From contig CAIVGN010000006.1 of the NCBI GenBank assembly GCA_903905455.1, positions 1-64,000 on the forward strand: a DNA stretch of 64,000 nucleotides, written 5' to 3'. Source of the DNA: an uncultured Archangium sp. (GTDB lineage: Bacteria; Myxococcota; Myxococcia; Myxococcales; Myxococcaceae). Position numbers and translations under genes: made by a program. Positions 1-64,000 of the stretch are shown in pieces; the stretch's first letter is position 1; every line of letters begins with the position of its first letter. The notes beneath the pieces are model-generated. The model did not search any database, was not told where the DNA came from, and worked only from the letters and a program-made list of their open reading frames with translations.

Positions 1-1
1 G

Positions 2-1771
2 GTGGACTCGTCGGAGGCCGAAGCCGAGAAGCTGCGCGCGCAAGTGGCCGAGCTGCAGGCGAAGAAGCCGGCGGGTGGCAAGGAAGACGCCCGCGTCGCC
101 GAGCTGCAGGCGTGGGTCGACTCGTCGGAGGTCGAAGCCGAGAAGCTGCGTGGGCAGGTGTCGAGCCTCGAGGGTGAACTCTCGAAGTGGAAGGAACAGT
201 CGCACACGCTGGGCGACGCCGACTCCGTCGCAGACGAGAACGCGCACCTCCGGGGGCGGGTGGCCGAACTCGAGGTGTTGAACAGCTCGCTGCGCGAGAT
301 CAGCACCCGCTTCGCAGACCAGGTCGATGCGTCCGCGCAGCGCGACATCCAGCGCCTCGAGGGCCAGCTGCAGGAAGCCCAGAGCACCGGTGCTGCCTCC
401 CGCGCCGATGAACTCGCGGAGTCGCTGAGCATCGCGCGCGAGGCCATCGCCACCCTCCAGGTCGAGCGCGGCGCGGCCGTCGAACAGGTCCGCCGGTACG
501 TCGAGGTCGACGCCCAGGAGACCCAGCGCAGCCGCGAGGCCGCCGAACGCAAGGCGCGCACCGAGGTCGACGAGCGCGACCGCCGCATCGCCTCGCTCGA
601 GGCCCAACTCGCCGAGAAGGTCGACGAGGCGTCGGTGCTCAGCGTGCGCGTCAAGGCCTACGCCGCCGCGGAGACGAAGCTCCAGAACGAGCTCGGCCTG
701 CAGCGAAATCGCGCCTGCGCCGCGGAAGAAAAGCTGGGGGCCGTGAGCTCCGAACGCGACGTGCTCATCGACGACAAGAGCACCCTCGAGGCGCGCTCCC
801 TCGACTTGAGCCACAAGCTCGAAGAGGCGCAGCGCTGGCTCACCCAGGGCGAGACCGACGCCACCGAGCTCCAGCGCCAACTCGACCAGGCCCGCACCGC
901 CCAGGCCGTCGCTGTCGCCGCCGTGGCGCCGAATTCCTCCGTCTCGCGCACCGTGGCGTCGCCCCCGCCGCAGCCTCCGCCTCCACCCGAAGGCGCCGAC
1001 GGTTCCGAGAGCGAGGGCTTCTCGGTGCAGCACATGCACCGCGTCGAGGCGCTCCTCGCGCTCGAGAAGGTCAAGTCGGCGGCGCTCGGTCAGTTCATGG
1101 AGGTCGCCGAGCGCTCGCTGCTGCGCCTGCAGGACGAACTCGACGCCGCCCGGGGACGCCTCGCCGACCTGAAGAAGAAGTTCGGGATCTCCGACGCCGA
1201 GACCGGTGAGGCCCTCGACCGTCTCGACGCCGCCCAGCGAGAGCTCCACGCGCTACGCGCCGAGCTCGGCAAGTCGCAGCAGCCCCCCCCCGAAGAGGCC
1301 TCCGGTGAAGACGTGGTGCTCGCCGACGAGGACGTGCTCGAGGCGCCCCTCGACGCCCTCGAGGCGATCTCCACGCAGCAGCAGCAGGCGGCCCGCGAGG
1401 CCACCGACGCCCTCGTCGCCGACCAGCGCGCCCGCGAACAGCTGGTCGACGATCTCACCTGGCTCAAGGTCGAGCTCGAGAAGCTCTCCCACGTGCGCGA
1501 CGACCTGCGGCAGCGCATCCACGCGATGGTGCAGCGCGAGCTCAAGCGCAAGCAGGTGGTCGGCGCGCTGCTGCAGAAGCTCCGGGCGACCGAGGTGGCG
1601 GCGGCCATGCGCGCCGGCTCCCTGCGCCGGCTCCAGGCGGCCATCGAGCTCGCCCAGCGCACGGCGGTGCGCGTGCAGACCATCTACTTCCAGAAGCAGA
1701 TCGGCTCGTTGCAGCGGCAACTCGAGGTCGCGCTGCTCAAGCGCAAGGCGCCCCTCAAGCTGGCGCGCTGA
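2..1771 (+). CDS. Coiled-coil protein, 5' end outside the window
   Basis: The reading frame is open to the window edge, so the true start lies upstream and only the last 589 or so residues are seen. Almost the whole protein is predicted coiled coil: long stretches rich in Glu, Ala, Arg, Leu and Gln with heptad spacing, interrupted by a Pro-rich hinge (about residues 318-330, PPPQPPPPPEG). The first 75 residues hold two copies of a unit containing VDSSE-EAEKLR, about 38 residues apart. The C-terminal 60 residues are basic (ending KRKAPLKLAR). There is no membrane segment or signal peptide in the visible part. The family is unknown to me. A cytoskeletal, motility or chromosome-associated scaffold would fit, but that is inference. 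Confidence 0.75.
   Translation: MDSSEAEAEKLRAQVAELQAKKPAGGKEDARVAELQAWVDSSEVEAEKLRGQVSSLEGELSKWKEQSHTLGDADSVADENAHLRGRVAELEVLNSSLREISTRFADQVDASAQRDIQRLEGQLQEAQSTGAASRADELAESLSIAREAIATLQVERGAAVEQVRRYVEVDAQETQRSREAAERKARTEVDERDRRIASLEAQLAEKVDEASVLSVRVKAYAAAETKLQNELGLQRNRACAAEEKLGAVSSERDVLIDDKSTLEARSLDLSHKLEEAQRWLTQGETDATELQRQLDQARTAQAVAVAAVAPNSSVSRTVASPPPQPPPPPEGADGSESEGFSVQHMHRVEALLALEKVKSAALGQFMEVAERSLLRLQDELDAARGRLADLKKKFGISDAETGEALDRLDAAQRELHALRAELGKSQQPPPEEASGEDVVLADEDVLEAPLDALEAISTQQQQAAREATDALVADQRAREQLVDDLTWLKVELEKLSHVRDDLRQRIHAMVQRELKRKQVVGALLQKLRATEVAAAMRAGSLRRLQAAIELAQRTAVRVQTIYFQKQIGSLQRQLEVALLKRKAPLKLAR
3..160 (+). repeat. 114-bp direct repeat inside the coiled-coil gene
   Basis: A block at about 3-46 recurs at about 117-160 with few differences. 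It encodes the unit VDSSE(A/V)EAEKLR(A/G)QV, so the period is 38 codons. Because the first copy touches the window edge, more copies may lie upstream. Confidence 0.7.
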
Positions 1772-1785
1772 GGGGCCTCCCTCAG
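1768..1785. terminator. Hairpin between convergent genes
   Basis: A perfect inverted repeat, CTGAGGG with a 4-base loop and CCCTCAG, spans the two convergent stop codons in the 10-bp gap. There is no T-run on either side, so it is at best a weak bidirectional terminator. Confidence 0.4.
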
Positions 1786-4700
1786 AAGTCGAGCGGCAAC
1801 ACGAAGGCGCTGCCGTTGGCCGTGCCGGTCCGGTAGCTGAGCGGCGCGCCGATGCCGAGCGCCGCGGGCACGCCCGCCTTCGCCGCGGACAACGAGAGAT
1901 CCTGCCCGAAGGCCGCGCGCTCCCGGTGGTCGGCGACGATGACCAGCGCCGGGACGTTGGGGCCCGAGGTCACCTTGCCTCCCTTGAAGATGAACACCGC
2001 GCCGGTGCCGTCGCCGTTCACGTTGGCGCCCGGGGCCGAGACCACCAGGTCGCGCTTGCCATCGGCCGGTACGTCCACGTCGATGTCGCCGGCGAGCGCC
2101 CGGCCAAAGCCCAGCTCGCGCTGCGCGGGCACCAGGGGCACCGTCACCAGCCCGTCCCCGAGGATGCTGACCAGCCGCTCGCCCGAGGCCGGCCGCTTGG
2201 CGACGATCTGCGCCGTCGGCACCAGCAACACGGTGGGCTGCGCGATGCCCTGGTACGGGTAGAGGTCGGCGGTGATGGCCACGGCGTCGACGCCGCTGGC
2301 CAGCACGTCGCGCGCCCGCGTCATGGCCACGCCCAGGCGCATGGTCGCCACGCCCGTCTCGGTGTCGCCCGAGATGCGCACCCACGCGGCCTGGGTGTGA
2401 CTGCCGCAGTGCACTCCGCCCGGGTCGAAGCCGAACACCACCACGATGCCCTGGCGGTTCGCGTTGTCCGAGTAGCGGAAGCCGAGCTCGTCACAGCCGT
2501 CGGCGTCGAGGTCTCCCAGGGCCGTGGGCATGGAGGTGGTCTGGGCGATGAAGGGGAAGGTGAAGGACGGGTCGCAGGCCATCGAGGGCTTGCCGAGCTG
2601 CACGTCATCGGGGGCGCGCCCGGGGAAGACGTCCATGCCGTTGCTGCGCACCACCCCCAGGTCTCCCTTGCCGTCACCGTCGAAGTCGAAGCCTCCCACC
2701 AGCCCGTTGCGCGAGAGTTGCGTGCGCTGACAGGTCGCCGCCGCGCCGCCGTCGGGCACCACGCAGCCGGGAATGTCGCGCAGCGCCCACACGCGGAACC
2801 CCTCGCGCCAGCTGCCGTCCGCCTGGCCCAGGTGCACCAGCACGCCGCCCGGCGTCTGCCCGGCCGGGGGTGCGCACTCGGGCCGGTTGAGGGCGTACTC
2901 GGTGCTGTTGAAGCCGCCGTCGGCCAGCTTCGCCGGCACGCTGAAGTTCGGCGCGGCGATGGCCAGGTCGAGGCGACCGTCGCCGTCGAAGTCGGTCATC
3001 GCCACGTCGGCGCCGATGGTGCGGCCTCCGAAGGCGCGCAGCCCCGCGTCGGTGACGTAGCTGGTGTTCGCGCCCTCGGCGACCAGCCGCGGCACGTCGG
3101 CGCTCGCGGCGCGGAAGGCCACTGCCTGGCCCGCACCGAGCTCGTTGCCCGAGAAGTCACCGGAAGGCCCCGACCAGTTGGGCACGCCGACGACCGCGTG
3201 CAGCGCGCCGCTCATGGGCCCGACCTCGATCGCCGCGCCGAACTGCTGGCCCGAGGGCCGGCTGGGCAGCGCCACCGAGGTCAACGTCCACGCCGAGGGG
3301 TTGGCGCTGCCGCCGGAGAAGACGTCGAGGCGGCCGGTGAAGTCGCCCAGGGCCGTCGAGGCGCGGCCGTTGAAAGCCACCACGTTGCCGCGCCAGCCGG
3401 CCACCGCGGTGCCCAGCACGTCGGTGCGGTTGATCCCGTTCTGCACGAAGTCGGGGCGGTTGACGACCGCGCCCGCCGAGAGCCGGTTGAGCGAGAAGAA
3501 CTCGAGGCGCCCGGTGTTGGCCGTGGTGACGCCGCCGTCGACCGTCGCCGCATAGGGCGCGCCGAGCACCAGCTCGCTGGTGCCATCGCCGTCGGCGTCC
3601 ACCGTCGCGAAGCTGCGCGAGGCCTGGAGATTGGGCTGGTCCGCGTACACCCGCGACCAGGCCTGCAGCCGGCTGACCTGCGCCGGCAGCGTGGAGGGCA
3701 CCGCACCCGAGAGGTCGAACAACAGCGCGCCGCCGGCGTTGCTCCCACCGGCCGTGCCCGCGTCGGCCGCGCGCAGGTCGGGCGCGTCGGCGCGGTCGGC
3801 GGCCACCACCAGCAGCCCCGGCCGGCCTTGCCCCGCGGGGATGAAGCCGAGGCGCCAGGTGCCCTCGTCGCCGTCGGCGGTGTTCGCCGGGAGCACGTAG
3901 AGATCGGGCGTGTCTTCGAAGTGCTTCGCCGCCGCGCGCCCCAGGTGCACCTGCGCCGCGACGACGTTGCGCGCGAGCACGCCGCCGTCTGCGAGGAAGG
4001 TGTTGTTCACCGAGCCCAGGAACGCGAGGTCGACCAGGCTGTCGCCGTTGAGATCGCTGGCCACCAGCGCCCGGCCCGCGCGCAGGTTCGAGAAGCGCCG
4101 CGTGCCGCCGTCGGCGTCGAGGTCGTAACCGCCGAGCCGCACGCTCCCCAGGTCGGGAATGGGCACGTCTTTCTGGAGCAGGAAGATGTCGATCACCCCG
4201 CGCGCGGTGAAGGCGCCACCGGGGGCGATGTCCGCGCCCGGCGAGCCGACGATCAAGTCCGCGTCGCCGTCACCGTCGACGTCGGCGATGGCCAGCGCCG
4301 CGCCGAAGCTGCCGCGCCCCAGTCCCGTGAGCGGAGCGCGCAGCTGCCGCGGCCCGTTGGCCCCCACGCCGTAGAGGTACACCGCGCCCGAGTCGGCCAC
4401 CGTGAGGTCGTCGCCCGGCGCCGCGATGGCGAGGTCCGCGCGCCCGTCGCCGTCGAGATCGCCCGCGGCCATCACCGCGCCGAACTGCGCGGTGTCCGAC
4501 TGGCCGGTGATGGTCCACGTCGGGGCGTCGGGGAAGCCGCCCGCGCTGCCCTTGAAGATGAAGACCGCGCCGCCCTGGGGCCGGGCGAGATCGCTCTCGG
4601 GCACCCCCAGCGCCACGTCTTCGATGCCGTCACCGTCGAAGTCGCCGGTCACCAGCGTCGCCACGTCGCTGCGCCGCCCCTGGGCCACCAGCCCCGGCCG

Positions 4701-5534
4701 GCGCAGCTCGGTCAACAGGCGCACCGCGACGTGGGTGCTCACCCCGAGCAGTTCGTCGGTCGCCTTGAGCACGACGGTCTCGCCCCCGCCCGTCGCCGGG
4801 GCCACGTACACCGGGCCCGACGGCCGTACCTCGATGGCGCCCACCGCGGGGCCCGGCGACTCGATGAGCCAGGTCACTACGCCCGTGCCGTCGAGCGTCT
4901 CGAGGGGCACGAAGGTGCCTGCGGGCAACGCCAGGCGCGTGGCCGCGGGTCGGAAATCGGCGTTCGGCGAGACGCTGACCACCACCGCCGCCTGGTCTCC
5001 GGTGAGGCTGTCGCGCACCAGCACCACGTCGGTGCCCGGCGACAGGCCCGAGGTGTACGTGCCGTCCGCGCCGATGGTGCCTCCCGAGGGGAGCGCGCCG
5101 CCCTGCGCGGTGAAGGTGGGCGCGCCCCGGGTGCCGAACACGCGGATGCGGAAGGTCTTCTGCAGGCCCACCGTCGCCCGCGAGGGCTGTACCTCGAAGG
5201 CCGCGGTGACCTCGATGCTCACCCGCGCCGCGTTGCCGCAGTCGTCGGCCGCGGTGAGGGTGTCGGTGCCGGTGACCAGGCCCGCCACGTAGCGCGCGCC
5301 CGAGAGCGAACCCGAGGGCAGGGCGGAGGTGACGGCGTAGGTGTAGCGCCCGCTGCCGCCGCTCGCGGTGATCGTCGCGGCCCCGTTGACGCGAATGGTG
5401 TCGGGTACCACCACCGCGCTCATGGGCGGGAGATCGACGCACGGGTCGACCGGTGGCGGGGCCTTGGGCGGCGCGCTGATGAGCGCCTCGCAGCCCGTGA
5501 GCAGCAGGAGCAACGACGCGGCCAGGGCCCTCAC
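1782..5534 (-). CDS. FG-GAP/VCBS-repeat lipoprotein
   Basis: This 1250-residue exported lipoprotein has an N-terminal signal ending in the lipobox LLTGC (Cys about residue 15). A Pro-rich spacer and immunoglobulin-like segments with Gly-Ser-Gly-rich strands follow. The rest carries about nine FG-GAP/VCBS calcium-binding-type motifs such as DFDGDGIEDVALG, DLDGDGRADLAIA, DVDGDGDADLIVG and DADGDGTSELVLG, as in integrin alpha propellers. It is probably anchored at the outer membrane and displays one or two beta-propellers for adhesion or polysaccharide binding. It starts with GTG in a GTGA overlap with the stop of the upstream gene, so it is the last gene of the five-gene minus-strand operon. The ligand is unknown. 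Confidence 0.85.
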   Translation of the reverse strand: MRALAASLLLLLTGCEALISAPPKAPPPVDPCVDLPPMSAVVVPDTIRVNGAATITASGGSGRYTYAVTSALPSGSLSGARYVAGLVTGTDTLTAADDCGNAARVSIEVTAAFEVQPSRATVGLQKTFRIRVFGTRGAPTFTAQGGALPSGGTIGADGTYTSGLSPGTDVVLVRDSLTGDQAAVVVSVSPNADFRPAATRLALPAGTFVPLETLDGTGVVTWLIESPGPAVGAIEVRPSGPVYVAPATGGGETVVLKATDELLGVSTHVAVRLLTELRRPGLVAQGRRSDVATLVTGDFDGDGIEDVALGVPESDLARPQGGAVFIFKGSAGGFPDAPTWTITGQSDTAQFGAVMAAGDLDGDGRADLAIAAPGDDLTVADSGAVYLYGVGANGPRQLRAPLTGLGRGSFGAALAIADVDGDGDADLIVGSPGADIAPGGAFTARGVIDIFLLQKDVPIPDLGSVRLGGYDLDADGGTRRFSNLRAGRALVASDLNGDSLVDLAFLGSVNNTFLADGGVLARNVVAAQVHLGRAAAKHFEDTPDLYVLPANTADGDEGTWRLGFIPAGQGRPGLLVVAADRADAPDLRAADAGTAGGSNAGGALLFDLSGAVPSTLPAQVSRLQAWSRVYADQPNLQASRSFATVDADGDGTSELVLGAPYAATVDGGVTTANTGRLEFFSLNRLSAGAVVNRPDFVQNGINRTDVLGTAVAGWRGNVVAFNGRASTALGDFTGRLDVFSGGSANPSAWTLTSVALPSRPSGQQFGAAIEVGPMSGALHAVVGVPNWSGPSGDFSGNELGAGQAVAFRAASADVPRLVAEGANTSYVTDAGLRAFGGRTIGADVAMTDFDGDGRLDLAIAAPNFSVPAKLADGGFNSTEYALNRPECAPPAGQTPGGVLVHLGQADGSWREGFRVWALRDIPGCVVPDGGAAATCQRTQLSRNGLVGGFDFDGDGKGDLGVVRSNGMDVFPGRAPDDVQLGKPSMACDPSFTFPFIAQTTSMPTALGDLDADGCDELGFRYSDNANRQGIVVVFGFDPGGVHCGSHTQAAWVRISGDTETGVATMRLGVAMTRARDVLASGVDAVAITADLYPYQGIAQPTVLLVPTAQIVAKRPASGERLVSILGDGLVTVPLVPAQRELGFGRALAGDIDVDVPADGKRDLVVSAPGANVNGDGTGAVFIFKGGKVTSGPNVPALVIVADHRERAAFGQDLSLSAAKAGVPAALGIGAPLSYRTGTANGSAFVLPLDF

Positions 5535-7066
5535 GGCTGCGCGCCCCCGTTGACCCAGAGCACGATGGCCGAGACACCCGCAGAGTCGAGCGGCCCGTCA
5601 GCCGGCATGCGCGAGCTGCGCACCGCGTCGGCGATGGCCGCGGCGTTGGTCTTCCACTGCGCGTAAGTGACCAGCTCCGGGTCGGTGCCGGTGGCGTGGC
5701 ACTTCGCGCAGCGCTCCACGCCCAGGTCCTTGATGTCGCGCTCCCAGCTCACCGTGGCCGTCGAGGCGCCCCGGAACTCGAAGTGCACCCGCCGGGTCGC
5801 GGTCTGCCCGCCGGTGGTCGCCTGGAGCGAGAGCGTGTGCCAGCCGTCGGCGAGCGTGGCCAGGGAGATGGGCTTGAGGACGCCGCTCGGCTCCGCGCCC
5901 CCGAGGCTGAAGAAGCGCAGCGCCTCGGTGGGGCCGGCGCCGAGCGTGCCGCTGGGGAAGTCGAGCGCGTGGCTGAGCCCGTCGAGCTCCCACGCCAGGG
6001 CCTCGGGCCGCTCGCGCTCGGGCAACGAGGCCTGCAGCACCAACTGGCCGTCGAACACCCGCGCGCCCTGGAAGAGCCCGCGCAGCCGCGGGGTGAGCAC
6101 CGGGGACACCGAGAGGGTCTGCGTACCCACGCGCACCCAGGCGTTGCCCGCGGCGTCGGCGGCCAGCAGCGTGCCCGCCCCCGGCAGCGCCTTCGCCTCG
6201 GCCCAGGCGCGGGTGTCGGCGTCGTAGCGATAGAGCGCATCGCCGGCCTGCAGCCACGCGAAGCGGCCGGCCCCCAGCAGCCGTCGCGGCGCCGCCGGTA
6301 GCGTGTACTGGCGCCACGCGGTGCCGGTGTAGAGCAGCAGGCTGGTGCGGGTGATGGCCCACAGCTCGCCCCCGGAGTCGCGCGACGGCCCGATGCCCAC
6401 CAGCCCCTGCACCCCGCCGGCGAGCACCGTCGCCGAGAGCCCGGAGTCATGCACGGTGAACTCGGTGCGCGAGGTCTGCGCGGCGGCGAGGAGCTTGCCC
6501 TCGCGGGCGAACCACAGGCCCGGCGTGCCGTCGAGCGTCGGCGCCACCGCCATGGCGCTCGTGCCCCCGAGGCCCTGGCCGCCCACCGTGAACTCCGTGA
6601 GCACGCCGCGATCGAGCCGGTACAGCCCTTGCGCGTGCGCCAGCCACGCCACGCCGTCGGTACCCAACGTGGTGCCCAGCAACCCCTCGGGGGGCAGCAG
6701 GTCCTGCCACGAGGGGGCGATGAGCCAGCCCTGGTCGGCCACGAAGAGCCCGCGGCTGGTGGCCACCAGCGCGTTCGCGGGCCCCAGCGCGTAGACGCCC
6801 GTCGCCGGGCCGGGGAGCACCGTGTTGCGGGGGTGGGGCTCGAGCACGCCCCGCGCACCGTTGGGGCGCACCCGCACCACGCGACCGGCGAGATCCACGA
6901 ACACGCCGCCCCCGCGCTCATCGGCGAAGGCCGGCGAGGCCGAGAGCTGCAGCGAGGTCTCCTGCGAGACGACGTCGAACGAGGTGGGGGACAGCGGCTC
7001 GAGCGTCGTGCCCTCTTCACAACCGAGGGTCACCAGTACCAGGACCAGCAGCGGGCGGAGCGTCAT
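5531..7066 (-). CDS. Beta-propeller-like lipoprotein with C-terminal CxxCH heme site
   Basis: About 511 residues. The N-terminus (MTLRPLLVL.., lipobox VTLGC) marks a lipoprotein. ATG at 7066 is taken as the start; an in-frame GTG at 7072 is possible. The middle holds repeated WxxxxxGLYRLD and LLLYTGTAWRQY strands resembling two-component-regulator-type propeller blades. Near the C-terminus a single cytochrome c-type site CAKCH (Cys455, Cys458, His459, counted from the GTG) lies in a short helical domain, the usual form of planctomycete-type cytochrome tails. It sits between the DUF1501-type gene and the FG-GAP gene and overlaps the latter by 4 bp. A surface redox or sensor role is inferred; the heme site is seen directly. 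Confidence 0.75.
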   Translation of the reverse strand: MTLRPLLVLVLVTLGCEEGTTLEPLSPTSFDVVSQETSLQLSASPAFADERGGGVFVDLAGRVVRVRPNGARGVLEPHPRNTVLPGPATGVYALGPANALVATSRGLFVADQGWLIAPSWQDLLPPEGLLGTTLGTDGVAWLAHAQGLYRLDRGVLTEFTVGGQGLGGTSAMAVAPTLDGTPGLWFAREGKLLAAAQTSRTEFTVHDSGLSATVLAGGVQGLVGIGPSRDSGGELWAITRTSLLLYTGTAWRQYTLPAAPRRLLGAGRFAWLQAGDALYRYDADTRAWAEAKALPGAGTLLAADAAGNAWVRVGTQTLSVSPVLTPRLRGLFQGARVFDGQLVLQASLPERERPEALAWELDGLSHALDFPSGTLGAGPTEALRFFSLGGAEPSGVLKPISLATLADGWHTLSLQATTGGQTATRRVHFEFRGASTATVSWERDIKDLGVERCAKCHATGTDPELVTYAQWKTNAAAIADAVRSSRMPADGPLDSAGVSAIVLWVNGGAQP

Positions 7067-7093
7067 GGGCACCGGCGAACCTTAGTCCGCGGG

Positions 7094-8494
7094 TCAGGCC
7101 AGCAGCCCGGCCATCGGCTCGACGCGGGTGATGGCGTAGTCGATGCCCGCGGCCTTCATCACCGTGGCGATGACGTGGTCGGGCAGGATCTGCGTGCCGT
7201 CGGGCGAGGGCAACCCGGTCTTGTGGTCGATGAGCCCCGCCGAGAGCCCCACGTCGCCGCTCTTGCCGAACACCGTGTTGTGCTTGATGCCCTTGCCCAG
7301 GAGCATGCAGCTGTTGGTGATGTGGTGATCGCGCCCGCCCGAGGCGTTGATCAGCGGGGTGCGCGAGAACTCCGAGAACACCATGATCGTGGTGTGCTCC
7401 ATGAAGTTGCCGCCCGAGGGGTGCGGCGAGTTGCGCAGGTCGGTCACCAGGTCTCCCAGTGCGTTCCAGCCCACGCGCTGGTTCTGGGCGTGGGTCAGCT
7501 GGGTGCCGAAGTGGGTGTCGAGGCCGCCGGTGATGTTCATGGACACGCACTGGCTGACGCCGCGCTTGAGCGCCGTGGCCACCAGCGCCGCGCGGGCCGC
7601 CGGCGAGCTGCGCAGGTCGTTGCCCACCGGGGGCCCCAGGCCGTACAGCGCGCGCAGGGCCGCCTTCTCCATGCGCATCGCCGCCGGGTCGCTGGCGTTG
7701 TCCTCGAAGCGGAAGTAGCGGTCGAGCTGCGCCGAGAGCACCGTCTGCATCTGCGACTGCGCGTCCCGGTACTGCTTCACCAGGCCGCGGCTGTCGTAGA
7801 GGTCGGCCTCGCACGAGACGTGACGCCCGTGCATGTCGATGAGCTCGCGCTCGATCTCGGAGTCGAGCGCCGTGGGGCTCGGGGCCAGGGTGAGCAGCAG
7901 GTCGTTGGAGCTCGAGACCCGCAGCGCGTTCGCGTAGCCAGGGTAGCGATCGTTATAGGTCTCGATGTTGTAGGCGATGTTCGCCACCGGCACCGTGGGC
8001 TTCATCTGGCCGACGATCTCCGTGGCCGTGGTGCTGCCGCGGGCCGCCGAGCCGTTGGGCTCCTTGCCGGTGAGGAAGTAGCGGAAGCCGACCTCGTGGG
8101 CGACGGTGTTCATGTTGACGCCGCGGACGATGGACATCAGGTCGAAGTGGTTCGCCATGCGCCCGATGGCGGGCCCGAAGTCGATGTTGCTGCCCTGCGG
8201 CCGCACCACGTTGGTGGGGAAGCTCGCGTCCCCCGACAGCAGGCCGTAGCCGGGCAAGATGCGCGTCTCGCTGATGCGCTCGGCGGTGAAGATCGCCGGG
8301 TCACGCGGGTCGAGCGAGAGCAGCACGTCCCAGCCGCCGTTGAAGTAGGCGAAGACGAAGCAGTGGTCGGCCGGCGCCAGCGCGGTCGCCTGGGCGAAGG
8401 CGTTGAAGCTGAGCCCGCCGAAGAGCGTGCTCCCGGCGAAGCCCGCGGCGGCCTTCATGAAGGTGCGGCGGGGAAGGGCGAGGTTCTTCTTCAT
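7094..8494 (-). CDS. Tat-exported DUF1501-type protein
   Basis: The 466-residue protein begins with a twin-arginine signal (PRRTFMKAAAGFAGS, Arg9-Arg10), so it is exported folded. The mature part resembles the DUF1501 family, a sulfatase/alkaline-phosphatase-like fold: the opening HCFVFAYFNGGWD, the central GGLDTHFG segment, EFSRTPLIN, and a DHHITNSCMLLGKG motif with putative metal-binding Asp and His. It is preceded by a GGAG ribosome site. DUF1501 genes are typically paired with DUF1549/DUF1553-type or CxxCH proteins, as here with the gene at 9175-11157. The enzymatic substrate of the family is not established. Confidence 0.8.
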   Translation of the reverse strand: MKKNLALPRRTFMKAAAGFAGSTLFGGLSFNAFAQATALAPADHCFVFAYFNGGWDVLLSLDPRDPAIFTAERISETRILPGYGLLSGDASFPTNVVRPQGSNIDFGPAIGRMANHFDLMSIVRGVNMNTVAHEVGFRYFLTGKEPNGSAARGSTTATEIVGQMKPTVPVANIAYNIETYNDRYPGYANALRVSSSNDLLLTLAPSPTALDSEIERELIDMHGRHVSCEADLYDSRGLVKQYRDAQSQMQTVLSAQLDRYFRFEDNASDPAAMRMEKAALRALYGLGPPVGNDLRSSPAARAALVATALKRGVSQCVSMNITGGLDTHFGTQLTHAQNQRVGWNALGDLVTDLRNSPHPSGGNFMEHTTIMVFSEFSRTPLINASGGRDHHITNSCMLLGKGIKHNTVFGKSGDVGLSAGLIDHKTGLPSPDGTQILPDHVIATVMKAAGIDYAITRVEPMAGLLA

Positions 8495-8515
8495 GTCGGT
8501 TCGCTCCCGGTCGTT

Positions 8516-9175
8516 TCAGTAGGTGATGAAGCGCGGGTCGGTCATCAACCCCACGCAGATGGAGCCCCAGGCCTGCTCGGGCTTGTTGGTCGTCTTGGCG
8601 CGCGCGGCGACCTTCTTGAACGTCGCCGTCCACGCGACCAGTTCGTCGGCGTCGAAGGGCGAGCCCCAGAAGCGCACCGAGAGGGTGGCGAGGTTCTTGG
8701 CGATGGTCGCGTCGTCGAGGGTCGTGAAGTCACGGCCGGTGCCCGGCACCTCGGGCCACAGCACGCGGGCCTCCTGCGCGCGGTTGAGATCGTCGCGGGC
8801 CACGTTCAGGCAGACCTCGCGCGCGCCGTCGTCGAGGAACTTGGCGAACACCAGGTTGGGCTCGGTGGAGTCGCTGACCGTCAGCGCATAGTCGGCCTGG
8901 CCCAGCGACGCGGCGAGGTTGTCGATCTGGCTCCACTGCTTGCCGGTGACGGTGACGATGCTCTGCTTGAGCTGCGCCACCGAGATGCGGCGCGGCGCGC
9001 GGCCGGCGTGGCCCCCGTTGGCCTCGGGGTCGGGCAGCGGGGTGAGCACCGGGTGATCCGTCGGCAGGGTCACCGGGGTGAGCGTGCCCGGGGCGTCAGC
9101 GGCGCCGGTGGGCCCCTTGCTGCACCCCAGGGCAAAGGACAACGCGAACGCAGCGAAGACGATGGCTGGGCGCAT
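8516..9175 (-). CDS. Lipoprotein of the DUF1501 operon
   Basis: This is a 219-residue lipoprotein (signal with lipobox ALGC, then a Ser/Gly/Pro spacer and a short helical domain of about 170 residues). The segment RRISVAQLKQSIVTVTGK and the ending GLMTDPRFITY resemble the helical parts of planctomycete-type DUF1592/DUF1549 proteins, but I cannot place it in a named family. Its ATG overlaps the stop of the upstream gene (TGATG), which suggests translational coupling and a partnership with the CxxCH protein. Downstream, 21 bp separate it from the Tat-exported protein gene. Confidence 0.7.
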   Translation of the reverse strand: MRPAIVFAAFALSFALGCSKGPTGAADAPGTLTPVTLPTDHPVLTPLPDPEANGGHAGRAPRRISVAQLKQSIVTVTGKQWSQIDNLAASLGQADYALTVSDSTEPNLVFAKFLDDGAREVCLNVARDDLNRAQEARVLWPEVPGTGRDFTTLDDATIAKNLATLSVRFWGSPFDADELVAWTATFKKVAARAKTTNKPEQAWGSICVGLMTDPRFITY

Positions 9176-11157
9176 CAATCGACCCTCCGGTAGGCATCGG
9201 TGGCCACGATGCGGAGCATGAGGTGCTTGAAGTTGTGGTTGCTCATCGCGAACTGGTCGACGAGCCCCGGGAGATAGAGGCGCTCTTCTTCGGTGGTCAT
9301 CGGGCGGCCCAGCAGGTGGGTCCACGCGTTCTGCACCGCGCAGCGCTCGAGATCGCCGGTCTGCATCATGCGCTCCACGAGCAGCCGCGGCCCGCCCACG
9401 ATGTTCGGCTCCTCCTCCGGCGTGCGGTACAGGTAGGTGCGCAGCAGCCCCAGCGACTGGGCGCCTTCGCCGTCGAAGGCCTGCATCACGTAGTTGCCGC
9501 ACTCGTTGTCGCAGGTGGTGTTGCCCGCCAGCGCGCAGTCGCGGCACTTGGCCGACACCTTGGGGAAGATGGAAGGCTCGAGGTACTGCGCGTTGCGCTC
9601 GCCGAAGCGGCCCCAGTGCGCGCCCACCGGCTCGACGGTGGCGTGGCAGTACGAGCAGCCGCAGCGCGTGGCGAGGTTGTTGTCGCGGTTGCAGCTGTCT
9701 TCGGGAGGGGGCACGGCGGCGCCAGCGGGCGGCGCGAAGTGCTTGCACAGGAAGGCGCCCCAGAACTGGTTGACGCGCGAGCGCTGGGTGGGAAAGCGGT
9801 ACAGCCAGGCCCCGGTGGTGAGCACGCCGGCCGCCTGCTCGTCGCGCGTGTACTCTACCCACGTGTCGGCCTGGGCCAGCGGCACGTCGGGCACCAGGCT
9901 GGGCTGCGTGGGCGAGGTGACCTGCCACACGGTGGGGCTCTGCGTCTGGCGGAACAGCTGAGAGAGGGTGCCGTTCACGAAGCCGCGGCGGGTGGTGAGG
10001 ATGTTGAAGTAGTTCTCGTCGCGGCGCAGCACGCTGTCCACCAGCTGCAGGGGCTCCTCGTTGAGGGCGGTGATGCGCGCGTTGTGAATCGCGCCGGAGC
10101 CGGACTCGCAGCGCCGGGCACCCACGCCGCAGCCGCACGCGCGGTCCGAGAGGAAGCGCGTCGACTCGCAGCTCTCCATGGTCCACGGGTTGACGTCGCG
10201 AGCCTGGGCCTCGATGGCGCACATGGTGACGGTGGGCGCGGAGGTCTCCCAGTAGGGCGCCGCCACGGTGACCACGCCTTCCTTCTGCACGCAGCCCTTC
10301 TGCGGGGCGTAGCGGCCGCGCACGCCGCCGGTGAGCTGGAGATCGAGCGTGCAGCGATCGAGGCGCGCGAGCTGGCCTGGGGGCGCGCTGGGGTTGCGGA
10401 AGGCGATGATCCGGCCGGCCCCGTCGAGCACCTCCTCGGTCATGGCCGCGGTGACGGGGTTGTTGCCCTGCGGCAGGCACAGGTGAGGCGCGAGCGTCGC
10501 CGCCGTGCCCACCCGGCGCATGTCGCAGAAGTAGAGCTGCTTGTCGGGCAATGCGCCGGTGGCCACGGCCGAGGTGCAGTCGGAGATGCCCGAGTCAGGC
10601 GTGTCGAGCCGGGTGCAGCTGTAGTTGTCGGTGCTGTAGTCGAAGGACACTGGCAGCGGCACGCCCAGCGCGTCGCGGCACTGCTTGGTGGCCGGCTCGG
10701 CGTGCGGGTCTTCGCTGAGCGCGTTGCAGCTGTCCTGCGAGATGAAGTGGTCGCAGGCGGCGCCGTTGCGGCCGCGCAGCGGGCTCGAGGGGTTGCCGCG
10801 GATCTCCAGCGGCTTGAGCCCGTCGGTGGTGGCCTGCAGCCGCGTGTCGCCGTTGGCGAAGATGGAGTTGCTGATGTTCGAGCGCAGCAGCGCGCGGTGG
10901 TAGCCCTTGAGCCGGGTGAAGAACTCCTCGCGGCCCATCAGCTCGCGCACGTCCTCCTCGAGGATGTCGCCCTTGGCCTGGGTGAAGCGGTACTCGTCGA
11001 GGTTCGGCGGGCGGCCGAGGAGGTCGAGGTAGAGCTGCCGCAGCCGTCGCTCCAGCGACACCTGCGAGGGGGTGATCGAACAGGTCGGGCCATCGGCCCA
11101 GGCCGCGCTGCTGCAGAAGATCACCGCGCATGTCGCCACGACTCGGTCGAGTTTCAT
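9175..11157 (-). CDS. Secreted Cys-rich DUF1549-like protein with CxxCH site
   Basis: A 660-residue exported protein. The start at 11157 is chosen because a GAGGTGG ribosome site precedes it and a clear signal peptide follows (AVIFCSSAAWADG). The mature N-terminus (LRQLYLDLLGRPPNLDEYR, about residues 38-60) resembles the opening helices of DUF1549. The chain has many cysteines, including CGCGVGARRC and a heme-type site CSYCH (Cys501, Cys504, His505). The end (LGRPMTTEEERLY .. FKHLMLRIVATDAYRR) resembles DUF1585/DUF1553-like C-termini. It is the first gene of the five-gene operon. Periplasmic or surface electron transfer is plausible, but the function is not known. Confidence 0.75.
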   Translation of the reverse strand: MKLDRVVATCAVIFCSSAAWADGPTCSITPSQVSLERRLRQLYLDLLGRPPNLDEYRFTQAKGDILEEDVRELMGREEFFTRLKGYHRALLRSNISNSIFANGDTRLQATTDGLKPLEIRGNPSSPLRGRNGAACDHFISQDSCNALSEDPHAEPATKQCRDALGVPLPVSFDYSTDNYSCTRLDTPDSGISDCTSAVATGALPDKQLYFCDMRRVGTAATLAPHLCLPQGNNPVTAAMTEEVLDGAGRIIAFRNPSAPPGQLARLDRCTLDLQLTGGVRGRYAPQKGCVQKEGVVTVAAPYWETSAPTVTMCAIEAQARDVNPWTMESCESTRFLSDRACGCGVGARRCESGSGAIHNARITALNEEPLQLVDSVLRRDENYFNILTTRRGFVNGTLSQLFRQTQSPTVWQVTSPTQPSLVPDVPLAQADTWVEYTRDEQAAGVLTTGAWLYRFPTQRSRVNQFWGAFLCKHFAPPAGAAVPPPEDSCNRDNNLATRCGCSYCHATVEPVGAHWGRFGERNAQYLEPSIFPKVSAKCRDCALAGNTTCDNECGNYVMQAFDGEGAQSLGLLRTYLYRTPEEEPNIVGGPRLLVERMMQTGDLERCAVQNAWTHLLGRPMTTEEERLYLPGLVDQFAMSNHNFKHLMLRIVATDAYRRVD

Positions 11158-11296
11158 CGGCCACCTCGGCAGCAGTTGGGAAGGGAAGGCGCAAAGTGTG
11201 CGCAGATCCCCAGCGCGCCGCAATGTGGTTGCAGCCATCACATCAACTTCCACTGGTGCTGGACGGCGGGCCGCCCGGTAGTAAGTGCGCCTCCCC
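11158..11296. other. Divergent intergenic region
   Basis: These 139 bp separate the minus-strand surface operon from the plus-strand metabolic genes and should contain both promoters. I see no sigma-54 (GG-N10-GC) element on the minus side and no clear palindrome, so housekeeping-type promoters are likely but cannot be placed. Confidence 0.4.
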
Positions 11297-11848
11297 ATGT
11301 CGACCGCACCGTCCACGCCCGCGGGCCCCAGTGACCGCACCTTCTTCATCTTCAACGCGGTGCTCTCGGTCTCGGCGCTGGCCCTGCTGACCTGGCTCTT
11401 GCTCTTTCACGGGGGCATGCAGGGCACGACCGTCGACCTGCGCTTCATGCCGGCGGTCAACGCGGTGCTCAACGGCACGGCGGCGACGCTGCTGGTGGCG
11501 GGCTGGGTGGCGATCAAGCGCCAGCGCGCCGATCTCCACCGCTACTTCATGGTCTCGGCCTTCGCGGCCTCGGCGCTCTTCCTCGTGGGCTACCTCGCGT
11601 ACCACGCGGTGCATGGCGACACGAAGTTCGGGGGCACGGGCGCGGTGAAGGTGGCCTACCTCGTGCTCCTCGCCAGCCACGTGCTGCTGAGCATCTCCGT
11701 GGTGCCCCTGTGCCTCGCCGCGTTCTGGTTCGCATGGAAGCGCGAGTTTCCGCGGCACACGAAGGTGACGCGCTGGCTGCACCCCATCTGGCTCTACGTG
11801 TCGGTCACCGGGGTGGTCGTCTTCTTGATGCTGCGCCCGTATTACTGA
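11297..11848 (+). CDS. DUF420 family membrane protein
   Basis: About 183 residues with five predicted membrane helices (starting FIFNAVLSVSALALLTWLLL). Conserved histidines lie in and next to the helices: DLHRYFM, YLAYHAVHGDTKF, LASHVLLS and TRWLHPIWLYV. This matches DUF420, the family of YozB and of CtaM, which is needed for assembly of heme-copper oxidases. The start ATG at 11297 is preferred over an in-frame GTG 12 bp upstream. It precedes hutF by only 9 bp, but the two products have no obvious shared role. A part in cytochrome oxidase assembly is inferred from family membership. Confidence 0.75.
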   Translation: MSTAPSTPAGPSDRTFFIFNAVLSVSALALLTWLLLFHGGMQGTTVDLRFMPAVNAVLNGTAATLLVAGWVAIKRQRADLHRYFMVSAFAASALFLVGYLAYHAVHGDTKFGGTGAVKVAYLVLLASHVLLSISVVPLCLAAFWFAWKREFPRHTKVTRWLHPIWLYVSVTGVVVFLMLRPYY

Positions 11849-11857
11849 GGCTCGCGC

Positions 11858-13228
11858 ATGACGACCGTCTACCGACCTGAGGCGGTGTTCTGTGAAGGCG
11901 CGCTGCACGAGGGGCGCGCGCTCGCGGTCTCGGCCGAGGGCCTGGTGCTCCCCGCCGACGCCGACCTGCGCGACGCGGTGGAGGTGGCCCTGCCCGGCAA
12001 GCTGCTGCTGCCCGGCTTCGTCAACGGCCACTCGCACGCCTTCCAGCGCGCCATCCGCGGGCGCACCGAGTTCCTCGCCAAGGGGCACGAGCGCGACGAC
12101 TTCTGGAGCTGGCGCGAGGCGATGTACGCCGCCGCCACCGCGCTGGGCCCCGAGCAGCTCTACGCCGTCTCCCGCCAGGCCTTCCTCGAGATGGCGCTCG
12201 CCGGCGTCACCACCGTGGGCGAGTTCCACTACCTCCACCACCAGCCCGACGGCACGCCCTACGACGACGAGCAGGAGCTGGCGCTGCAGGTCATCCGCGC
12301 GGCCCGCGACGTGGGGCTGCGCATCTCGCTGTTGCGCGTGGGCTACGCGCGCGCCGGGTTCCTCGCCGAGCCCAACCCGCGCCAGCGCCGCTTCCTCGAC
12401 CCCGACGTGGACACCTTCCTGCGCCGCGCCAGCGATCTCGCCGCGCGCACCCGGGGCGACCCGCTGGTGAGCGTGGGCCTCGCGCCCCACTCGGTGCGCG
12501 CCGTGCCCCGCCCCTGGCTCGACGTCATCGCCCGCGCGTGGACCACCGGCCCCATTCACATGCACGTCGCCGAGCAGCCCGCCGAGCTGCGCGCCTGCGC
12601 CGCCGAGTACGGCCTGCTGCCCGTGGAGCTGCTCGACGCGGTGGGCCTGCTCAGCCCGCGCTTCACCGCGGTGCACGCCATCCACCTCGAGCGCGGGGAG
12701 ATCGAACGCCTGGGCCGCACCGGCTCCACGGTCTGCGCCTGCCCCTCGACCGAGCGGAACCTGGGCGACGGCATCGTCGAGGCCGACGCCCTGCTGGGCA
12801 CCGGCGCGTCGATCTCCCTGGGCTCCGACAGCCACGCGCACATCGACCTGCTGCAGGAAGCGCAGATGCTCGAGGGCCACCTGCGGCTGCTGCGCCTGCG
12901 CCGCAACGTGCTCGACCCCGGCGACGGCGCGGGTGACGGGCTCGCGCGGCGCCTGCTGGAGGCCCTCACCTCGGCGGGCACGCGGAGCCTCGGGCTCCCG
13001 GCGCAGACCCTCTCGCCCGGCCAGCGCGCCGACTTCGTGGCGGTCGATCTCGAGCACCCCTCGGTGCTCGGCGCGCAGCACCCGTTGCCCGCGGTGCTCA
13101 TGGGCGCGGCCTCGGCGGCCATCACCGACGTCTTCGTCCACGGGCAGCGCATCGTCAGCCATGGGCGCCACTTCCAGGCCGAGCAGATTGGCCGGCAGTT
13201 CGTGGACGTGATGCGCGCCCTGCGCTGA
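11858..13228 (+). CDS. hutF: Formimidoylglutamate deiminase (HutF)
   Basis: The 456-residue amidohydrolase converts N-formimino-L-glutamate to N-formylglutamate and ammonia in the five-step histidine degradation route. The metal-binding NGHSHAFQRA motif (His58, His60), HMHVAEQ, the AVHAIHL histidine and the GSDSHA aspartate are all present in family order. The substrate-loop phrase HSHAFQRAIRGR is characteristic of HutF rather than guanine deaminase. A GAGG ribosome site lies just before the ATG. No other hut gene is in the window, so the remaining pathway must be elsewhere. Confidence 0.88.
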   Translation: MTTVYRPEAVFCEGALHEGRALAVSAEGLVLPADADLRDAVEVALPGKLLLPGFVNGHSHAFQRAIRGRTEFLAKGHERDDFWSWREAMYAAATALGPEQLYAVSRQAFLEMALAGVTTVGEFHYLHHQPDGTPYDDEQELALQVIRAARDVGLRISLLRVGYARAGFLAEPNPRQRRFLDPDVDTFLRRASDLAARTRGDPLVSVGLAPHSVRAVPRPWLDVIARAWTTGPIHMHVAEQPAELRACAAEYGLLPVELLDAVGLLSPRFTAVHAIHLERGEIERLGRTGSTVCACPSTERNLGDGIVEADALLGTGASISLGSDSHAHIDLLQEAQMLEGHLRLLRLRRNVLDPGDGAGDGLARRLLEALTSAGTRSLGLPAQTLSPGQRADFVAVDLEHPSVLGAQHPLPAVLMGAASAAITDVFVHGQRIVSHGRHFQAEQIGRQFVDVMRALR

Positions 13229-13283
13229 CCTTCGGCGTCTTCGCGCGCCCGAGTCCCGGCCGTTTCGGTGTAAGCAGCCGGCC

Positions 13284-14405
13284 ATGTCCTCGGGCCTGGT
13301 GACGTTGCTCCGCGAGCTGGTGGCGATCGATTCGACGTCCACCCGTACCAACCTTCCCTTCATCGACGTGCTCGAGCAGCGGCTCACGGCGCTGGGGTTC
13401 TCCTGCGAGCAGCAGCGGTACCGCGACGACGCGGGCGTCGAGAAGGCGAACCTCCTGGCGCGCGTGGGTGACGGCACCCCGGAGCTCTCGCTGGTGGGCC
13501 ACACCGACTGCGTGCCCTTCGACCCCGCGTGGACCGAGGCGCTCTCGTTGACCGCCCGCGACGGCAAGCTCTACGGCCGCGGCTCCTGCGACACCAAGGC
13601 CTTCATCGCCTGCGCGCTCCAGGCCGCGGCGCAGACCAGGGGCCGCCTGACCAGGCCCTTCCAGCTGGTGTTCACCGCCGACGAGGAGCTCGGCTGCGTG
13701 GGGGCCAAGAAGCTGGTCGAGGGCGGCAAGGGCCACACCAAGCGCGCCATCATCGGCGAGCCCACCTCGCTGCGGCCCATTCGCGCCAACAAGGGCTACT
13801 GCCTCGCGGAGATCGACGTGCTGGGCAAGGAAGGGCACTCGGCGTACCCGGACACCGGCGCCTCGGCCATCTTCCGCGGGGCGCGGCTGCTCACGAAGCT
13901 CGAGGCCTACGCCAGGGGCGCGCTGCGCGAAGAGACGCACCCCGACTTCGTGCCCGGCTTCGGCACCCTCAACGTGGGCATGGCCGTCGGCGGCAAGGCC
14001 AAGAACGTCATCCCCGGCCACATGAAGCTGACCCTCGAGTGGCGGCCGCTCCCCGGCCAGGCGACCGAGAAGGTGCTGCGCAAGGTCGAGGCGCTCATCG
14101 CCGAGTGCCAGGCCGAGGAGCCCGGCTTCGTGGCCACCATTCGCCCCCTGCGCATGGACCGCGGCTTCGACACCACCCCGGGCGCCGACGTGGTCGCTTT
14201 CCTCGCGCAGCAGTCGGGGCGCGCGGCCGACACGGTGTCCTTCGGCACCGAGGGGCCGCAGCTGGCGGCGCTGGGCGCCGTGCCCGTGGTCTTCGGGCCC
14301 GGCGACATCACCGTCGCGCACCAGACCGGCGAGTTCGTGCCGGAAGACGAGCTGCACCGGGCCGCGGAGATCCTCGAGGCCGCGGTGCTGCACTTCTGCG
14401 CCTGA
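13284..14405 (+). CDS. argE: Acetylornithine deacetylase-like M20 metallopeptidase
   Basis: At 373 residues this is a full-length M20/ArgE enzyme, which removes acetate from N2-acetylornithine to give ornithine in arginine synthesis. The metal and catalytic residues are visible: VGHTDCVPF (His73, Asp75), GRGSCDTKAF (bridging Asp103), TADEELGCVGA (Glu134 base, Glu135 ligand) and the C-terminal VAHQTGEF His ligand. The lid domain contains GHSAYPDTGASA. Related M20 enzymes act on succinyl-diaminopimelate, so the substrate is assigned by overall resemblance. It follows hutF after 55 bp with no visible terminator. Confidence 0.82.
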   Translation: MSSGLVTLLRELVAIDSTSTRTNLPFIDVLEQRLTALGFSCEQQRYRDDAGVEKANLLARVGDGTPELSLVGHTDCVPFDPAWTEALSLTARDGKLYGRGSCDTKAFIACALQAAAQTRGRLTRPFQLVFTADEELGCVGAKKLVEGGKGHTKRAIIGEPTSLRPIRANKGYCLAEIDVLGKEGHSAYPDTGASAIFRGARLLTKLEAYARGALREETHPDFVPGFGTLNVGMAVGGKAKNVIPGHMKLTLEWRPLPGQATEKVLRKVEALIAECQAEEPGFVATIRPLRMDRGFDTTPGADVVAFLAQQSGRAADTVSFGTEGPQLAALGAVPVVFGPGDITVAHQTGEFVPEDELHRAAEILEAAVLHFCA

Positions 14406-14465
14406 CGTAGCGCGTCGGTCGTTTCCGCTAAGGCCGTCACGCCGTTTCGGCCTATCTCCCCCGTC

Positions 14466-15146
14466 GTGGCGACCAGCAAGAAGACGACGCGCGGCAAGGC
14501 CCAACCGGCGACGAAGGCGAAGAAGCCCAGGAAGGTCGCGACGCGCGCAGCGCCAGTCGACGAGTTCTCGGCCGCCGGCGGCATGCCCACCGTGCCCGCC
14601 GGTCTCCCGGCCAGCGACTTCAGCCGCGAACACCACGACGCGATGCGGGAGCTGACCTGGGGCGAGTTCGATCGCCACCTGCAGACACTGGCGCGTGACG
14701 TGGCGCGCACCTTTCGCCCCGACGCGGTGGTGGGCCTGGTGCACGGCGGCGTGTTCGTCGGCGGGGCGCTGGCCAGCGCGCTCAAGGCCGAGTTCTACCC
14801 GGTGCGCATCACCAGCCGCAGCCGCAGCCGCGAGCAGGGCCGCGCGCTCGAGTTCAGCGAAGATCTCCCCGGCGAGCTCAAGGGCAAGCGCCTGTTGGTC
14901 GTCGACGACGTCGCCAGCTCCGGCGACAGCATCGAGTTCGCCACCCGCCTCGCCCGCGCCCAGGGCGTCAAGGCCATCAAGAGCGCCGCGCTCATCGCCC
15001 GGCCGGGGCGCTTCGAGCCCGACTTCGTGGCCCTCACCTCGAACGAGTTCTTCGTCTTCCCCTGGGACTACCAGGACGTGGTCGACGACCGGCGCTTCGA
15101 GACCGGTGACGCGCCCGCCCCCAAGAAGCGCAGCCGCAAGACATGA
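14466..15146 (+). CDS. Phosphoribosyltransferase-fold protein
   Basis: 226 residues from a GTG start. The N-terminal 35 residues are Lys/Ala-rich and low-complexity, but their codons show the same strong G/C third-position bias as the rest, which supports this start despite no clear ribosome site. The type I phosphoribosyltransferase domain (about residues 55-215) contains the PRPP-binding motif LLVVDDVASSGDS (144-156) and the VVGLVHGGVFVGGALA strand. It resembles hypoxanthine/xanthine-type enzymes, but the purine-specificity hood cannot be read by eye. Its stop overlaps the selB start by 4 bp (ATGA), so the two are co-translated. Confidence 0.78.
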   Translation: MATSKKTTRGKAQPATKAKKPRKVATRAAPVDEFSAAGGMPTVPAGLPASDFSREHHDAMRELTWGEFDRHLQTLARDVARTFRPDAVVGLVHGGVFVGGALASALKAEFYPVRITSRSRSREQGRALEFSEDLPGELKGKRLLVVDDVASSGDSIEFATRLARAQGVKAIKSAALIARPGRFEPDFVALTSNEFFVFPWDYQDVVDDRRFETGDAPAPKKRSRKT

Positions 15147-17068
15147 TCGTCGGCACCGCAGGTCACGTCGACCACGGAAAGACCTCGCTGGTGAAGGCGT
15201 TGACCGGCGTCGACACCGACCGGCTGCCCGAAGAGAAGAAGCGCGGCATCACGCTGGAGCTGGGCTTCGCGCACCTCGCGTTGCCCGACGGGCGCGTGGT
15301 GGGCGTCATCGACGTGCCGGGCCACGAGCGCTTCGTCAAGGCCATGGCCGCGGGCGCCGGCGGGGTCGACGTCGCGCTGCTGGTGGTCGCCGCCGACGAA
15401 GGCGTGATGCCGCAGACCCGCGAGCACGTGGACATCTGCACGCTGCTCGGCGTGCGCCGCGGCGTGCTGGTGGTGACCAAGGCCGACCTGCTGCCGGGGC
15501 TGGGCGAGGGGTGGCTGGAGCTGCTCGAAGCCGACCTGCGCGCGCTCGTCGAGGGCACGCCCTTCGAGGGGGCCGCGCTGGTGCCGGTGAGCGCCCGGAC
15601 CGGGGAAGGGCTGCCCGCGCTCCAGGCGGAGATCGCCCGCCTGGTGTCCTCCCTCGAGGCCGAGCCCGACACCGCCCGCGGGCCCGACGCCCCGCTGTTC
15701 CTGCCGCTGGATCGCGCCTTCAGCTCGAAGGGCTTCGGCCTGGTGGTGACCGGCACCCTGTGGTCGGGCCGGCTGACGCCCGACGCCCAGGTGAGCCTGC
15801 TGCCCGATCTCCCCGGCCCCTTTCGCGTGCGCGGGCTCCAGGTGCACGGCGCGCCGGTGACCTCGGTGCTGGCCGGCACGCGCGTGGCGGTGAACCTCCC
15901 CGAGCTCTCGGTGGATCAGGTGCGCCGGGGCCTCGCGCTGACCCGCGAAGGCGAGGTGCCTGCCGCCCGGGTCCTCGACGTCGAGCTCACCCTGCTGCCG
16001 TCGGTGGAGACGCCGCTGGGTCGCCGCACGCGGCAGCTGGTGACCCTGGGCACGGCGCAGGTCGAAGCCGTGGTGCGGTTGGTCGACGTCGAGTCGCTGC
16101 GCCCGGGCGAGACCTGCTTCGCCCAGCTGCGCTTCGCCGCGCCGCTCGCCGCGCTGCCGGGCCAGCGCTTCATCCTGCGCGGCTCGCGGGTGGTGGAAGG
16201 GCGGGGCGCCACGGTGGCCGGCGGGCGCGTGCTGCTGGTCAACGCCCCGCGGAGGCGCGCGGGCGCGGCCGAGCGGCTGCAGCGCTTCTCCGAGGCGCCG
16301 CTCGACGAGCGCCTGGGCCTGCTGTTGACCGAGGCGGGCTATGCGGGCCTCGACGAAGCGGGGCTCTTCGCGCGCGCGCAGGCGTCCCACAAGGAAGTGG
16401 CCCGGGCGCTGGAGCGGGCCTCGGCCCGGGGCACGGTGGTGCTGGTCGACCGCGAGGCGCGCCGCTTCGTGTCCGGCGAGGTGCTCAAGGCCCTCGAGGC
16501 CCGGGCGCTGGCCCGGCTCGACGCGTTCCACGCGGCCCAGCACGAGCGCGCCGGCATGCCCCGCGAGGAGCTGCGCCAGCGGCTGGGCGAGCCCCCGGAG
16601 CGGGTGTTCGCCCGGGTGCTGTCCGGGGTGCTCGAGGCGAAGAAGGTGGAGCTCGTCGACGAGCTGCTGCGCCTGCCGGGCCGGGGCCGTGCCTTCACCG
16701 AGGCCGCGGCGGCGCACAAGGCCCAGCTCCTGGCGTTGCTCGAAGGCCGGGGCCTGTCTCCGCCGACGCTGCTCGAGCTGACCTCGGTGCTGCGGCTGCC
16801 CGAGGCCCGGGTGACGGCGCTGGCCCAGGCGCTGGTCTCGGAGGGCCTGGCGGTGCGGGCTGGCGAGCTCTTCTTCTCGAAGCAGGCCATCGAGGAGGTG
16901 CTGCAGAAGCTGCTCGGGCACTTCGCCGCCCACGAGCGGCTCAGCACCCAGGCTTTCAAGGAGCTGACCGGCCTGAGCCGCAAGTTCCTCATTCCCCTCG
17001 CGGAATACTTCGACCGCGAGAAGGTCACCCTGCGGGTGGGTGACGAGCGCGTGTTGCGAAGGCGGTGA
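15143..17068 (+). CDS. selB: Selenocysteine-specific elongation factor SelB
   Basis: The 641-residue GTPase delivers selenocysteyl-tRNA to UGA codons marked by a SECIS element. The G1 motif GHVDHGKT (7-14), [14 protein letters not shown] switch region, G3 DVPGHE (57-62) and a G4 TKAD are present. Elongation-factor barrels follow, then about 270 residues of C-terminal winged-helix repeats that bind the SECIS RNA (ending with [20 protein letters not shown], a typical SelB tail). The GITLELGFA string and winged-helix tail separate SelB from EF-Tu. No selA, selC tRNA or obvious selenoprotein lies in the window. It overlaps the phosphoribosyltransferase gene by 4 bp. Confidence 0.93.
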
Positions 17069-17075
17069 TCACCGC
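17062..17075. promoter_or_regulatory. Perfect 14-bp palindrome before the sigma-54 activator gene
   Basis: GCGGTGATCACCGC overlaps the selB stop codon and lies 41 bp upstream of the activator start. It could be an operator for a dimeric regulator. The overlap with coding sequence and the GC content make chance possible. Confidence 0.35.
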
Positions 17076-17116
17076 GCGCGGGGCCGGCCGCCAGGTGTGC
17101 TAGCCACTGACCCCTG

Positions 17117-18535
<1,419 letters not shown>

Positions 18536-18538
18536 GGA

Positions 18539-18576
18539 TTTCAGATCTGAAAGGACATTTCCTTTCAGAGTTGAAA
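18539..18576. promoter_or_regulatory. Two TTTCA-N4-TGAAA sites upstream of RNA copy 1
   Basis: TTTCAGATCTGAAA (18539-18552, a perfect palindrome) and TTTCAGAGTTGAAA (18563-18576) lie 24 bp apart centre to centre, about 55-90 bp upstream of the -24 GG of the first sigma-54 promoter. Position and dyad symmetry fit enhancer sites for an NtrC-family dimer. The adjacent activator gene is the natural candidate (inference). Confidence 0.65.
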
Positions 18577-18596
18577 TCGAACGGTGACTTCGCGAC

Positions 18597-18609
18597 TCAA
18601 GGGCCTTGA
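18597..18609. promoter_or_regulatory. Inverted repeat TCAAGG-G-CCTTGA, copy 1
   Basis: It lies exactly 32 bp upstream of the -24 GG. A related element (TCAACCCCTTGA, 18837-18848) lies at the identical distance before the second promoter, so it is a conserved part of the duplicated module, perhaps another protein site. Confidence 0.45.
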
Positions 18610-18627
18610 ATCATTCAAAGTCCAGTT

Positions 18628-18643
18628 TGGCACACCGTTCGCT
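18628..18643 (+). promoter_or_regulatory. Sigma-54 promoter of RNA copy 1
   Basis: TGGCACACCGTTCGCT has the invariant GG (18629-18630), ten bases, then GC (18641-18642), with a full TGGCAC -24 box. The start of transcription is expected about 12 bases beyond the -12 C, near 18654. Confidence 0.75.
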
Positions 18644-18653
18644 GAGAGGAACG

Positions 18654-18772
18654 CCGTCGGGTAGATGAAGGTTGAAGGCGGTTCCCCCCCACCACTTCAG
18701 CAGCCCTGCCTGGCTTTCAGTTCAAGAAGACCCGCGGCCCGATGCGAACCTGCATCGGGCCGCCTTCTTTTT
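18654..18772 (+). ncRNA. pxr: Pxr-like small RNA, copy 1
   Basis: This non-coding transcript of about 119 nt is predicted from the sigma-54 promoter upstream and the intrinsic terminator at its end. A first stem pairs GUUGAAG (18671-18677) with CUUCAGC (18695-18701), leaving a 17-nt loop that contains a run of exactly seven C (18684-18690). The block 18681-18705 is identical in copy 2. I recognise the 7-C run followed by ACCACTTCAGCAGCC, located after a sigma-54 response regulator, as the Myxococcus Pxr RNA. That RNA blocks fruiting-body development while nutrients last, and a change in its C-run restored development in an evolved strain. Family recognition is from memory; the structure and promoter are read here. 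Confidence 0.8.
18734..18772 (+). terminator. Intrinsic terminator of RNA copy 1
   Basis: A perfect 12-bp stem GCGGCCCGATGC / GCATCGGGCCGC with a 6-base loop is followed by CTTCTTTTT. It forms the 3' hairpin of the RNA. Confidence 0.85.
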
Positions 18773-18787
18773 CGGACCTGAATCAGG

Positions 18788-18815
18788 TTTCAACTGTGAA
18801 ATTTCACGCTTGAAC
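18788..18815. promoter_or_regulatory. Two TTTCA-N4-TGAAA sites upstream of RNA copy 2
   Basis: TTTCAACTGTGAAA (18788-18801) and TTTCACGCTTGAAC (18802-18815, one mismatch) are directly adjacent, about 55-80 bp before the -24 GG of the second promoter. They match the two sites before copy 1, so each promoter has its own pair. Confidence 0.6.
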
Positions 18816-18836
18816 CCGAACCCTGATCCACCCGAC

Positions 18837-18848
18837 TCAACCCCTTGA
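18837..18848. promoter_or_regulatory. Inverted repeat TCAA-CCCC-TTGA, copy 2
   Basis: It is the counterpart of the element at 18597-18609, exactly 240 bp downstream and again 32 bp before the -24 GG. Confidence 0.4.
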
Positions 18849-18867
18849 AGTGACGCATTTGGGGCGG

Positions 18868-18883
18868 TGGCACGAGGCACGCA
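18868..18883 (+). promoter_or_regulatory. Sigma-54 promoter of RNA copy 2
   Basis: TGGCACGAGGCACGCA has GG (18869-18870), ten bases and GC (18881-18882), exactly 240 bp downstream of the first promoter. The expected transcription start is near 18894. Confidence 0.72.
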
Positions 18884-18893
18884 TGGCTGTCCT

Positions 18894-19016
18894 GCGACAT
18901 GGCAGTCGATGGTTGAAGAGGTTCCCCCCCACCACTTCAGCAGCCTCGCTGTGTTGGCAGTACCAGAAGACCCGCGGCCCGGTGTTCCCTCAGGGAGCAC
19001 CGGGTCGCCTTCTTTT
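18894..19016 (+). ncRNA. pxr: Pxr-like small RNA, copy 2
   Basis: A tandem paralogue of the first RNA. It has the same first stem (GUUGAAG 18912-18918 with CUUCAGC 18935-18941) and the same 7-C loop (18924-18930), and shares the 25-nt block 18921-18945 exactly. The middle (18946-18965) and the loop of the terminator hairpin have diverged, while AGAAGACCCGCGGCCCG is kept. Every element is offset by 240 bp from copy 1 up to the start of the terminator stem. Two copies with separate promoters could give dosage control or different targets; neither has been shown here. Confidence 0.78.
18974..19016 (+). terminator. Intrinsic terminator of RNA copy 2
   Basis: GCGGCCCGGTG (18974-18984) pairs with CACCGGGTCGC (18998-19008) with one G-U pair. 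An inner TCCC/GGGA extension follows, then CTTCTTTT. Confidence 0.8.
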
Positions 19017-19055
19017 GTGCGCCCTTCGCGTCGTTGAGCGACTCCTGCACCCATG

Positions 19056-19087
19056 AAAAAGCCCCGGCGCCGTGAGGCACCGGGGCT
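19056..19087 (-). terminator. Intrinsic terminator of the nuo operon
   Basis: Read on the minus strand, AGCCCCGGTGCC, a TCAC loop and GGCGCCGGGGCT are followed by TTTT, 28 bp past the nuoN stop. The stem is 12 bp with one wobble pair. It also shields the convergent RNA genes from the respiratory operon. Confidence 0.82.
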
Positions 19088-19114
19088 GCTCGGTCCGCCC
19101 TGAGGGGCGGCGGC

Positions 19115-20670
<1,556 letters not shown>

Positions 20671-20674
<4 letters not shown>

Positions 20675-22446
20675 GGGCGCACCTGCTGCAGGTTGGGCTG
20701 CAACGGCTGGAGCTGGAAGGGCCGCGCCGGTCGAACCATGTCGGGCGAGACCACCGGGCGGAAGGTCGGAGCCGGCGCGGGCACCGCGGCATCAGCCACG
20801 GCCACGCGGGGCAGTTGGCGCACGTTGACGCGGACCTTCGCGTCGTCGTTGGCGCCTTCACCCGAGGCGTACTTCGCGCGGGCGATGTAGCGCTCGGTGC
20901 TCGTGTTGAGCACGTCGAGGAAGGGCTGCGGGCGCAGGCCCATCACCAGGATGAGCACGATGAAGGGCAGGGCGGCGACGAACTCGCGACGGCCGAGGTC
21001 CTTGAGGCCCAGGTTCTCCTGGTGCGTGACCTGGCCGAAGAAGACCTTCTGCACCATCCACAACATGTAGGCCGCCCCGAGGATCACCGCCGTGGTGGCC
21101 AGCACCCCGAAGCCCATGGGGAGGTTCGACTTGAAGGTCCCCAGCAGCACCAGGAACTCACCGACGAAGCCGTTGGTGCCGGGCACGGCGATGCTCGAGA
21201 AGGTGACGACCAGGAAGAAGGCCGCGTACACCGGCATCACCTTGGCGATGCCGCCGTAGTCGCTCATCAAGCGCGCGTGGCGGCGCTCGTAGAGCATGCC
21301 GAAGAGGAGGAAGAGCGCCCCCGTGGACACGCCGTGGTTGAGCATCTGGTACGCGCTGCCGGTGGCGCCTTCGGCCGTGAAGGCGAAGATGCCCAGCATG
21401 CAGTAGCCGAGGTGGCTGACCGACGAGTAGGCGATGAGCTTCTTGATGTCCCGCTGCGCCAGCGACATCAGCGCGCCGTAGACGATGCCGATGACCGCCA
21501 GCGTCGCGAAGAGCGTCTGGTACTGCCGCGCGGCGATGGGGAAGAAGGGCACCGCGAAGCGCCAGAAGCCGTAGGTGCCCAGCTTGAGCATCACGCCGGC
21601 GAGCACCATGGAGCCGGCCACCGGGGCCTGCACGTGGGCGTCCGGCAGCCAGGTGTGCAGCGGGAACATCGGCACCTTGATGGCGAAGGCCACGGCGAAG
21701 GCGAGGAAGAGGTACGGCCCGTAGCGGAACAGCGACAGCGCCACCGGGGTCAGCCCCGCACCGTCGCCGCCAGGGTTGGCCTTGAGGTACGCGCCCAGCT
21801 CGCGGGAGGCGCCCATCAACCCGTTGTAGATGGTCGAGTAGTCGAAGCTCCGCGCGCCCGCGGGCGCCGCCAGGAAGTACACGGCGAAGAGGGCCAGCAG
21901 CATCAGCACCGAGCCGACCATCGTGTAGAGGAAGAACTTCATCGCGGCCTTCTGCCGCTCCTCCGAGCCCCACACGCCGATCAGCAGGTACATCGGGATG
22001 AGGACGGCCTCGAAGAACATGAAGAACAGCAGCGTGTCGATGGCGCAGAAGGCGCCGAAGGTCGCGGTCTGCAGCACCAGCAGGGCGATGTGGAACTCCT
22101 TCACGCGCTCCTGCACGAAGGTCCACGACGAGAGCACCACCATCGGCCCCAGCACGCCGGTCAGCAGCACCAGCGCCACGGCCAGGCCGTCGACGCCGAC
22201 GTGGTAGCTGATGCCCACGTCGGAGAGCCACTGCATGCGGTACTCGAGCTGGAACTCGACCGGCGAGCGGACCTCGAAGCGGCCCCAGGCCCAGACGGTG
22301 GTGAGGAAGCTGCCGATCATGCCGGCCAGCGTCACCGCGCGAATCTGCCCCTTTTCGTCCTTGGGCAGCAGCGCCACCAGCCCCGCGACCATCAGCGGGA
22401 AGAAGATGACCAGGTTCAGAATGCGGGAATCGAAGATCGAGTTCAC
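20671..22446 (-). CDS. nuoM: NADH-quinone oxidoreductase subunit M
   Basis: A 591-residue antiporter-like proton-pumping subunit of complex I. Signatures include FFEAVLIPMYLLIGVWG, KVPMFPLHTWLPDAHVQAP and AYSSVSHLGYCMLG. The start is the GTG at 22446, which overlaps the nuoL stop (GTGA); an ATG 24 bp upstream would lie inside nuoL. The last 60-80 residues, after FLDVLNTS, are Pro/Ala/Val-rich and not part of the usual fold, so the protein has an unusual C-terminal tail (ending LQPNLQQVRP). Confidence 0.94.
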
Positions 22447-24635
22447 GGCAGCACCTTGAAGATCGCCCACACCACGCCGCTGGAAGCAGCCAGGGCCATG
22501 ACCGCCGCGTACATCTGCGCGTCACCCGTCTGCAGGTAGCGCAGCACCGCACCGGTGCGCGCCGTCAGCCACGCCGTGCCGTGCACCGCCACGCTGTCGA
22601 TCAACACCGCGTCGACCACCTTGTGGAGGATGCGCGAGAGCACCGTGATGGGCTTGATGATGAGGGCGTCGTAGACCTCATCGACGTAGAACTTGTTGAA
22701 CGAGAACTTGCGCAGCGGCTCGAGGAACTGCAGCGACCCGCCGCGGGGCAGGAAGCGGCGGTAGATGAAGAAGGCCAGGGCGCCGGAGACGATGGCGATG
22801 ATCCAGGCCTGAATCCACGGGCCGACCATCGACTCGTGCTCGTGGGGCAGTTCCAGGAACTGCTTCTGGGCGACCAGGTCGTTGGTGGTGCGCAGCACCG
22901 GGTCGAGGAAGTTCTCCATCAGCGTCTGGGTGACGGTCTCACCACCGCGCTGCATGTGCATGATCGGCAGGCCGTGCACGAGGGCCACCACGGCGAGCAC
23001 CGCGAGCACCACCAGCGGGCCGGTCATCAGCGGGGCCGACTCGTGGGCGTGCGGGGTCTTGGCGTCCTTGGAGCGCTCGCCCTCGAACGTCAGGAAGTAG
23101 GCGCGCATCATGTAGAACGCGGTGCAGGCGGCGGTCAGCGTACCCATCACCCAGGCGAGGGTCTGGAGCCCGTGGTACCCGGCGATGTGCTGGGTGTGCG
23201 CCGCGTGGAGGATGGCGTCCTTCGAGAAGAAGCCGGACAGCGGCACGATGCCGGTGATGGCCATGGTGGACACGAGGAAGGTCGCCCAGGTGACGGGCAT
23301 CTCCTTGCGCAGGCCACCGAGCTTGGTCACGTCTTCTTCGTCGGCGTTGCCGTGCATCACCGAGCCGGCCGCCAGGAACAGGCAGGCCTTGAAGAAGGCG
23401 TGGGTGACCACGTGCAGGAAGGCCGCCCAGAAGGCGCCCACGCCGATGCCCAGGAACATCAGGCCCAGCTGCGAGACCGTCGAGTAGGCGAGGATCTTCT
23501 TGATGCCCTTCTGGGTGAAGGCGATCAGCGCGGCGACCAGCGCGGTCGTGGCGCCGATGAGGGCGATGGTGATCATCGCCACCGGCGAGAGCACCACGAG
23601 GTAGCTGACGCGCGTGAAGAGGTAGATGCCGGAGGTGACCATGGTCGCCGCGTGGATGAGGGCGGAGACCGGCGTCGGGCCGGCCATGGCGTCGGGCAGC
23701 CAGACGTAGAGCGGGATCTGCGCCGACTTGCCGGCCGCGCCGAGCAGGAAGCACAGCATGATGATGGTCAGCGCCAGCTCGTAGGTCAGGCCGGTCAGCG
23801 GGCCGGTGACGATCTTCTCGTCGAGCAGGTTGGGGAGCGCCTTGGCGGTCTCCTCGAGCACCGAGAAGGCCAGCGGGCCCTTCTCCGCCACGGCCGAGCC
23901 GTAGCGCGACGAGACCTGCTCGCCGGTGATGCCCGCGCGGTTCAGCTTGTCGGCCGGCAGGCCGACGATGCTCTCGACCATCAGCACCATGAGGAAGCTG
24001 GCGACGAGGAAGCCGAAGTCACCGATGCGGTTGGTGATGAACGCCTTGCGACCGGCGTAGGCCTTCTGCGGGTCGTCGTACCAGAAGCCGATCAGCAGGT
24101 AGCTGCACATGCCCACGCCTTCCCAGCCCACGAAGAGCAGGGGCAGCGAGTCGGCCAGCACCAGGGTGAGCATCGCGGCGATGAACAGGTTCAGGTACGC
24201 GAAGAAGCGCCAGTAGCCCTTGTCGTGGCTCATGTACTCGGCCGAGTACAGGTGGATGAGGAAGCCCACGCCGGTGATGACCAGCAGCATCACCCCCGAG
24301 AGGTGGTCGACCACGAGCCCGAAGTTGACGCGGAAGGTGCCCGCCTGGAACCAGGTGCCGAAGTCGGCGCCGACCGCGTAGCCGATGCCCCCGAAGGGCG
24401 AGGGCGCCGAGGCGCGGAAGTCGTTGACCGACCAGAACACGAGCAGCGAGAGCAGGAAGCTCCCGAACACGGCGCCGATGGTGACGAGGTGCACGTTGGC
24501 GCGGCCGATGACCTTGCCGGCGACGCCGCTGATGAGCGCGCCGAGCAACGGCAGGGCGATGATCAACCAGAGCGCATGGCCCGCCTGCGTCGCGTCGACG
24601 GGGGCGGTCTGAAAGAAGAGCTGGAGCTTTTCCAC
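22443..24635 (-). CDS. nuoL: NADH-quinone oxidoreductase subunit L
   Basis: A 730-residue subunit and the distal proton pump, which carries the long lateral helix that runs along the membrane arm. Signatures include LLFVGWEGVGMCSYLLIGFW, SAQIPLYVWLPDAMAGPTPV, SALIHAATMVTSGIYLF and AYSTVSQLGLMFLG. The C-terminal part (after FFSKDAILHAAH) carries the extra helices expected of NuoL. The start is GTG, 16 bp after the nuoK stop. Confidence 0.95.
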   Translation of the reverse strand: MEKLQLFFQTAPVDATQAGHALWLIIALPLLGALISGVAGKVIGRANVHLVTIGAVFGSFLLSLLVFWSVNDFRASAPSPFGGIGYAVGADFGTWFQAGTFRVNFGLVVDHLSGVMLLVITGVGFLIHLYSAEYMSHDKGYWRFFAYLNLFIAAMLTLVLADSLPLLFVGWEGVGMCSYLLIGFWYDDPQKAYAGRKAFITNRIGDFGFLVASFLMVLMVESIVGLPADKLNRAGITGEQVSSRYGSAVAEKGPLAFSVLEETAKALPNLLDEKIVTGPLTGLTYELALTIIMLCFLLGAAGKSAQIPLYVWLPDAMAGPTPVSALIHAATMVTSGIYLFTRVSYLVVLSPVAMITIALIGATTALVAALIAFTQKGIKKILAYSTVSQLGLMFLGIGVGAFWAAFLHVVTHAFFKACLFLAAGSVMHGNADEEDVTKLGGLRKEMPVTWATFLVSTMAITGIVPLSGFFSKDAILHAAHTQHIAGYHGLQTLAWVMGTLTAACTAFYMMRAYFLTFEGERSKDAKTPHAHESAPLMTGPLVVLAVLAVVALVHGLPIMHMQRGGETVTQTLMENFLDPVLRTTNDLVAQKQFLELPHEHESMVGPWIQAWIIAIVSGALAFFIYRRFLPRGGSLQFLEPLRKFSFNKFYVDEVYDALIIKPITVLSRILHKVVDAVLIDSVAVHGTAWLTARTGAVLRYLQTGDAQMYAAVMALAASSGVVWAIFKVLP

Positions 24636-24651
24636 GGGGTGTTTGCCTCTC

Positions 24652-24963
24652 TCAGTGCTTCATCGACTGGATTTCCTCGATGTTGACCGTGCCGCGGGCA
24701 CGGAACACCGAGATGACGATGGCGAGGCCGACAGCAGCCTCTGCGGCGGCGACGGCGATGATGAAGAAGGCGCTCAGGTGGCCCAGGTCGTCGCCGCGCT
24801 CACGGGCGAAGGCGAGGAACGTGAGGTTCGTGGCGTTGAGCATCAGCTCGATGCACATGAACACCACCAGCGCGTTGCGGCGAATGAGCACGCCGAGCAT
24901 GCCGAGGCAGAACAGCGCCGCGGCGAGAATGAGGTAGTGCGAGGTCGAGATGGTCTGAATCAC
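24652..24963 (-). CDS. nuoK: NADH-quinone oxidoreductase subunit K
   Basis: 103 residues with three membrane helices, the usual NuoK length. The signature LGVLIRRNALVVFMCIELMLNATNLTF includes the buried glutamate of helix 2 (MCIEL), and a second glutamate lies in AEAAVGLAI; both belong to the proton path. The start is GTG, 7 bp after nuoJ. Confidence 0.95.
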   Translation of the reverse strand: MIQTISTSHYLILAAALFCLGMLGVLIRRNALVVFMCIELMLNATNLTFLAFARERGDDLGHLSAFFIIAVAAAEAAVGLAIVISVFRARGTVNIEEIQSMKH

Positions 24964-24970
24964 AAGTCCC

Positions 24971-25483
24971 TCAGATGCGCGGCTTGGCGACGACGACGGC
25001 GCCGAGGATCGCGACGAGCAGCAGCAGCGAGACCGCTTCGAACGGGAACAGCCACTGGGTGTACATCACCTCGCCCAGGTGCTGGATGGTCCCGAAGTTC
25101 TTGAGCTTCGCGGCGTCGCCGACCCAGGTGAGCTCGGCCGTCGGCAGCTTGCGGAAGACCGCGGTGAGCGAGACGAAGAGCGCGATCACCGCCACGCCGC
25201 CGGCGATGCGCGAGGGCGTGAAGTGCAGCACCGGCCCCGAGTCGGTCAGCGACAGCAGCATGATCACGAACAGGAAGAGCACCATGATCGCGCCGGCGTA
25301 CACGAGCACCTGGAGCGCGGCGATGGTGTGCGCCCAGAGCAGCACGTAGATGCCCGAGAGGAAGAAGAACGTGGCCACCAGCGACATGGCCGAGGCGACG
25401 GGGTTGCGGGCGAAGATCACGCCCGACGCGGCCACCAGGGTGCACACCGAGAACAGCCAGAAGAGAACCTGTTCGGCGTTCAC
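24971..25483 (-). CDS. nuoJ: NADH-quinone oxidoreductase subunit J
   Basis: About 170 residues with five membrane helices. VYAGAIMVLFLFVIMLL, with the helix-3 region known to form a pi-bulge in complex I, is characteristic. The start is the GTG at 25483 in a GTGA overlap with the nuoF stop. The order F-J shows that the subunits G, H and I usually found between them are absent here. Confidence 0.93.
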   Translation of the reverse strand: MNAEQVLFWLFSVCTLVAASGVIFARNPVASAMSLVATFFFLSGIYVLLWAHTIAALQVLVYAGAIMVLFLFVIMLLSLTDSGPVLHFTPSRIAGGVAVIALFVSLTAVFRKLPTAELTWVGDAAKLKNFGTIQHLGEVMYTQWLFPFEAVSLLLLVAILGAVVVAKPRI

Positions 25484-26817
25484 TTGAACTCCCCGAAGAC
25501 GCCCCACGGCGTCTCGCCATGCGGGCAGCGCTTCTGCGCGATGTGGTCTTCGAATTCCTTGCGGAACTTCTGCACGAAGCTCTGCACCGGCAGCGCCCCG
25601 GCATCACCGAGCGCGCAGATGGTGTTCCCCAGGCCGATGGGCGGCCAGGGCGCGATGGCCTGGGCGACGTTCACCAGGGTGTCCAGGTCCGCGGGCTCGC
25701 CGCGACCCTCTTCGATCTTGCGGATGATGCGGGCCATCCACGGCTGGCCTTCGCGGCAGGGCGTGCACTGGCCGCACGACTCTTCGGCGTAGAACCGGGC
25801 CACGCGCCACAGGCAGCGCACCATGCAGGCCGTGTCGTCCATCACCATCACGCCGCCCGAGCCGGCCATGGACTGCAGCGGCTTGAAGGCGTCGAACTCG
25901 AGCTTCACGTCGAGCTCGTCGGCGGTGAGCACCGGCGCCGAGCTGCCGCCGGGAATGCAGGCCTTGACCGTGCGCCCCTCGGGCAGCCCCTGGCCGTAGG
26001 CCTTGTCGTAGATCAGCTCGCGCAGCGAGGTGTCCATGCTCACTTCGTAGGTGCCGGGGCGCAGCACGGCGCCGGACACGGTCACGAGGCGGGTGCCGCC
26101 GGACTTGCCGGTGCCCAGCTTCATGAACCACTCGGCGCCCTTCTCGAAGATGCGCGGCAGCGAGGCGATGGTCTCCACGTTGTTGACCACCGTGGGGCTG
26201 CCGAACAGGCCGACCACCGCGGGGAAGGGCGGCTTCAATCGCGGCCAGCCCTTCTTGCCCTCGAGCGACTCGAGGAGCGCGGTCTCTTCGCCGCAGATGT
26301 ACGCGCCGGCGCCACGCACCTGGTACACGTTCAACTCGAAGTCGGTGCCCATCAACTTCTTGCCGAAGATGCCCGCCGCGTACGCTTCGGCGATGGCCTT
26401 ATCGAGCACGGCCGAGGGGTGCTTGAACTCGCCGCGGGCGTAGATGTAGCAAGTGTGCGCGCCCAGCGCGAAGCAGGCGATGCCGATGCCCTCGAGCAGC
26501 AGGTGCGGGTCGTTCTCGAGGATGAAGCGGTCCTTGGCGGTGCCCGGCTCGGACTCGTCGGCGTTGATCGCCAGGTAGCGCGGCTTGGTGTTCTTCTCCA
26601 GCGAGGGCACGAAGCTCCACTTGAGCCCCGTGGGGAAGCCGGCGCCGCCACGACCGCGCAGGCCCGACTTCTTGACCTCGTCGGTGATGGCCGCGGGCGC
26701 CATGGTGAGCGCCTTCTTCAGCTGCTCGTAGCCCCCGTTCTTCTGGTACCCGTCGAGGGTGTGGTTGGCACCCTTGTGCCAGTCGCGGGTGATGACCTTC
26801 TCGGCGAGCACGCTCAT
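25480..26817 (-). CDS. nuoF: NADH-quinone oxidoreductase subunit F
   Basis: A 445-residue NADH-binding subunit carrying FMN and the N3 [4Fe-4S] cluster. It shows GRGGAGFPTGLKWSF (nucleotide binding), NADESEPGTAKDR (FMN region), GAYICGEETALLESLEG, and cluster ligands in ESCGQCTPCREG plus a later TICALGD cysteine. The start ATG at 26817 overlaps the nuoE stop (ATGA). It transfers electrons from NADH through FMN towards subunit G. Confidence 0.95.
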   Translation of the reverse strand: MSVLAEKVITRDWHKGANHTLDGYQKNGGYEQLKKALTMAPAAITDEVKKSGLRGRGGAGFPTGLKWSFVPSLEKNTKPRYLAINADESEPGTAKDRFILENDPHLLLEGIGIACFALGAHTCYIYARGEFKHPSAVLDKAIAEAYAAGIFGKKLMGTDFELNVYQVRGAGAYICGEETALLESLEGKKGWPRLKPPFPAVVGLFGSPTVVNNVETIASLPRIFEKGAEWFMKLGTGKSGGTRLVTVSGAVLRPGTYEVSMDTSLRELIYDKAYGQGLPEGRTVKACIPGGSSAPVLTADELDVKLEFDAFKPLQSMAGSGGVMVMDDTACMVRCLWRVARFYAEESCGQCTPCREGQPWMARIIRKIEEGRGEPADLDTLVNVAQAIAPWPPIGLGNTICALGDAGALPVQSFVQKFRKEFEDHIAQKRCPHGETPWGVFGEFK

Positions 26818-27302
26818 GAGAGCTTCTCCAGCAAGGCGTCGACCTTGGCCTTGGTCAGGTTCTCGTGGTGGTCTTCGTTGACCTGCAGGCAGGGCGCGGT
26901 GCCGCACGAGGCGAGGCACTCGGTCTCGCGCAGGAAGTACTTCTCGCCGTTCTCGCCGGCCTTCGCCTGGAGCTTGTCCTCGAGGTACTTGAGCATCCCC
27001 TCGGCCCCGCGCAGGGCGCAGGCGAGGTTGGTGCACACGTCGATGACGTACTTGCCGGGCTTCTTCGTGTGGAACATCACGTAGAAGGTGGCCACCTCGT
27101 AGGCGCGCGCGACCGTGGTCTCGAGCCTCGTGGCGACCTGTTGCATCCCCTCCGGGGGCAACCACCCGTGCATCGTCTGCAACAGGCGGAGCGCTGGCAA
27201 CATGGCCGCGCTCTTCCGATCAGGGGGATAATGCGAGAGCAACTCCGCGATACCCGCATCGAACTTCTTCTGCTCGTCTGCGGTGAACAGGGGTTCCGCC
27301 AT
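26814..27302 (-). CDS. nuoE: NADH-quinone oxidoreductase subunit E
   Basis: A 162-residue thioredoxin-fold subunit with the N1a [2Fe-2S] cluster. The four ligands are in CTNLAC (two cysteines) and ETECLASCGTAPC (two cysteines). The ATG at 27302 is chosen because codons upstream in frame lose the strong G/C third-position bias, so the longer TTG-started reading is not coding. It is the first gene of the nuoE-F-J-K-L-M-N operon. Confidence 0.93.
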   Translation of the reverse strand: MAEPLFTADEQKKFDAGIAELLSHYPPDRKSAAMLPALRLLQTMHGWLPPEGMQQVATRLETTVARAYEVATFYVMFHTKKPGKYVIDVCTNLACALRGAEGMLKYLEDKLQAKAGENGEKYFLRETECLASCGTAPCLQVNEDHHENLTKAKVDALLEKLS

Positions 27303-27312
27303 GGCGGCGCGG

Positions 27313-27341
27313 TACGTAGAAGCATCACCGCAATAGGTCAA
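27313..27341 (-). promoter_or_regulatory. Possible sigma-70-type promoter of the nuo operon
   Basis: On the minus strand TTGACC (27336-27341) is followed after 17 bases by TACGTA (27313-27318). The -10 match is poor, and the predicted start would leave a leader of only a few bases, consistent with the lack of a ribosome site before nuoE. This is tentative. Confidence 0.25.
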
Positions 27342-27396
27342 CGAAATCCTTGGATTGCCGCGCCTTCTTGGCGGCCCCCGGGGCAGGATCGGCTGA

Positions 27397-28128
27397 TCAG
27401 CGGAACAGGGCGACGAACTGGCGGTAGTGAAAATGGGCCAACCCGAGGCTCACCGAGCCCAGCACGTGCCAGATGGCGTGGCCGGGGAAGAGGTGATCCT
27501 TGGGGTCGCAGCGGGCGCCCGAGGCATCCGAGGCCGAGAAGGCCGCGGCCACGGCGATGAACACCAGCGATGCGCCGAGCGCGCGGTGATCCACCTTCAC
27601 CTTCGAGGCCCGCGTGGCGAGCACCTCGGTGAGCAGGGTCAGCACGATCAGCAGCCCCACGATGCCCTGCACCGGCAGGTGCATCTTCGCCACGGCCACG
27701 GTCAGGGCGGTCAGGGCGAAGATGGTCACGTAGAGCGTCTTGAAGAAGGCGTCGGCCTTGACCACCCCCAGGCGCAGCAGGTTGAGCAGCAGTACCAGGC
27801 CGAAGAAGAAGTACATGCCCCAGAAGTCGAGCACCTGGGTCACGAAGGCGACGGTCGCGTGGTAGGCGAACGAGGTGGTGCCCACCCAGAAGGCGGCCGG
27901 GGCCCAGAAGCGCAGGGTCCGGCTCTGGTCCTTGCGCGTGTAGAAGAACAGCCCGGCGGCGATCACCAGGTAGGCGAGGTTGCTCCAGGTGTTGGCCGGC
28001 TCGGCGATGACGCCGCACAGCGTCTCCTCGCACCACTTCACGTTGGGCAGCCCGCCCCACTCGCGCAGGGGCGTCCAGGTGCACTCGGGGTTCGTCAGGT
28101 TCGGGTAGTCAGCGAAGGACTGGGCCAT
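27397..28128 (-). CDS. Alkaline-ceramidase-like membrane hydrolase
   Basis: About 243 residues with seven predicted membrane helices. It has the signature of the alkaline ceramidase (CREST) superfamily: an N-terminal WCEETLCGVIAEPANTWSNL segment, a middle SFAYHATVAF, and a C-terminal DPKDHLFPGHAIWHVLGS, which together supply the Ser, Asp and three His zinc-site residues. Eukaryotic members hydrolyse ceramide to sphingosine and fatty acid, and myxobacteria do make sphingolipids, but the bacterial substrate is inferred. ATG at 28128 is preferred over a TTG 18 bp upstream. It is preceded by a palindrome at 28188-28199. Confidence 0.75.
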   Translation of the reverse strand: MAQSFADYPNLTNPECTWTPLREWGGLPNVKWCEETLCGVIAEPANTWSNLAYLVIAAGLFFYTRKDQSRTLRFWAPAAFWVGTTSFAYHATVAFVTQVLDFWGMYFFFGLVLLLNLLRLGVVKADAFFKTLYVTIFALTALTVAVAKMHLPVQGIVGLLIVLTLLTEVLATRASKVKVDHRALGASLVFIAVAAAFSASDASGARCDPKDHLFPGHAIWHVLGSVSLGLAHFHYRQFVALFR

Positions 28129-28187
28129 GGCGCGCGCCAATGACAACGCGCGCGGCCCGTCGTCAACGAGCGCGCGCGCGACATTTC

Positions 28188-28199
28188 CACAACGTTGTG
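28188..28199. promoter_or_regulatory. 12-bp palindrome CACAACGTTGTG
   Basis: A perfect dyad 60 bp upstream of the ceramidase-like gene and 5 bp after the stop of the gene before it. It is a possible operator, with no other support. Confidence 0.3.
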
Positions 28200-28204
28200 A
28201 AGGG

Positions 28205-28699
28205 TTACTTGAGGGGGATCGACGGGCCGAGGTTGCGATCTCCCAGCTTCACCGCGGGCCCGGTGGCCGCCGGGGGCTGCTCGGCGTGCACGGGGCGCCC
28301 GAAGCGGTAGGGCACCTTGAAGTGGAAGCCCATGGCCCCCGAGTCTCCGTCGAGCTTGAGCACCGCGTCGCCTGGCGGCGGGGCCTCGAAGTGGAAGGTG
28401 ATGGTCTCGGTGACCAGCACCGGCTCGGCGTTGGGCAGCAGGGTGAGCCGGGTACGGCCCGAGACCACGGTGGCCCCGGGGGGCACCTCGAGGGTCATCA
28501 CGAAGGGCATGGCCAGGGCGTTGACCCGCTCGAGCTTCGCGAGCACCACCGCCTCGGTGGCCGACCGCGAGACCTCTTCCCACGAGACGCGCACCGGGGG
28601 CAGGGCGCGGGTGGTGGTCTCCAGGGGCGCGCCCTGCGGGGACAGCTGGGGGCTGGCGCAGGCGGTCCACAGCAACAGGCAACTCAGAAGGGGCTTCAT
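28205..28699 (-). CDS. Small exported lipoprotein
   Basis: 164 residues with a lipoprotein signal (LLLWTACAS). The mature part looks like a single beta-sandwich (alternating strands such as FVMTLEVPPGATVVSG and LVTETITFHFEAPP) and ends in a Pro-rich tail. No family is recognised. Its ATG overlaps the stop of the upstream metalloprotease gene (TGATG), so it is probably made with it and may assist or bind it. Confidence 0.65.
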   Translation of the reverse strand: MKPLLSCLLLWTACASPQLSPQGAPLETTTRALPPVRVSWEEVSRSATEAVVLAKLERVNALAMPFVMTLEVPPGATVVSGRTRLTLLPNAEPVLVTETITFHFEAPPPGDAVLKLDGDSGAMGFHFKVPYRFGRPVHAEQPPAATGPAVKLGDRNLGPSIPLK

Positions 28700-31248
28700 C
28701 ACTGGCACACTCCGTTGACGCAGGCTTGACCGCTGCCACACTGCACGCAGGCCACCCCGCCGGTGCCGCAGGCGGTGGCGACGTTGCCCGCGTTGCAGGT
28801 CGTGCCCGTCTTGCAGCCGTAGCAATAGCCGGCGCGGCAGATGGGCGTGGCCGAGGGGTAGGGGTAGTAGGCGCCGTTGGTCGCCGAGGGCGCCGTGCTG
28901 CACGCCTGGAGGATGGTCGCGGCGGGCATGCGGTTGCCCATGGCCGGGCTGCCCCCGCAGCTCAGCGCGTCGAGCACGTCGGCCACGTGCAGCGAGGGCT
29001 GGTTGGTGTTGACCACGTTGGTCTTGGCGCAGCCGTTGCCCACGTCCCAGGTGCGGCGGGTGTAGCCGCGGGGCCACGGGGCGGTGTTCATGTGCGTGCT
29101 GGCCACGGCGTTGAAGATCTCCCGGGTCCCGGTGGGCCGCGAGTTGGAGAGGGTCCACAGCAGCGAGGACACGGCGTTCTCGTCGATCTGTGCCAGGAGG
29201 TTGGTGCCGCCGGGGCCGGTGATGGGCGCGGGCTGGCTCGACTGGGGGAAGTAGGTGCGGCTGCCGATGTCGAACCAGAAGAAGCCGCCCTGCTGCTTGT
29301 CCTCGAGGTAGGGCTGGTTGCGCACCGCCGCCGAGTGCCAGGTGGCGTAGCCCTCGCTCCACGCCTGGCCCGGGAAGGTGGAGCAGGTCAGCACGTGGGT
29401 GCCGCCCTCGTCGGGCGAGGTGCCGTAGCTCTCCATCTGCCAGTGGCCCAGCTCGTGGGCGATGGTGTAGTCGCTCCAGTAGCCCTCGTCCTGCGAGGCG
29501 CCGGGCATCCAGATGCCGCTCTGGAAGTTGCCGCTGGCCTGGCTGAAGCACGCGCCGCAGCTCCACTCGGTGCCGATGCCCATCCACATGCCGATGGTGA
29601 GGCCCTGGCGGCCCTGGTTGTTGGTGATGGACGACGCCCAGATGGCCTGCAGCAGGTCGTAGAGGTTGAGCGCGCCCGAGCCGTCGGCGGTGGTGATGGT
29701 GGTGGTGGCGCCGTTGACCAGCGAGGTGACGGCCTTCGACCAGCTCCAGTAGCGCGCGTTGGTGCCCTGCTGCCCGGGGGAGAAGGTGCCGGTGCCCAGG
29801 CCGGGGTCGCCGACGCCGTAGCGCATTCCCAGGCCATCGCCGCCGTAGGCCGCGAAGACCACCGAGTCGCTCGCGCCGGGGGCCGAGGGCACCTTGAGGG
29901 TGAAGTTGCCGTTGGCGTCGGTGGTGGTGGCGTCGACCCAGCTCGTGCCGCGCTGCGAGAGCACCAGCACGTTGCGCGCGGGCACCGGCGTGGGGGCGCC
30001 CCAGTCGCTGAGGTTCGCGAGCGGGCTGCGGGCCTGGTACTTCAGGGTGCCGCTCAGGGTGCTGGTGGCGACGGCCACGGCGCAGTTCGCGCCGATGGAG
30101 CTGCCGACGCAGCCCGCGCCGCCGCACGTCTGCGCCGCGTCCCAGGTGCCCTGGGCCGAGCACACCTGGATGGTGGTGGCGCCGGTGCAGCGCCGGTCTC
30201 CCTGCACGCAGCTGCCGGTCCGCACGCAGGCCGCGCCGGCGCCGGTCGCCTGGCAGGTGCTGCCGCCGGGGCACTGGTAGGTCTGCACCGAGGGGGAACC
30301 CGCGCCCGTGGGCGTGGAGCAGAAGCGCACCAGGGTGGTGGTGACGCACTGGCCGCCGCCGGGCACGCCCTGGCAGGGGTCGGTCGTGCCGCCACCGCCG
30401 CCAGTGGTCGTGCCTCCGCCGCCCGTGCCGCCGCCCGTCGCGCCGCCGCCGCCGCCGGTGTTCGCCACGTCGCAGCTGAAGTTCGAGCGGTTGCACACCA
30501 GCCCCAGGGCCCCGCAGTCGGAGCAGGCGTTGCCGCGGGTGCCGCAGAAGTTGGCGGTGGAGTTGAGGGGCGCGGTGAAGCACTGGCCGTTGGTGCAGCA
30601 GCCACTGGCGCAGGTGGTGGGGTTGCACGAGGTGCTCGTCACGCAGGTGAAGGTCGACGAGTCACAGCGCTCACCCCGGGCGCCGCAGTCGTCGCAGGTG
30701 GCGCCGCCGGTGCCGCAGAAGTTGGTCGAGCCGTTGAGGGGCGCCTCGAAGCACTGCCCGTTGCTGCAGCAGCCCGCGCAGGGGCCGCAGTCCGAGGTCC
30801 CGCCGCCGGTCCCGCCGCCCCCGCCGCCGCCCGTGGTGCCGCCCCCGCCCCCGGTGGTGCCGCCGCCCCCGCCGGTGTTCACGCTTTGGCAGTCAGGGCT
30901 CCCCGAGGCCACGCTGCACACGCCGCAGGCGGCGGTCTGCACCCAGATGCCGCCGATGCAGGTCGTCAGGCCGGCGGGCACGTTCTGGCAGGCGGTGCGG
31001 CCCGCGGCCCAGGTGGGGCACGCGGTGCCGGCGGTGGCGATGGACAGGTCGCAGTTGAAGCCGGGGCTGTCGGTGCACCCCTTGGCGCCCGCGCAGGGCA
31101 GGGCGAGCCACTTGTCGCCGACGCAGGCGTAGGCCTCCGTGGCCGACTTGCAGGTGATGTTGTCGTTCGCCGAGCAGGGGCTGCCGACCGAGGGGCCCGC
31201 GCAGGCGGCCAGAGAGAGAAGGAGGACGACGCTCCACGGTTGACGCAT
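28699..31248 (-). CDS. Secreted Cys-rich zinc-metalloprotease-like lipoprotein
   Basis: 849 residues. The start at 31248 is followed by a lipobox (LSLAACAG). The N-terminal half has Cys-rich modules separated by Gly/Thr linkers (for example NTGGGGGTTGG). Two modules of about 48 residues are near repeats (CCSNGQCFEAPLN.. and CCTNGQCFTAPLN..). The catalytic half has the zinc motif HELGH (His598, Glu599, His602) in IAHELGHWQME, with downstream SEGYATWHSA offering a possible third ligand. A short Cys-rich tail (CYGCKTGTTCN .. CVNGVCQ) ends it. It is probably a surface or secreted peptidase; the exact family is not identified. Confidence 0.75.
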   Translation of the reverse strand: MRQPWSVVLLLSLAACAGPSVGSPCSANDNITCKSATEAYACVGDKWLALPCAGAKGCTDSPGFNCDLSIATAGTACPTWAAGRTACQNVPAGLTTCIGGIWVQTAACGVCSVASGSPDCQSVNTGGGGGTTGGGGGTTGGGGGGGTGGGTSDCGPCAGCCSNGQCFEAPLNGSTNFCGTGGATCDDCGARGERCDSSTFTCVTSTSCNPTTCASGCCTNGQCFTAPLNSTANFCGTRGNACSDCGALGLVCNRSNFSCDVANTGGGGGATGGGTGGGGTTTGGGGGTTDPCQGVPGGGQCVTTTLVRFCSTPTGAGSPSVQTYQCPGGSTCQATGAGAACVRTGSCVQGDRRCTGATTIQVCSAQGTWDAAQTCGGAGCVGSSIGANCAVAVATSTLSGTLKYQARSPLANLSDWGAPTPVPARNVLVLSQRGTSWVDATTTDANGNFTLKVPSAPGASDSVVFAAYGGDGLGMRYGVGDPGLGTGTFSPGQQGTNARYWSWSKAVTSLVNGATTTITTADGSGALNLYDLLQAIWASSITNNQGRQGLTIGMWMGIGTEWSCGACFSQASGNFQSGIWMPGASQDEGYWSDYTIAHELGHWQMESYGTSPDEGGTHVLTCSTFPGQAWSEGYATWHSAAVRNQPYLEDKQQGGFFWFDIGSRTYFPQSSQPAPITGPGGTNLLAQIDENAVSSLLWTLSNSRPTGTREIFNAVASTHMNTAPWPRGYTRRTWDVGNGCAKTNVVNTNQPSLHVADVLDALSCGGSPAMGNRMPAATILQACSTAPSATNGAYYPYPSATPICRAGYCYGCKTGTTCNAGNVATACGTGGVACVQCGSGQACVNGVCQ

Positions 31249-31380
31249 GTGCACCTCGGCAGGCCCGGGCGCGCCTGTAGCACGCGCGCCGCCGGTCACG
31301 GGGAGTGAGTGTGCGCTCGCACTACATGGAGGATCGAACTTTCCGCCTCGGGGACAATCGAATAAACCCCCGCTACTCCG
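31249..31380. other. Divergent intergenic region
   Basis: 132 bp between the minus-strand metalloprotease and the plus-strand receiver gene. It contains an inverted repeat GTGCG-CT-CGCAC near 31311-31322. No sigma-54 element is seen, and no ribosome site precedes the ATG at 31381, which may be leaderless. Confidence 0.35.
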
Positions 31381-31824
31381 ATGAGTACCGAGCAGACCCA
31401 ACCCTCCGGAGCGACTGCCGCGGCCCCCGCCGGGGTCCGGGTCCTGATCGTCGAGGACAACCCGCACATCATCGAGATGTACAGCTACGTGCTCAAGAAG
31501 CTCGCCGCCAACGAGTTCAAGGGCACCACGCCGCTCGAGGTGCACTTCGCCGCCGACGGACACGCCGCGATGACCATGCTGGTCGGGGCCGACTTCCAGC
31601 TGGTGATGACCGACCTCTACATGCCCGTGATGGACGGCTTTCAGTTGCTCGAGAAGATGCGCGCCACGCCGGCCCTGGCCGAGATCCCCGTGGTGGCGAT
31701 CTCCGCGGGCGGGATCGACGCGCGCGAGAAGGCGATGAAGCTGGGCGTCAACGTCTTCCTCAAGAAGCCGGTGCGCTTCGCCGAAGTGATGGACACCGTG
31801 AAGCAGTTGTTGCGGCTCAAGTGA
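31381..31824 (+). CDS. Single-domain response regulator
   Basis: 147 residues: a 17-residue Ala/Pro-rich lead and one receiver domain with acidic pocket VEDN (Glu25, Asp26), phospho-acceptor Asp78 in MTDLYMP, Ser/Thr switch residue (VAISAGG) and LKKPVRF lysine. There is no output domain, so it acts by phospho-transfer or by binding a partner. The pseudokinase gene starts 36 bp downstream and is the likely partner (inference). Confidence 0.85.
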   Translation: MSTEQTQPSGATAAAPAGVRVLIVEDNPHIIEMYSYVLKKLAANEFKGTTPLEVHFAADGHAAMTMLVGADFQLVMTDLYMPVMDGFQLLEKMRATPALAEIPVVAISAGGIDAREKAMKLGVNVFLKKPVRFAEVMDTVKQLLRLK

Positions 31825-31860
31825 AAGGAACGCCCGCGCCGGTACGGCGGGCAGCACGCC

Positions 31861-33342
31861 ATGTCAGAGACGACGCGGGACAAGGTGAGCGGCGATGCGC
31901 TGTTCATTCTGCAGAGCCTCAAGGAAAACGTGCGGCTGGGGCGTTCGAACAAGCTCGCCGACGTGAAGACCTCGCTCGAGAACTCGGTGTCACTCGAGTT
32001 CGACAGCTACTTCTTCTTCCTCCGTAAATTTCACTACATCGCGATGGATCGCGAGGCCCAGCTCAAGCTCACCGACCCCGGCGAGCGCGTGGTGGGTGGC
32101 GAGGACGGCGAGCGGTTCGGGGGCGAGATCTCCGACTTCTTCGCTGATCAGATCGCCGAAGGCGGGCCTCCGCCTCCGCCCTCCGACGACGAGTCGGCCT
32201 ACGCCGAACCGCCCGCGCTCCCCACGCCGCCGCCTCCTCCTCAGCCCGCAACCGACATCATCCTGGAGTCGAACCCCATGCCTTTGCCCCCCAACCGTGG
32301 TGGCCGCAAGCCGCAGGACGACGCTTTCCCGCAGGTCACCGCGCCCGAGGTCCGGTCCGGTGGCAGCTACGGCGCGCCCCCTCCGCCGCCCCCCGCGCCC
32401 ATGCCCATGCCCCTGCCGCTGACCATGACCGCGCCTTCGCAGCCCAGCTCCTCGAGCCTGCTGGGTTCGGCGCAGGGCGCGCAGGGAAAGGGCCAGGACC
32501 TCGACCTGCGCTACCAGAAGAGCGACCAGATCGGCTCGGGCCCGCTGGGCACCGTGTTCCGCGGCAAGCACAACGCGCTGGGCCTCGACGTGTGCGTGAA
32601 GGAGCTCAAGGACATCTTCGGCTACTTCTCCTTCCTCCAGCGCGGCGAGGTGATCAAGCGCCTGAAGAAGGAGCTGTGCGCCCAGGCCCAGGTGCGGCAC
32701 CCGGGCATCGTGCAGATCCTCGATCAGAACACCGACGTGGCGCGCCCCTACTTCGTGATGGAGCTGTGCCGCGGGAGCCTGCGCGAGAAGCTCGACGCGG
32801 CCAACGGCAAGGGCCTCCCCGTGGCCCAGGCGATGCGCTACTTCCTGCAGCTGGCCTACGGCCTGCGGGCGGCGCACCAGCAGGGCCTGACGCACCAGAA
32901 CTTGAAGCCCGAGAACGTGCTGTTCGACGCCTGGGGCAACGCGAAGCTGGCCGACTTCGGCCTCTCGCGCGTCATCGAGGTCGACCAGAGCAAGGGCATG
33001 CCCCAGGTCTTCGTGGGCACCGGCGGCATGGGCTACATGGCCCCCGAACTGCTGGCGCGCTCGAAGGAAGCGGGCCCCTCGACCGACGTGTACGGCCTGG
33101 GCATCCTCCTCTACGAGATGCTCACCGGCCAGCTGCCCGGGCGTCGCAGCCCGCTGCCCAGCGAGATCAACTCGGAGGTGCCGGCGAAGCTCGACCCCAT
33201 CTTCGACAAGATGTCGCAGGACCGGCGCGACTCGCGCTACCCGGACTTCGAGGCGGTCTTCGAGGACTTCTACGCGGCCTTCGCCGACCGCACGTACCTG
33301 CAGCGCGGCGACCTGCTGTTGTGGAGCGAGCTGACGCCCTGA
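31861..33342 (+). CDS. Ser/Thr protein kinase homologue lacking the catalytic Asp (pseudokinase)
   Basis: 493 residues. A 95-residue N-terminal domain of unknown family is followed by a Pro-rich linker (about 100-215) and a protein kinase fold (about 218-485). The Gly loop GSGPLG (225-230), Lys247 (VCVKELK), the helix-C Glu, DFG (365-367) and MAPEL are kept. The catalytic loop reads HQNLKPEN instead of HRDLKPEN, so the proton-accepting Asp is replaced by Asn347 (codon 32899-32901). This should abolish or strongly reduce phosphotransfer while keeping ATP binding. No C-terminal membrane helix is seen. It follows the lone receiver gene and probably works as a scaffold or allosteric sensor. Confidence 0.82.
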   Translation: MSETTRDKVSGDALFILQSLKENVRLGRSNKLADVKTSLENSVSLEFDSYFFFLRKFHYIAMDREAQLKLTDPGERVVGGEDGERFGGEISDFFADQIAEGGPPPPPSDDESAYAEPPALPTPPPPPQPATDIILESNPMPLPPNRGGRKPQDDAFPQVTAPEVRSGGSYGAPPPPPPAPMPMPLPLTMTAPSQPSSSSLLGSAQGAQGKGQDLDLRYQKSDQIGSGPLGTVFRGKHNALGLDVCVKELKDIFGYFSFLQRGEVIKRLKKELCAQAQVRHPGIVQILDQNTDVARPYFVMELCRGSLREKLDAANGKGLPVAQAMRYFLQLAYGLRAAHQQGLTHQNLKPENVLFDAWGNAKLADFGLSRVIEVDQSKGMPQVFVGTGGMGYMAPELLARSKEAGPSTDVYGLGILLYEMLTGQLPGRRSPLPSEINSEVPAKLDPIFDKMSQDRRDSRYPDFEAVFEDFYAAFADRTYLQRGDLLLWSELTP

Positions 33343-34611
33343 TCAGCCGTTGAGCAGCGCCTGGACCTCGGGTCGATCACGGATCGGCTCGAGGTCTTCG
33401 TCTGTCCGGAGCCCGGCGAGCTCGGCGCAGCCCAGGGTCTTCGCCTGCTGGAGCGCGGTGACGGCGTCGTCGAGCCGGCCCAGGCGGGCGTAGCAGCAGG
33501 CCTCGTTGTAGGCGAAGCGGCCCTGGCCGGTGCGCGCGCGCTCGGCGGTGCACAGCTCGAGGGCCTGGGCGAAGGCCTTTTCCCCGAAGAGGCGGGTGGC
33601 GGCGAGGTCGGCGATGAGCGGCACCTTGCGCCCCAGCTTCACCACGTCGTCGAAGCGCTCGCGCGAGAGCAACGCCGAAACGAGCAGCGGCAGGTCGGTG
33701 TCGGACGCCGCGCCCTCGGGCGAGAGCAGGGCGAGCACGGTGTCGGGGTCGTTGTCGGCAGCGGCGAGCCGGGCCCGCAGCGAGAGCGAGGGGACGAACG
33801 GGCCCATCTGCTTCACGGCGCGGCGCGCGCCCTCGAAGTCGCGCTTGCGCATGCGGGCCCAGGCCAGCAGCTCCGCGAGGTACGCGCGCTGGGCCGGGTC
33901 GGTCTCGGCCCGCAGCCCAGCCTCGAGTTCCTTCTCGACGTCTTCGCCGGCGTGGATCCGTTCCCACCAGTTGGCCGCGGGCGGGGTCTGAGGCCCCTTG
34001 AGCCGGCCGTAGCCCTGGAGCAGCCCCATGCCGCCGAAGTACCCCAGGAGGATGTTGCGGGTGACGAAGGCCAGGGCGACGATGGCGCCGCCGCCGACGA
34101 TGCTGGTGAGGGCGACGACGCGATCTCGCCGCTTGCCGGTGGCCCACTCCAGCCCGGCGTCGAGCACCAGGCCGCCGTCCCACGGGAGGATGGGCAGCAG
34201 GTTGACCACCGACCAGCCGACGTTGATCCACAGCGCATCGGCGAGCGCGAGCGACACGAGGGGCGCGGGCTGGGGGACCAGGCGCTGCGCGAGGAACACG
34301 AGGCTGCCCAGCGCGAGGCCGGCGCCGGGGCCCGCGAGGGTGATGAAGAAGCGCTGCCGCGGGGTGGGCTGCGCGCCCCGGGGGAAGTGGGTCAGCCCGC
34401 CGAGCCCGTGGAGGGTGATGGAGGGGGCGAAGCCGAAGCGTTTCATGGTCAGCGCGTGGCCGAACTCGTGGAGCAGCACCCCGGAGAATACCAGGCCCGT
34501 CCAGACGGCGGCGGACGCCAGGTCGCGCGAGCTCAAAGAGAGCAGCGGGATGAGGAAGAACATCGGCTCGATGCGCACCGGCACACCGAAGAGCGTGAAG
34601 AGGGGCTTCAC
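33343..34611 (-). CDS. M50 (site-2 protease family) metalloprotease with C-terminal repeats
   Basis: About 422 residues. The N-terminal half is a membrane metalloprotease with HEFGHALTM (zinc motif HExxH) in one helix and NLLPILPWDGG (the NPxxD-like third ligand) in another. The C-terminal half (after YGRLKG) is a soluble helical-repeat region of TPR type (AYNEACCYARLGRLDDAVTALQQAK). The GTG at 34611 is chosen because the codons upstream in frame are rich in T at third positions and so non-coding. It overlaps the stop of a 15-codon ORF (GTGA). Such proteases cut membrane-bound substrates or regulators; the substrate is unknown. It abuts the pseudokinase stop without a gap. Confidence 0.8.
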   Translation of the reverse strand: MKPLFTLFGVPVRIEPMFFLIPLLSLSSRDLASAAVWTGLVFSGVLLHEFGHALTMKRFGFAPSITLHGLGGLTHFPRGAQPTPRQRFFITLAGPGAGLALGSLVFLAQRLVPQPAPLVSLALADALWINVGWSVVNLLPILPWDGGLVLDAGLEWATGKRRDRVVALTSIVGGGAIVALAFVTRNILLGYFGGMGLLQGYGRLKGPQTPPAANWWERIHAGEDVEKELEAGLRAETDPAQRAYLAELLAWARMRKRDFEGARRAVKQMGPFVPSLSLRARLAAADNDPDTVLALLSPEGAASDTDLPLLVSALLSRERFDDVVKLGRKVPLIADLAATRLFGEKAFAQALELCTAERARTGQGRFAYNEACCYARLGRLDDAVTALQQAKTLGCAELAGLRTDEDLEPIRDRPEVQALLNG

Positions 34612-34655
34612 CGGCGCGCGCCCTCGAACGACGGGAGGAAGATCATCAAGCGCAT
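34608..34655 (-). CDS. Candidate 15-residue leader ORF of the M50 protease gene
   Basis: An ATG at 34655 is preceded by an excellent ribosome site (AGGGGGAGG, 34660-34668) and encodes MRLMIFLPSFEGARR. Every codon has G or C at the third position, while the other frame here does not. Its TGA overlaps the GTG start of the protease, the typical layout for translational coupling. Alternatively it is the true protease N-terminus separated by a frameshift or sequencing error. Confidence 0.5.
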   Translation of the reverse strand: MRLMIFLPSFEGARR

Positions 34656-34693
34656 CAGGCCTCCCCCTGTGCTCCATATAGAGTGAGCTGTCC

Positions 34694-36181
34694 ATGTCCG
34701 GAGCGGAGCTGCCCGAGTCGATGAAGCCGTCCTTGCCGGTGCGCCTCGAGGCCCCCGAAGGTGCGCTCGCGCGGGTGGCGGCGCGGTTCACCGCGTGGGC
34801 CGAACGGTGGATCCCCGATGCGTTCGTCTTCGCGCTGCTGGCCACGGTGATCGTGGTGCTCGCGGCCTTCGCGAAGTTGCTGGGTGCCCGGGGCGCGGGC
34901 GCGGCGGCGCTCGAGGTGGTCAACGTGTGGGGCGCGGGCTTCTGGGAGCTCATCCCCTTCACGCTGCAGATGGCGATGGTGATCATCACCGGCTCGGTGC
35001 TGGCGACGACGCGGCCCGTGTACCGGCTCATCGTCCAACTGGCCTCGGTGGTGACCACCCCGCGCGCGGCGGTGGCCTTCGTGGCGCTGCTGGCGATGAT
35101 CTCCAGCTGGTTCAACTGGGGCTTCTCGCTGATCTTCAGCGCCATGCTGGCCCGGGAGATCGCCAGGCGCCTCCCTGCCGTCGACTACCGCGCGCTGTGC
35201 GCCAGCTCGTTCCTCGGCCTGGGCAGCATCTGGGCGCAGGGCCTCTCGGGGAGCGCGGCCTTGCAGATGGCGACGCCCTCGGCGCTGCAGCCGGCGATCC
35301 GCGCCATCGTCGCGGGCCCCCTGAACCAGGTCTCGGGCGGGGTGATCCCCCTGACCAGCACCATCTTCCTGTGGCAGTCGCTGCTGTGCGTGGTGGTCGA
35401 GATCGGCGTGGTGACGACGCTGATGTACTTCGCGACGCCCGGCGCCGAGCGGGCGAAGAGCGCGGCGATGCTCGGGTTGACGCTGGGCCCCTCGCCGCTC
35501 GAGGCGGAAGACCCGCAGGGCCGCGGCACGCCGGGCGAATGGCTGGAGTACCGGCCGTACCTCTCGGTGCTCTTCGTGGCGCTCGCAGGCGCGTCCCTGG
35601 TCTCGACCTTCGCCACCTCGCCCGAGCCGCTCAACGCGCTCAACCTGAACACCCTCAACCTCGGGTTCCTCACGCTGGGCGTCGCGCTGCACGGCACGCC
35701 GGCCCGGTTGATGCGCGCGGTGAAGGAGGCGACGCCGGGCATCTGGGGCGTGGTGCTCCAGTTTCCGCTCTACGCGGGGCTCGCGGCGCTGATCGTCAAG
35801 ACCCACCTCAACGAGACCATCGCGGGCTTCTTCGTATCGCTCTCGACGAGGCAGACCTACCCGGCGCTGGTGGCGATCTACTCGGCGGTGCTCGGCGTCT
35901 TCGTGCCCAGCGGCGGCAGCAAGTGGGTCATCGAGGCGCCGTACGTGATGCAGGCCGCGCACGACCTCAAGGTGCACCTGGGATGGATGGTGGCGGTCTA
36001 CGATCTCGGCGAGGCGCTCGCGAACCTGGTGCAGCCCTTCTGGATGTTGCCGGTGCTGGGCCTGTTCGGGCTCAAGGCGCGGGACGTCATGGGCTACACC
36101 TTCCTCGTCTTCCTCGTGCTCACCCCGCTGGTGCTCGTGCTGGTGACGGTGCTGTCCCTGACGTTGCCGTACCCGCTGTGA
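34694..36181 (+). CDS. Short-chain fatty acid transporter, AtoE family
   Basis: A 495-residue permease with about eleven membrane helices, matching the AtoE/short-chain fatty acid transporter family. It shows the ISSWFNWGFSLIFSAMLARE segment, LSGSAALQMATPSALQP and the conserved FVPSGGSKWVIEAPYVMQAA. In E. coli the family takes up acetoacetate and butyrate. The substrate here is inferred. The translation start is 82 bp from the protease GTG on the opposite strand, so the two genes share a tiny divergent region containing TATAGA (34677-34682 area). No ribosome site is clear. Confidence 0.82.
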   Translation: MSGAELPESMKPSLPVRLEAPEGALARVAARFTAWAERWIPDAFVFALLATVIVVLAAFAKLLGARGAGAAALEVVNVWGAGFWELIPFTLQMAMVIITGSVLATTRPVYRLIVQLASVVTTPRAAVAFVALLAMISSWFNWGFSLIFSAMLAREIARRLPAVDYRALCASSFLGLGSIWAQGLSGSAALQMATPSALQPAIRAIVAGPLNQVSGGVIPLTSTIFLWQSLLCVVVEIGVVTTLMYFATPGAERAKSAAMLGLTLGPSPLEAEDPQGRGTPGEWLEYRPYLSVLFVALAGASLVSTFATSPEPLNALNLNTLNLGFLTLGVALHGTPARLMRAVKEATPGIWGVVLQFPLYAGLAALIVKTHLNETIAGFFVSLSTRQTYPALVAIYSAVLGVFVPSGGSKWVIEAPYVMQAAHDLKVHLGWMVAVYDLGEALANLVQPFWMLPVLGLFGLKARDVMGYTFLVFLVLTPLVLVLVTVLSLTLPYPL

Positions 36182-36191
36182 GGGACCCCTC

Positions 36192-36758
36192 GTGAACCGT
36201 GCCTGTCTCGTCCTCGCCGCGCTGTGCCTCTCGAACTTCGCGGGAGCCCAGGAGCTGACGGCGCCCCCGCCTCCGCCGCCCATCGTGGTGGCGCCCGTGC
36301 AGGCCGCCCCGCAGGTGCGCACCGACCGAGGCGTGGCGCGCTTCGAGTACCAGGGCACGGTGCCCGAGGGCTTTCACCTCGTCACCCGGCCGCGCATGTC
36401 CTTCGTCACCGCGGGCCTCGCGGCGTTCTCCGCGGGGTACGCGTCGTCGGTGCTGTTCGCCGGGGGCCTGATGGGTGACTGGTGGGCCCTGGTGCCGCTG
36501 GCCGGGCCGTTGATCACCGCGGTGAACCTCGCGAACCGCGCGGCGTCGGGCATCACCGGACTGGGCGTGCTCAGCTCGCTCTACACCTTCCTCGCCATCA
36601 TCCAGACGGCGGCCCAGGTGACGGGCGCGGCGCTGCTGATCTACGGCGTTGCCTCGCCGGAGCAGTGGCTGGAGCGCGGGCCTGCGCCGGTACGGGTGTC
36701 GCTCTTGCCCGGGGGCAGCGGCTCGGTGCTGGGCGCGAGCCTCGTCGGCCAGTTCTGA
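36192..36758 (+). CDS. Exported or inner-membrane protein of unknown function
   Basis: 188 residues from a GTG with a GAGGGA ribosome site. An N-terminal signal (LVLAALCLSNFAGAQ) is followed by a Pro-rich stretch (APPPPPPIVV) and then three predicted membrane helices (about residues 70-95, 98-118 and 123-150). It follows the transporter gene by 10 bp and is probably co-transcribed. I recognise no family. Confidence 0.6.
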   Translation: MNRACLVLAALCLSNFAGAQELTAPPPPPPIVVAPVQAAPQVRTDRGVARFEYQGTVPEGFHLVTRPRMSFVTAGLAAFSAGYASSVLFAGGLMGDWWALVPLAGPLITAVNLANRAASGITGLGVLSSLYTFLAIIQTAAQVTGAALLIYGVASPEQWLERGPAPVRVSLLPGGSGSVLGASLVGQF

Positions 36759-36780
36759 ACGGAAGCGCCGCGCTTCAGAA
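36753..36780. terminator. Hairpin between convergent genes
   Basis: TTCTGAA (36753-36759) pairs with TTCAGAA (36774-36780), with an inner GAAGCG/CGCTTC stem, across both stop codons. There is no long T-run, so termination is possible in both directions but not certain. Confidence 0.45.
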
Positions 36781-37824
36781 GTTCGCGGCGAGGCCCAGGC
36801 TGACGACGTGGCGCAGGTAGAGGAACGCGTTCTGCGGGTAGAAGCCCAGGTAGCCCGCGTAGCGCAGGTCGAGATCCAGCCACTTCGTCAGCGGTCGCAC
36901 GACCTTGAGCGTCACCGACGAGACGTTCTCGTCTTCCTCGACGATGGAGAGATCGGGGTTCAGGTACACGCCGTCGGGGAAGAGGGAGGGCTGCCAGGTG
37001 ATGCTGGCGAGCACGGTGAATTCCCACGGGAGCCGGAAGCCGCCGGTGGCGCTGAGCCGGTGTCGCTTCACCGTCTCGCCGTACGAGTTGCTGGTCTGAT
37101 CGAAGTACGAGTAGCTGAAGCTGAAGTGGAAGGGCCCGCGGTAGGCGTAGCTGAGCCCGCCCCCGAAGACCGCGTCGCTGCGGGGCACGAAGGTGTCGGC
37201 TTCCGTGCCTTCCGGCCCCGGGTGCGCGCGCGCGTTGCCATTGTAGGTGCGCGGGTTGAACGAGCCGAAGGCCGAGAGCGCGTGGCGCCGGTCGAAGCGG
37301 TAGCGCGCCGAGAGCGAGCCGTCGGGGCCCCAGAAGCTGTAGGCGAAGCGGTTGTAATAGAGGAAGCGGTGCGCGTTGATCGCCACCCGCACGTCGACCG
37401 CGGGGTCGGGCAGGAAGTCGAGCACCGCACCGCCCTGGAGATCGGTGTAGTCGCGCTCGGCGCCCCGGCGATCTCTCGCGCGACCTGCCAGGCCGAAGGC
37501 GAAGTACTTCGCGAACGAGACCGTGCCCTCCAGCTGCGCGGCCTGCACGACGGTGTCTTCGGTGGGGAAGAGCAGGAACTTGCGTGCGCCGATGTCGTAG
37601 CTGCCCAGCACGCGGAACCGCTCGGCGAAGCGGAGGATGCCTTCGAGCTGCCCCAGGCCGAAGAGGAAGCCGTCGGGCGCGGTGATCACGTCTTTGGAGA
37701 CGAACTCGCGCTTGGCGTTGGTGTCGAGGCCGGGCCCCAGCCACAGGCGCGCGCGCCCCTGAAAGTCAGCGGCCTGGGCGCTGAGCCCGAGCAGCACCAC
37801 CACTGGGAACAGGCTTCGCACCAC
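36775..37824 (-). CDS. Outer-membrane beta-barrel protein
   Basis: About 350 residues. A signal peptide (VVVLLGLSAQAAD) is followed by alternating amphipathic strands with aromatic girdles (YNRFAYSFW, HFSFSYSYFDQ) and a C-terminal Phe (LGLAANF), the usual barrel-assembly signal. Fourteen to sixteen strands are plausible. The ligand is unknown. The start is uncertain: GTG at 37824 gives a normal signal peptide, and a TTG at 37845 would add seven residues. The next minus-strand gene upstream ends at 37870. Confidence 0.75.
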   Translation of the reverse strand: MVRSLFPVVVLLGLSAQAADFQGRARLWLGPGLDTNAKREFVSKDVITAPDGFLFGLGQLEGILRFAERFRVLGSYDIGARKFLLFPTEDTVVQAAQLEGTVSFAKYFAFGLAGRARDRRGAERDYTDLQGGAVLDFLPDPAVDVRVAINAHRFLYYNRFAYSFWGPDGSLSARYRFDRRHALSAFGSFNPRTYNGNARAHPGPEGTEADTFVPRSDAVFGGGLSYAYRGPFHFSFSYSYFDQTSNSYGETVKRHRLSATGGFRLPWEFTVLASITWQPSLFPDGVYLNPDLSIVEEDENVSSVTLKVVRPLTKWLDLDLRYAGYLGFYPQNAFLYLRHVVSLGLAANF

Positions 37825-37869
37825 GAGGCGGCGGAACTTAGCCAACCTTCGGGGCCGACCGGTATCGAC

Positions 37870-38967
37870 TTACTTCAGCTCGGCGGCGCGCTTCTGGAGC
37901 TCGTCGGCCTTCTTCTTGAGCTGCCCGGCGAGACCCGAGAGCCGCGCGCGCTCGACCTCGAGGTCGTTGAGATCGTCATCGCCACCCGAGATGGTGCGCG
38001 CCCCGCCGACCTGCACGCGGGCATCGGAGGCGTTGGTCACGCGGATGTTCGAGGAGTCGAGGCCCGTGCCGAAGGAGGTGCCATCCGTCGCGCTGCGGGA
38101 GTTGGTCTCGCCGGTGGCCTGCGGTGCGCCGAAGCCGCCGAGGGGCGCCGCGCCGCTGGAGCCGGTGCCGGCCACGTCGCTGGGGGCCGCGGGGGTCGCG
38201 TTGGCCTGGGTCCCGCCGGTGGCCGAATCGGTGGCGGCGGGCGCGGTGGCCGGGGTGGTGATGGTGCGCTGCACGCGCAGGCGGCGATCGCTGTCGTCGA
38301 ACATCGACTCTTCACCCATGAAGCGCTGCACCCGGCGATCGAGCTCGATCTCGTCACGGCGCTCGGCGAGGCGCACCTCGACGGCCTTCAGCTCGCGGCG
38401 CAGCTTCTCTTCGTTGTCGCGCAGCAGGTCGGCCTGCTCGAGGAGCTCTTCCGGGTCGTCGCTGGGGCGCACGGTGTCGAGCGTGGGCAGCTTCGCGGCG
38501 GGCAGCGTCTGGCGCAGCGCATCGCGCTCGGTGCGCAGCTGGCGCATCTGGTCGATGAGGGTCTTGCGGGCGGCGCGGTCGGCCTGGCGATCGAACTCCG
38601 CGCGGGTGCGGGTCAGCTCGGCCGAGAGCCCGTCGAGGAGCGCGAGGTTCGCCGTCTCGAGCGTCGATTCCCTGCCCGCGGACTGCTGGGCGAGCAGGCC
38701 CAGGGCGCCGGAGAGTTCCTGGCTGCGCTTGAGGGCGGCGTCGAGCTCGCCACCGGGCAGCAGCTTGCCCCTGGAGGCGGCCTTGAGGGTCTCGATGCGC
38801 GCGCTCAGGCTCGACAGCTCGCTGCGCTGGCGCAGCTGCTCGGCGCGCAGCGAGGTCACCTGTTCGCGGGCGCCCCTGCTGTTCGCGCGCAGCGCATCGA
38901 GCGGACCGGCGGCGAAAGCCGACAGGGCGAAGAGGCAGGCGGTGAGGAGCGCGGCGCGGAGCTTCAT
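37870..38967 (-). CDS. Periplasmic coiled-coil protein
   Basis: 365 residues: signal peptide (LLTACLFALSAFAAG), a long coiled coil (about 20-215, rich in Arg, Leu, Glu), a Ser/Thr/Ala/Gly/Pro linker of about 90 residues, and a short C-terminal coiled coil (LAGQLKKKADELQKRAAELK). No enzymatic motif is seen. A strong sigma-54 promoter lies directly before the ATG, so expression is probably under an NtrC-type activator. It may form an operon with the beta-barrel gene 45 bp downstream. A cell-envelope scaffold is inferred. Confidence 0.75.
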   Translation of the reverse strand: MKLRAALLTACLFALSAFAAGPLDALRANSRGAREQVTSLRAEQLRQRSELSSLSARIETLKAASRGKLLPGGELDAALKRSQELSGALGLLAQQSAGRESTLETANLALLDGLSAELTRTRAEFDRQADRAARKTLIDQMRQLRTERDALRQTLPAAKLPTLDTVRPSDDPEELLEQADLLRDNEEKLRRELKAVEVRLAERRDEIELDRRVQRFMGEESMFDDSDRRLRVQRTITTPATAPAATDSATGGTQANATPAAPSDVAGTGSSGAAPLGGFGAPQATGETNSRSATDGTSFGTGLDSSNIRVTNASDARVQVGGARTISGGDDDLNDLEVERARLSGLAGQLKKKADELQKRAAELK

Positions 38968-38982
38968 GATGGGGACCTGCTG

Positions 38983-38998
38983 AGCAACGGTGGTGCCA
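38983..38998 (-). promoter_or_regulatory. Sigma-54 promoter of the periplasmic coiled-coil gene
   Basis: Minus-strand TGGCACCACCGTTGCT matches the consensus (GG at 38996-38997, GC at 38984-38985) at nearly every position. The expected start near 38972 leaves a leader of about 5 bases, so translation may be near-leaderless. Confidence 0.75.
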
Positions 38999-39099
38999 AC
39001 GGGCGGGGCAGAATCGTACGCAATTCCAGCCTCTTGCGTGGATGTGCGACAGTGGCCTCCGATGGAAATCCCGGCGATCGACAGTTTTCCGAGGCGAGG

Positions 39100-39975
39100 G
39101 TGAAGCGGCCCCCGTCGGCGGTGTGGCTCACGGCCAAGCCCGTGGGGGTGACCAGCGCGTCGCTGGTGGACGATTTCCGGCGCGCGCACGCGGGGAATTT
39201 CACGCTGAAGGTGTCGCACGGCGGGGTGCTCGACCCCTTCGCCGAAGGGCTGGTGGTGCTGCTGGTGGGCGCGGCGAACCGGCTCTTCGAGGCGCTGCAC
39301 GAGGTGCCCAAGCGCTACGTGGCGCGCGTGGAGTGGGGCGTGGAGACCGAGACCGGTGATGCCGCGGGGCCGGTGGTGCAGCGGGCCGACGCGAGCGCGT
39401 TGACCGAAGGACAGCTCGAGCAGGCGTTGGCGCCGTTCCACGGGTGGACGGACCAGGTGCCGCCGGCCACCAGCAACAAGCGCGTCGACGGCGAGCGGGC
39501 CTATGCGCGGGTGCACCGGGGCGAAGCGGTGACCTTGCCTGCGCAGCGCGTGTACCTGCACTCGGCGAGGTGGCTCTCGCACGCGTTGCCCACGCACAGC
39601 ACGCTGGAGCTCTCGGTGCGCGGGGGCTTCTACGTGCGCAGCCTGGCGATCGAGCTGGGGCGCAGGCTCGGCGTGGGCGCGCACCTCTCTGCGCTCGCGC
39701 GCACGCACCTGGGGCCGTGGGAAGCGCCGGGCGCGCCGGTGCAGCTGACCGGGGTCGACGTGTTGCCGTGGTTGCCGTCCATGGCGTTGAGCGACGCGCA
39801 GTGGGGTGCGTTGAAGGCGGGCACGCCGGTGGCCGCCGGGGCGCTCACGGCGCCGCCCTGGGCGCTGCCGGGCGGCTTCCCCGCGCCGACGGCGGGCGTG
39901 CGGGCGTTTCACCAGGGCCGGTTGGTGGCCCTGCTGCGGGAGTCGGGGCCGCTGCTGTTGCCCGGCGGGATCTGA
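39100..39975 (+). CDS. truB: tRNA pseudouridine-55 synthase, TruB family
   Basis: About 291 residues from a GTG preceded by GAGGCGAGG. The catalytic Asp lies in HGGVLDPFAEGLVVLL, equivalent to the GTLDP motif of TruB. VPKRYVARVEWGVETETGDAAG, the PPATSNKRVDGERAYARVHRG loop and the RGGFYVRSLAIELG motif follow in TruB order. TruB converts U55 of the tRNA T-loop to pseudouridine. The opening (LTAKPVGVTSASLVD) is a divergent form of the usual DKP-G-TS motif. A possible C-terminal RNA-binding segment ends in FHQGRLVALLRESG. The usual rpsO/infB neighbours are absent. Confidence 0.82.
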   Translation: MKRPPSAVWLTAKPVGVTSASLVDDFRRAHAGNFTLKVSHGGVLDPFAEGLVVLLVGAANRLFEALHEVPKRYVARVEWGVETETGDAAGPVVQRADASALTEGQLEQALAPFHGWTDQVPPATSNKRVDGERAYARVHRGEAVTLPAQRVYLHSARWLSHALPTHSTLELSVRGGFYVRSLAIELGRRLGVGAHLSALARTHLGPWEAPGAPVQLTGVDVLPWLPSMALSDAQWGALKAGTPVAAGALTAPPWALPGGFPAPTAGVRAFHQGRLVALLRESGPLLLPGGI

Positions 39976-41115
39976 TCAGGCGGCCTGGGCGATCACTTCC
40001 GGGGGCACGGCGGAGAAGTCGACGACGACGAACGGCCTGGCGGGCCGGGCAAAGAAGTAGCCCTGCATGAGGTCGACGCCGAGCTCGCGGAGCATCACCA
40101 GCTCCTCGGGCGTCTCGATGGCCTCGGCCACCACCCGCGAGCCGAGCTCGGCCGAGAGATCGAGCACGGCGCTGACGATGAGCTGGTTGACCGCCGAGGT
40201 GTCGATGCCGCGCACCAGCGAGGCGTCGAGCTTCACGAACTCCGGTTGCACGCGGGCCAGGGTGGTGAGGCCCGAGTAGCCGGCGCCGAGATCGTCGACG
40301 GCGATGCGGTAGCCCATGGCGCGCAGGTTGCGCATCTGGTCGTTGAGCGCCTTGTCGTGGGCCACCGAGGCGCGCTCGGTGATCTCCAGCACCACGCGCT
40401 TCGACCAGGCCGCCAGCGGCGAGTCTGACGCGTAGAGCTCGGGGTCTTCGAGGTCTGCGGGGTGGAGGTTCACGAAGACGTCGATGTCTTCGGCGAGGTT
40501 CACCATCTCCCCGGCCACCAGGGTTCGGATGGCGCGGCCCACGTCGAACAGCCGGCCGGTCTTCTCGGCGAGCTCCAGCACCTCGCCGGGGCCCTTGATG
40601 TCGGGGGTGGTGGTGCGCAGCAGCGCTTCGTACGAGAGCGAGCGGCGCTTCCCGAGCTCCACGATGGGCTGGTACGCCATCCACAGGCCCTCGAGCGCGC
40701 GGTCGAGGCGGCGGTGCAGCGCGGGGATGTCTTCGGCCCCGGCGCGACGCTTCACGGCCTCGGTGATGGAGATCACGAACTCGTCGACGTTGAAGGGCTT
40801 GGGCAGGTACTTGTGCACGCCGAGATCGATGGCCGAGATCGCCGACTCGATGCTGGGGGCGCCGGTCATCAACACGAAGGGCACGGTGCTGTCGAAGCGG
40901 CGCACGGCCTCGAGCAACGACAGCCCGGTGATGTCGGGCATGCACACGTCGGACACGATGACGTCGTAGCGCTGGTGCTCGACCCGCTTCAGCGCCTCCA
41001 GGGGGTTGTTGACGGTTTCGACAGTGAGCCCTGCCCTCCGCAGGAGGCTTCCACAGACACGCAAGAAGAGATCGTCATCATCGACGACGAGGACACGACC
41101 AGAGGGGGAGGACAT
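39976..41115 (-). CDS. Response regulator with EAL phosphodiesterase domain
   Basis: 379 residues: receiver (7-122, Asp56 in VSDVCMP) and an EAL domain (about 135-370). The EAL residues needed for c-di-GMP hydrolysis seem complete: EALLR (Glu163), N in VNLHP, LEITE, VDDLGAGYSG, KLDASL, VAEAIET and LMQGYFFARP. It should linearise c-di-GMP to pGpG on phosphorylation. A sigma-54 promoter and an AGGAG ribosome site precede it. It lies directly downstream of an NtrC-type activator gene. Its stop abuts the truB stop. Confidence 0.88.
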   Translation of the reverse strand: MSSPSGRVLVVDDDDLFLRVCGSLLRRAGLTVETVNNPLEALKRVEHQRYDVIVSDVCMPDITGLSLLEAVRRFDSTVPFVLMTGAPSIESAISAIDLGVHKYLPKPFNVDEFVISITEAVKRRAGAEDIPALHRRLDRALEGLWMAYQPIVELGKRRSLSYEALLRTTTPDIKGPGEVLELAEKTGRLFDVGRAIRTLVAGEMVNLAEDIDVFVNLHPADLEDPELYASDSPLAAWSKRVVLEITERASVAHDKALNDQMRNLRAMGYRIAVDDLGAGYSGLTTLARVQPEFVKLDASLVRGIDTSAVNQLIVSAVLDLSAELGSRVVAEAIETPEELVMLRELGVDLMQGYFFARPARPFVVVDFSAVPPEVIAQAA

Positions 41116-41142
41116 GGGGACAGCTCCTGTCCCCGCTCACTG

Positions 41143-41158
41143 AGCAACGTTGGTGCCG
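41143..41158 (-). promoter_or_regulatory. Sigma-54 promoter of the EAL response-regulator gene
   Basis: Minus-strand CGGCACCAACGTTGCT has GG at 41156-41157 and GC at 41144-41145 with correct spacing. Transcription is expected from about 41132, giving a 17-base leader with AGGAG. It differs from the promoter at 38983-38998 in only two of sixteen bases. Confidence 0.72.
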
Positions 41159-41231
41159 TCGCGATCAGCTTGGAATCACTGCGGTGCAGCTGGGTCGTCG
41201 AAAACCCGGCGAGTCGAGCCGACTGACCTCC

Positions 41232-42650
<1,419 letters not shown>

Positions 42651-42733
42651 GCGGGCGGTATAGCGCACCCCCCGCGGGCGCTCCTTCGGAAGGCGCGTCG
42701 CGTGCTGGGCGGTGACGAGGTAGAGGGCGGCGC

Positions 42734-43285
42734 ATGTCGCTCCTCGACCTGCTCACTGCCCACCACCCCACCGACGCGAAGGAAGAGGCGGACCTGCGCA
42801 CCATGCGTGGGTTCGCTTCGTCGCTTTCAGAGCCCTTCTCCCGCAGCCAGTGGCCGGCGCACTTCACGGGCAGCGCGGTGGTGGTGACGCCCGACGGTGA
42901 AAAGGTGTGCCTGGTGCTGCACGCGAAGTTGCAGCGGTGGTTGCAGCCCGGTGGCCACGCCGACGTCGCTGACGGTGGGGAGATGGAAGCCACGGCGCTG
43001 CGCGAGGCGCGGGAAGAGACGGGCTGCGAGGTGGTGTTGCACGCGTCGCTGCGCGGGCCCCTCGACGTCGACGTGCACGTCATTCCCGCGCGGAAGACCG
43101 AGCCCGAGCACCAGCACCTCGACGTGCGGTACCTGGTGGTGGCGAAGGACCCCGGGGCGCTGGCCCACGACCCGAACGAGTCGCACGGGGCGCAGTGGCT
43201 GACGTGGGAAGAGGCGATGGCGCGGGCCGACGAGGCGCCGCTGGTGCGCATGCTCGAGAAGGCGCGGCGGCTCAGTCAGCGCTGA
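42734..43285 (+). CDS. NUDIX hydrolase
   Basis: 183 residues with a complete NUDIX box (about 74-96: [20 protein letters not shown] then EETG). The box binds Mg and hydrolyses a nucleoside diphosphate linked to another moiety. HADVADGG and the [13 protein letters not shown] strand resemble the subgroup with an N-terminal helical extension. The substrate is not predictable. It is divergent from the activator gene and overlaps the ung gene tail-to-tail by 14 bp. Confidence 0.85.
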
Positions 43286-43949
43286 GCGACCAATCGATCG
43301 GCGCATCGAGCAGCGAGTTCACGCGGCTGAAGAGCTTGTCCTTCGTGACCGCGGCGACGAAGGCCCCGCGGGTCAGCGGCGAGGGGTGCGGGCAGCTGAC
43401 GATGGGCTGTGTCGTCTGCAGCGACTCGACGAGCTTGAGCGCCGGCTTGCCGAAGCACAGGAACACCACCGTGCGCGGCTGCGCGGCGACGTGACGAAGC
43501 ACCGCGGTGGTGAATGGCTCCCAGCCCTTCTTCTGGTGAGAGTTGGCGTCCTGCGCGCGCACGGTGAGCACCGTGTTGAGCAGGAGCACGCCGCGCTTCG
43601 CCCAGGCCGTGAGATCTCCATGCCCGGGGATCGGCAGCCCGAGATCCGCCTGCAGCCCGATGAAGATGTTCTTGAGCGACGCGGGGATCTTCACGTCGCG
43701 GGTCACCGAGAAGGCGAGCCCATTGGCGTTGCCCGCGGTGGGGTAGGGGTCTTGCCCCAGCAGCACCACCTTCACCGCCTCGGGCGGGGTGAGCGCGAGC
43801 GCCGAGAAGAGCTGGGCGCGCGGGGGGAAGACCGGGGTCGACTCGTACTCGGCGTCGACGAACTGCTCGAGCGCATGGAAGGTGGGCGCAGCGAGCGCCT
43901 CGGCGAGCGCACCCCGCCACGGCGCGGGGACCTGGGAAGAGAGCGACAT
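43272..43949 (-). CDS. ung: Uracil-DNA glycosylase
   Basis: 225 residues. It has the water-activating motif GQDPYPTAGNANGLAFS (Asp67), LLLNTVLTVRAQDANSH and the minor-groove HPSPLT histidine loop. It excises uracil from DNA in base-excision repair. Proline follows GQDPY instead of the His of E. coli Ung, a variation I know from other bacterial family-1 enzymes. The start at 43949 is the first ATG that gives a normal N-terminus. Confidence 0.92.
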   Translation of the reverse strand: MSLSSQVPAPWRGALAEALAAPTFHALEQFVDAEYESTPVFPPRAQLFSALALTPPEAVKVVLLGQDPYPTAGNANGLAFSVTRDVKIPASLKNIFIGLQADLGLPIPGHGDLTAWAKRGVLLLNTVLTVRAQDANSHQKKGWEPFTTAVLRHVAAQPRTVVFLCFGKPALKLVESLQTTQPIVSCPHPSPLTRGAFVAAVTKDKLFSRVNSLLDAPIDWSLSAD

Positions 43950-44007
43950 GGGCGCGGCAAACCGTATCAGCGCGCCTTCACCGCCCCTTCGTGATTTCAC
44001 CTCGGGC

Positions 44008-47000
44008 ATGGCCGCGCATCGACGAACCTGGCTGGTCCGCCTGGGCTGGGTGGTGGGGGTGTTGCTCCTCGTGGTCGGGGTCGTGGCCGCGCGCTACGCC
44101 CTGCAGCGCCGGGAACACCGGCAACTGCGTGACGCCGACGCGACGCGCGCGCCGGTGGTCGCGCCGAAGCGGGCGAGCCCGACCAGCGTGCCCTCGGATC
44201 TGCCGCGCGTGTCGGCGTGCGTGCGCGGGCTGGTGGTCGATCACGGCGCGCCGGTGGGTGGCATGCAGGTGTCCGTCTCCGAGTCGCCTCCGAGCGTCTC
44301 CAGCGAGTGCCCGTGCGCACGACCGGCGATGTCCTGCGGGTGTCGCGAGGGGCTCGCATCCGTGACGAAGCTCGGGCGAGCGGGGCTGATCGAGGCGGTC
44401 CAGAGCGTCACCACGCTGGCCGACGGACGCTTCGAGCTGTGCGGTCTCGACGCTGATGGGCCGCGGTTGATCTGGGCCGAGCACGCCGACGGCCGAATCG
44501 CGGCGCCGGCTCTCGAGCAGAGCGCGCTGATCAAGCCCGGAGACTTCGTCGAGTTGCAGACGGTGACCCTGCTCCCGGTGCAGGGCCTGGTGCTCGCCGA
44601 CCAGGTGCCGGTGCCCAACGCCACGGTGCTGGCCATCACCTCGCCGCCGGTGGTGCTCCGGACGCTGAAGACCAACGCGCAGGGGCGCTTCGAGGCCCGG
44701 CTGCCCCGGGGCACCTCGACCTTCATCGTGGCCCGCGAGGGCTTCAGCCCGCAGTCGGTGCAGCAGTACTTCGTGCCGCGCCAGGTGCTGGTGCTCAAGC
44801 TCCACGCCGAGGCCGAGTTCACGGTGCGCGCGCTGTTCGAGGACAAGCCCGTCGCCGGCGCCCAGGTCGCGCTGACGCCCGAACTCCCGGTGCTCACCGA
44901 CGCGCAGGGGGTGGTGCACTTCGCCGGCCTCGAGGCGGGCCAGCACCGCACGGTGCGCATCACCCGCGGCGAGCTCATCGGCTGGGCGTCCTTCACCCCG
45001 CTCGAGGGCACCCCGCGGCAGATCGACGTCGCGTTGGAGAAGGGGGTGCGCGTGCGCGGCGTGGTGGTGGATGAGCAGGGCCAGCCGCGACGGGCCCGCG
45101 TGCGGGGTCTCTCGGAGCGAAAGCCGCTCGAGACCGACGAAGGTGGGACGTTCGTCTCCGAGCTGCAGCGGCCGCGGCAAGCCCTGCGCCCCGAGGCCTT
45201 CGCGGAGGGGTGCGCCGACTCCGAGTACCGCTCCGTCGACGTCGAGGACGTCGACCTGGCCATCACCTTGACGCTCGCCTGCGCGGAGTCGACGACGGGG
45301 TTGGTGGTCGACGCCGAGGGCAAGCCAGTGGAGGGCGCGCTGGTGACGCTCGACGCCATCGGCCACCGCGAGAACGTCAGCACCGATGCCACCGGGCGCT
45401 TTCGCTTTCACCAACCCCCGGGCACCTACCAACTCAAGGTCACGCACGAGCGCTACCGCACGCACGAGCAGCCGCTGCAGTTGCCTTCGAAGGAGGTGAC
45501 GGTGGTGCTCGACGCGGGAGGCTCGATCTCCGGCCGCGTGGTCGATGCCGCGGGCGCGCCGGTGGTGGGCGCCGACGTGACGGTGATGCCCGCGGTGCTC
45601 GACGAGGTGCTCAGCCAGTTCGAGGGCGGCAACCTGCGCGCGCCGACGGACGCCGAGGGGAAGTTCGAGATCTCGGGGTTGCTCGCCGGGCGGCTGGTGG
45701 TCTCGGCCACGGCGGACTCCATGGGCACGACGGTCTCCGACGCGCTGGTGCTGCAGCCAGGCGAGCACCGCGACGGGCTGGTGCTCACGCTCGATGAACC
45801 GGTCGACGTGCGGGGCACCGTGCTCGACGAGCAGCGTCGCCCCCTCGCCGGGGCGCGCGTGACGTGGGACCCCGCGGACGAGAAGTCGGCGTTGATGGGC
45901 GTGTTGATGGACGCGGTGCGGGGGCGTGTCGACCAGGTGTTGCGCTTCATGCCTTCCCCGGGCTTCACCGACTCCGAGGGGCACTACGTGGTGCGTGGGT
46001 TGCCGGTCTCGAAGGTGAAGCTCGAGGTGTCGATCTCCGGTTACGCCGATGGCTCGCGGGTCGCCGGGCGCGGCGAGACGGTCGACTTCACCTTGAAGAA
46101 GGCAGGAGGGCGGGTGCGCGGGCGCGTGGTGGACGAGGGGGGTCACGCCCTGGGCCGCTTCGCCGTCAACGGAGCCGCCTTCACCCCGAGCGATGGGCGC
46201 TTCGAGGTGGAGGTCTACGGCCATGAGGACACGCTGTCGGTCACCGCGCGGGGCTTCTCGCGGCAGCAGCAGGTGGTGCTGCTCGAGGGGCCCGAGAAGG
46301 ACCTGGGTGACATCGTGATGAAGCGGGGACGGCAGCTGCGGGTCGAGGTGGTGACGTCCGACGGCCAACCGCTCGCGGGCGTTCGGGTCGCGGCGGCGCA
46401 GAAGATCGACGGCGATGACTGCACCACGAAGGCCGATGGGCGCTGCGTCATCGAGCCGCTGCTCGAGCTCCAGACGGAGGTGAAGGCGACCAAGGACGGC
46501 TTCGTGCCGGTGTCGGTGACGGTCGCCGAAGGCCAGGTCGAGGCGCCGCTCAAGCTCACGCTCGCGCCGGCCGGTGGGCGGCTGACGGGCGTGGTCTTCG
46601 CGGTGCCCGGGCGACCCGTCGCGGCGCGCAGCGTTTTCCTCTCGGGCGCCATCGCGCGCAGCGTACTCACCGATGCCGAAGGGCACTTCACGGCCGAGGG
46701 TCTCCCCGAGGGCACCTACTGCGCGTCGATCGACCTGCCCGGCGGAAAGAACTTCGAGTGGGCGGTGCCGATGCAGGCGAGCGCCTCGCCTTCCCTCGTG
46801 CCGCTCGGGCCGCTGGCGGGAGGCGCGACGCTCGAGGGTTCGCGGGTGATGCCGGGGCGGCTGGTGCTGTTGCAGGGCGAGGTGCCGGCCCAGCCGATCT
46901 CCGAACTGCTCGACCGCAGCGCGTCGACCTACTGCGAGACCTTCAAGGGTACGGCGCTCGCCAGCATCGTCACGGGTGCCTTTCGCTTCGAGGGCCTGAG

Positions 47001-47112
47001 TCCGGGGCGGTGGTCGCTCTTCTTCGTGTCCATCACGCAAGCCGAAGACAAGGGCACCGTGGCGCCGACGGTCTTCGAGTTGATGCCCAACGAGACGAAG
47101 CGCGCCCCGTGA
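44008..47112 (+). CDS. Giant membrane-anchored protein of carboxypeptidase-regulatory-like repeats
   Basis: About 1034 residues with an N-terminal membrane anchor (VGVLLLVVGVVAARYAL, about 14-32) and no other helix. The rest is a chain of at least seven beta-sandwich modules of the carboxypeptidase-D regulatory type, each opening with a phrase like VRGVVVDEQGQPRRARV, TGLVVDAEGKPVEGALV, ISGRVVDAAGAPVVGAD, VRGTVLDEQRRPLAGAR or VRGRVVDEGGHALG and closing near TDAEGKFEISGL. It projects into the periplasm. No catalytic motif is seen, so a structural or adhesive role is inferred. The start ATG at 44008 is the one giving a normal anchor. Confidence 0.82.
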   Translation: MAAHRRTWLVRLGWVVGVLLLVVGVVAARYALQRREHRQLRDADATRAPVVAPKRASPTSVPSDLPRVSACVRGLVVDHGAPVGGMQVSVSESPPSVSSECPCARPAMSCGCREGLASVTKLGRAGLIEAVQSVTTLADGRFELCGLDADGPRLIWAEHADGRIAAPALEQSALIKPGDFVELQTVTLLPVQGLVLADQVPVPNATVLAITSPPVVLRTLKTNAQGRFEARLPRGTSTFIVAREGFSPQSVQQYFVPRQVLVLKLHAEAEFTVRALFEDKPVAGAQVALTPELPVLTDAQGVVHFAGLEAGQHRTVRITRGELIGWASFTPLEGTPRQIDVALEKGVRVRGVVVDEQGQPRRARVRGLSERKPLETDEGGTFVSELQRPRQALRPEAFAEGCADSEYRSVDVEDVDLAITLTLACAESTTGLVVDAEGKPVEGALVTLDAIGHRENVSTDATGRFRFHQPPGTYQLKVTHERYRTHEQPLQLPSKEVTVVLDAGGSISGRVVDAAGAPVVGADVTVMPAVLDEVLSQFEGGNLRAPTDAEGKFEISGLLAGRLVVSATADSMGTTVSDALVLQPGEHRDGLVLTLDEPVDVRGTVLDEQRRPLAGARVTWDPADEKSALMGVLMDAVRGRVDQVLRFMPSPGFTDSEGHYVVRGLPVSKVKLEVSISGYADGSRVAGRGETVDFTLKKAGGRVRGRVVDEGGHALGRFAVNGAAFTPSDGRFEVEVYGHEDTLSVTARGFSRQQQVVLLEGPEKDLGDIVMKRGRQLRVEVVTSDGQPLAGVRVAAAQKIDGDDCTTKADGRCVIEPLLELQTEVKATKDGFVPVSVTVAEGQVEAPLKLTLAPAGGRLTGVVFAVPGRPVAARSVFLSGAIARSVLTDAEGHFTAEGLPEGTYCASIDLPGGKNFEWAVPMQASASPSLVPLGPLAGGATLEGSRVMPGRLVLLQGEVPAQPISELLDRSASTYCETFKGTALASIVTGAFRFEGLSPGRWSLFFVSITQAEDKGTVAPTVFELMPNETKRAP

Positions 47113-47144
47113 CACGCGGGCCCCGAGCCCGTATCTGCGGCGTC

Positions 47145-47645
47145 ATGCGAGCAATGATGGTGGCAGTGACGGTGCTGTGCGCGGCGTGCGGGGCCAGGGT
47201 GGACCCGGTGGATGCGGGTACGACTGTCGCCGATGCGGGCGGGGGCTCCGACGCCGGTGCGCCCGACGCGGGCGTGCCTGATGCGGGAGGGCCCACGAAG
47301 TACCCCGACGGAGGCTCGCTCTTCCGCTACTGGGATGGCGGTACGTGCACCGTGAAGACCGACTGTCCGTGCTTCTCCTCCGATGACTGCGGGCCCGGCT
47401 TCACCTGCCACTCCGAGGACACCTCGGGCACCAACGTGTTCTGTGTTCCGGGCACGCGCGGGGCGGGACTGGTGGGCGCGCCGTGCGCCGGTGAGGCGGA
47501 CTGCCTGAGCGCGCTGTGCATCGACTCCGCGACGACGGGGCAGAACTGCAGCGCGCTGTGCGACTCGGTGGCGGACTGCGTGAGCGCCCTGCCGCGGTGC
47601 CTCTACATCCCCTTCGGGCCCGCCCAATCGATCTGCTCGCCCTGA
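47145..47645 (+). CDS. Cys-rich lipoprotein with Asp-Ala-Gly linker
   Basis: 166 residues. Lipobox LCAAC is followed by a low-complexity linker of DAG repeats (DAGAPDAGVPDAGG) and then a domain with 14 or so cysteines (CTVKTDCPCFSSDDC, CAGEADCLSALC). The pattern of paired Cys suggests a disulfide-rich surface domain. DAG linkers of this kind recur in myxobacterial lipoproteins, including the phosphatase-like one at 55675-56886. No function is known. Confidence 0.7.
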   Translation: MRAMMVAVTVLCAACGARVDPVDAGTTVADAGGGSDAGAPDAGVPDAGGPTKYPDGGSLFRYWDGGTCTVKTDCPCFSSDDCGPGFTCHSEDTSGTNVFCVPGTRGAGLVGAPCAGEADCLSALCIDSATTGQNCSALCDSVADCVSALPRCLYIPFGPAQSICSP

Positions 47646-47691
47646 GTGTTCAGCTTCGTTGCATCGCGGGCCGGTGGTGGCGCGCGGGTGC

Positions 47692-47726
47692 TCCACCTGT
47701 CCAGTCCAGGTGGCAACCAAGCCGCT
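47692..47726 (+). promoter_or_regulatory. Weak candidate sigma-54 promoter with adjacent hairpin
   Basis: GG (47712-47713), ten bases and GC (47724-47725) form TGGCAACCAAGCCGCT, one base off in the -24 box. The -24 GG forms part of a hairpin CCACCTG / CAGGTGG just upstream. It lies 60 bp before the kinase-remnant gene. GG-N10-GC is common by chance in this GC-rich DNA, so support is weak. Confidence 0.3.
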
Positions 47727-47787
47727 GAAAATTCCTCGTTGAATCAAGGGGCTGCGGGTGGCCCGCGCGGTGCTTGTTGGGCCGCGC

Positions 47788-48507
47788 ATGAACCGACGCC
47801 GCGTGGCCCTGCAGACCCCGAAGCAGTCGTCCCCCTCGCTGGCCGAGCGCCTCTCGGGTGCGGAACGGCTCCCGCTCGACCTGGCGCTGTCGGTCGCCGT
47901 CGAGGTGGTGGAAGCGGTCGCAACGGCGCATCAACAGCGCCGCGCGTTCGGTCGGCTCTCGGCGGCTGACTTCGTGGTGGGGGCCGAGGGGTCGATGGCC
48001 ATCACCGCGACCGCCGTGCCGGGTGCGGACCCCGCGACGGACACCTTCGACGTGGGCGCGGTGCTGTACCAGGTGTTCACCGGGCTCACGCCCACGCAGG
48101 CGCGCGCCCGGTTGCAGGTCTCGCCGCTGCACGACGTGCCCGCCGCGTCGCGACTCAACCCCGGCATCGACGACGCGCTGGAGGGCGTGCTCGCGCTGAT
48201 GTTGAGCCGCGACCCCGCGCTGCGCCCGCACTCGCTGCGCGTGGTCGAGGCGTTGCTGGTCGAGGTCTGCGAGGCGCTCGAACTCGAGCCCTCGCGCGCG
48301 GCGATTCTTCGCTGGGCGCAGTTGGTGCCGGCGCTGCGCGTGGTGACGGCGCCGGTGCGGACGCCGCGCTTCGTGGAGGTCGAGGACGACAGCGAGGAGG
48401 AGGAGGAGGAGGAGGAGGTTGCGCCTGCTCGGCTGCGCTTCGACTCGTGGACCGTGGCGGCCTGCGCGTTCTGCGTCGTCGCCTTCACCATGGCCACCCG
48501 GCTCTGA
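47788..48507 (+). CDS. Membrane-anchored remnant of a Ser/Thr kinase C-lobe
   Basis: About 239 residues. Residues 25-165 resemble the C-lobe of bacterial Ser/Thr kinases: helix E (AVEVVEAVATAHQQRRAFGRLSA), DTFDVGAVLYQVFTGLTP (helix F with the conserved Asp), and SRDPALRPHSLRVVEALL (the RDP..RP helix). The N-lobe, catalytic loop and DFG motif are absent. An acidic run (DDSEEEEEEEEV) and a C-terminal membrane helix (WTVAACAFCVVAFTMAT) follow. The reading frame is intact with normal codon bias, so it is probably a functional non-catalytic protein rather than a pseudogene. Confidence 0.65.
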   Translation: MNRRRVALQTPKQSSPSLAERLSGAERLPLDLALSVAVEVVEAVATAHQQRRAFGRLSAADFVVGAEGSMAITATAVPGADPATDTFDVGAVLYQVFTGLTPTQARARLQVSPLHDVPAASRLNPGIDDALEGVLALMLSRDPALRPHSLRVVEALLVEVCEALELEPSRAAILRWAQLVPALRVVTAPVRTPRFVEVEDDSEEEEEEEEVAPARLRFDSWTVAACAFCVVAFTMATRL

Positions 48508-48529
48508 AGCGGGCGGGTTGGCCCCTTAC

Positions 48530-49969
48530 CTAAGGCCCTCTCCCCGCTGTCGCAGGGCGAGGGAGTTTCAGGGTGAAGCGCGTGTGGCCCGGCTTCGACT
48601 CGAGGCGCAGGGTGCCGCGGTGCGCTTCGGCGAGTTTTCTCGCGAGCGGCAAGCCCAGGCCCGTGCCCTTTTCCCGGGTGGTGAAGAACGGCTCGAAGAT
48701 GCGCGCCTGGAGCTCGGGCGCGATGCCCGGGCCCTCGTCGCTCACTTCGAACACGTAGTCCGCGCCCTCGAGGGCACCGCGCAGGCTGACCTTCTGGCCC
48801 GCCACCGAGACCTGCACCGCGTTCTTCACCAGGTTCACCAGCGCGCTCGTCAGCAGGCTCTCGTCGCCGGAGAGCTGCGCGTCTTCGGCCTCCACCTCGA
48901 GCGTCACCTGCTTGCCCTCGGCTTCCCCGCTCAGGCGTTGGGCGGCGGACTCCAGCAGCGCCCGGGTCGAGAACGGCGAGGCCTGCAGCCGCTGCTCCTT
49001 CGCGAAGGCCAGGAAGTCTTCGACGATGCGCTTGAGGTACGCGAGCTCGCGGCGGATCTTCCCCAGGTGCTCGCGGGCGTCGGGGAGGTTGGGCGTCGCG
49101 GCCGTCAGCTCCTCGTCGAGCAGGCCGGAGAACAGCTCGATGCCCCCGAGCGGGTTCTTCACCTCGTGGGCCACGCCGCCCAGCATCACCTTGAGCTGGC
49201 GATCGCGGCTCTCGATGGCCTGGCGCATCGCCTCGAGTTCGCGCGCGAGGATGCCGATCTCCAGCGTGCGTTCCCCCGCGACCGGGGTGGAGAGATCTCC
49301 CGAGCCGATGCGCAGCGCCGTCGATACCAGCCGCTCCAGGGGCGTTGCCAGCCCGCGCGCCATCCACACCGCCACGAAGGCCAGCAGCAGCAACGTCACC
49401 AGCGCCAGCGCGAGGAAGGCGTTGCGCAGGCGGGTCAACGGCCCGAAGAACGCGGCGCTGCCCTCGACGGCGACCACGCCCACCACCTTGCCGTCCTGCA
49501 GCAGCGGGGCGTAGCCCGTCTTGTAGAGGAGCCCGTCGGTGCCCTCGAAGAGCACCTGGCTCGAGGCGCGCTCACCCGAGAGCGCGCGGGCGAACTCGAG
49601 GTTGTCGCGCAGCAGCTCCGTGGCCTCGGTCATCGGCGCCAGGGATCCGCCCACGTCGAGGCGCGCCCGGCGATCGGCGTCGACCACGAAGACGCGCCGC
49701 AGCCCGGTGCGCTGCTTCGTTTCCTGCAGCTGGGTCGTCAGCGAGCGCCAGGTGCGGCTGCCTTCGCCCTGCGCGTCTTCGGCCTGCACCGCCAGCACGC
49801 GCTCGCCCTTGAGCTGCGACGACACGGTCGCCGCGAGGTCGGCCAGCGAACGGCCCAGCTCGTCTTCCAGCACGTTGCGGCTGGCCCGGAAGAGCCCGAA
49901 GCCGCCCACCGCGAGCACCAGCAGCGTGGGCAACAGGAATGCGAGCAGCAGTCGGCCGCGCAGCCCCAT
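48530..49969 (-). CDS. Membrane sensor histidine kinase
   Basis: 479 residues: two membrane helices (about 7-27 and 183-203) enclose a periplasmic sensor of about 155 residues. A HAMP linker (204-258), a dimerisation domain with His268 in VAHEVKNPL, and an ATPase domain with LVKNAV (N box), DEGPGI (G1), FFTTREKGTGLGL (F and G2) follow. It autophosphorylates and passes phosphate to a response regulator; none is adjacent. The PilZ gene lies 5 bp upstream on the same strand, so the two are co-transcribed, which suggests a link to c-di-GMP signalling. Confidence 0.88.
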   Translation of the reverse strand: MGLRGRLLLAFLLPTLLVLAVGGFGLFRASRNVLEDELGRSLADLAATVSSQLKGERVLAVQAEDAQGEGSRTWRSLTTQLQETKQRTGLRRVFVVDADRRARLDVGGSLAPMTEATELLRDNLEFARALSGERASSQVLFEGTDGLLYKTGYAPLLQDGKVVGVVAVEGSAAFFGPLTRLRNAFLALALVTLLLLAFVAVWMARGLATPLERLVSTALRIGSGDLSTPVAGERTLEIGILARELEAMRQAIESRDRQLKVMLGGVAHEVKNPLGGIELFSGLLDEELTAATPNLPDAREHLGKIRRELAYLKRIVEDFLAFAKEQRLQASPFSTRALLESAAQRLSGEAEGKQVTLEVEAEDAQLSGDESLLTSALVNLVKNAVQVSVAGQKVSLRGALEGADYVFEVSDEGPGIAPELQARIFEPFFTTREKGTGLGLPLARKLAEAHRGTLRLESKPGHTRFTLKLPRPATAGRGP

Positions 49970-49974
49970 GGAGT

Positions 49975-50340
49975 TCAGTGCTTGGTGCCGCTGCGCTGGG
50001 CGCAGATCTCCTCGATGAGAGTCATCGACTCCTCGTCGAAGTTGGTGAACTCGATGCCCATGCCCGCGGGCCGCTTCGGGTCACCGGGCGGGTTGACGCG
50101 CACCACGCGGCCCATGCCCTCGATGAGCTTGCTGCCGTCCTTGAGCGCAAACTGGAGGTAGATGACCGCCCCCTCCTCGCGCGGGGTGTCGGTGCGAATG
50201 AAGATGCCCCCGGGGGAGACATTGACCGAGTACTCCGCGAGGAAGTCGTCGAACGAGTCGAAGCGGAACTGCACCAGGACGTTGAGCGGGGTTCTCGGGT
50301 GTCTTCGCTTCTCTGCGCCTGCTCCGTCGGACTCACTCAT
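49975..50340 (-). CDS. PilZ-domain protein
   Basis: 121 residues from an ATG with the strong ribosome site GAGGAGGT. A single PilZ domain: RRHPR opening (RxxxR type) and NVSPGGIFIRT, where Asn replaces the first Asp of the D/NxSxxG c-di-GMP site. This short form is a large paralogous family in Myxococcus (TIGR02266, from memory). It should bind c-di-GMP or act as an adaptor. It is the first gene of a pair with the histidine kinase. Confidence 0.85.
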   Translation of the reverse strand: MSESDGAGAEKRRHPRTPLNVLVQFRFDSFDDFLAEYSVNVSPGGIFIRTDTPREEGAVIYLQFALKDGSKLIEGMGRVVRVNPPGDPKRPAGMGIEFTNFDEESMTLIEEICAQRSGTKH

Positions 50341-50485
50341 GACCTCCTCACGATAGCGGCCATCTTCCCGGCGCCCCACTGAATCGTCGGGTTCTCGTGA
50401 CTTGGCGCCATGGCGGGGATGTAGGCCCTGCGCTCAAGCTCGAGGCTCGCTACACTGAAGACAGGCCTCCAGGAGGGCCTCCCTC

Positions 50486-50971
50486 GTGCGCAGGATCAGC
50501 GTCGCCTCGAACCGCCCCGATTGTCTCGTCGTTCGCGTGGGCCGCGACCGCTCGATGCTGGTCACCTGGGGGCTGGTGTTCGTCGCGCTGGCCGCGCTCG
50601 TCTTCTTCGTCGACCGGGACACGGGGCCGGGGTTCCTGGTGTGGATGCTGGGCGTGGCCGTGCTGCCGGTGATCGGCGTCGCGCTGCGGCGCCTCGGGCA
50701 TGCGAGCGAACGCACCCTGGTGCGCGCCAATGGCCGCCTGCTGCTCGACGGCGAGCCGCTGGAGCTGGCGCGCGTCGAGCTGCGGGTGGTGAAGATGCCC
50801 ATCACCCGGGTGCCGACGGGCTACGCCTTGAGCTTGTGGGTGATGACGGCCGCGGGCCCCGAAGACGTGCCCATCGGCAACTCGCGCACGTTGATCGAGG
50901 CCTCGGCGCTCTCGGGGCAGCTCGAAGACTTCGTGCAGCGCGCGAACGTCAAACAGCACCGCCTCGCGTAG
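50486..50971 (+). CDS. Small membrane protein of unknown family
   Basis: 161 residues from a GTG with AGGAGG eight bases upstream. Two adjacent membrane helices (about 25-42 and 50-67) are followed by a cytoplasmic or periplasmic beta-rich domain (LVRANGRLLLDGEPLELARVELRVV). It is the first of three plus-strand genes with the acyltransferase and dehydrogenase-like genes. No function is recognised. Confidence 0.65.
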   Translation: MRRISVASNRPDCLVVRVGRDRSMLVTWGLVFVALAALVFFVDRDTGPGFLVWMLGVAVLPVIGVALRRLGHASERTLVRANGRLLLDGEPLELARVELRVVKMPITRVPTGYALSLWVMTAAGPEDVPIGNSRTLIEASALSGQLEDFVQRANVKQHRLA

Positions 50972-50995
50972 TTCGTGCGTAGACTCGCGGGCCTC

Positions 50996-51805
50996 ATGGC
51001 TCGTGACGAAGCAGCGCGGGATCTCGTCGAGCGGTTGGAGCTTCCCTTCAACGCCCTCGGTGTCGACCCTTACGGCATCTCCAAGAAACACCTCGCCACC
51101 TTCTTCGGCATGCTCGGCTTCCTCTACCGGAACTACTTCCGGGTGAAGGCGGTGGGCCTGGAGAACGTTCCCAAGCGGGGCCGGGCGATGCTGGTCGGCA
51201 ACCACTCGGGCGGCTACGCGCTCGACGGGGCGATGGTGATCACCTCGATGCTCTTCGAGATGGACCCGCCGCGGCTGGCCCAGGGCATGGCCGAGAAGTT
51301 CATCAACCAGCTGCCGCTGGGCAGCGTGTGGAGCTCGCGCTGTGGCCAGCTCACCGGCCTGCCCGAGCACGCCGAGCGCCTGCTGATGGACGACCGGCTG
51401 CTGATGGTCTTTCCCGAGGGCGCGCGCGGTACGGCCAAGCTCTACAAGGAGCGCTACTCGCTGGTCGACTTCGGCACCGGCTTCGTGCGCCTGGCGCTCA
51501 AGACCAGGACCCCCATCGTGCCCCTGGGCTTCGTGGGCGGCGGTGACGCGGTGCCCACGGTGCTCAACTCGCGCACCCTGGGCAAGTTGATGGGCGTGCC
51601 CTACGTGCCGCTGACGCCCTACGGGTTCCCCGCGCCGCTGCCGGCGAAGCTGGTGGTGCACTACGGCAAGCCGCTGGTCTTCGAGGGCACCGGCGACGAG
51701 GAAGACTCGGTGATCAAGGGCTACGTCGACGAGGTGAAGGCGCGCATCGCGGAGCTGGTCGAGGCCGCGCGCGCCGATCGCCGTGGCGAGAGGGCTGCGT
51801 CATGA
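50996..51805 (+). CDS. Lysophospholipid-type acyltransferase
   Basis: About 269 residues of the LPLAT superfamily. The block I motif is NHSGGYALD, with six residues between His and Asp as in the MGAT-like subgroup. Block III is FPEGARG. TPIVPLGFVGGGDAVPT and PAKLVVHYGKPL are further conserved strands. It transfers an acyl group to a glycerol or other lipid acceptor at the membrane. It overlaps the downstream dehydrogenase-like gene by 4 bp (ATGA), so both probably act on one lipid. Confidence 0.82.
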   Translation: MARDEAARDLVERLELPFNALGVDPYGISKKHLATFFGMLGFLYRNYFRVKAVGLENVPKRGRAMLVGNHSGGYALDGAMVITSMLFEMDPPRLAQGMAEKFINQLPLGSVWSSRCGQLTGLPEHAERLLMDDRLLMVFPEGARGTAKLYKERYSLVDFGTGFVRLALKTRTPIVPLGFVGGGDAVPTVLNSRTLGKLMGVPYVPLTPYGFPAPLPAKLVVHYGKPLVFEGTGDEEDSVIKGYVDEVKARIAELVEAARADRRGERAAS

Positions 51806-52722
51806 AGGTGTTGATCGTCGGCGTGGGTGGCGCGCTCGCCCGCCTGGTGGCGCTCAAGCTGCGCGAGTCGGGGCACACCGTCATCGGCATCGATCGCCGC
51901 CCCTGGTGGGATGCCCCGCGAGACATCCAGGTGCACGAGGTCGACATCCGCAAGCGCGGGGCCGAAGACGTGTTCCGCCGCGAGCGCCCCGAGTGCGTGG
52001 TGCACATGGCCACCGTCAACGCCTTGTCCGCGGCCGGCGAAGAGCGGGCCCGCATCAACATGGGCGGCACCAAGTCGGTGTTCGATCACTCCATCGGTCA
52101 CGGGGTGCAGCACGTGGTGGTGGTGGGCCGGCACACCTACTACGGCGCCTCGGCCGACTCGCCGCTGTACCACACCGAGAACGAGCCCCCGCAGGGCATG
52201 GGCAACTTCCCCGAGCTGGCCGACCTGGTGGCCGCCGACCTCTACGCGGCGAACATGTTGTGGCGCGAACCGCAGATCACCACCACGGTGCTGCGCCTCG
52301 TCTACACGCTGGGCCCCTCGAAGACCGGCACCCTGGCGAGCTTCCTGCGCGGCAAGCGCGTGCCCATGGTGTTCGGCTTCGACCCGCTCTTTCAGTACCT
52401 CGAGGAAGAGGACGCGGCGGCGGGCATCTGCGCGGCGGTGGAGAAGAAGCCCCGAGGCATCTTCAACGTGTCCGGGCCGGCGCCGGTGCCGTTGAGCACC
52501 ATCGCCCGCGAGACCGGGCGTACCGTGGTGCCCGTGCCCGAGCCGATCCTCAAGCAGATGCTGGGGCGCTTCGGCTTCCCCAAACTGCCCAAGGGCGCGC
52601 TGGAGCACATCAAGTTCCCCATCGTGGTGGACGGCAGCGCGTACCGGAAGGCGACGGGCTTCGTGCACCTGACCGACGAGGTCGAGGTGCTGCGGCGCTA
52701 CCGGCGCATCAGCCCGGTCTAG
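51802..52722 (+). CDS. NAD-dependent epimerase/dehydratase-like protein
   Basis: 306 residues of the extended SDR fold. The Rossmann motif GVGGALARLVA (7-17) and an acidic strand end (GIDRRP) indicate dinucleotide binding. The N-terminal half follows family order (VVHMATVNAL, NMGGTKSVFDHSI). The usual catalytic YxxxK is not evident: the expected region reads FPELADLVAADLYAANM. It may therefore bind cofactor without the standard chemistry. Translational coupling to the acyltransferase suggests a role in lipid modification. Confidence 0.75.
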   Translation: MKVLIVGVGGALARLVALKLRESGHTVIGIDRRPWWDAPRDIQVHEVDIRKRGAEDVFRRERPECVVHMATVNALSAAGEERARINMGGTKSVFDHSIGHGVQHVVVVGRHTYYGASADSPLYHTENEPPQGMGNFPELADLVAADLYAANMLWREPQITTTVLRLVYTLGPSKTGTLASFLRGKRVPMVFGFDPLFQYLEEEDAAAGICAAVEKKPRGIFNVSGPAPVPLSTIARETGRTVVPVPEPILKQMLGRFGFPKLPKGALEHIKFPIVVDGSAYRKATGFVHLTDEVEVLRRYRRISPV

Positions 52723-52725
52723 GTT

Positions 52726-54756
52726 TCAGCGCCGGTTCGGCGTGGGCCTGGTGGGTTCGCCCGGCGCGGTGCGGATGGACTGGATGACCGTGCGTCGCCG
52801 CGCCTCGAGGGCCTGGCGGCGGCGGCCGTCGAGCAGGGTCTGGGCGTTGGTGAAGCCGCGCTCGAACTCGACCTCGTCGTCGTCTTCGTTGCGCAGGGTC
52901 AGGCTCAGGCGGCCCATGGTCGAGGCCAGCGCCACCACTTCGGCTTCCTCGGGCGTCAGCAAGATCGTGACGTCGCTGAACTGACGCTCGCGGGCGTCGA
53001 GGGCGAGCTCGGCGAGGGTGGAGTCTGCCTTGCCGGTGGCCATCACGCGCACGCGCTGGAGGATGGTGACGGCCCGCGGCTCGCGGTTGTTGCCCTGGGC
53101 CTTGTCGGTGGCGGTGATGGCCACCACGAGGTCGACGCTGTCTCCGGGGCGGACCCAGCGGCCGACCGCGCCGCTGGTGCTCAGGGGAATGGTGTACCCC
53201 CGGCCCCGCTTCACGATGCGCGCGGAGAGATGCTGGCTGGCCTTGGTCGAGGCGAACTGCGACCAGAAGATGGGGTCGCCGGTCTGCACGTCGGCCAGCA
53301 GCCGCTGGTCGAGGATGTTGTTGAGCGCGTCGTCCTTCACCACGTTGGTGTTCACGAACTCCGGGGGCACCGAGCGCAGCGCGACGTTGTCGATGGTGAT
53401 CAGGTCGCCGAAGGAGATGTCCTCCGAGGCCACCACCACCTGGGTGAGCTGCCAGCCCGAGCGAGACTGCCGCTCGGAGGCGAAGAGCGAGAGGGCGTAG
53501 ACCACGAGGGCCGCGGTCATCAGCCCGAAGGCGATGAAGAGCGGCGAGCTTCCCGCGAGGGCGGGCGCGTCGAGCACCCCGGGCGGCGCGGCCGGGCCCT
53601 GGAGGAAGCGGCCGAGGTGTTGCCCGTCGGAGGTGATCGCCTCGAGGGGGATGGGGTTGATCCGCGTCTCGGGGGCGGCGATGGCCGAGCCCAGCGGCAT
53701 GTTCATGGTGGGCTGCCCGAGCATCCCCTGCGGCGGGCCGTTCCGCTCCTGCTGGTGGGCCAGGGCCAGCGCGGGCACCCTGGCCTCGGTCGACTCGTCG
53801 AGGTCGAGCGGGGCCTTCGTCGGCTCGCTGCGGCTGACGTGGGCGGGGACCTTGCCGCTCTTGCCGGTCTCGACGATGACGTTCGAGCGCCCCGACTTGC
53901 CGCTGATGCTCTTGCCGCTGACATCGCCGCCCTTGACCGTGGGCACCGGCCGGGGCGGCACCTGGCCCGCGGCCTCGGCGGGGAGATCGGTGGCGGCGAC
54001 GGTGCGGGCCTGCGGCTCGAAGGGGTTGGGGGGCGAGGCGGTCACCTGGCTGACCGAGGTGTCTTCGCCGTCGTCGAAGAGCAGCCCCTTCATCGGGCCG
54101 CCGAGGCCGGCGCCGACGGGCTTGAGCTCCTGGAAGGTGCCGGCAGAGTCGGCCGCCGCCAGCGGCAGCGGGGCCGCGGTGGGGTCGAAGCGCAGCACGG
54201 GCAGCTGCAGCTCCAGCTGCGCGAGGAGCGGCGGGGGCGACCCGCTCAAGTCCCACAGGTAGCCGTCACCTGCGAAGCTGCTGGCCTGGCCGAAGGCGCG
54301 CCCGGCCTCGGTGGCGCCGCGCTCGAGGTCGGCGCGCAGCTCGGTGGTGCCCACGCGCAGGAGCTCGGCGAGCTCCGGCCCGGGGATGCCCTCGACGACG
54401 CGCAACAGGAAGCGCTCGCGGGTGGTCTCGGGGAGCGCGCGGAGCCGGCCGAGGGCCTGGCGCGCGTCGTTGAGGGCCGGGTTGCTGCTGGCCTGCTCTT
54501 CGAGCGCGCCGGTCGCGGCCAGCTTCGCGGCCCGCCGCGCGAGGCCCATCACGTGCAGCCCCACGTCTGCCTCGTCGACGCCGCCGAGGCTGGAGAGGGC
54601 CTGGTCGAGCACGCGGGCGACGAGGCTCTGGGTCACGTGGTGTGGCGCGGAGGCGAGGCACACGCCGTGCGCGAAGGGCGTGAGGTACTCGCGCAGCCGC
54701 TCACGCGCGCCGCTGTCACCGGCCCTTGCTGGGCGAACGTCCTCGCGCCACTCCAT
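52726..54756 (-). CDS. Sigma-factor-like helical domain fused to a CpaB/SAF-type periplasmic domain
   Basis: 676 residues with one membrane helix (about 404-425). The cytoplasmic N-terminus (1-155) resembles an ECF sigma or anti-sigma-type helical module, with a region-4-like segment (RALPETTRERFLLRV .. PGPELAELLRVGTTELRADL, 105-146). A disordered Ser/Lys/Pro-rich linker follows. Beyond the membrane lie a SAF domain (437-505, ASEDISFGDLITIDNVALRSV) and an RcpC/CpaB-type domain (510-640, GYTIPLSTSGAVGRWVRPGD). CpaB proteins assist Flp/Tad pilus export. The sigma-like part is remote and could be a degenerate DNA-binding or anti-sigma module. I know no described protein with this order. Confidence 0.7.
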   Translation of the reverse strand: MEWREDVRPARAGDSGARERLREYLTPFAHGVCLASAPHHVTQSLVARVLDQALSSLGGVDEADVGLHVMGLARRAAKLAATGALEEQASSNPALNDARQALGRLRALPETTRERFLLRVVEGIPGPELAELLRVGTTELRADLERGATEAGRAFGQASSFAGDGYLWDLSGSPPPLLAQLELQLPVLRFDPTAAPLPLAAADSAGTFQELKPVGAGLGGPMKGLLFDDGEDTSVSQVTASPPNPFEPQARTVAATDLPAEAAGQVPPRPVPTVKGGDVSGKSISGKSGRSNVIVETGKSGKVPAHVSRSEPTKAPLDLDESTEARVPALALAHQQERNGPPQGMLGQPTMNMPLGSAIAAPETRINPIPLEAITSDGQHLGRFLQGPAAPPGVLDAPALAGSSPLFIAFGLMTAALVVYALSLFASERQSRSGWQLTQVVVASEDISFGDLITIDNVALRSVPPEFVNTNVVKDDALNNILDQRLLADVQTGDPIFWSQFASTKASQHLSARIVKRGRGYTIPLSTSGAVGRWVRPGDSVDLVVAITATDKAQGNNREPRAVTILQRVRVMATGKADSTLAELALDARERQFSDVTILLTPEEAEVVALASTMGRLSLTLRNEDDDEVEFERGFTNAQTLLDGRRRQALEARRRTVIQSIRTAPGEPTRPTPNRR

Positions 54757-54918
54757 GGGTGCACTCTGGCACGCCCCCGGGGTGGGCCGCAGCGGCGCTG
54801 GCGCCGGGCGTCACCCGCGCGCGACGCGCTTGCTCGAAGCGCGCGTCGTGTCAAACCCGCGCCGGTTTCGTCGTGAAATGGACGGTGTCGGCGATCTGAA
54901 GGACAAACGATCCCACGC
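54757..54918. other. Divergent intergenic region
   Basis: 162 bp before the 92-residue gene. It holds a GC-rich imperfect inverted repeat (about 54822-54848, CGACGCGCTT.. / AAGCGCGCGTCG) without a T-run. I see no recognisable promoter or RNA. Confidence 0.3.
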
Positions 54919-55197
54919 ATGGCGGACATCATCGACCTGTCGCTCATCGTTGAATCCCGGAAGCACCTCGCGAAGCTCCTCGAGGCCCGGGGCATCAACT
55001 ATTTCCTCCAGAAGGACGCGCGGCGTCCCTTCCAGCTCGAGCCTTCGAAGGTCGACCTCGTGGTGCGCTCGGCGGCCAAGACGCGCCGTGACGCCACGGG
55101 CCGGGTGCACGAGTCGGCCTTCGAGCGCGCGCGCACCGAGGTGCGCCGGGAGCTCATTCGCCAGGTGGTGGCGGAGATGCTGCAGACCGGGCTCTGA
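54919..55197 (+). CDS. Small conserved-looking protein of unknown function
   Basis: 92 residues, mostly helical, with charged residues throughout (ESRKHLAKLLEARGINYFL .. ERARTEVRRELIRQVVAEML). No signal, membrane helix or metal motif is present. Codon use matches its neighbours. It ends exactly at the convergent ybaK stop (TGATCA). I do not recognise a family. Confidence 0.6.
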   Translation: MADIIDLSLIVESRKHLAKLLEARGINYFLQKDARRPFQLEPSKVDLVVRSAAKTRRDATGRVHESAFERARTEVRRELIRQVVAEMLQTGL

Positions 55198-55674
55198 TCA
55201 GCCCTCGGTCGCGCAGTCGACGAGGGTGGGGGCCAGCACCCGCACCAGCTCGGACGGCGGCAGGGTGCACAGGAGCCCGCGCTTGCCGGCGTTGATGAAG
55301 ATGCGGGGCAGGGCGGTGATCGACCGCTCGCAGCACACGCGCAGGGTCTTCTTCGTGCCGAAGGGCGAGGTGCCGCCCACCAGGAAGCCGGTGTGGCGCT
55401 GGGCGATCTCGGGCTTGCACGGCTGCACCTGCTTGACCCCCAGCTGCCGGGCCAGCGCCTTGCTCGAGACCTGGCGATCTCCGTGCATGAGGATGATCAG
55501 CGGCGTCTTCGTCTCGTCTTCGAAGACCAGGGTCTTGATCACCGCGTGCTCGTCGACCCCGAGCTTCTCGGAGCTGACCTTCGTGCCCCCGCGATCTTCG
55601 TAGTCGTAGGGGTGCAGCGTGAAGGCGACGCCGTGGGCCTCGAGGAACTGGGTGGCCGGGGTCTCGGTGCTCAC
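55198..55674 (-). CDS. ybaK: Cys-tRNA(Pro) deacylase YbaK
   Basis: 158 residues, the usual length for the YbaK/EbsC family, which hydrolyses Cys-tRNA(Pro) made in error by prolyl-tRNA synthetase. LGVDEHAVIKTLVFED, the GDRQVSSKALARQLGVKQV segment, the GFLVGGTSPFGTKK loop and IFINAGKRG are diagnostic. It starts with GTG immediately after the stop of the phosphatase-like gene (TAAGTG) and is the last gene of that operon. The association with the receptor operon is probably incidental. Confidence 0.9.
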   Translation of the reverse strand: MSTETPATQFLEAHGVAFTLHPYDYEDRGGTKVSSEKLGVDEHAVIKTLVFEDETKTPLIILMHGDRQVSSKALARQLGVKQVQPCKPEIAQRHTGFLVGGTSPFGTKKTLRVCCERSITALPRIFINAGKRGLLCTLPPSELVRVLAPTLVDCATEG

Positions 55675-56886
55675 TTACTTGGTGAAGGTGCGGGTGAACT
55701 GCGCCACGCCGTTGGCGTCGTAGACGGTGGAGGTCATCACGTTGCCGGTGATCACCACGTAGACGAAGCCGAGGTCGGCGGTCTGGTACCAGGTGGGGTT
55801 GCTGCCCTTGAGCGGCGTGGTGGCCGCGGCGCCACCGGAGAGCATCAGCTGGGTGTGGAGGTTCGACCCGGGCCGGGTGCAGGTGTCCTGGAGCAGCTGG
55901 ATGTTGTGGTCGTGACCGGTGATGTAGAAGTCGGCGCGGCCACACACCCGCTCTTCGACGAAGCGCTTCACGCCGGCGCCGTTGGCCACGGGGATGAAGG
56001 ACAGCCCGTCGTAGTTGCCCGCGTTGCCGTGCTCGCCGTTGGACTTGTAGGGGTGGTGGGCGAAGACGATCTTCCACTGCGCCGTCGAGGCCGGCAGCCA
56101 GGTGTCGAAGTCGCGGCGCGCGTCCTGGTCGACGCTGAACATCGAGCGGTTGGTGTCGCCGGCGAAGAACTCGACGTGCTGGAGCCGCCACTTGAAGTGG
56201 TGCGCGGGCATGCGCCACTTGGGGTTGACGAGGCTGTAGGCGACCTCGTTGTCGCCGCGGGGGAGATCGGTGCCCGCGCCGTCGCCGCCGTAGTCGTGGT
56301 TGCCGAGCACCGCGTAGAACGGCGCGTTCACCGTCGCGTAGGGGTCGACGAAGGCGGTCTGCCACAGCGGGTCGGTGGTGGAGCTGACGCCCGAGGGGTA
56401 GAAGTTGTCGCCCAGCAGCACCACGAAGTCGCAGCCCTGGGCCGCGCACAGCGTGCCCATCGCCGCGCCGACCTGGTGCTGGCCCGCGTTCGACTTGCCG
56501 GTGTCACCGATGGCCACGAAGCGCACCACGGGGCCTGCGTCGGGGGGGCTGACCTGTCCGCTGCCCGCGTCGGGTGGGGGCGTGAGGGTGGTGCCGCCTG
56601 CGTCGAGCACGCCCGCATCGGCGCTGCCGGCGTCGGCCATCGGTACGGGGTTGGCTGAACCCCCGCCGGTCGCCGAGCTGCCGCCGCCGGTCGCGCCGGT
56701 CCCGCCTCCGGTGAGGCCCGGGCCACCGCCCGTGGCCGGAGCGCCGGCGCCGGCGTCGAGGTCGACGGAGGGGCTGGCGGCCGCGACGTCTCCCGCGGTG
56801 CCCGTGTCTGCGGCGGGGGAGAGCGGCGTGTTGCCACAGGTCCAGAAGACGACGGTCAGCGTGGTGATGCCGAGGGTGCGGAACAT
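55675..56886 (-). CDS. Purple-acid-phosphatase-like lipoprotein (metallophosphoesterase)
   Basis: 403 residues. A lipoprotein-type N-terminus (TVVFWTCGN) is followed by a 110-residue linker of DAG and GGGSGATGGG-like repeats. A calcineurin-type phosphoesterase domain then begins at about 120: AIGDTG, LLGDNFY, GNHDYGG, AHHPYKSNGEHGN and TGHDHN, the five metal and catalytic blocks in order. The SNAGQHQVG spacing resembles tartrate-resistant acid phosphatases. It is exported and should hydrolyse phosphate monoesters at the cell surface or periplasm; the substrate is unknown. It is in an operon with a TonB-dependent receptor. Confidence 0.85.
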   Translation of the reverse strand: MFRTLGITTLTVVFWTCGNTPLSPAADTGTAGDVAAASPSVDLDAGAGAPATGGGPGLTGGGTGATGGGSSATGGGSANPVPMADAGSADAGVLDAGGTTLTPPPDAGSGQVSPPDAGPVVRFVAIGDTGKSNAGQHQVGAAMGTLCAAQGCDFVVLLGDNFYPSGVSSTTDPLWQTAFVDPYATVNAPFYAVLGNHDYGGDGAGTDLPRGDNEVAYSLVNPKWRMPAHHFKWRLQHVEFFAGDTNRSMFSVDQDARRDFDTWLPASTAQWKIVFAHHPYKSNGEHGNAGNYDGLSFIPVANGAGVKRFVEERVCGRADFYITGHDHNIQLLQDTCTRPGSNLHTQLMLSGGAAATTPLKGSNPTWYQTADLGFVYVVITGNVMTSTVYDANGVAQFTRTFTK

Positions 56887-56931
56887 GTCCGTCTCCCCTA
56901 GCCCCCCGCGCTGCGCAGGGTCAATCGCCCG

Positions 56932-58122
56932 TCAGGGCACGACCCAGCTGATCCCGGTGTCGATGACGCCGCAGTTCTTGGCGCGCAGTTGGACCGGGTA
57001 GGCGCCCGGCGCGAGCGCAGGCACGTCGCCGAGGAAGGCGTCTTGCCCGGGGCTGTAGCTGGCGTGGTCCACCGCGGCGCCGTCGATGATCAGGTCGAGG
57101 GCCCCGTCCAGGTGCTGGCCCGTGGCCACCAGGGGATCTCCGGCGGTGGTGGGCGCCGTGAGCTTCTCCAGCACCGGGGTGGGCGAGTCGTCGCACACGA
57201 AGAAGGGCACGGTCTGCGCGTGCTGCCCGCCGCGGCCATCGCGCAGCACCAGCCACAGGGTTCCGGTGCGCTTGTCGGGCACGGGGTCGTCGGGCACCTC
57301 GCTCGAACCCGGGGTGATGAAGGTGGTCTGGGCGCCGGAGGTGACGTCGACGCGGGCCTGGTCGAAGCGCCCGGCGGTCGAGTACCAGGACACCACGAGA
57401 GACTCGGAGCGCTCCGAGGGACCCGAGGGCAGCAGCACGCTGTACGTCTCGCGCGAGTCGTCGGTGGCGCGGGGGACCAGCGTGACCTTCGAGCCCGCTC
57501 GCAGCTGCAGCTTCGCGTTCTGCGGCAACGCCGCGCCGTCGACCTCGAGGGCCTCGAGCTTCGGGTTGTGGTTCTTGTTGGCCTTCTGCGAGACCGTGAC
57601 GCGGGTCAGGGCCATCACCGTCTGCACCTCTTGCCGCTCGATGCGCCCGAAGAGCTCGCGCAGCTCGGCGTCGGACGAGGTCGGCTTGACGAACTCGCCG
57701 ATGACCACGCCGAGCACCGGGCCCGAGGTGCCGTTGGAGCGCACCGGGTCTTCCGGCGCGAGCGCGTCGAAGAGCGTGGAGGCCGAGGCGTAGCCGGCGC
57801 GGTTGCCGAAGCCGAGCACGCGCACCCCGGGCGGGAAGGTGGCGAAGGCCGTGGGCTGCAGCAGCGCGCTGGTGTCGTTGCAGGCGCTGCGGTTGAAGTC
57901 GATGGGGTCCGGCTCGCAGCCCACCCACACCACGGTCGTCTTTCCGGTGGGCCGCGAGGGATCGAGCTGGAGGATCTCCAGGGTGGCCGATTCACCGGGA
58001 GCGACCTCGGGGGGCTCGGTGGTGACCGAGAGCACGCGCAGCGCGTCGACCAGGGTCTCGGGCTTGAACTGCCCGTTGCAGGCCGCGAGCGTCAGGGCGA
58101 GGAACGGCAGGGCGCGGCGCAT
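56932..58122 (-). CDS. Lipoprotein of the TonB-receptor operon
   Basis: About 396 residues with lipobox ALTLAACNG. The mature part looks like several beta-sandwich domains (VLSVTTEPPEVAPGESATLEI opens like an Ig/Big fold) and ends in another (AYPVQLRAKNCGVIDTGIS). The ATG overlaps the receptor stop (TGATG); a GTG one codon earlier is possible. It probably sits beside the receptor as a surface binding lipoprotein (inference). No family is recognised. Confidence 0.7.
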   Translation of the reverse strand: MRRALPFLALTLAACNGQFKPETLVDALRVLSVTTEPPEVAPGESATLEILQLDPSRPTGKTTVVWVGCEPDPIDFNRSACNDTSALLQPTAFATFPPGVRVLGFGNRAGYASASTLFDALAPEDPVRSNGTSGPVLGVVIGEFVKPTSSDAELRELFGRIERQEVQTVMALTRVTVSQKANKNHNPKLEALEVDGAALPQNAKLQLRAGSKVTLVPRATDDSRETYSVLLPSGPSERSESLVVSWYSTAGRFDQARVDVTSGAQTTFITPGSSEVPDDPVPDKRTGTLWLVLRDGRGGQHAQTVPFFVCDDSPTPVLEKLTAPTTAGDPLVATGQHLDGALDLIIDGAAVDHASYSPGQDAFLGDVPALAPGAYPVQLRAKNCGVIDTGISWVVP

Positions 58123-60692
58123 CACAGCTCACCTCTGACGCCGAGCGACGGGAGAATGGGGATGCCGTACACGGAGGCCTTCTGGGTGTAGTTGAAGCTG
58201 TAGAACAGGCCCTCGGGGTTCTGGGCGTTGGTGACGTTCTGCACGTCGAGGTACACGGCGAGCACCCAGCGATCGAAGACGAAGCGCTTGTCGACCCGCA
58301 GATCGAGCTGCACGAAGTCGGGCAGGCGCACGCTCCAGGGTTGGCCGGGCAGCGGGTAGTAGTAGTTGCCGTCGACGTCGTAGAGCGAGGCCACCACCGG
58401 GGTGACCAGCGGGCCCGAGGCGTAGCGGAAGCGGCCGCCCACGGTGATGTCGAAGGGCAGCTTGTAGCTGGCGACCACGATGAGGTTGTGCGGTTGGTCG
58501 AGCGCGCCGGGGCTCCACTGCGCGCCGCCGTAGCCGTCGCGCTCGTAGCGGCTGAGCGAGTAGGCCACCCAGCCGAAGAAGTTCTTCGTCAGCTTGTGGC
58601 GCAAGAGCAACTCGGCGCCGTACGCCCGGCCGTAGCCGGAGCTCGCGAAGCGCGTGGCCGCCCCGGGAATGTTGACGTCGCTGCCCAGGCCGCTGCTGAG
58701 CACCTGGCGCACCTGCTGGTCGAACGCCTTGTAATAGACGGACACGTCCAGGCTGAGGGCGTCGGTGAAGCGCGTCTCGGCGCCGACGTTGAGGTGCGTC
58801 GCGCGCTCGGAGAAGAGGTCGGGGTTGCCGAACACCGGCGAGAGCTGGCCCACGCGGTAGTCGGGAGGCTGGTGGTAGAGCGCCGCGCCGCCCTTGAGGG
58901 TCAGCCAGTCCACGGGGGTCCACAGCACGGAGAGGCGCGGGTCGATCCACGCGTCCTGCATGGTGGACTGGTAGTCGAGGCGCACGCCGCCGATGACCGA
59001 GAGTGCCTCGACCGGCTTCCACGTGGCCTCGAGGAACACCCCGGGCTCGACGTGGATGGTGCTCGAGCGTTCGACGAGCAGCCGCCGGGAGACGAAGGGG
59101 TCAGGCACCTGGTTCGCCTTGAAGTTCGGCGGGGCCTGGGCCTCGAGGAAGCTGGGCACCACCAGCAGGTCGAGGCCGGTGGAGAGGGTGAGGTGCGCCT
59201 CGGGGAGCTCGATGCGGAACCGCTCGCGGGCCTGCACCGGCGTCTGCGTGCCCCGGTAGAACACGTCGGTGGCGCCGCCCAGCTGCTCGTATTGATCGAA
59301 CCCGAGGCTGTTGCGCGAGATGAACGTCACCCGGTCCGAGAAGCGGTAGTCGAAGCCCAGCGTGAGCCGGTGGTACGCGATGGCGTTGCCCGCGCTGCCC
59401 TGGTTGCCCTCGGTGGCGGGGTCGATGAACGGGTTGGGGTTGATGAAGGCGTAGCGGTCGGACGAGCCGTAGAGCGAGATGAAGAGGCGGCTCTTCGAGG
59501 TGCTCCGGCGCTCGGCGCGCAGCTGGTAGTCGAAGTACTGCGGGGCCACCGAGAAGCCGACCGAGCTGGCCACCTGCGGCGCGAAGGTCTTGAGGGCCAG
59601 GGGCAGCGTGACGTCCGCGAGGCCCCGGCGCCCGGCCGCCGAGACGCTCCACTTCTCGGACACCGGGAGCTCCACCATCGCCGAGAGATCGAACGTCGAG
59701 ACGTCGACGTACCCGTGGAAGCCGGTCTTGGAGGGTGAGCGCACCTCGGCCTGCACCAGGCCGCCGATGGAGCGGCCGAAGCTCGCGCCCCAGTTGCCCG
59801 GCTGGAACGAGATGCTCTCGATGGTGGCGGAGTTGAAGGTCGCCGACAGGCCGGCGAAGTGGAAGAGCTGGGGCACGGCGATCTCGTCGACGTACACCCG
59901 GCTGTCCCACGACTTGCTGCCCCGCACCACCAGCGCCCCCGAGCCGAAGGCTGCGCGCGCCACGCCGGGCAGTGACTGGAGCACCTTGAAGGCATCACCC
60001 TGGGTGCCGGCCACCTGGCGCAGCTCGCCGCGGGTGAGCTTCACCTGGGTGACCTCGCGTCGATCCTTCTCGGTGCGCACCACGGTCTCGAGCGACGGCA
60101 CGCCAGTGGGCTTCAAGTAGTAGGTGACCTCGGTGCGCTCGTCGGGGCGCAGCGTCTCCTGGCTCTCGAAGCGCTCGTAGCCCGGCGAAGTGACCACCAC
60201 GGTGACCTCGCCCACGGGAACTCCGAGCAGCTCGAACTCGCCGGTCGCGGAGCTGAGCACCGACTGCTCGCCCACGGTGATCGCCGCCGCGACGAGGGGC
60301 TCGCGGGTGCCCGCGGTGCGCAACACGCCTTGCAGGTTGACGGTGGGCACGCCGGCGTCGCGGGGCATGACGGGCACCGGGGCCTCGAAGGTGAGCGCGT
60401 ATTGAATGCGCACCGCGCCGGGCTGGTGATCGAGCTCCGCGGGGGTGAACTCGAACTGCTCGAGGGCGGCGACGGCGGCGGCGTCGAGGGCCGGGCTCAG
60501 GCCGCTGACCACCTTCACCGCCAGCACGTGGCCATCCGGGCCGAGGTCGACCTCCATGATCACCGTGCCGTCGATCACCCCGGCGTCGCCCACCCGGGGC
60601 TCGACCTGTTTGATCAGCGTCGGAGGTTTCGTGAGCGTCTGCGCGAGGGCGGCGGAGCTGCAGAGTGCGAGGGCCAACAGCAGTCTGGTCAC
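58122..60692 (-). CDS. TonB-dependent outer-membrane receptor with N-terminal TonB-like domain
   Basis: 856 residues. After the signal peptide, residues 20-105 resemble the C-terminal energy-transducing domain of TonB ([13 protein letters not shown] .. [15 protein letters not shown] .. [17 protein letters not shown]). A carboxypeptidase-regulatory-like domain (117-195), a plug (about 230-330, [20 protein letters not shown]) and a 22-strand-type barrel follow. It imports an unknown ligand across the outer membrane. Its start is GTG. It begins the operon with a lipoprotein and a phosphatase-like protein, which hints at a phosphorylated ligand (inference). Confidence 0.85.
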
Positions 60693-60795
60693 GGCCGCGG
60701 CGTGTACTGAACGGCGCCCCCTTTGGGAGAAACCTCTCGCTGACGATGGTCATCGACGCTTCGCAGCGCGTCAAAAGTACCGTATTCGACTTCGC

Positions 60796-62064
60796 GTGCA
60801 GCCCTTCCTCTCCAGTCACCCGCTCGTGCTGCTCTGCGTGCAGGCGGTGCTGGTCATCGTGCTCTCGCGCGTGCTGGCGCTGGGGCTGCGCAAGCTGGGG
60901 CAGCCGCTGGTCATCGCCGAGGTGATCGCCGGCGTCGCGTTGGGGCCGTCGCTGCTGGGGGTGCTCTCTCCGGCCACGCTGCAGCTGCTCTTCCCGCCCG
61001 CGTCGATGGCCACCCTGGGGCTGATCAGCCAGCTGGGCCTGGTGTTCTTCATGTTCCTCATCGGCCTCGAGCTCGAGCCGGCGTTGCTGCGGGGCTTCGG
61101 CAAGAGCGCATTGGTGATCAGCCCCACGAGCATCGCGGTGCCCTTTGCGTTGGGCGCGGTGGTGGCGGCCTGGCTGGCGCCGACGTGGTCGTTGCCGGGC
61201 GTGCCGGTCAGCAGCTTCGTGTTGTTCCTCGGCGTGGCGATGAGCATCACCGCGTTCCCGGTGCTGGCGCGCATCCTCTCGGAGCGGGGCCTCATTCACA
61301 CCCCCATCGGCGCGCTCACCATCGCCTGCGCGGCCGTCGACGACGTGACCGCCTGGTGCCTGCTGGCCTTCGTGGCGGCGGTGGTGCGCTCCACGGGGCT
61401 CTCGGGGGCGCTGCTCACCGCGGGGCTGGCCGTCGCGTACTGCGCGGTGATGTGGTTCCTGGTGCGGCCGGTGCTCGCGCGCCTGGTGCGCCAGCGCACG
61501 GATCGCCGCGGCATCAGCCAGCGCATGGTCGCGGTCACGGTGGTGCTGCTGCTCGTCTCCGCGTTGACCACCGAGGCCATCGGCATTCACGCGCTCTTCG
61601 GGGCCTTCTTCTTCGGCGTCATCGTCCCCCGGGAAGGCGGCCTCGCGCACGGCCTGCGGGAGCGCCTCGAGGACCTGGTGGTGGTGCTGCTGTTGCCGCT
61701 GTTCTTCGCCTACAGCGGCCTGCGCACCCAGCTGGGGCTGCTGGACTCGGCGGGGGCGTGGGCGACGTGCGGGTTGCTGCTCTTCGTGGCCGTCGCGGGC
61801 AAGTGGGGCGGCAGCACCATCGCCGCGCGGATCACCGGTCAGAAGTGGAAGGACGCCATGGCCATCGGCGTGTTGATGAACACCCGCGGCTTGATGGAGT
61901 TGGTGGTGCTCAACATCGGCCTCGACCTGGGGGTCATCAGCCCGACGGTGTTCACCATGATGGTGCTGATGGCCCTGGTGACCACGGTGATGACCTCGCC
62001 GGTGCTGGCGATGTTGCAGCGCAGGGAGGTCACGGCTCCGGCGGCCGCCGCGACAGGCCCGTGA
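60796..62064 (+). CDS. Kef-type cation/proton antiporter membrane protein
   Basis: About 422 residues with twelve or so membrane helices of the CPA2/Na+-H+ exchanger family: [29 protein letters not shown], the ion-binding region [17 protein letters not shown] and [11 protein letters not shown]-like [12 protein letters not shown]. There is no C-terminal TrkA domain, so it is the short form. The GTG at 60796 is the start because upstream codons lose the third-position G/C bias and no ATG is available. It overlaps the next gene tail-to-tail by 35 bp. Confidence 0.82.
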
Positions 62065-62680
62065 CGCCCCAGCGCCCCGTCACCCAGCCGGGCGAGGTGA
62101 GGGTCTCCTTGCGCGCGATGGTGATCACGTCGCAGTTGCCGGGGTTCGCCAGGTCGTCGAACTCCTCGACCGGCAGGTGCAGGTAGCGCATCGCGAAGCA
62201 GCGAATGGTCAGGCCGTGGGTGACGATCAGCACGTGCTCGGCGGCCTTGCGCTCGACCTGGCGCATCATCGTCTCCAGGAACGACGAGGTGCGATCGAAG
62301 CAGTCGGCCGGGCTCTCGCCGCCCTCGAAGCGGTAATAGAACCAGCCGTGCGTGCGGCGCCTGGCCTCTTGCGCCTCGTACTCCGCGTAGCCGTGCTCCA
62401 CCTCGCGCAACCGCGGGTCTTCGAAGATACGCACCTCCTTCGATTCGAGGCCGGCCCCGGAGAGGATGCCCTGCAGCGTCAGCCGGGTGCGCGTGTACGG
62501 CGAGGTGTAGATGAGCGCGTCCTGCAGGTACCCGCGGCCCAGCGAGGCGCCGACGGCGCGGGCCTGCTGGTGACCGCGCTCGGTGAGGCCGATGGTGTGA
62601 TCGCCGACGTCCTTCGAGACGACGTGGCCCACGTTCGCGAGCGATTCCCCATGGCGAACGAGCTTGATGGTGAGCGACAT
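62030..62680 (-). CDS. Histidine phosphatase superfamily protein
   Basis: 216 residues. [10 protein letters not shown] (catalytic RHG), [19 protein letters not shown] and the second histidine in VTHGLTIRC define the phosphoglycerate-mutase-like family. It removes phosphate from a small molecule or protein. It is too divergent to call a true mutase. The C-terminal 35 bp overlap the antiporter gene. Confidence 0.82.
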
Positions 62681-62740
62681 GCCGCCCACTTTGCGACAGG
62701 CGTGGCGGGGAGCGCCTCCTAATAATAGGGAGCGCAGCCG

Positions 62741-63391
62741 ATGCGACGAGCGCTGGTCAGGCAGGTGACGGAGGTTCGAGACGCGCCGCTGTGTCCCGAG
62801 CTCCGCCTGCGCGTCGCGCCCGAGCCCCTGGCGCCCTGGGAAGCGACCGAGCGCCTCGAGGGGAGCGTGCAGCCGCCTCCGTTCTGGGCACACGCGTGGC
62901 CCGGTGGACTGGCGCTGGCGCGGCTGGTGCTCGACGGGCCCGAGCTGGTGCAGGGCCTCCGGGTGCTCGACTTCGCCTCGGGCTGCGGGGTGTCGGCGAT
63001 CGCCGCGGCGCGCGCGGGGGCCTCGGAGGTGCTGGCCACCGAGCTCGATCTCTTCGCCCTGGCCGCCGTGGCCGAGAACGCGGAGCTCAACGGGGTGTGC
63101 GTCGCCTCGAGCAGCTCCGACGTCATCGACACCGACGCGGGCTGGGACGTGGTGCTGGTGGGCGACGTCTTCTACGAGGACGAGCTCTCGCGGCGCATCG
63201 AGCGCTGGTTGCGCGTGCTGCACGCCCGGGGGGCGCAGATCCGCATCGGCGACCCCGGCCGCTCGTTCCTGCCGATGAAGAGCCTCTCGTGCGTGGCCAC
63301 CTATGCCGTGGCGCCGGTGCCCGCGTGGGACAGCGTGCTCGACCGCCCCGCGCGCATCTGGACCTTCGGCGCTTCGGCCCCGGCGCGCTAA
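62741..63391 (+). CDS. SAM-dependent methyltransferase, ETFB-lysine/PrmA-like
   Basis: 216 residues. The SAM motif VLDFASGCGVSAIAAARAGA and ATELDLFALAAVAENAELNG follow PPPFWAHAWPGGLALARLVL, the opening used by protein-lysine methyltransferases of the ETFB/METTL20 and NNMT-like group. GDVFYED is the usual post-II strand. It probably methylates a protein side chain. A ribosome site AGGGAG precedes the ATG. Confidence 0.8.
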   Translation: MRRALVRQVTEVRDAPLCPELRLRVAPEPLAPWEATERLEGSVQPPPFWAHAWPGGLALARLVLDGPELVQGLRVLDFASGCGVSAIAAARAGASEVLATELDLFALAAVAENAELNGVCVASSSSDVIDTDAGWDVVLVGDVFYEDELSRRIERWLRVLHARGAQIRIGDPGRSFLPMKSLSCVATYAVAPVPAWDSVLDRPARIWTFGASAPAR

Positions 63392-63403
63392 AGGGTCGCC
63401 GCG

Positions 63404-63784
63404 ATGTCCCTCGAGGCGCTGTGCCAGGCGTGTGGGTTGTGCTGCGACGGCAGCCTGTTCTCGCGCGTGCCGCTGGGGGTCGAGGAGCGCGTGCCCGAGG
63501 GGGCGCTCGCGGTGGTCACCAACGACCGTGGCGGCCGCCACGTGCCGCAGCGCTGCGCGGCGCTCGCGGGTACCGTGTGCCAGGTGTACGCCCAGCGGCC
63601 GCGGGCCTGTCGTCGCTACGAGTGCCTGCTCTTCGGGGCGTTGCGCGAGGGCGAAGTGTCGCTCTCGGAGGCCGTCGACGTCGTGCAGCGGGCGCAGGGG
63701 CTCGTGGCCGCGGCCCGCGTCGACCCGGACCGGCGGGCCGAGCGCGAGGAGTTCCTCTCGTTCCATTTCGGGCGGCGCCCGTGA
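63404..63784 (+). CDS. YkgJ-type cysteine-cluster protein
   Basis: 126 residues with the CxxCxxCC motif (CQACGLCCDG) at the N-terminus and two further cysteines (RCAALAGTVC, CRRYECLLF), the pattern of the YkgJ family, which is thought to bind zinc or an iron-sulfur cluster. It follows the methyltransferase by 12 bp and overlaps the next gene by 4 bp. The function of the family is not established. Confidence 0.82.
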   Translation: MSLEALCQACGLCCDGSLFSRVPLGVEERVPEGALAVVTNDRGGRHVPQRCAALAGTVCQVYAQRPRACRRYECLLFGALREGEVSLSEAVDVVQRAQGLVAAARVDPDRRAEREEFLSFHFGRRP

Positions 63785-64000
63785 GGTGGCTCGCGGCGCT
63801 CTCGTGCCTGCTGCTGGCGTGCGGTCCGACCGAGGAGATGCGCGCGTGGGCCGAGCGCCGGGCCACGCTCGAGCGGCGCCAGGCCGAGTTGATGGCCCTC
63901 GAGCACGACGACGCGGAGGCCGCGCGACGCCGGGCTGCCTGGAAGGAACTCCAGGGCTCCCTCGACGTCGCCGCCTTCGTGCGCGAACACGAGGTCGACG
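63781..64000 (+). CDS. Lipoprotein, 3' end outside the window
   Basis: An open frame begins with GTG in a GTGA overlap with the upstream stop and runs off the window after 73 codons. It has a lipobox (LLLACGP) followed by a charged coiled-coil-like stretch (WAERRATLERRQAELMALEH). G/C third positions fit coding. It is too short to classify. Confidence 0.7.
   Translation, partial: MRWLAALSCLLLACGPTEEMRAWAERRATLERRQAELMALEHDDAEAARRRAAWKELQGSLDVAAFVREHEVD

Follow-up and report, generated by a model that had tools for sequence, protein, structure and literature searches.

Tandem pxr paralogs in an uncultured Archangium and evidence for a conserved leader helix in the Pxr small RNA

Small RNAs that govern the choice between growth and multicellular development are rare, and Pxr is one of them: as others have shown in Myxococcus xanthus, it holds back fruiting-body formation. 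Control of several sigma-54 small RNAs by one NtrC-type response regulator is familiar from Vibrio, where Qrr1-5 answer to LuxO, are encoded at dispersed loci and depend on Hfq. The tandem Pxr units described here share this arrangement of multiple sigma-54 small RNAs under one NtrC-type regulator, but are unrelated to the Qrr RNAs in sequence and bear no sign of common descent with them; the parallel between Qrr and pxr paralogy has been drawn before (PMC5568312). Pxr acts in M. xanthus as its shorter form, Pxr-S (PMC5568312, PMC10217877); synthesis of Pxr there depends on PxrR (PMC10217877), and its function on the SL1 loop (PMC5684412). The locus is ordered pxrR-pxr-nuoN, and three tandem pxr paralogs have been reported in Cystobacter minor and C. 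violaceus (PMC5568312). Here, we analyze the pxr locus in a stretch of 64,000 nucleotides (the window) from an uncultured Archangium species, whose source genome is an 8.6 Mb draft in 251 contigs and whose relatives are metagenome assemblies. While tandem copies are already known, three features are new: a pair of palindromes at pxr, the lack of pxrK and a pxrA-like gene at the locus in this genus, and a leader helix, P1.

Two pxr homologues between pxrR and nuoN

The two units lie between pxrR and nuoN, which is the known pxr locus. The initial annotation pointed out that known Pxr lies behind a sigma-54 response regulator, and the same is true here: the adjoining gene is pxrR, ~71% identical to the pxr-adjacent regulators of two other genomes (G062 and G037).

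15143..17068, + strand: selB (TIGR00475, 303.7 bits, over the cut-off)
17117..18535, + strand: pxrR (nla19) orthologue, an NtrC-type sigma-54 response regulator with Response_reg, Sigma54_activat and Fis-type HTH domains
18536-19020, + strand: both small-RNA units together
18654..18772, + strand: pxr1 small RNA, predicted start to terminator tail
18894..19017, + strand: pxr2 small RNA, predicted start to terminator tail
19115..20674, - strand: nuoN (TIGR01770, 393 bits, over the cut-off), the conserved far-side flank

Like Pxr of M. xanthus and Stigmatella, the window RNAs follow pxrR and precede nuoN, are preceded by a sigma-54 promoter, carry a C7 loop on SL1 and end in a terminator, SL3, that starts with GAAGA-CCCGCGGCC; in contrast to the single copy of those species, there are two. 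The neighbourhood also differs from the M. xanthus/Stigmatella locus, as the window has neither pxrK beside pxrR nor a pxrA-like acetyltransferase gene beside pxr. The order selB-pxrK-pxrR is found in G062 and G037, as well as in those Archangium and g4/g6/g19 genomes that were checked. No pxrK kinase gene stands between selB and pxrR in the window or in two genomes of sister species (G010 and G011); here, the selB stop lies 49 bp ahead of pxrR, leaving no room for it. Elsewhere in the source genome, a PxrK-like kinase (L110) matches the PxrK gene best in G062 and G037, but the lead over other matches is slim and the similarity is confined to the kinase domain, leaving it a candidate orthologue. 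No pxrA-like gene was found between pxr2 and nuoN either, and the best match elsewhere in the source genome is only 32% identical. PxrA has been reported only from a few Myxococcus species (PMC11928866), but many genomes show a related acetyltransferase gene flanked by pxr and nuoN (L003-L032, L037, L038, L047, L073/L076), including those of A. violaceum and A. lansinium. Both genes belong to the Pxr pathway of M. xanthus, and their absence from the pxr locus in the window's genus is a new observation.

The Pxr-like identity that the initial annotation had proposed holds. The Rfam model RF01812 matches pxr1 at 18664-18771 (58.5 bits, E 1.9e-9) and pxr2 at 18904-19016 (58.0 bits, E 2.5e-9), both over all 109 model positions and at the orthologous locus, and our family model R1 matches them at 18652-18731 (70.3 bits) and 18893-18971 (68.8 bits). 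The RF01812 scores of ~58 bits, compared with 120-135 for the best Pxr copies, fall under the gathering score of 80, so that a default Rfam scan returns neither unit. Such scores could be taken to mean that the elements are chance look-alikes, C-rich hairpins followed by terminators rather than Pxr. This reading is extremely improbable: it is refuted by two E-values of ~2e-9, the position at the pxr locus, the shared promoter and enhancer architecture, and the alignment with dozens of homologues. Both elements are pxr homologues, clearly so on sequence and structure despite their sub-threshold scores. More generally, 93 of the 96 family genomes searched contain pxr, and none of 14 control genomes does; because 32 of the 93 fall below the gathering score and 61 above it, the RF01812 threshold is one tuned to the Myxococcus side. 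With the leader built into a family model, the third of family genomes missed at this threshold would be recovered. Searches of the draft source genome (251 contigs) returned pxr1 and pxr2 as the only copies; a third family-model match (C130:14468, L095) was rejected as spurious (E 0.09, 26.7 bits, 61 nt, shorter than the model and apparently coding sequence).

Both units are built alike: two enhancer palindromes and a sigma-54 promoter precede an SL1 hairpin carrying a C7 loop, and a strong intrinsic terminator follows. The promoter, C7-loop stem and terminator first noted for the two RNAs were thus all located in both, and the suggestion that the whole transcription unit was duplicated, promoter included, holds: enhancer sites, promoter, RNA and terminator are all present twice.

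18539..18552, + strand: enhancer palindrome 1a, TTTCAGATCTGAAA
18563..18576, + strand: enhancer palindrome 1b, TTTCAGAGTTGAAA
18628..18643, + strand: sigma-54 -24/-12 promoter of pxr1, TGGCACACCGTTCGCT, with GG-N10-GC spacing
18788..18801, + strand: enhancer palindrome 2a, TTTCAACTGTGAAA
18802..18815, + strand: enhancer palindrome 2b, TTTCACGCTTGAAC, matching at 9 of 10 positions
18868..18883, + strand: sigma-54 -24/-12 promoter of pxr2, TGGCACGAGGCACGCA, with GG-N10-GC spacing

Each promoter matches the sigma-54 consensus at 10 of 12 positions. The -12 boxes read TCGC and ACGC instead of TTGC, with pxr2 deviating more, and the start is predicted 12 bases past the GC of the box in both units. 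Nearly all other pxr copies in the family genomes also have a sigma-54 promoter element upstream. The initial description of an exact 240-bp tandem stands for the -24/-12 boxes (18628, 18868), the predicted starts (18654, 18894) and the C7 loops (18684-18690, 18924-18930), but not for the palindromes, which are offset by other distances, or for the RNA bodies, which measure 108 nt in pxr1 and 113 nt in pxr2. An ungapped comparison of the two units peaks at an offset of 240, with 113 of 245 bases matching (47-81 at other offsets from 230 to 250). When aligned, the transcripts are 77% and the whole units 62% identical, compared with 43% for shuffles (maximum 52%).

Origin of the tandem copies

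The duplication is real, yet it adds one more case to a kind already published. The initial annotation took it to be unusual and to have happened here, and neither is supported by comparison: besides the published Cystobacter paralogs, Archangium and Cystobacter-like genomes contain 4-6 linked copies, and the window pair is common to two sister species. In G010 and G011, the two copies stand in the same order as in the window at spacings of 242 and 263 bp; together with a spacing of 235 bp in another relative, this makes 240 bp nothing special. Within the window's genus, G012 also has two copies and G009 one. In a tree of promoter plus RNA, pxr1 groups with the first copies of G010 and G011 (94/73) and pxr2 with their second copies (95/85), apart from the Archangium copies, although the deep forks are weak because the sequences are short. 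This copy-by-copy grouping indicates that the pair predates the split of these species and is separate from the Archangium arrays.

How does the pair relate to those larger arrays? The Cystobacter/Archangium arrays resemble the window in that the copies are tandem, on the same strand, at the pxr locus and each equipped with its own sigma-54 promoter. They differ in copy number, with three or 4-6 copies, and in unit length: in A. lansinium, A. violaceum and a neighbouring genus, up to six matches lie mostly in a single array with units of 290-328 bp, whereas the window's genus has two copies with units of 235-263 bp that group within their own genus. The tree shows no common descent with the arrays, and the window pair arose independently of them. 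Among relatives, pxr copy number ranges from one to six, and the data show at least two independent amplifications of the whole unit. Copy numbers from draft genomes are lower bounds, as the A. violaceum Cb vi76 draft is broken inside the pxr array (L073, L076).

Several arrays bear marks of their own history. Copies 2-3 of G006 recur as copies 4-5 (L040), and copies 2-5 of G033 are identical at a 325-bp spacing (L043), both of which suggest repeated amplification. Diverged extra copies are found on other contigs of G046, G051 and G080 (L052, L063, L048, L049), most with sigma-54 boxes and palindromes. The pxr units are inverted relative to pxrR and nuoN in G012 (two units) and G009 (one; L035, L036), and probably relative to pxrR in G088 (L061), where nuoN was not seen, so the units appear to be inverted as a block.

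The leader helix P1

The most valuable result of this analysis concerns Pxr as a family: a covarying leader helix. The sigma-54 boxes predict a start 10-15 nt upstream of the annotated Pxr 5' end, and the leader in between is omitted from both the Rfam model and the published fold. When it is included in folding, it pairs with the region published as SL2, enclosing SL1, in nearly every copy. From their predicted +1, both window RNAs fold with this helix, P1, while retaining SL1, whose C-rich loop GGTTCCCCCCCACC is the same in both, and SL3; their folding energies are better than those of 200/200 shuffles (z -4.4 and -4.5).

18656..18664, + strand: P1 5' strand of pxr1, pairing with 18706-18714
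18671..18701, + strand: SL1 of pxr1, with the C7 run 18684-18690 in its loop
18706..18714, + strand: P1 3' strand of pxr1, within the region published as SL2
18734..18763, + strand: SL3, the intrinsic terminator of pxr1
18895..18905, + strand: P1 5' strand of pxr2, pairing with 18945-18956
18912..18941, + strand: SL1 of pxr2, with the C7 run 18924-18930 in its loop
18945..18956, + strand: P1 3' strand of pxr2
18974..19008, + strand: SL3, the intrinsic terminator of pxr2

The window RNAs hence depart from the published fold of three stem-loops (SL1, SL2 and SL3), and from M. xanthus/Stigmatella Pxr as annotated, in that P1 replaces SL2; the two helices use common bases and are mutually exclusive. 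In our reading, the missing SL2 points to an error in the published fold and does not place these RNAs outside the Pxr family. The first line of evidence is an alignment-free permutation test, in which leaders pair with their own partners at -14.5 kcal/mol and with permuted partners at -10.8 kcal/mol (z -8.2; 0 of 20,000). The 17 nt immediately upstream of the predicted +1 give no signal in the identical test (z +0.5), which supports the predicted start. Double-sided changes are seen at 9 of 10 P1 pairs in a plain sequence alignment, where 77% of cells are paired compared with 38-51% when the arms are slid. A model-based alignment of 66 distinct copies raises this to all 10 pairs and 87% of cells (34-45% slid), but weighs less than the permutation test because it is fitted to the structure. 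Across the same 66 copies, the pairing published for SL2 shows no gain over slid controls (62.9% paired versus 63.6% and 60.2%). RNAalifold on the plain MAFFT alignment recovered inner SL1 pairs only, since the leader arms are out of register there, which is why we relied on the permutation test and the model-based alignment.

Covariation of this kind is read from DNA sequences, and an activator-driven promoter lies upstream of both arms; the complementarity could accordingly belong to a DNA inverted repeat that serves as a protein-binding site close to the start. We consider this very unlikely, as G-U pairs are frequent at three P1 pairs (GU in 37/66 and 28/66, UG in 23/66 rows), which suits RNA, and the arms vary freely among lineages, unlike a protein site. 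That P1 is an RNA helix conserved across the Pxr family is a conclusion we draw with very high confidence, and the published fold probably misses this helix at its 5' end. What P1 does is more speculative. Pxr may be a two-state RNA, in which removal of the leader, possibly the conversion of Pxr-L to Pxr-S, would free the 'SL2' region, allowing SL2 to form on the Myxococcus side and yielding the active gatekeeper; we put this forward tentatively and rate it as rather unlikely as it stands. Either way, covarying P1 pairs provide a precise and cheap mutational handle on Pxr processing.

Control and function of the two copies

Single TTTCA-N4-TGAAA sites occur six times in the 8.6 Mb source genome, three of them at pxr, and the reversed pattern is absent. 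Paired sites (TTTCA-N4-TGMAA / TTKCA-N4-TGMAA) are found in 78 of 92 genomes with no hits for reversed-pattern controls, and nearly all sites listed sit directly upstream of a pxr copy. A search for the double palindrome at fixed spacing had no matches because the spacing varies. The TTKCA-N4-TGMAA pair is a new element that accompanies pxr copies and is almost confined to them. As PxrR is required for Pxr in M. xanthus, the simplest reading is that PxrR binds the pairs and that the duplicated units carried their enhancers along; binding by the adjacent PxrR is most likely. At L099 (G000:C29:103889), a cold-shock-protein-like gene is preceded by a similar pair, TTTCACTTCTGAAT ... TTTCAGAAATGAAA, which makes that gene a possible candidate for a second PxrR target.

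We consider it very likely that the window holds tandem Pxr paralogs, each an autonomous unit, with the proposed P1 fold and a role in repression during growth. The sub-threshold Rfam scores, the deviating -12 boxes and the lack of pxrK and pxrA at the locus weigh against this. In this model, the adjacent PxrR, bound at the palindrome pairs, would drive the sigma-54 promoter of each unit during growth. Primary RNAs would start at the sigma-54 +1 (18654, 18894), end at their own intrinsic terminators and fold into two hairpins: a long one, with the leader and 'SL2' region forming P1 and SL1 presenting the C7 loop at its tip, followed by the terminator SL3. The SL1 loop would repress targets during growth, as in M. 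xanthus, and with two copies the block on starvation-induced development would either gain in dose or be shared between them. Both copies are presumably expressed and functional, and a gatekeeper role in this lineage is plausible. In the source genome, the exact complement of the loop, GGTGGGGGGGAA, is confined to the antisense strands of both pxr copies and to a kinase gene, where it sits on the non-coding strand; this exact-complement search thus yielded no target.

But do two copies mean two working gatekeepers? Two of three Cystobacter paralogs failed to block development in M. xanthus and accumulated poorly (PMC5568312), so they need not. Here, too, a single copy could be the gatekeeper, with the other having lost its function or taken on a different one, like Cystobacter paralogs 1 and 3, and the two RNAs do differ at ~23% of aligned transcript positions. 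However, the SL1 loop, P1, terminator, promoter and enhancer pair are kept in both, and both copies have outlasted the split from G010 and G011. We give one working copy an appreciable but minority probability. P1 also offers a possible alternative reading of the Cystobacter failures: the foreign RNA bodies were fused to the M. xanthus upstream region (PMC5568312), and if this region stops just short of the annotated 5' end, it includes the M. xanthus leader, which may have left P1 mismatched on a foreign body. When we folded such chimeras using the M. xanthus leader and A. violaceum Cb vi76 bodies, copy 2 reached -27.9 kcal/mol and copies 1 and 3 -21.2 and -23.1 kcal/mol. The predicted ranking parallels the working and failing copies of the related strain, but with three proxies it is suggestive only and proves nothing.

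Finally, pxr is also present in genomes of only 2.1-2.7 Mb: G084, G086 and G085, the last without an adjoining pxrR (L064). Organisms with such small genomes may not form fruiting bodies, which hints at another role for Pxr.
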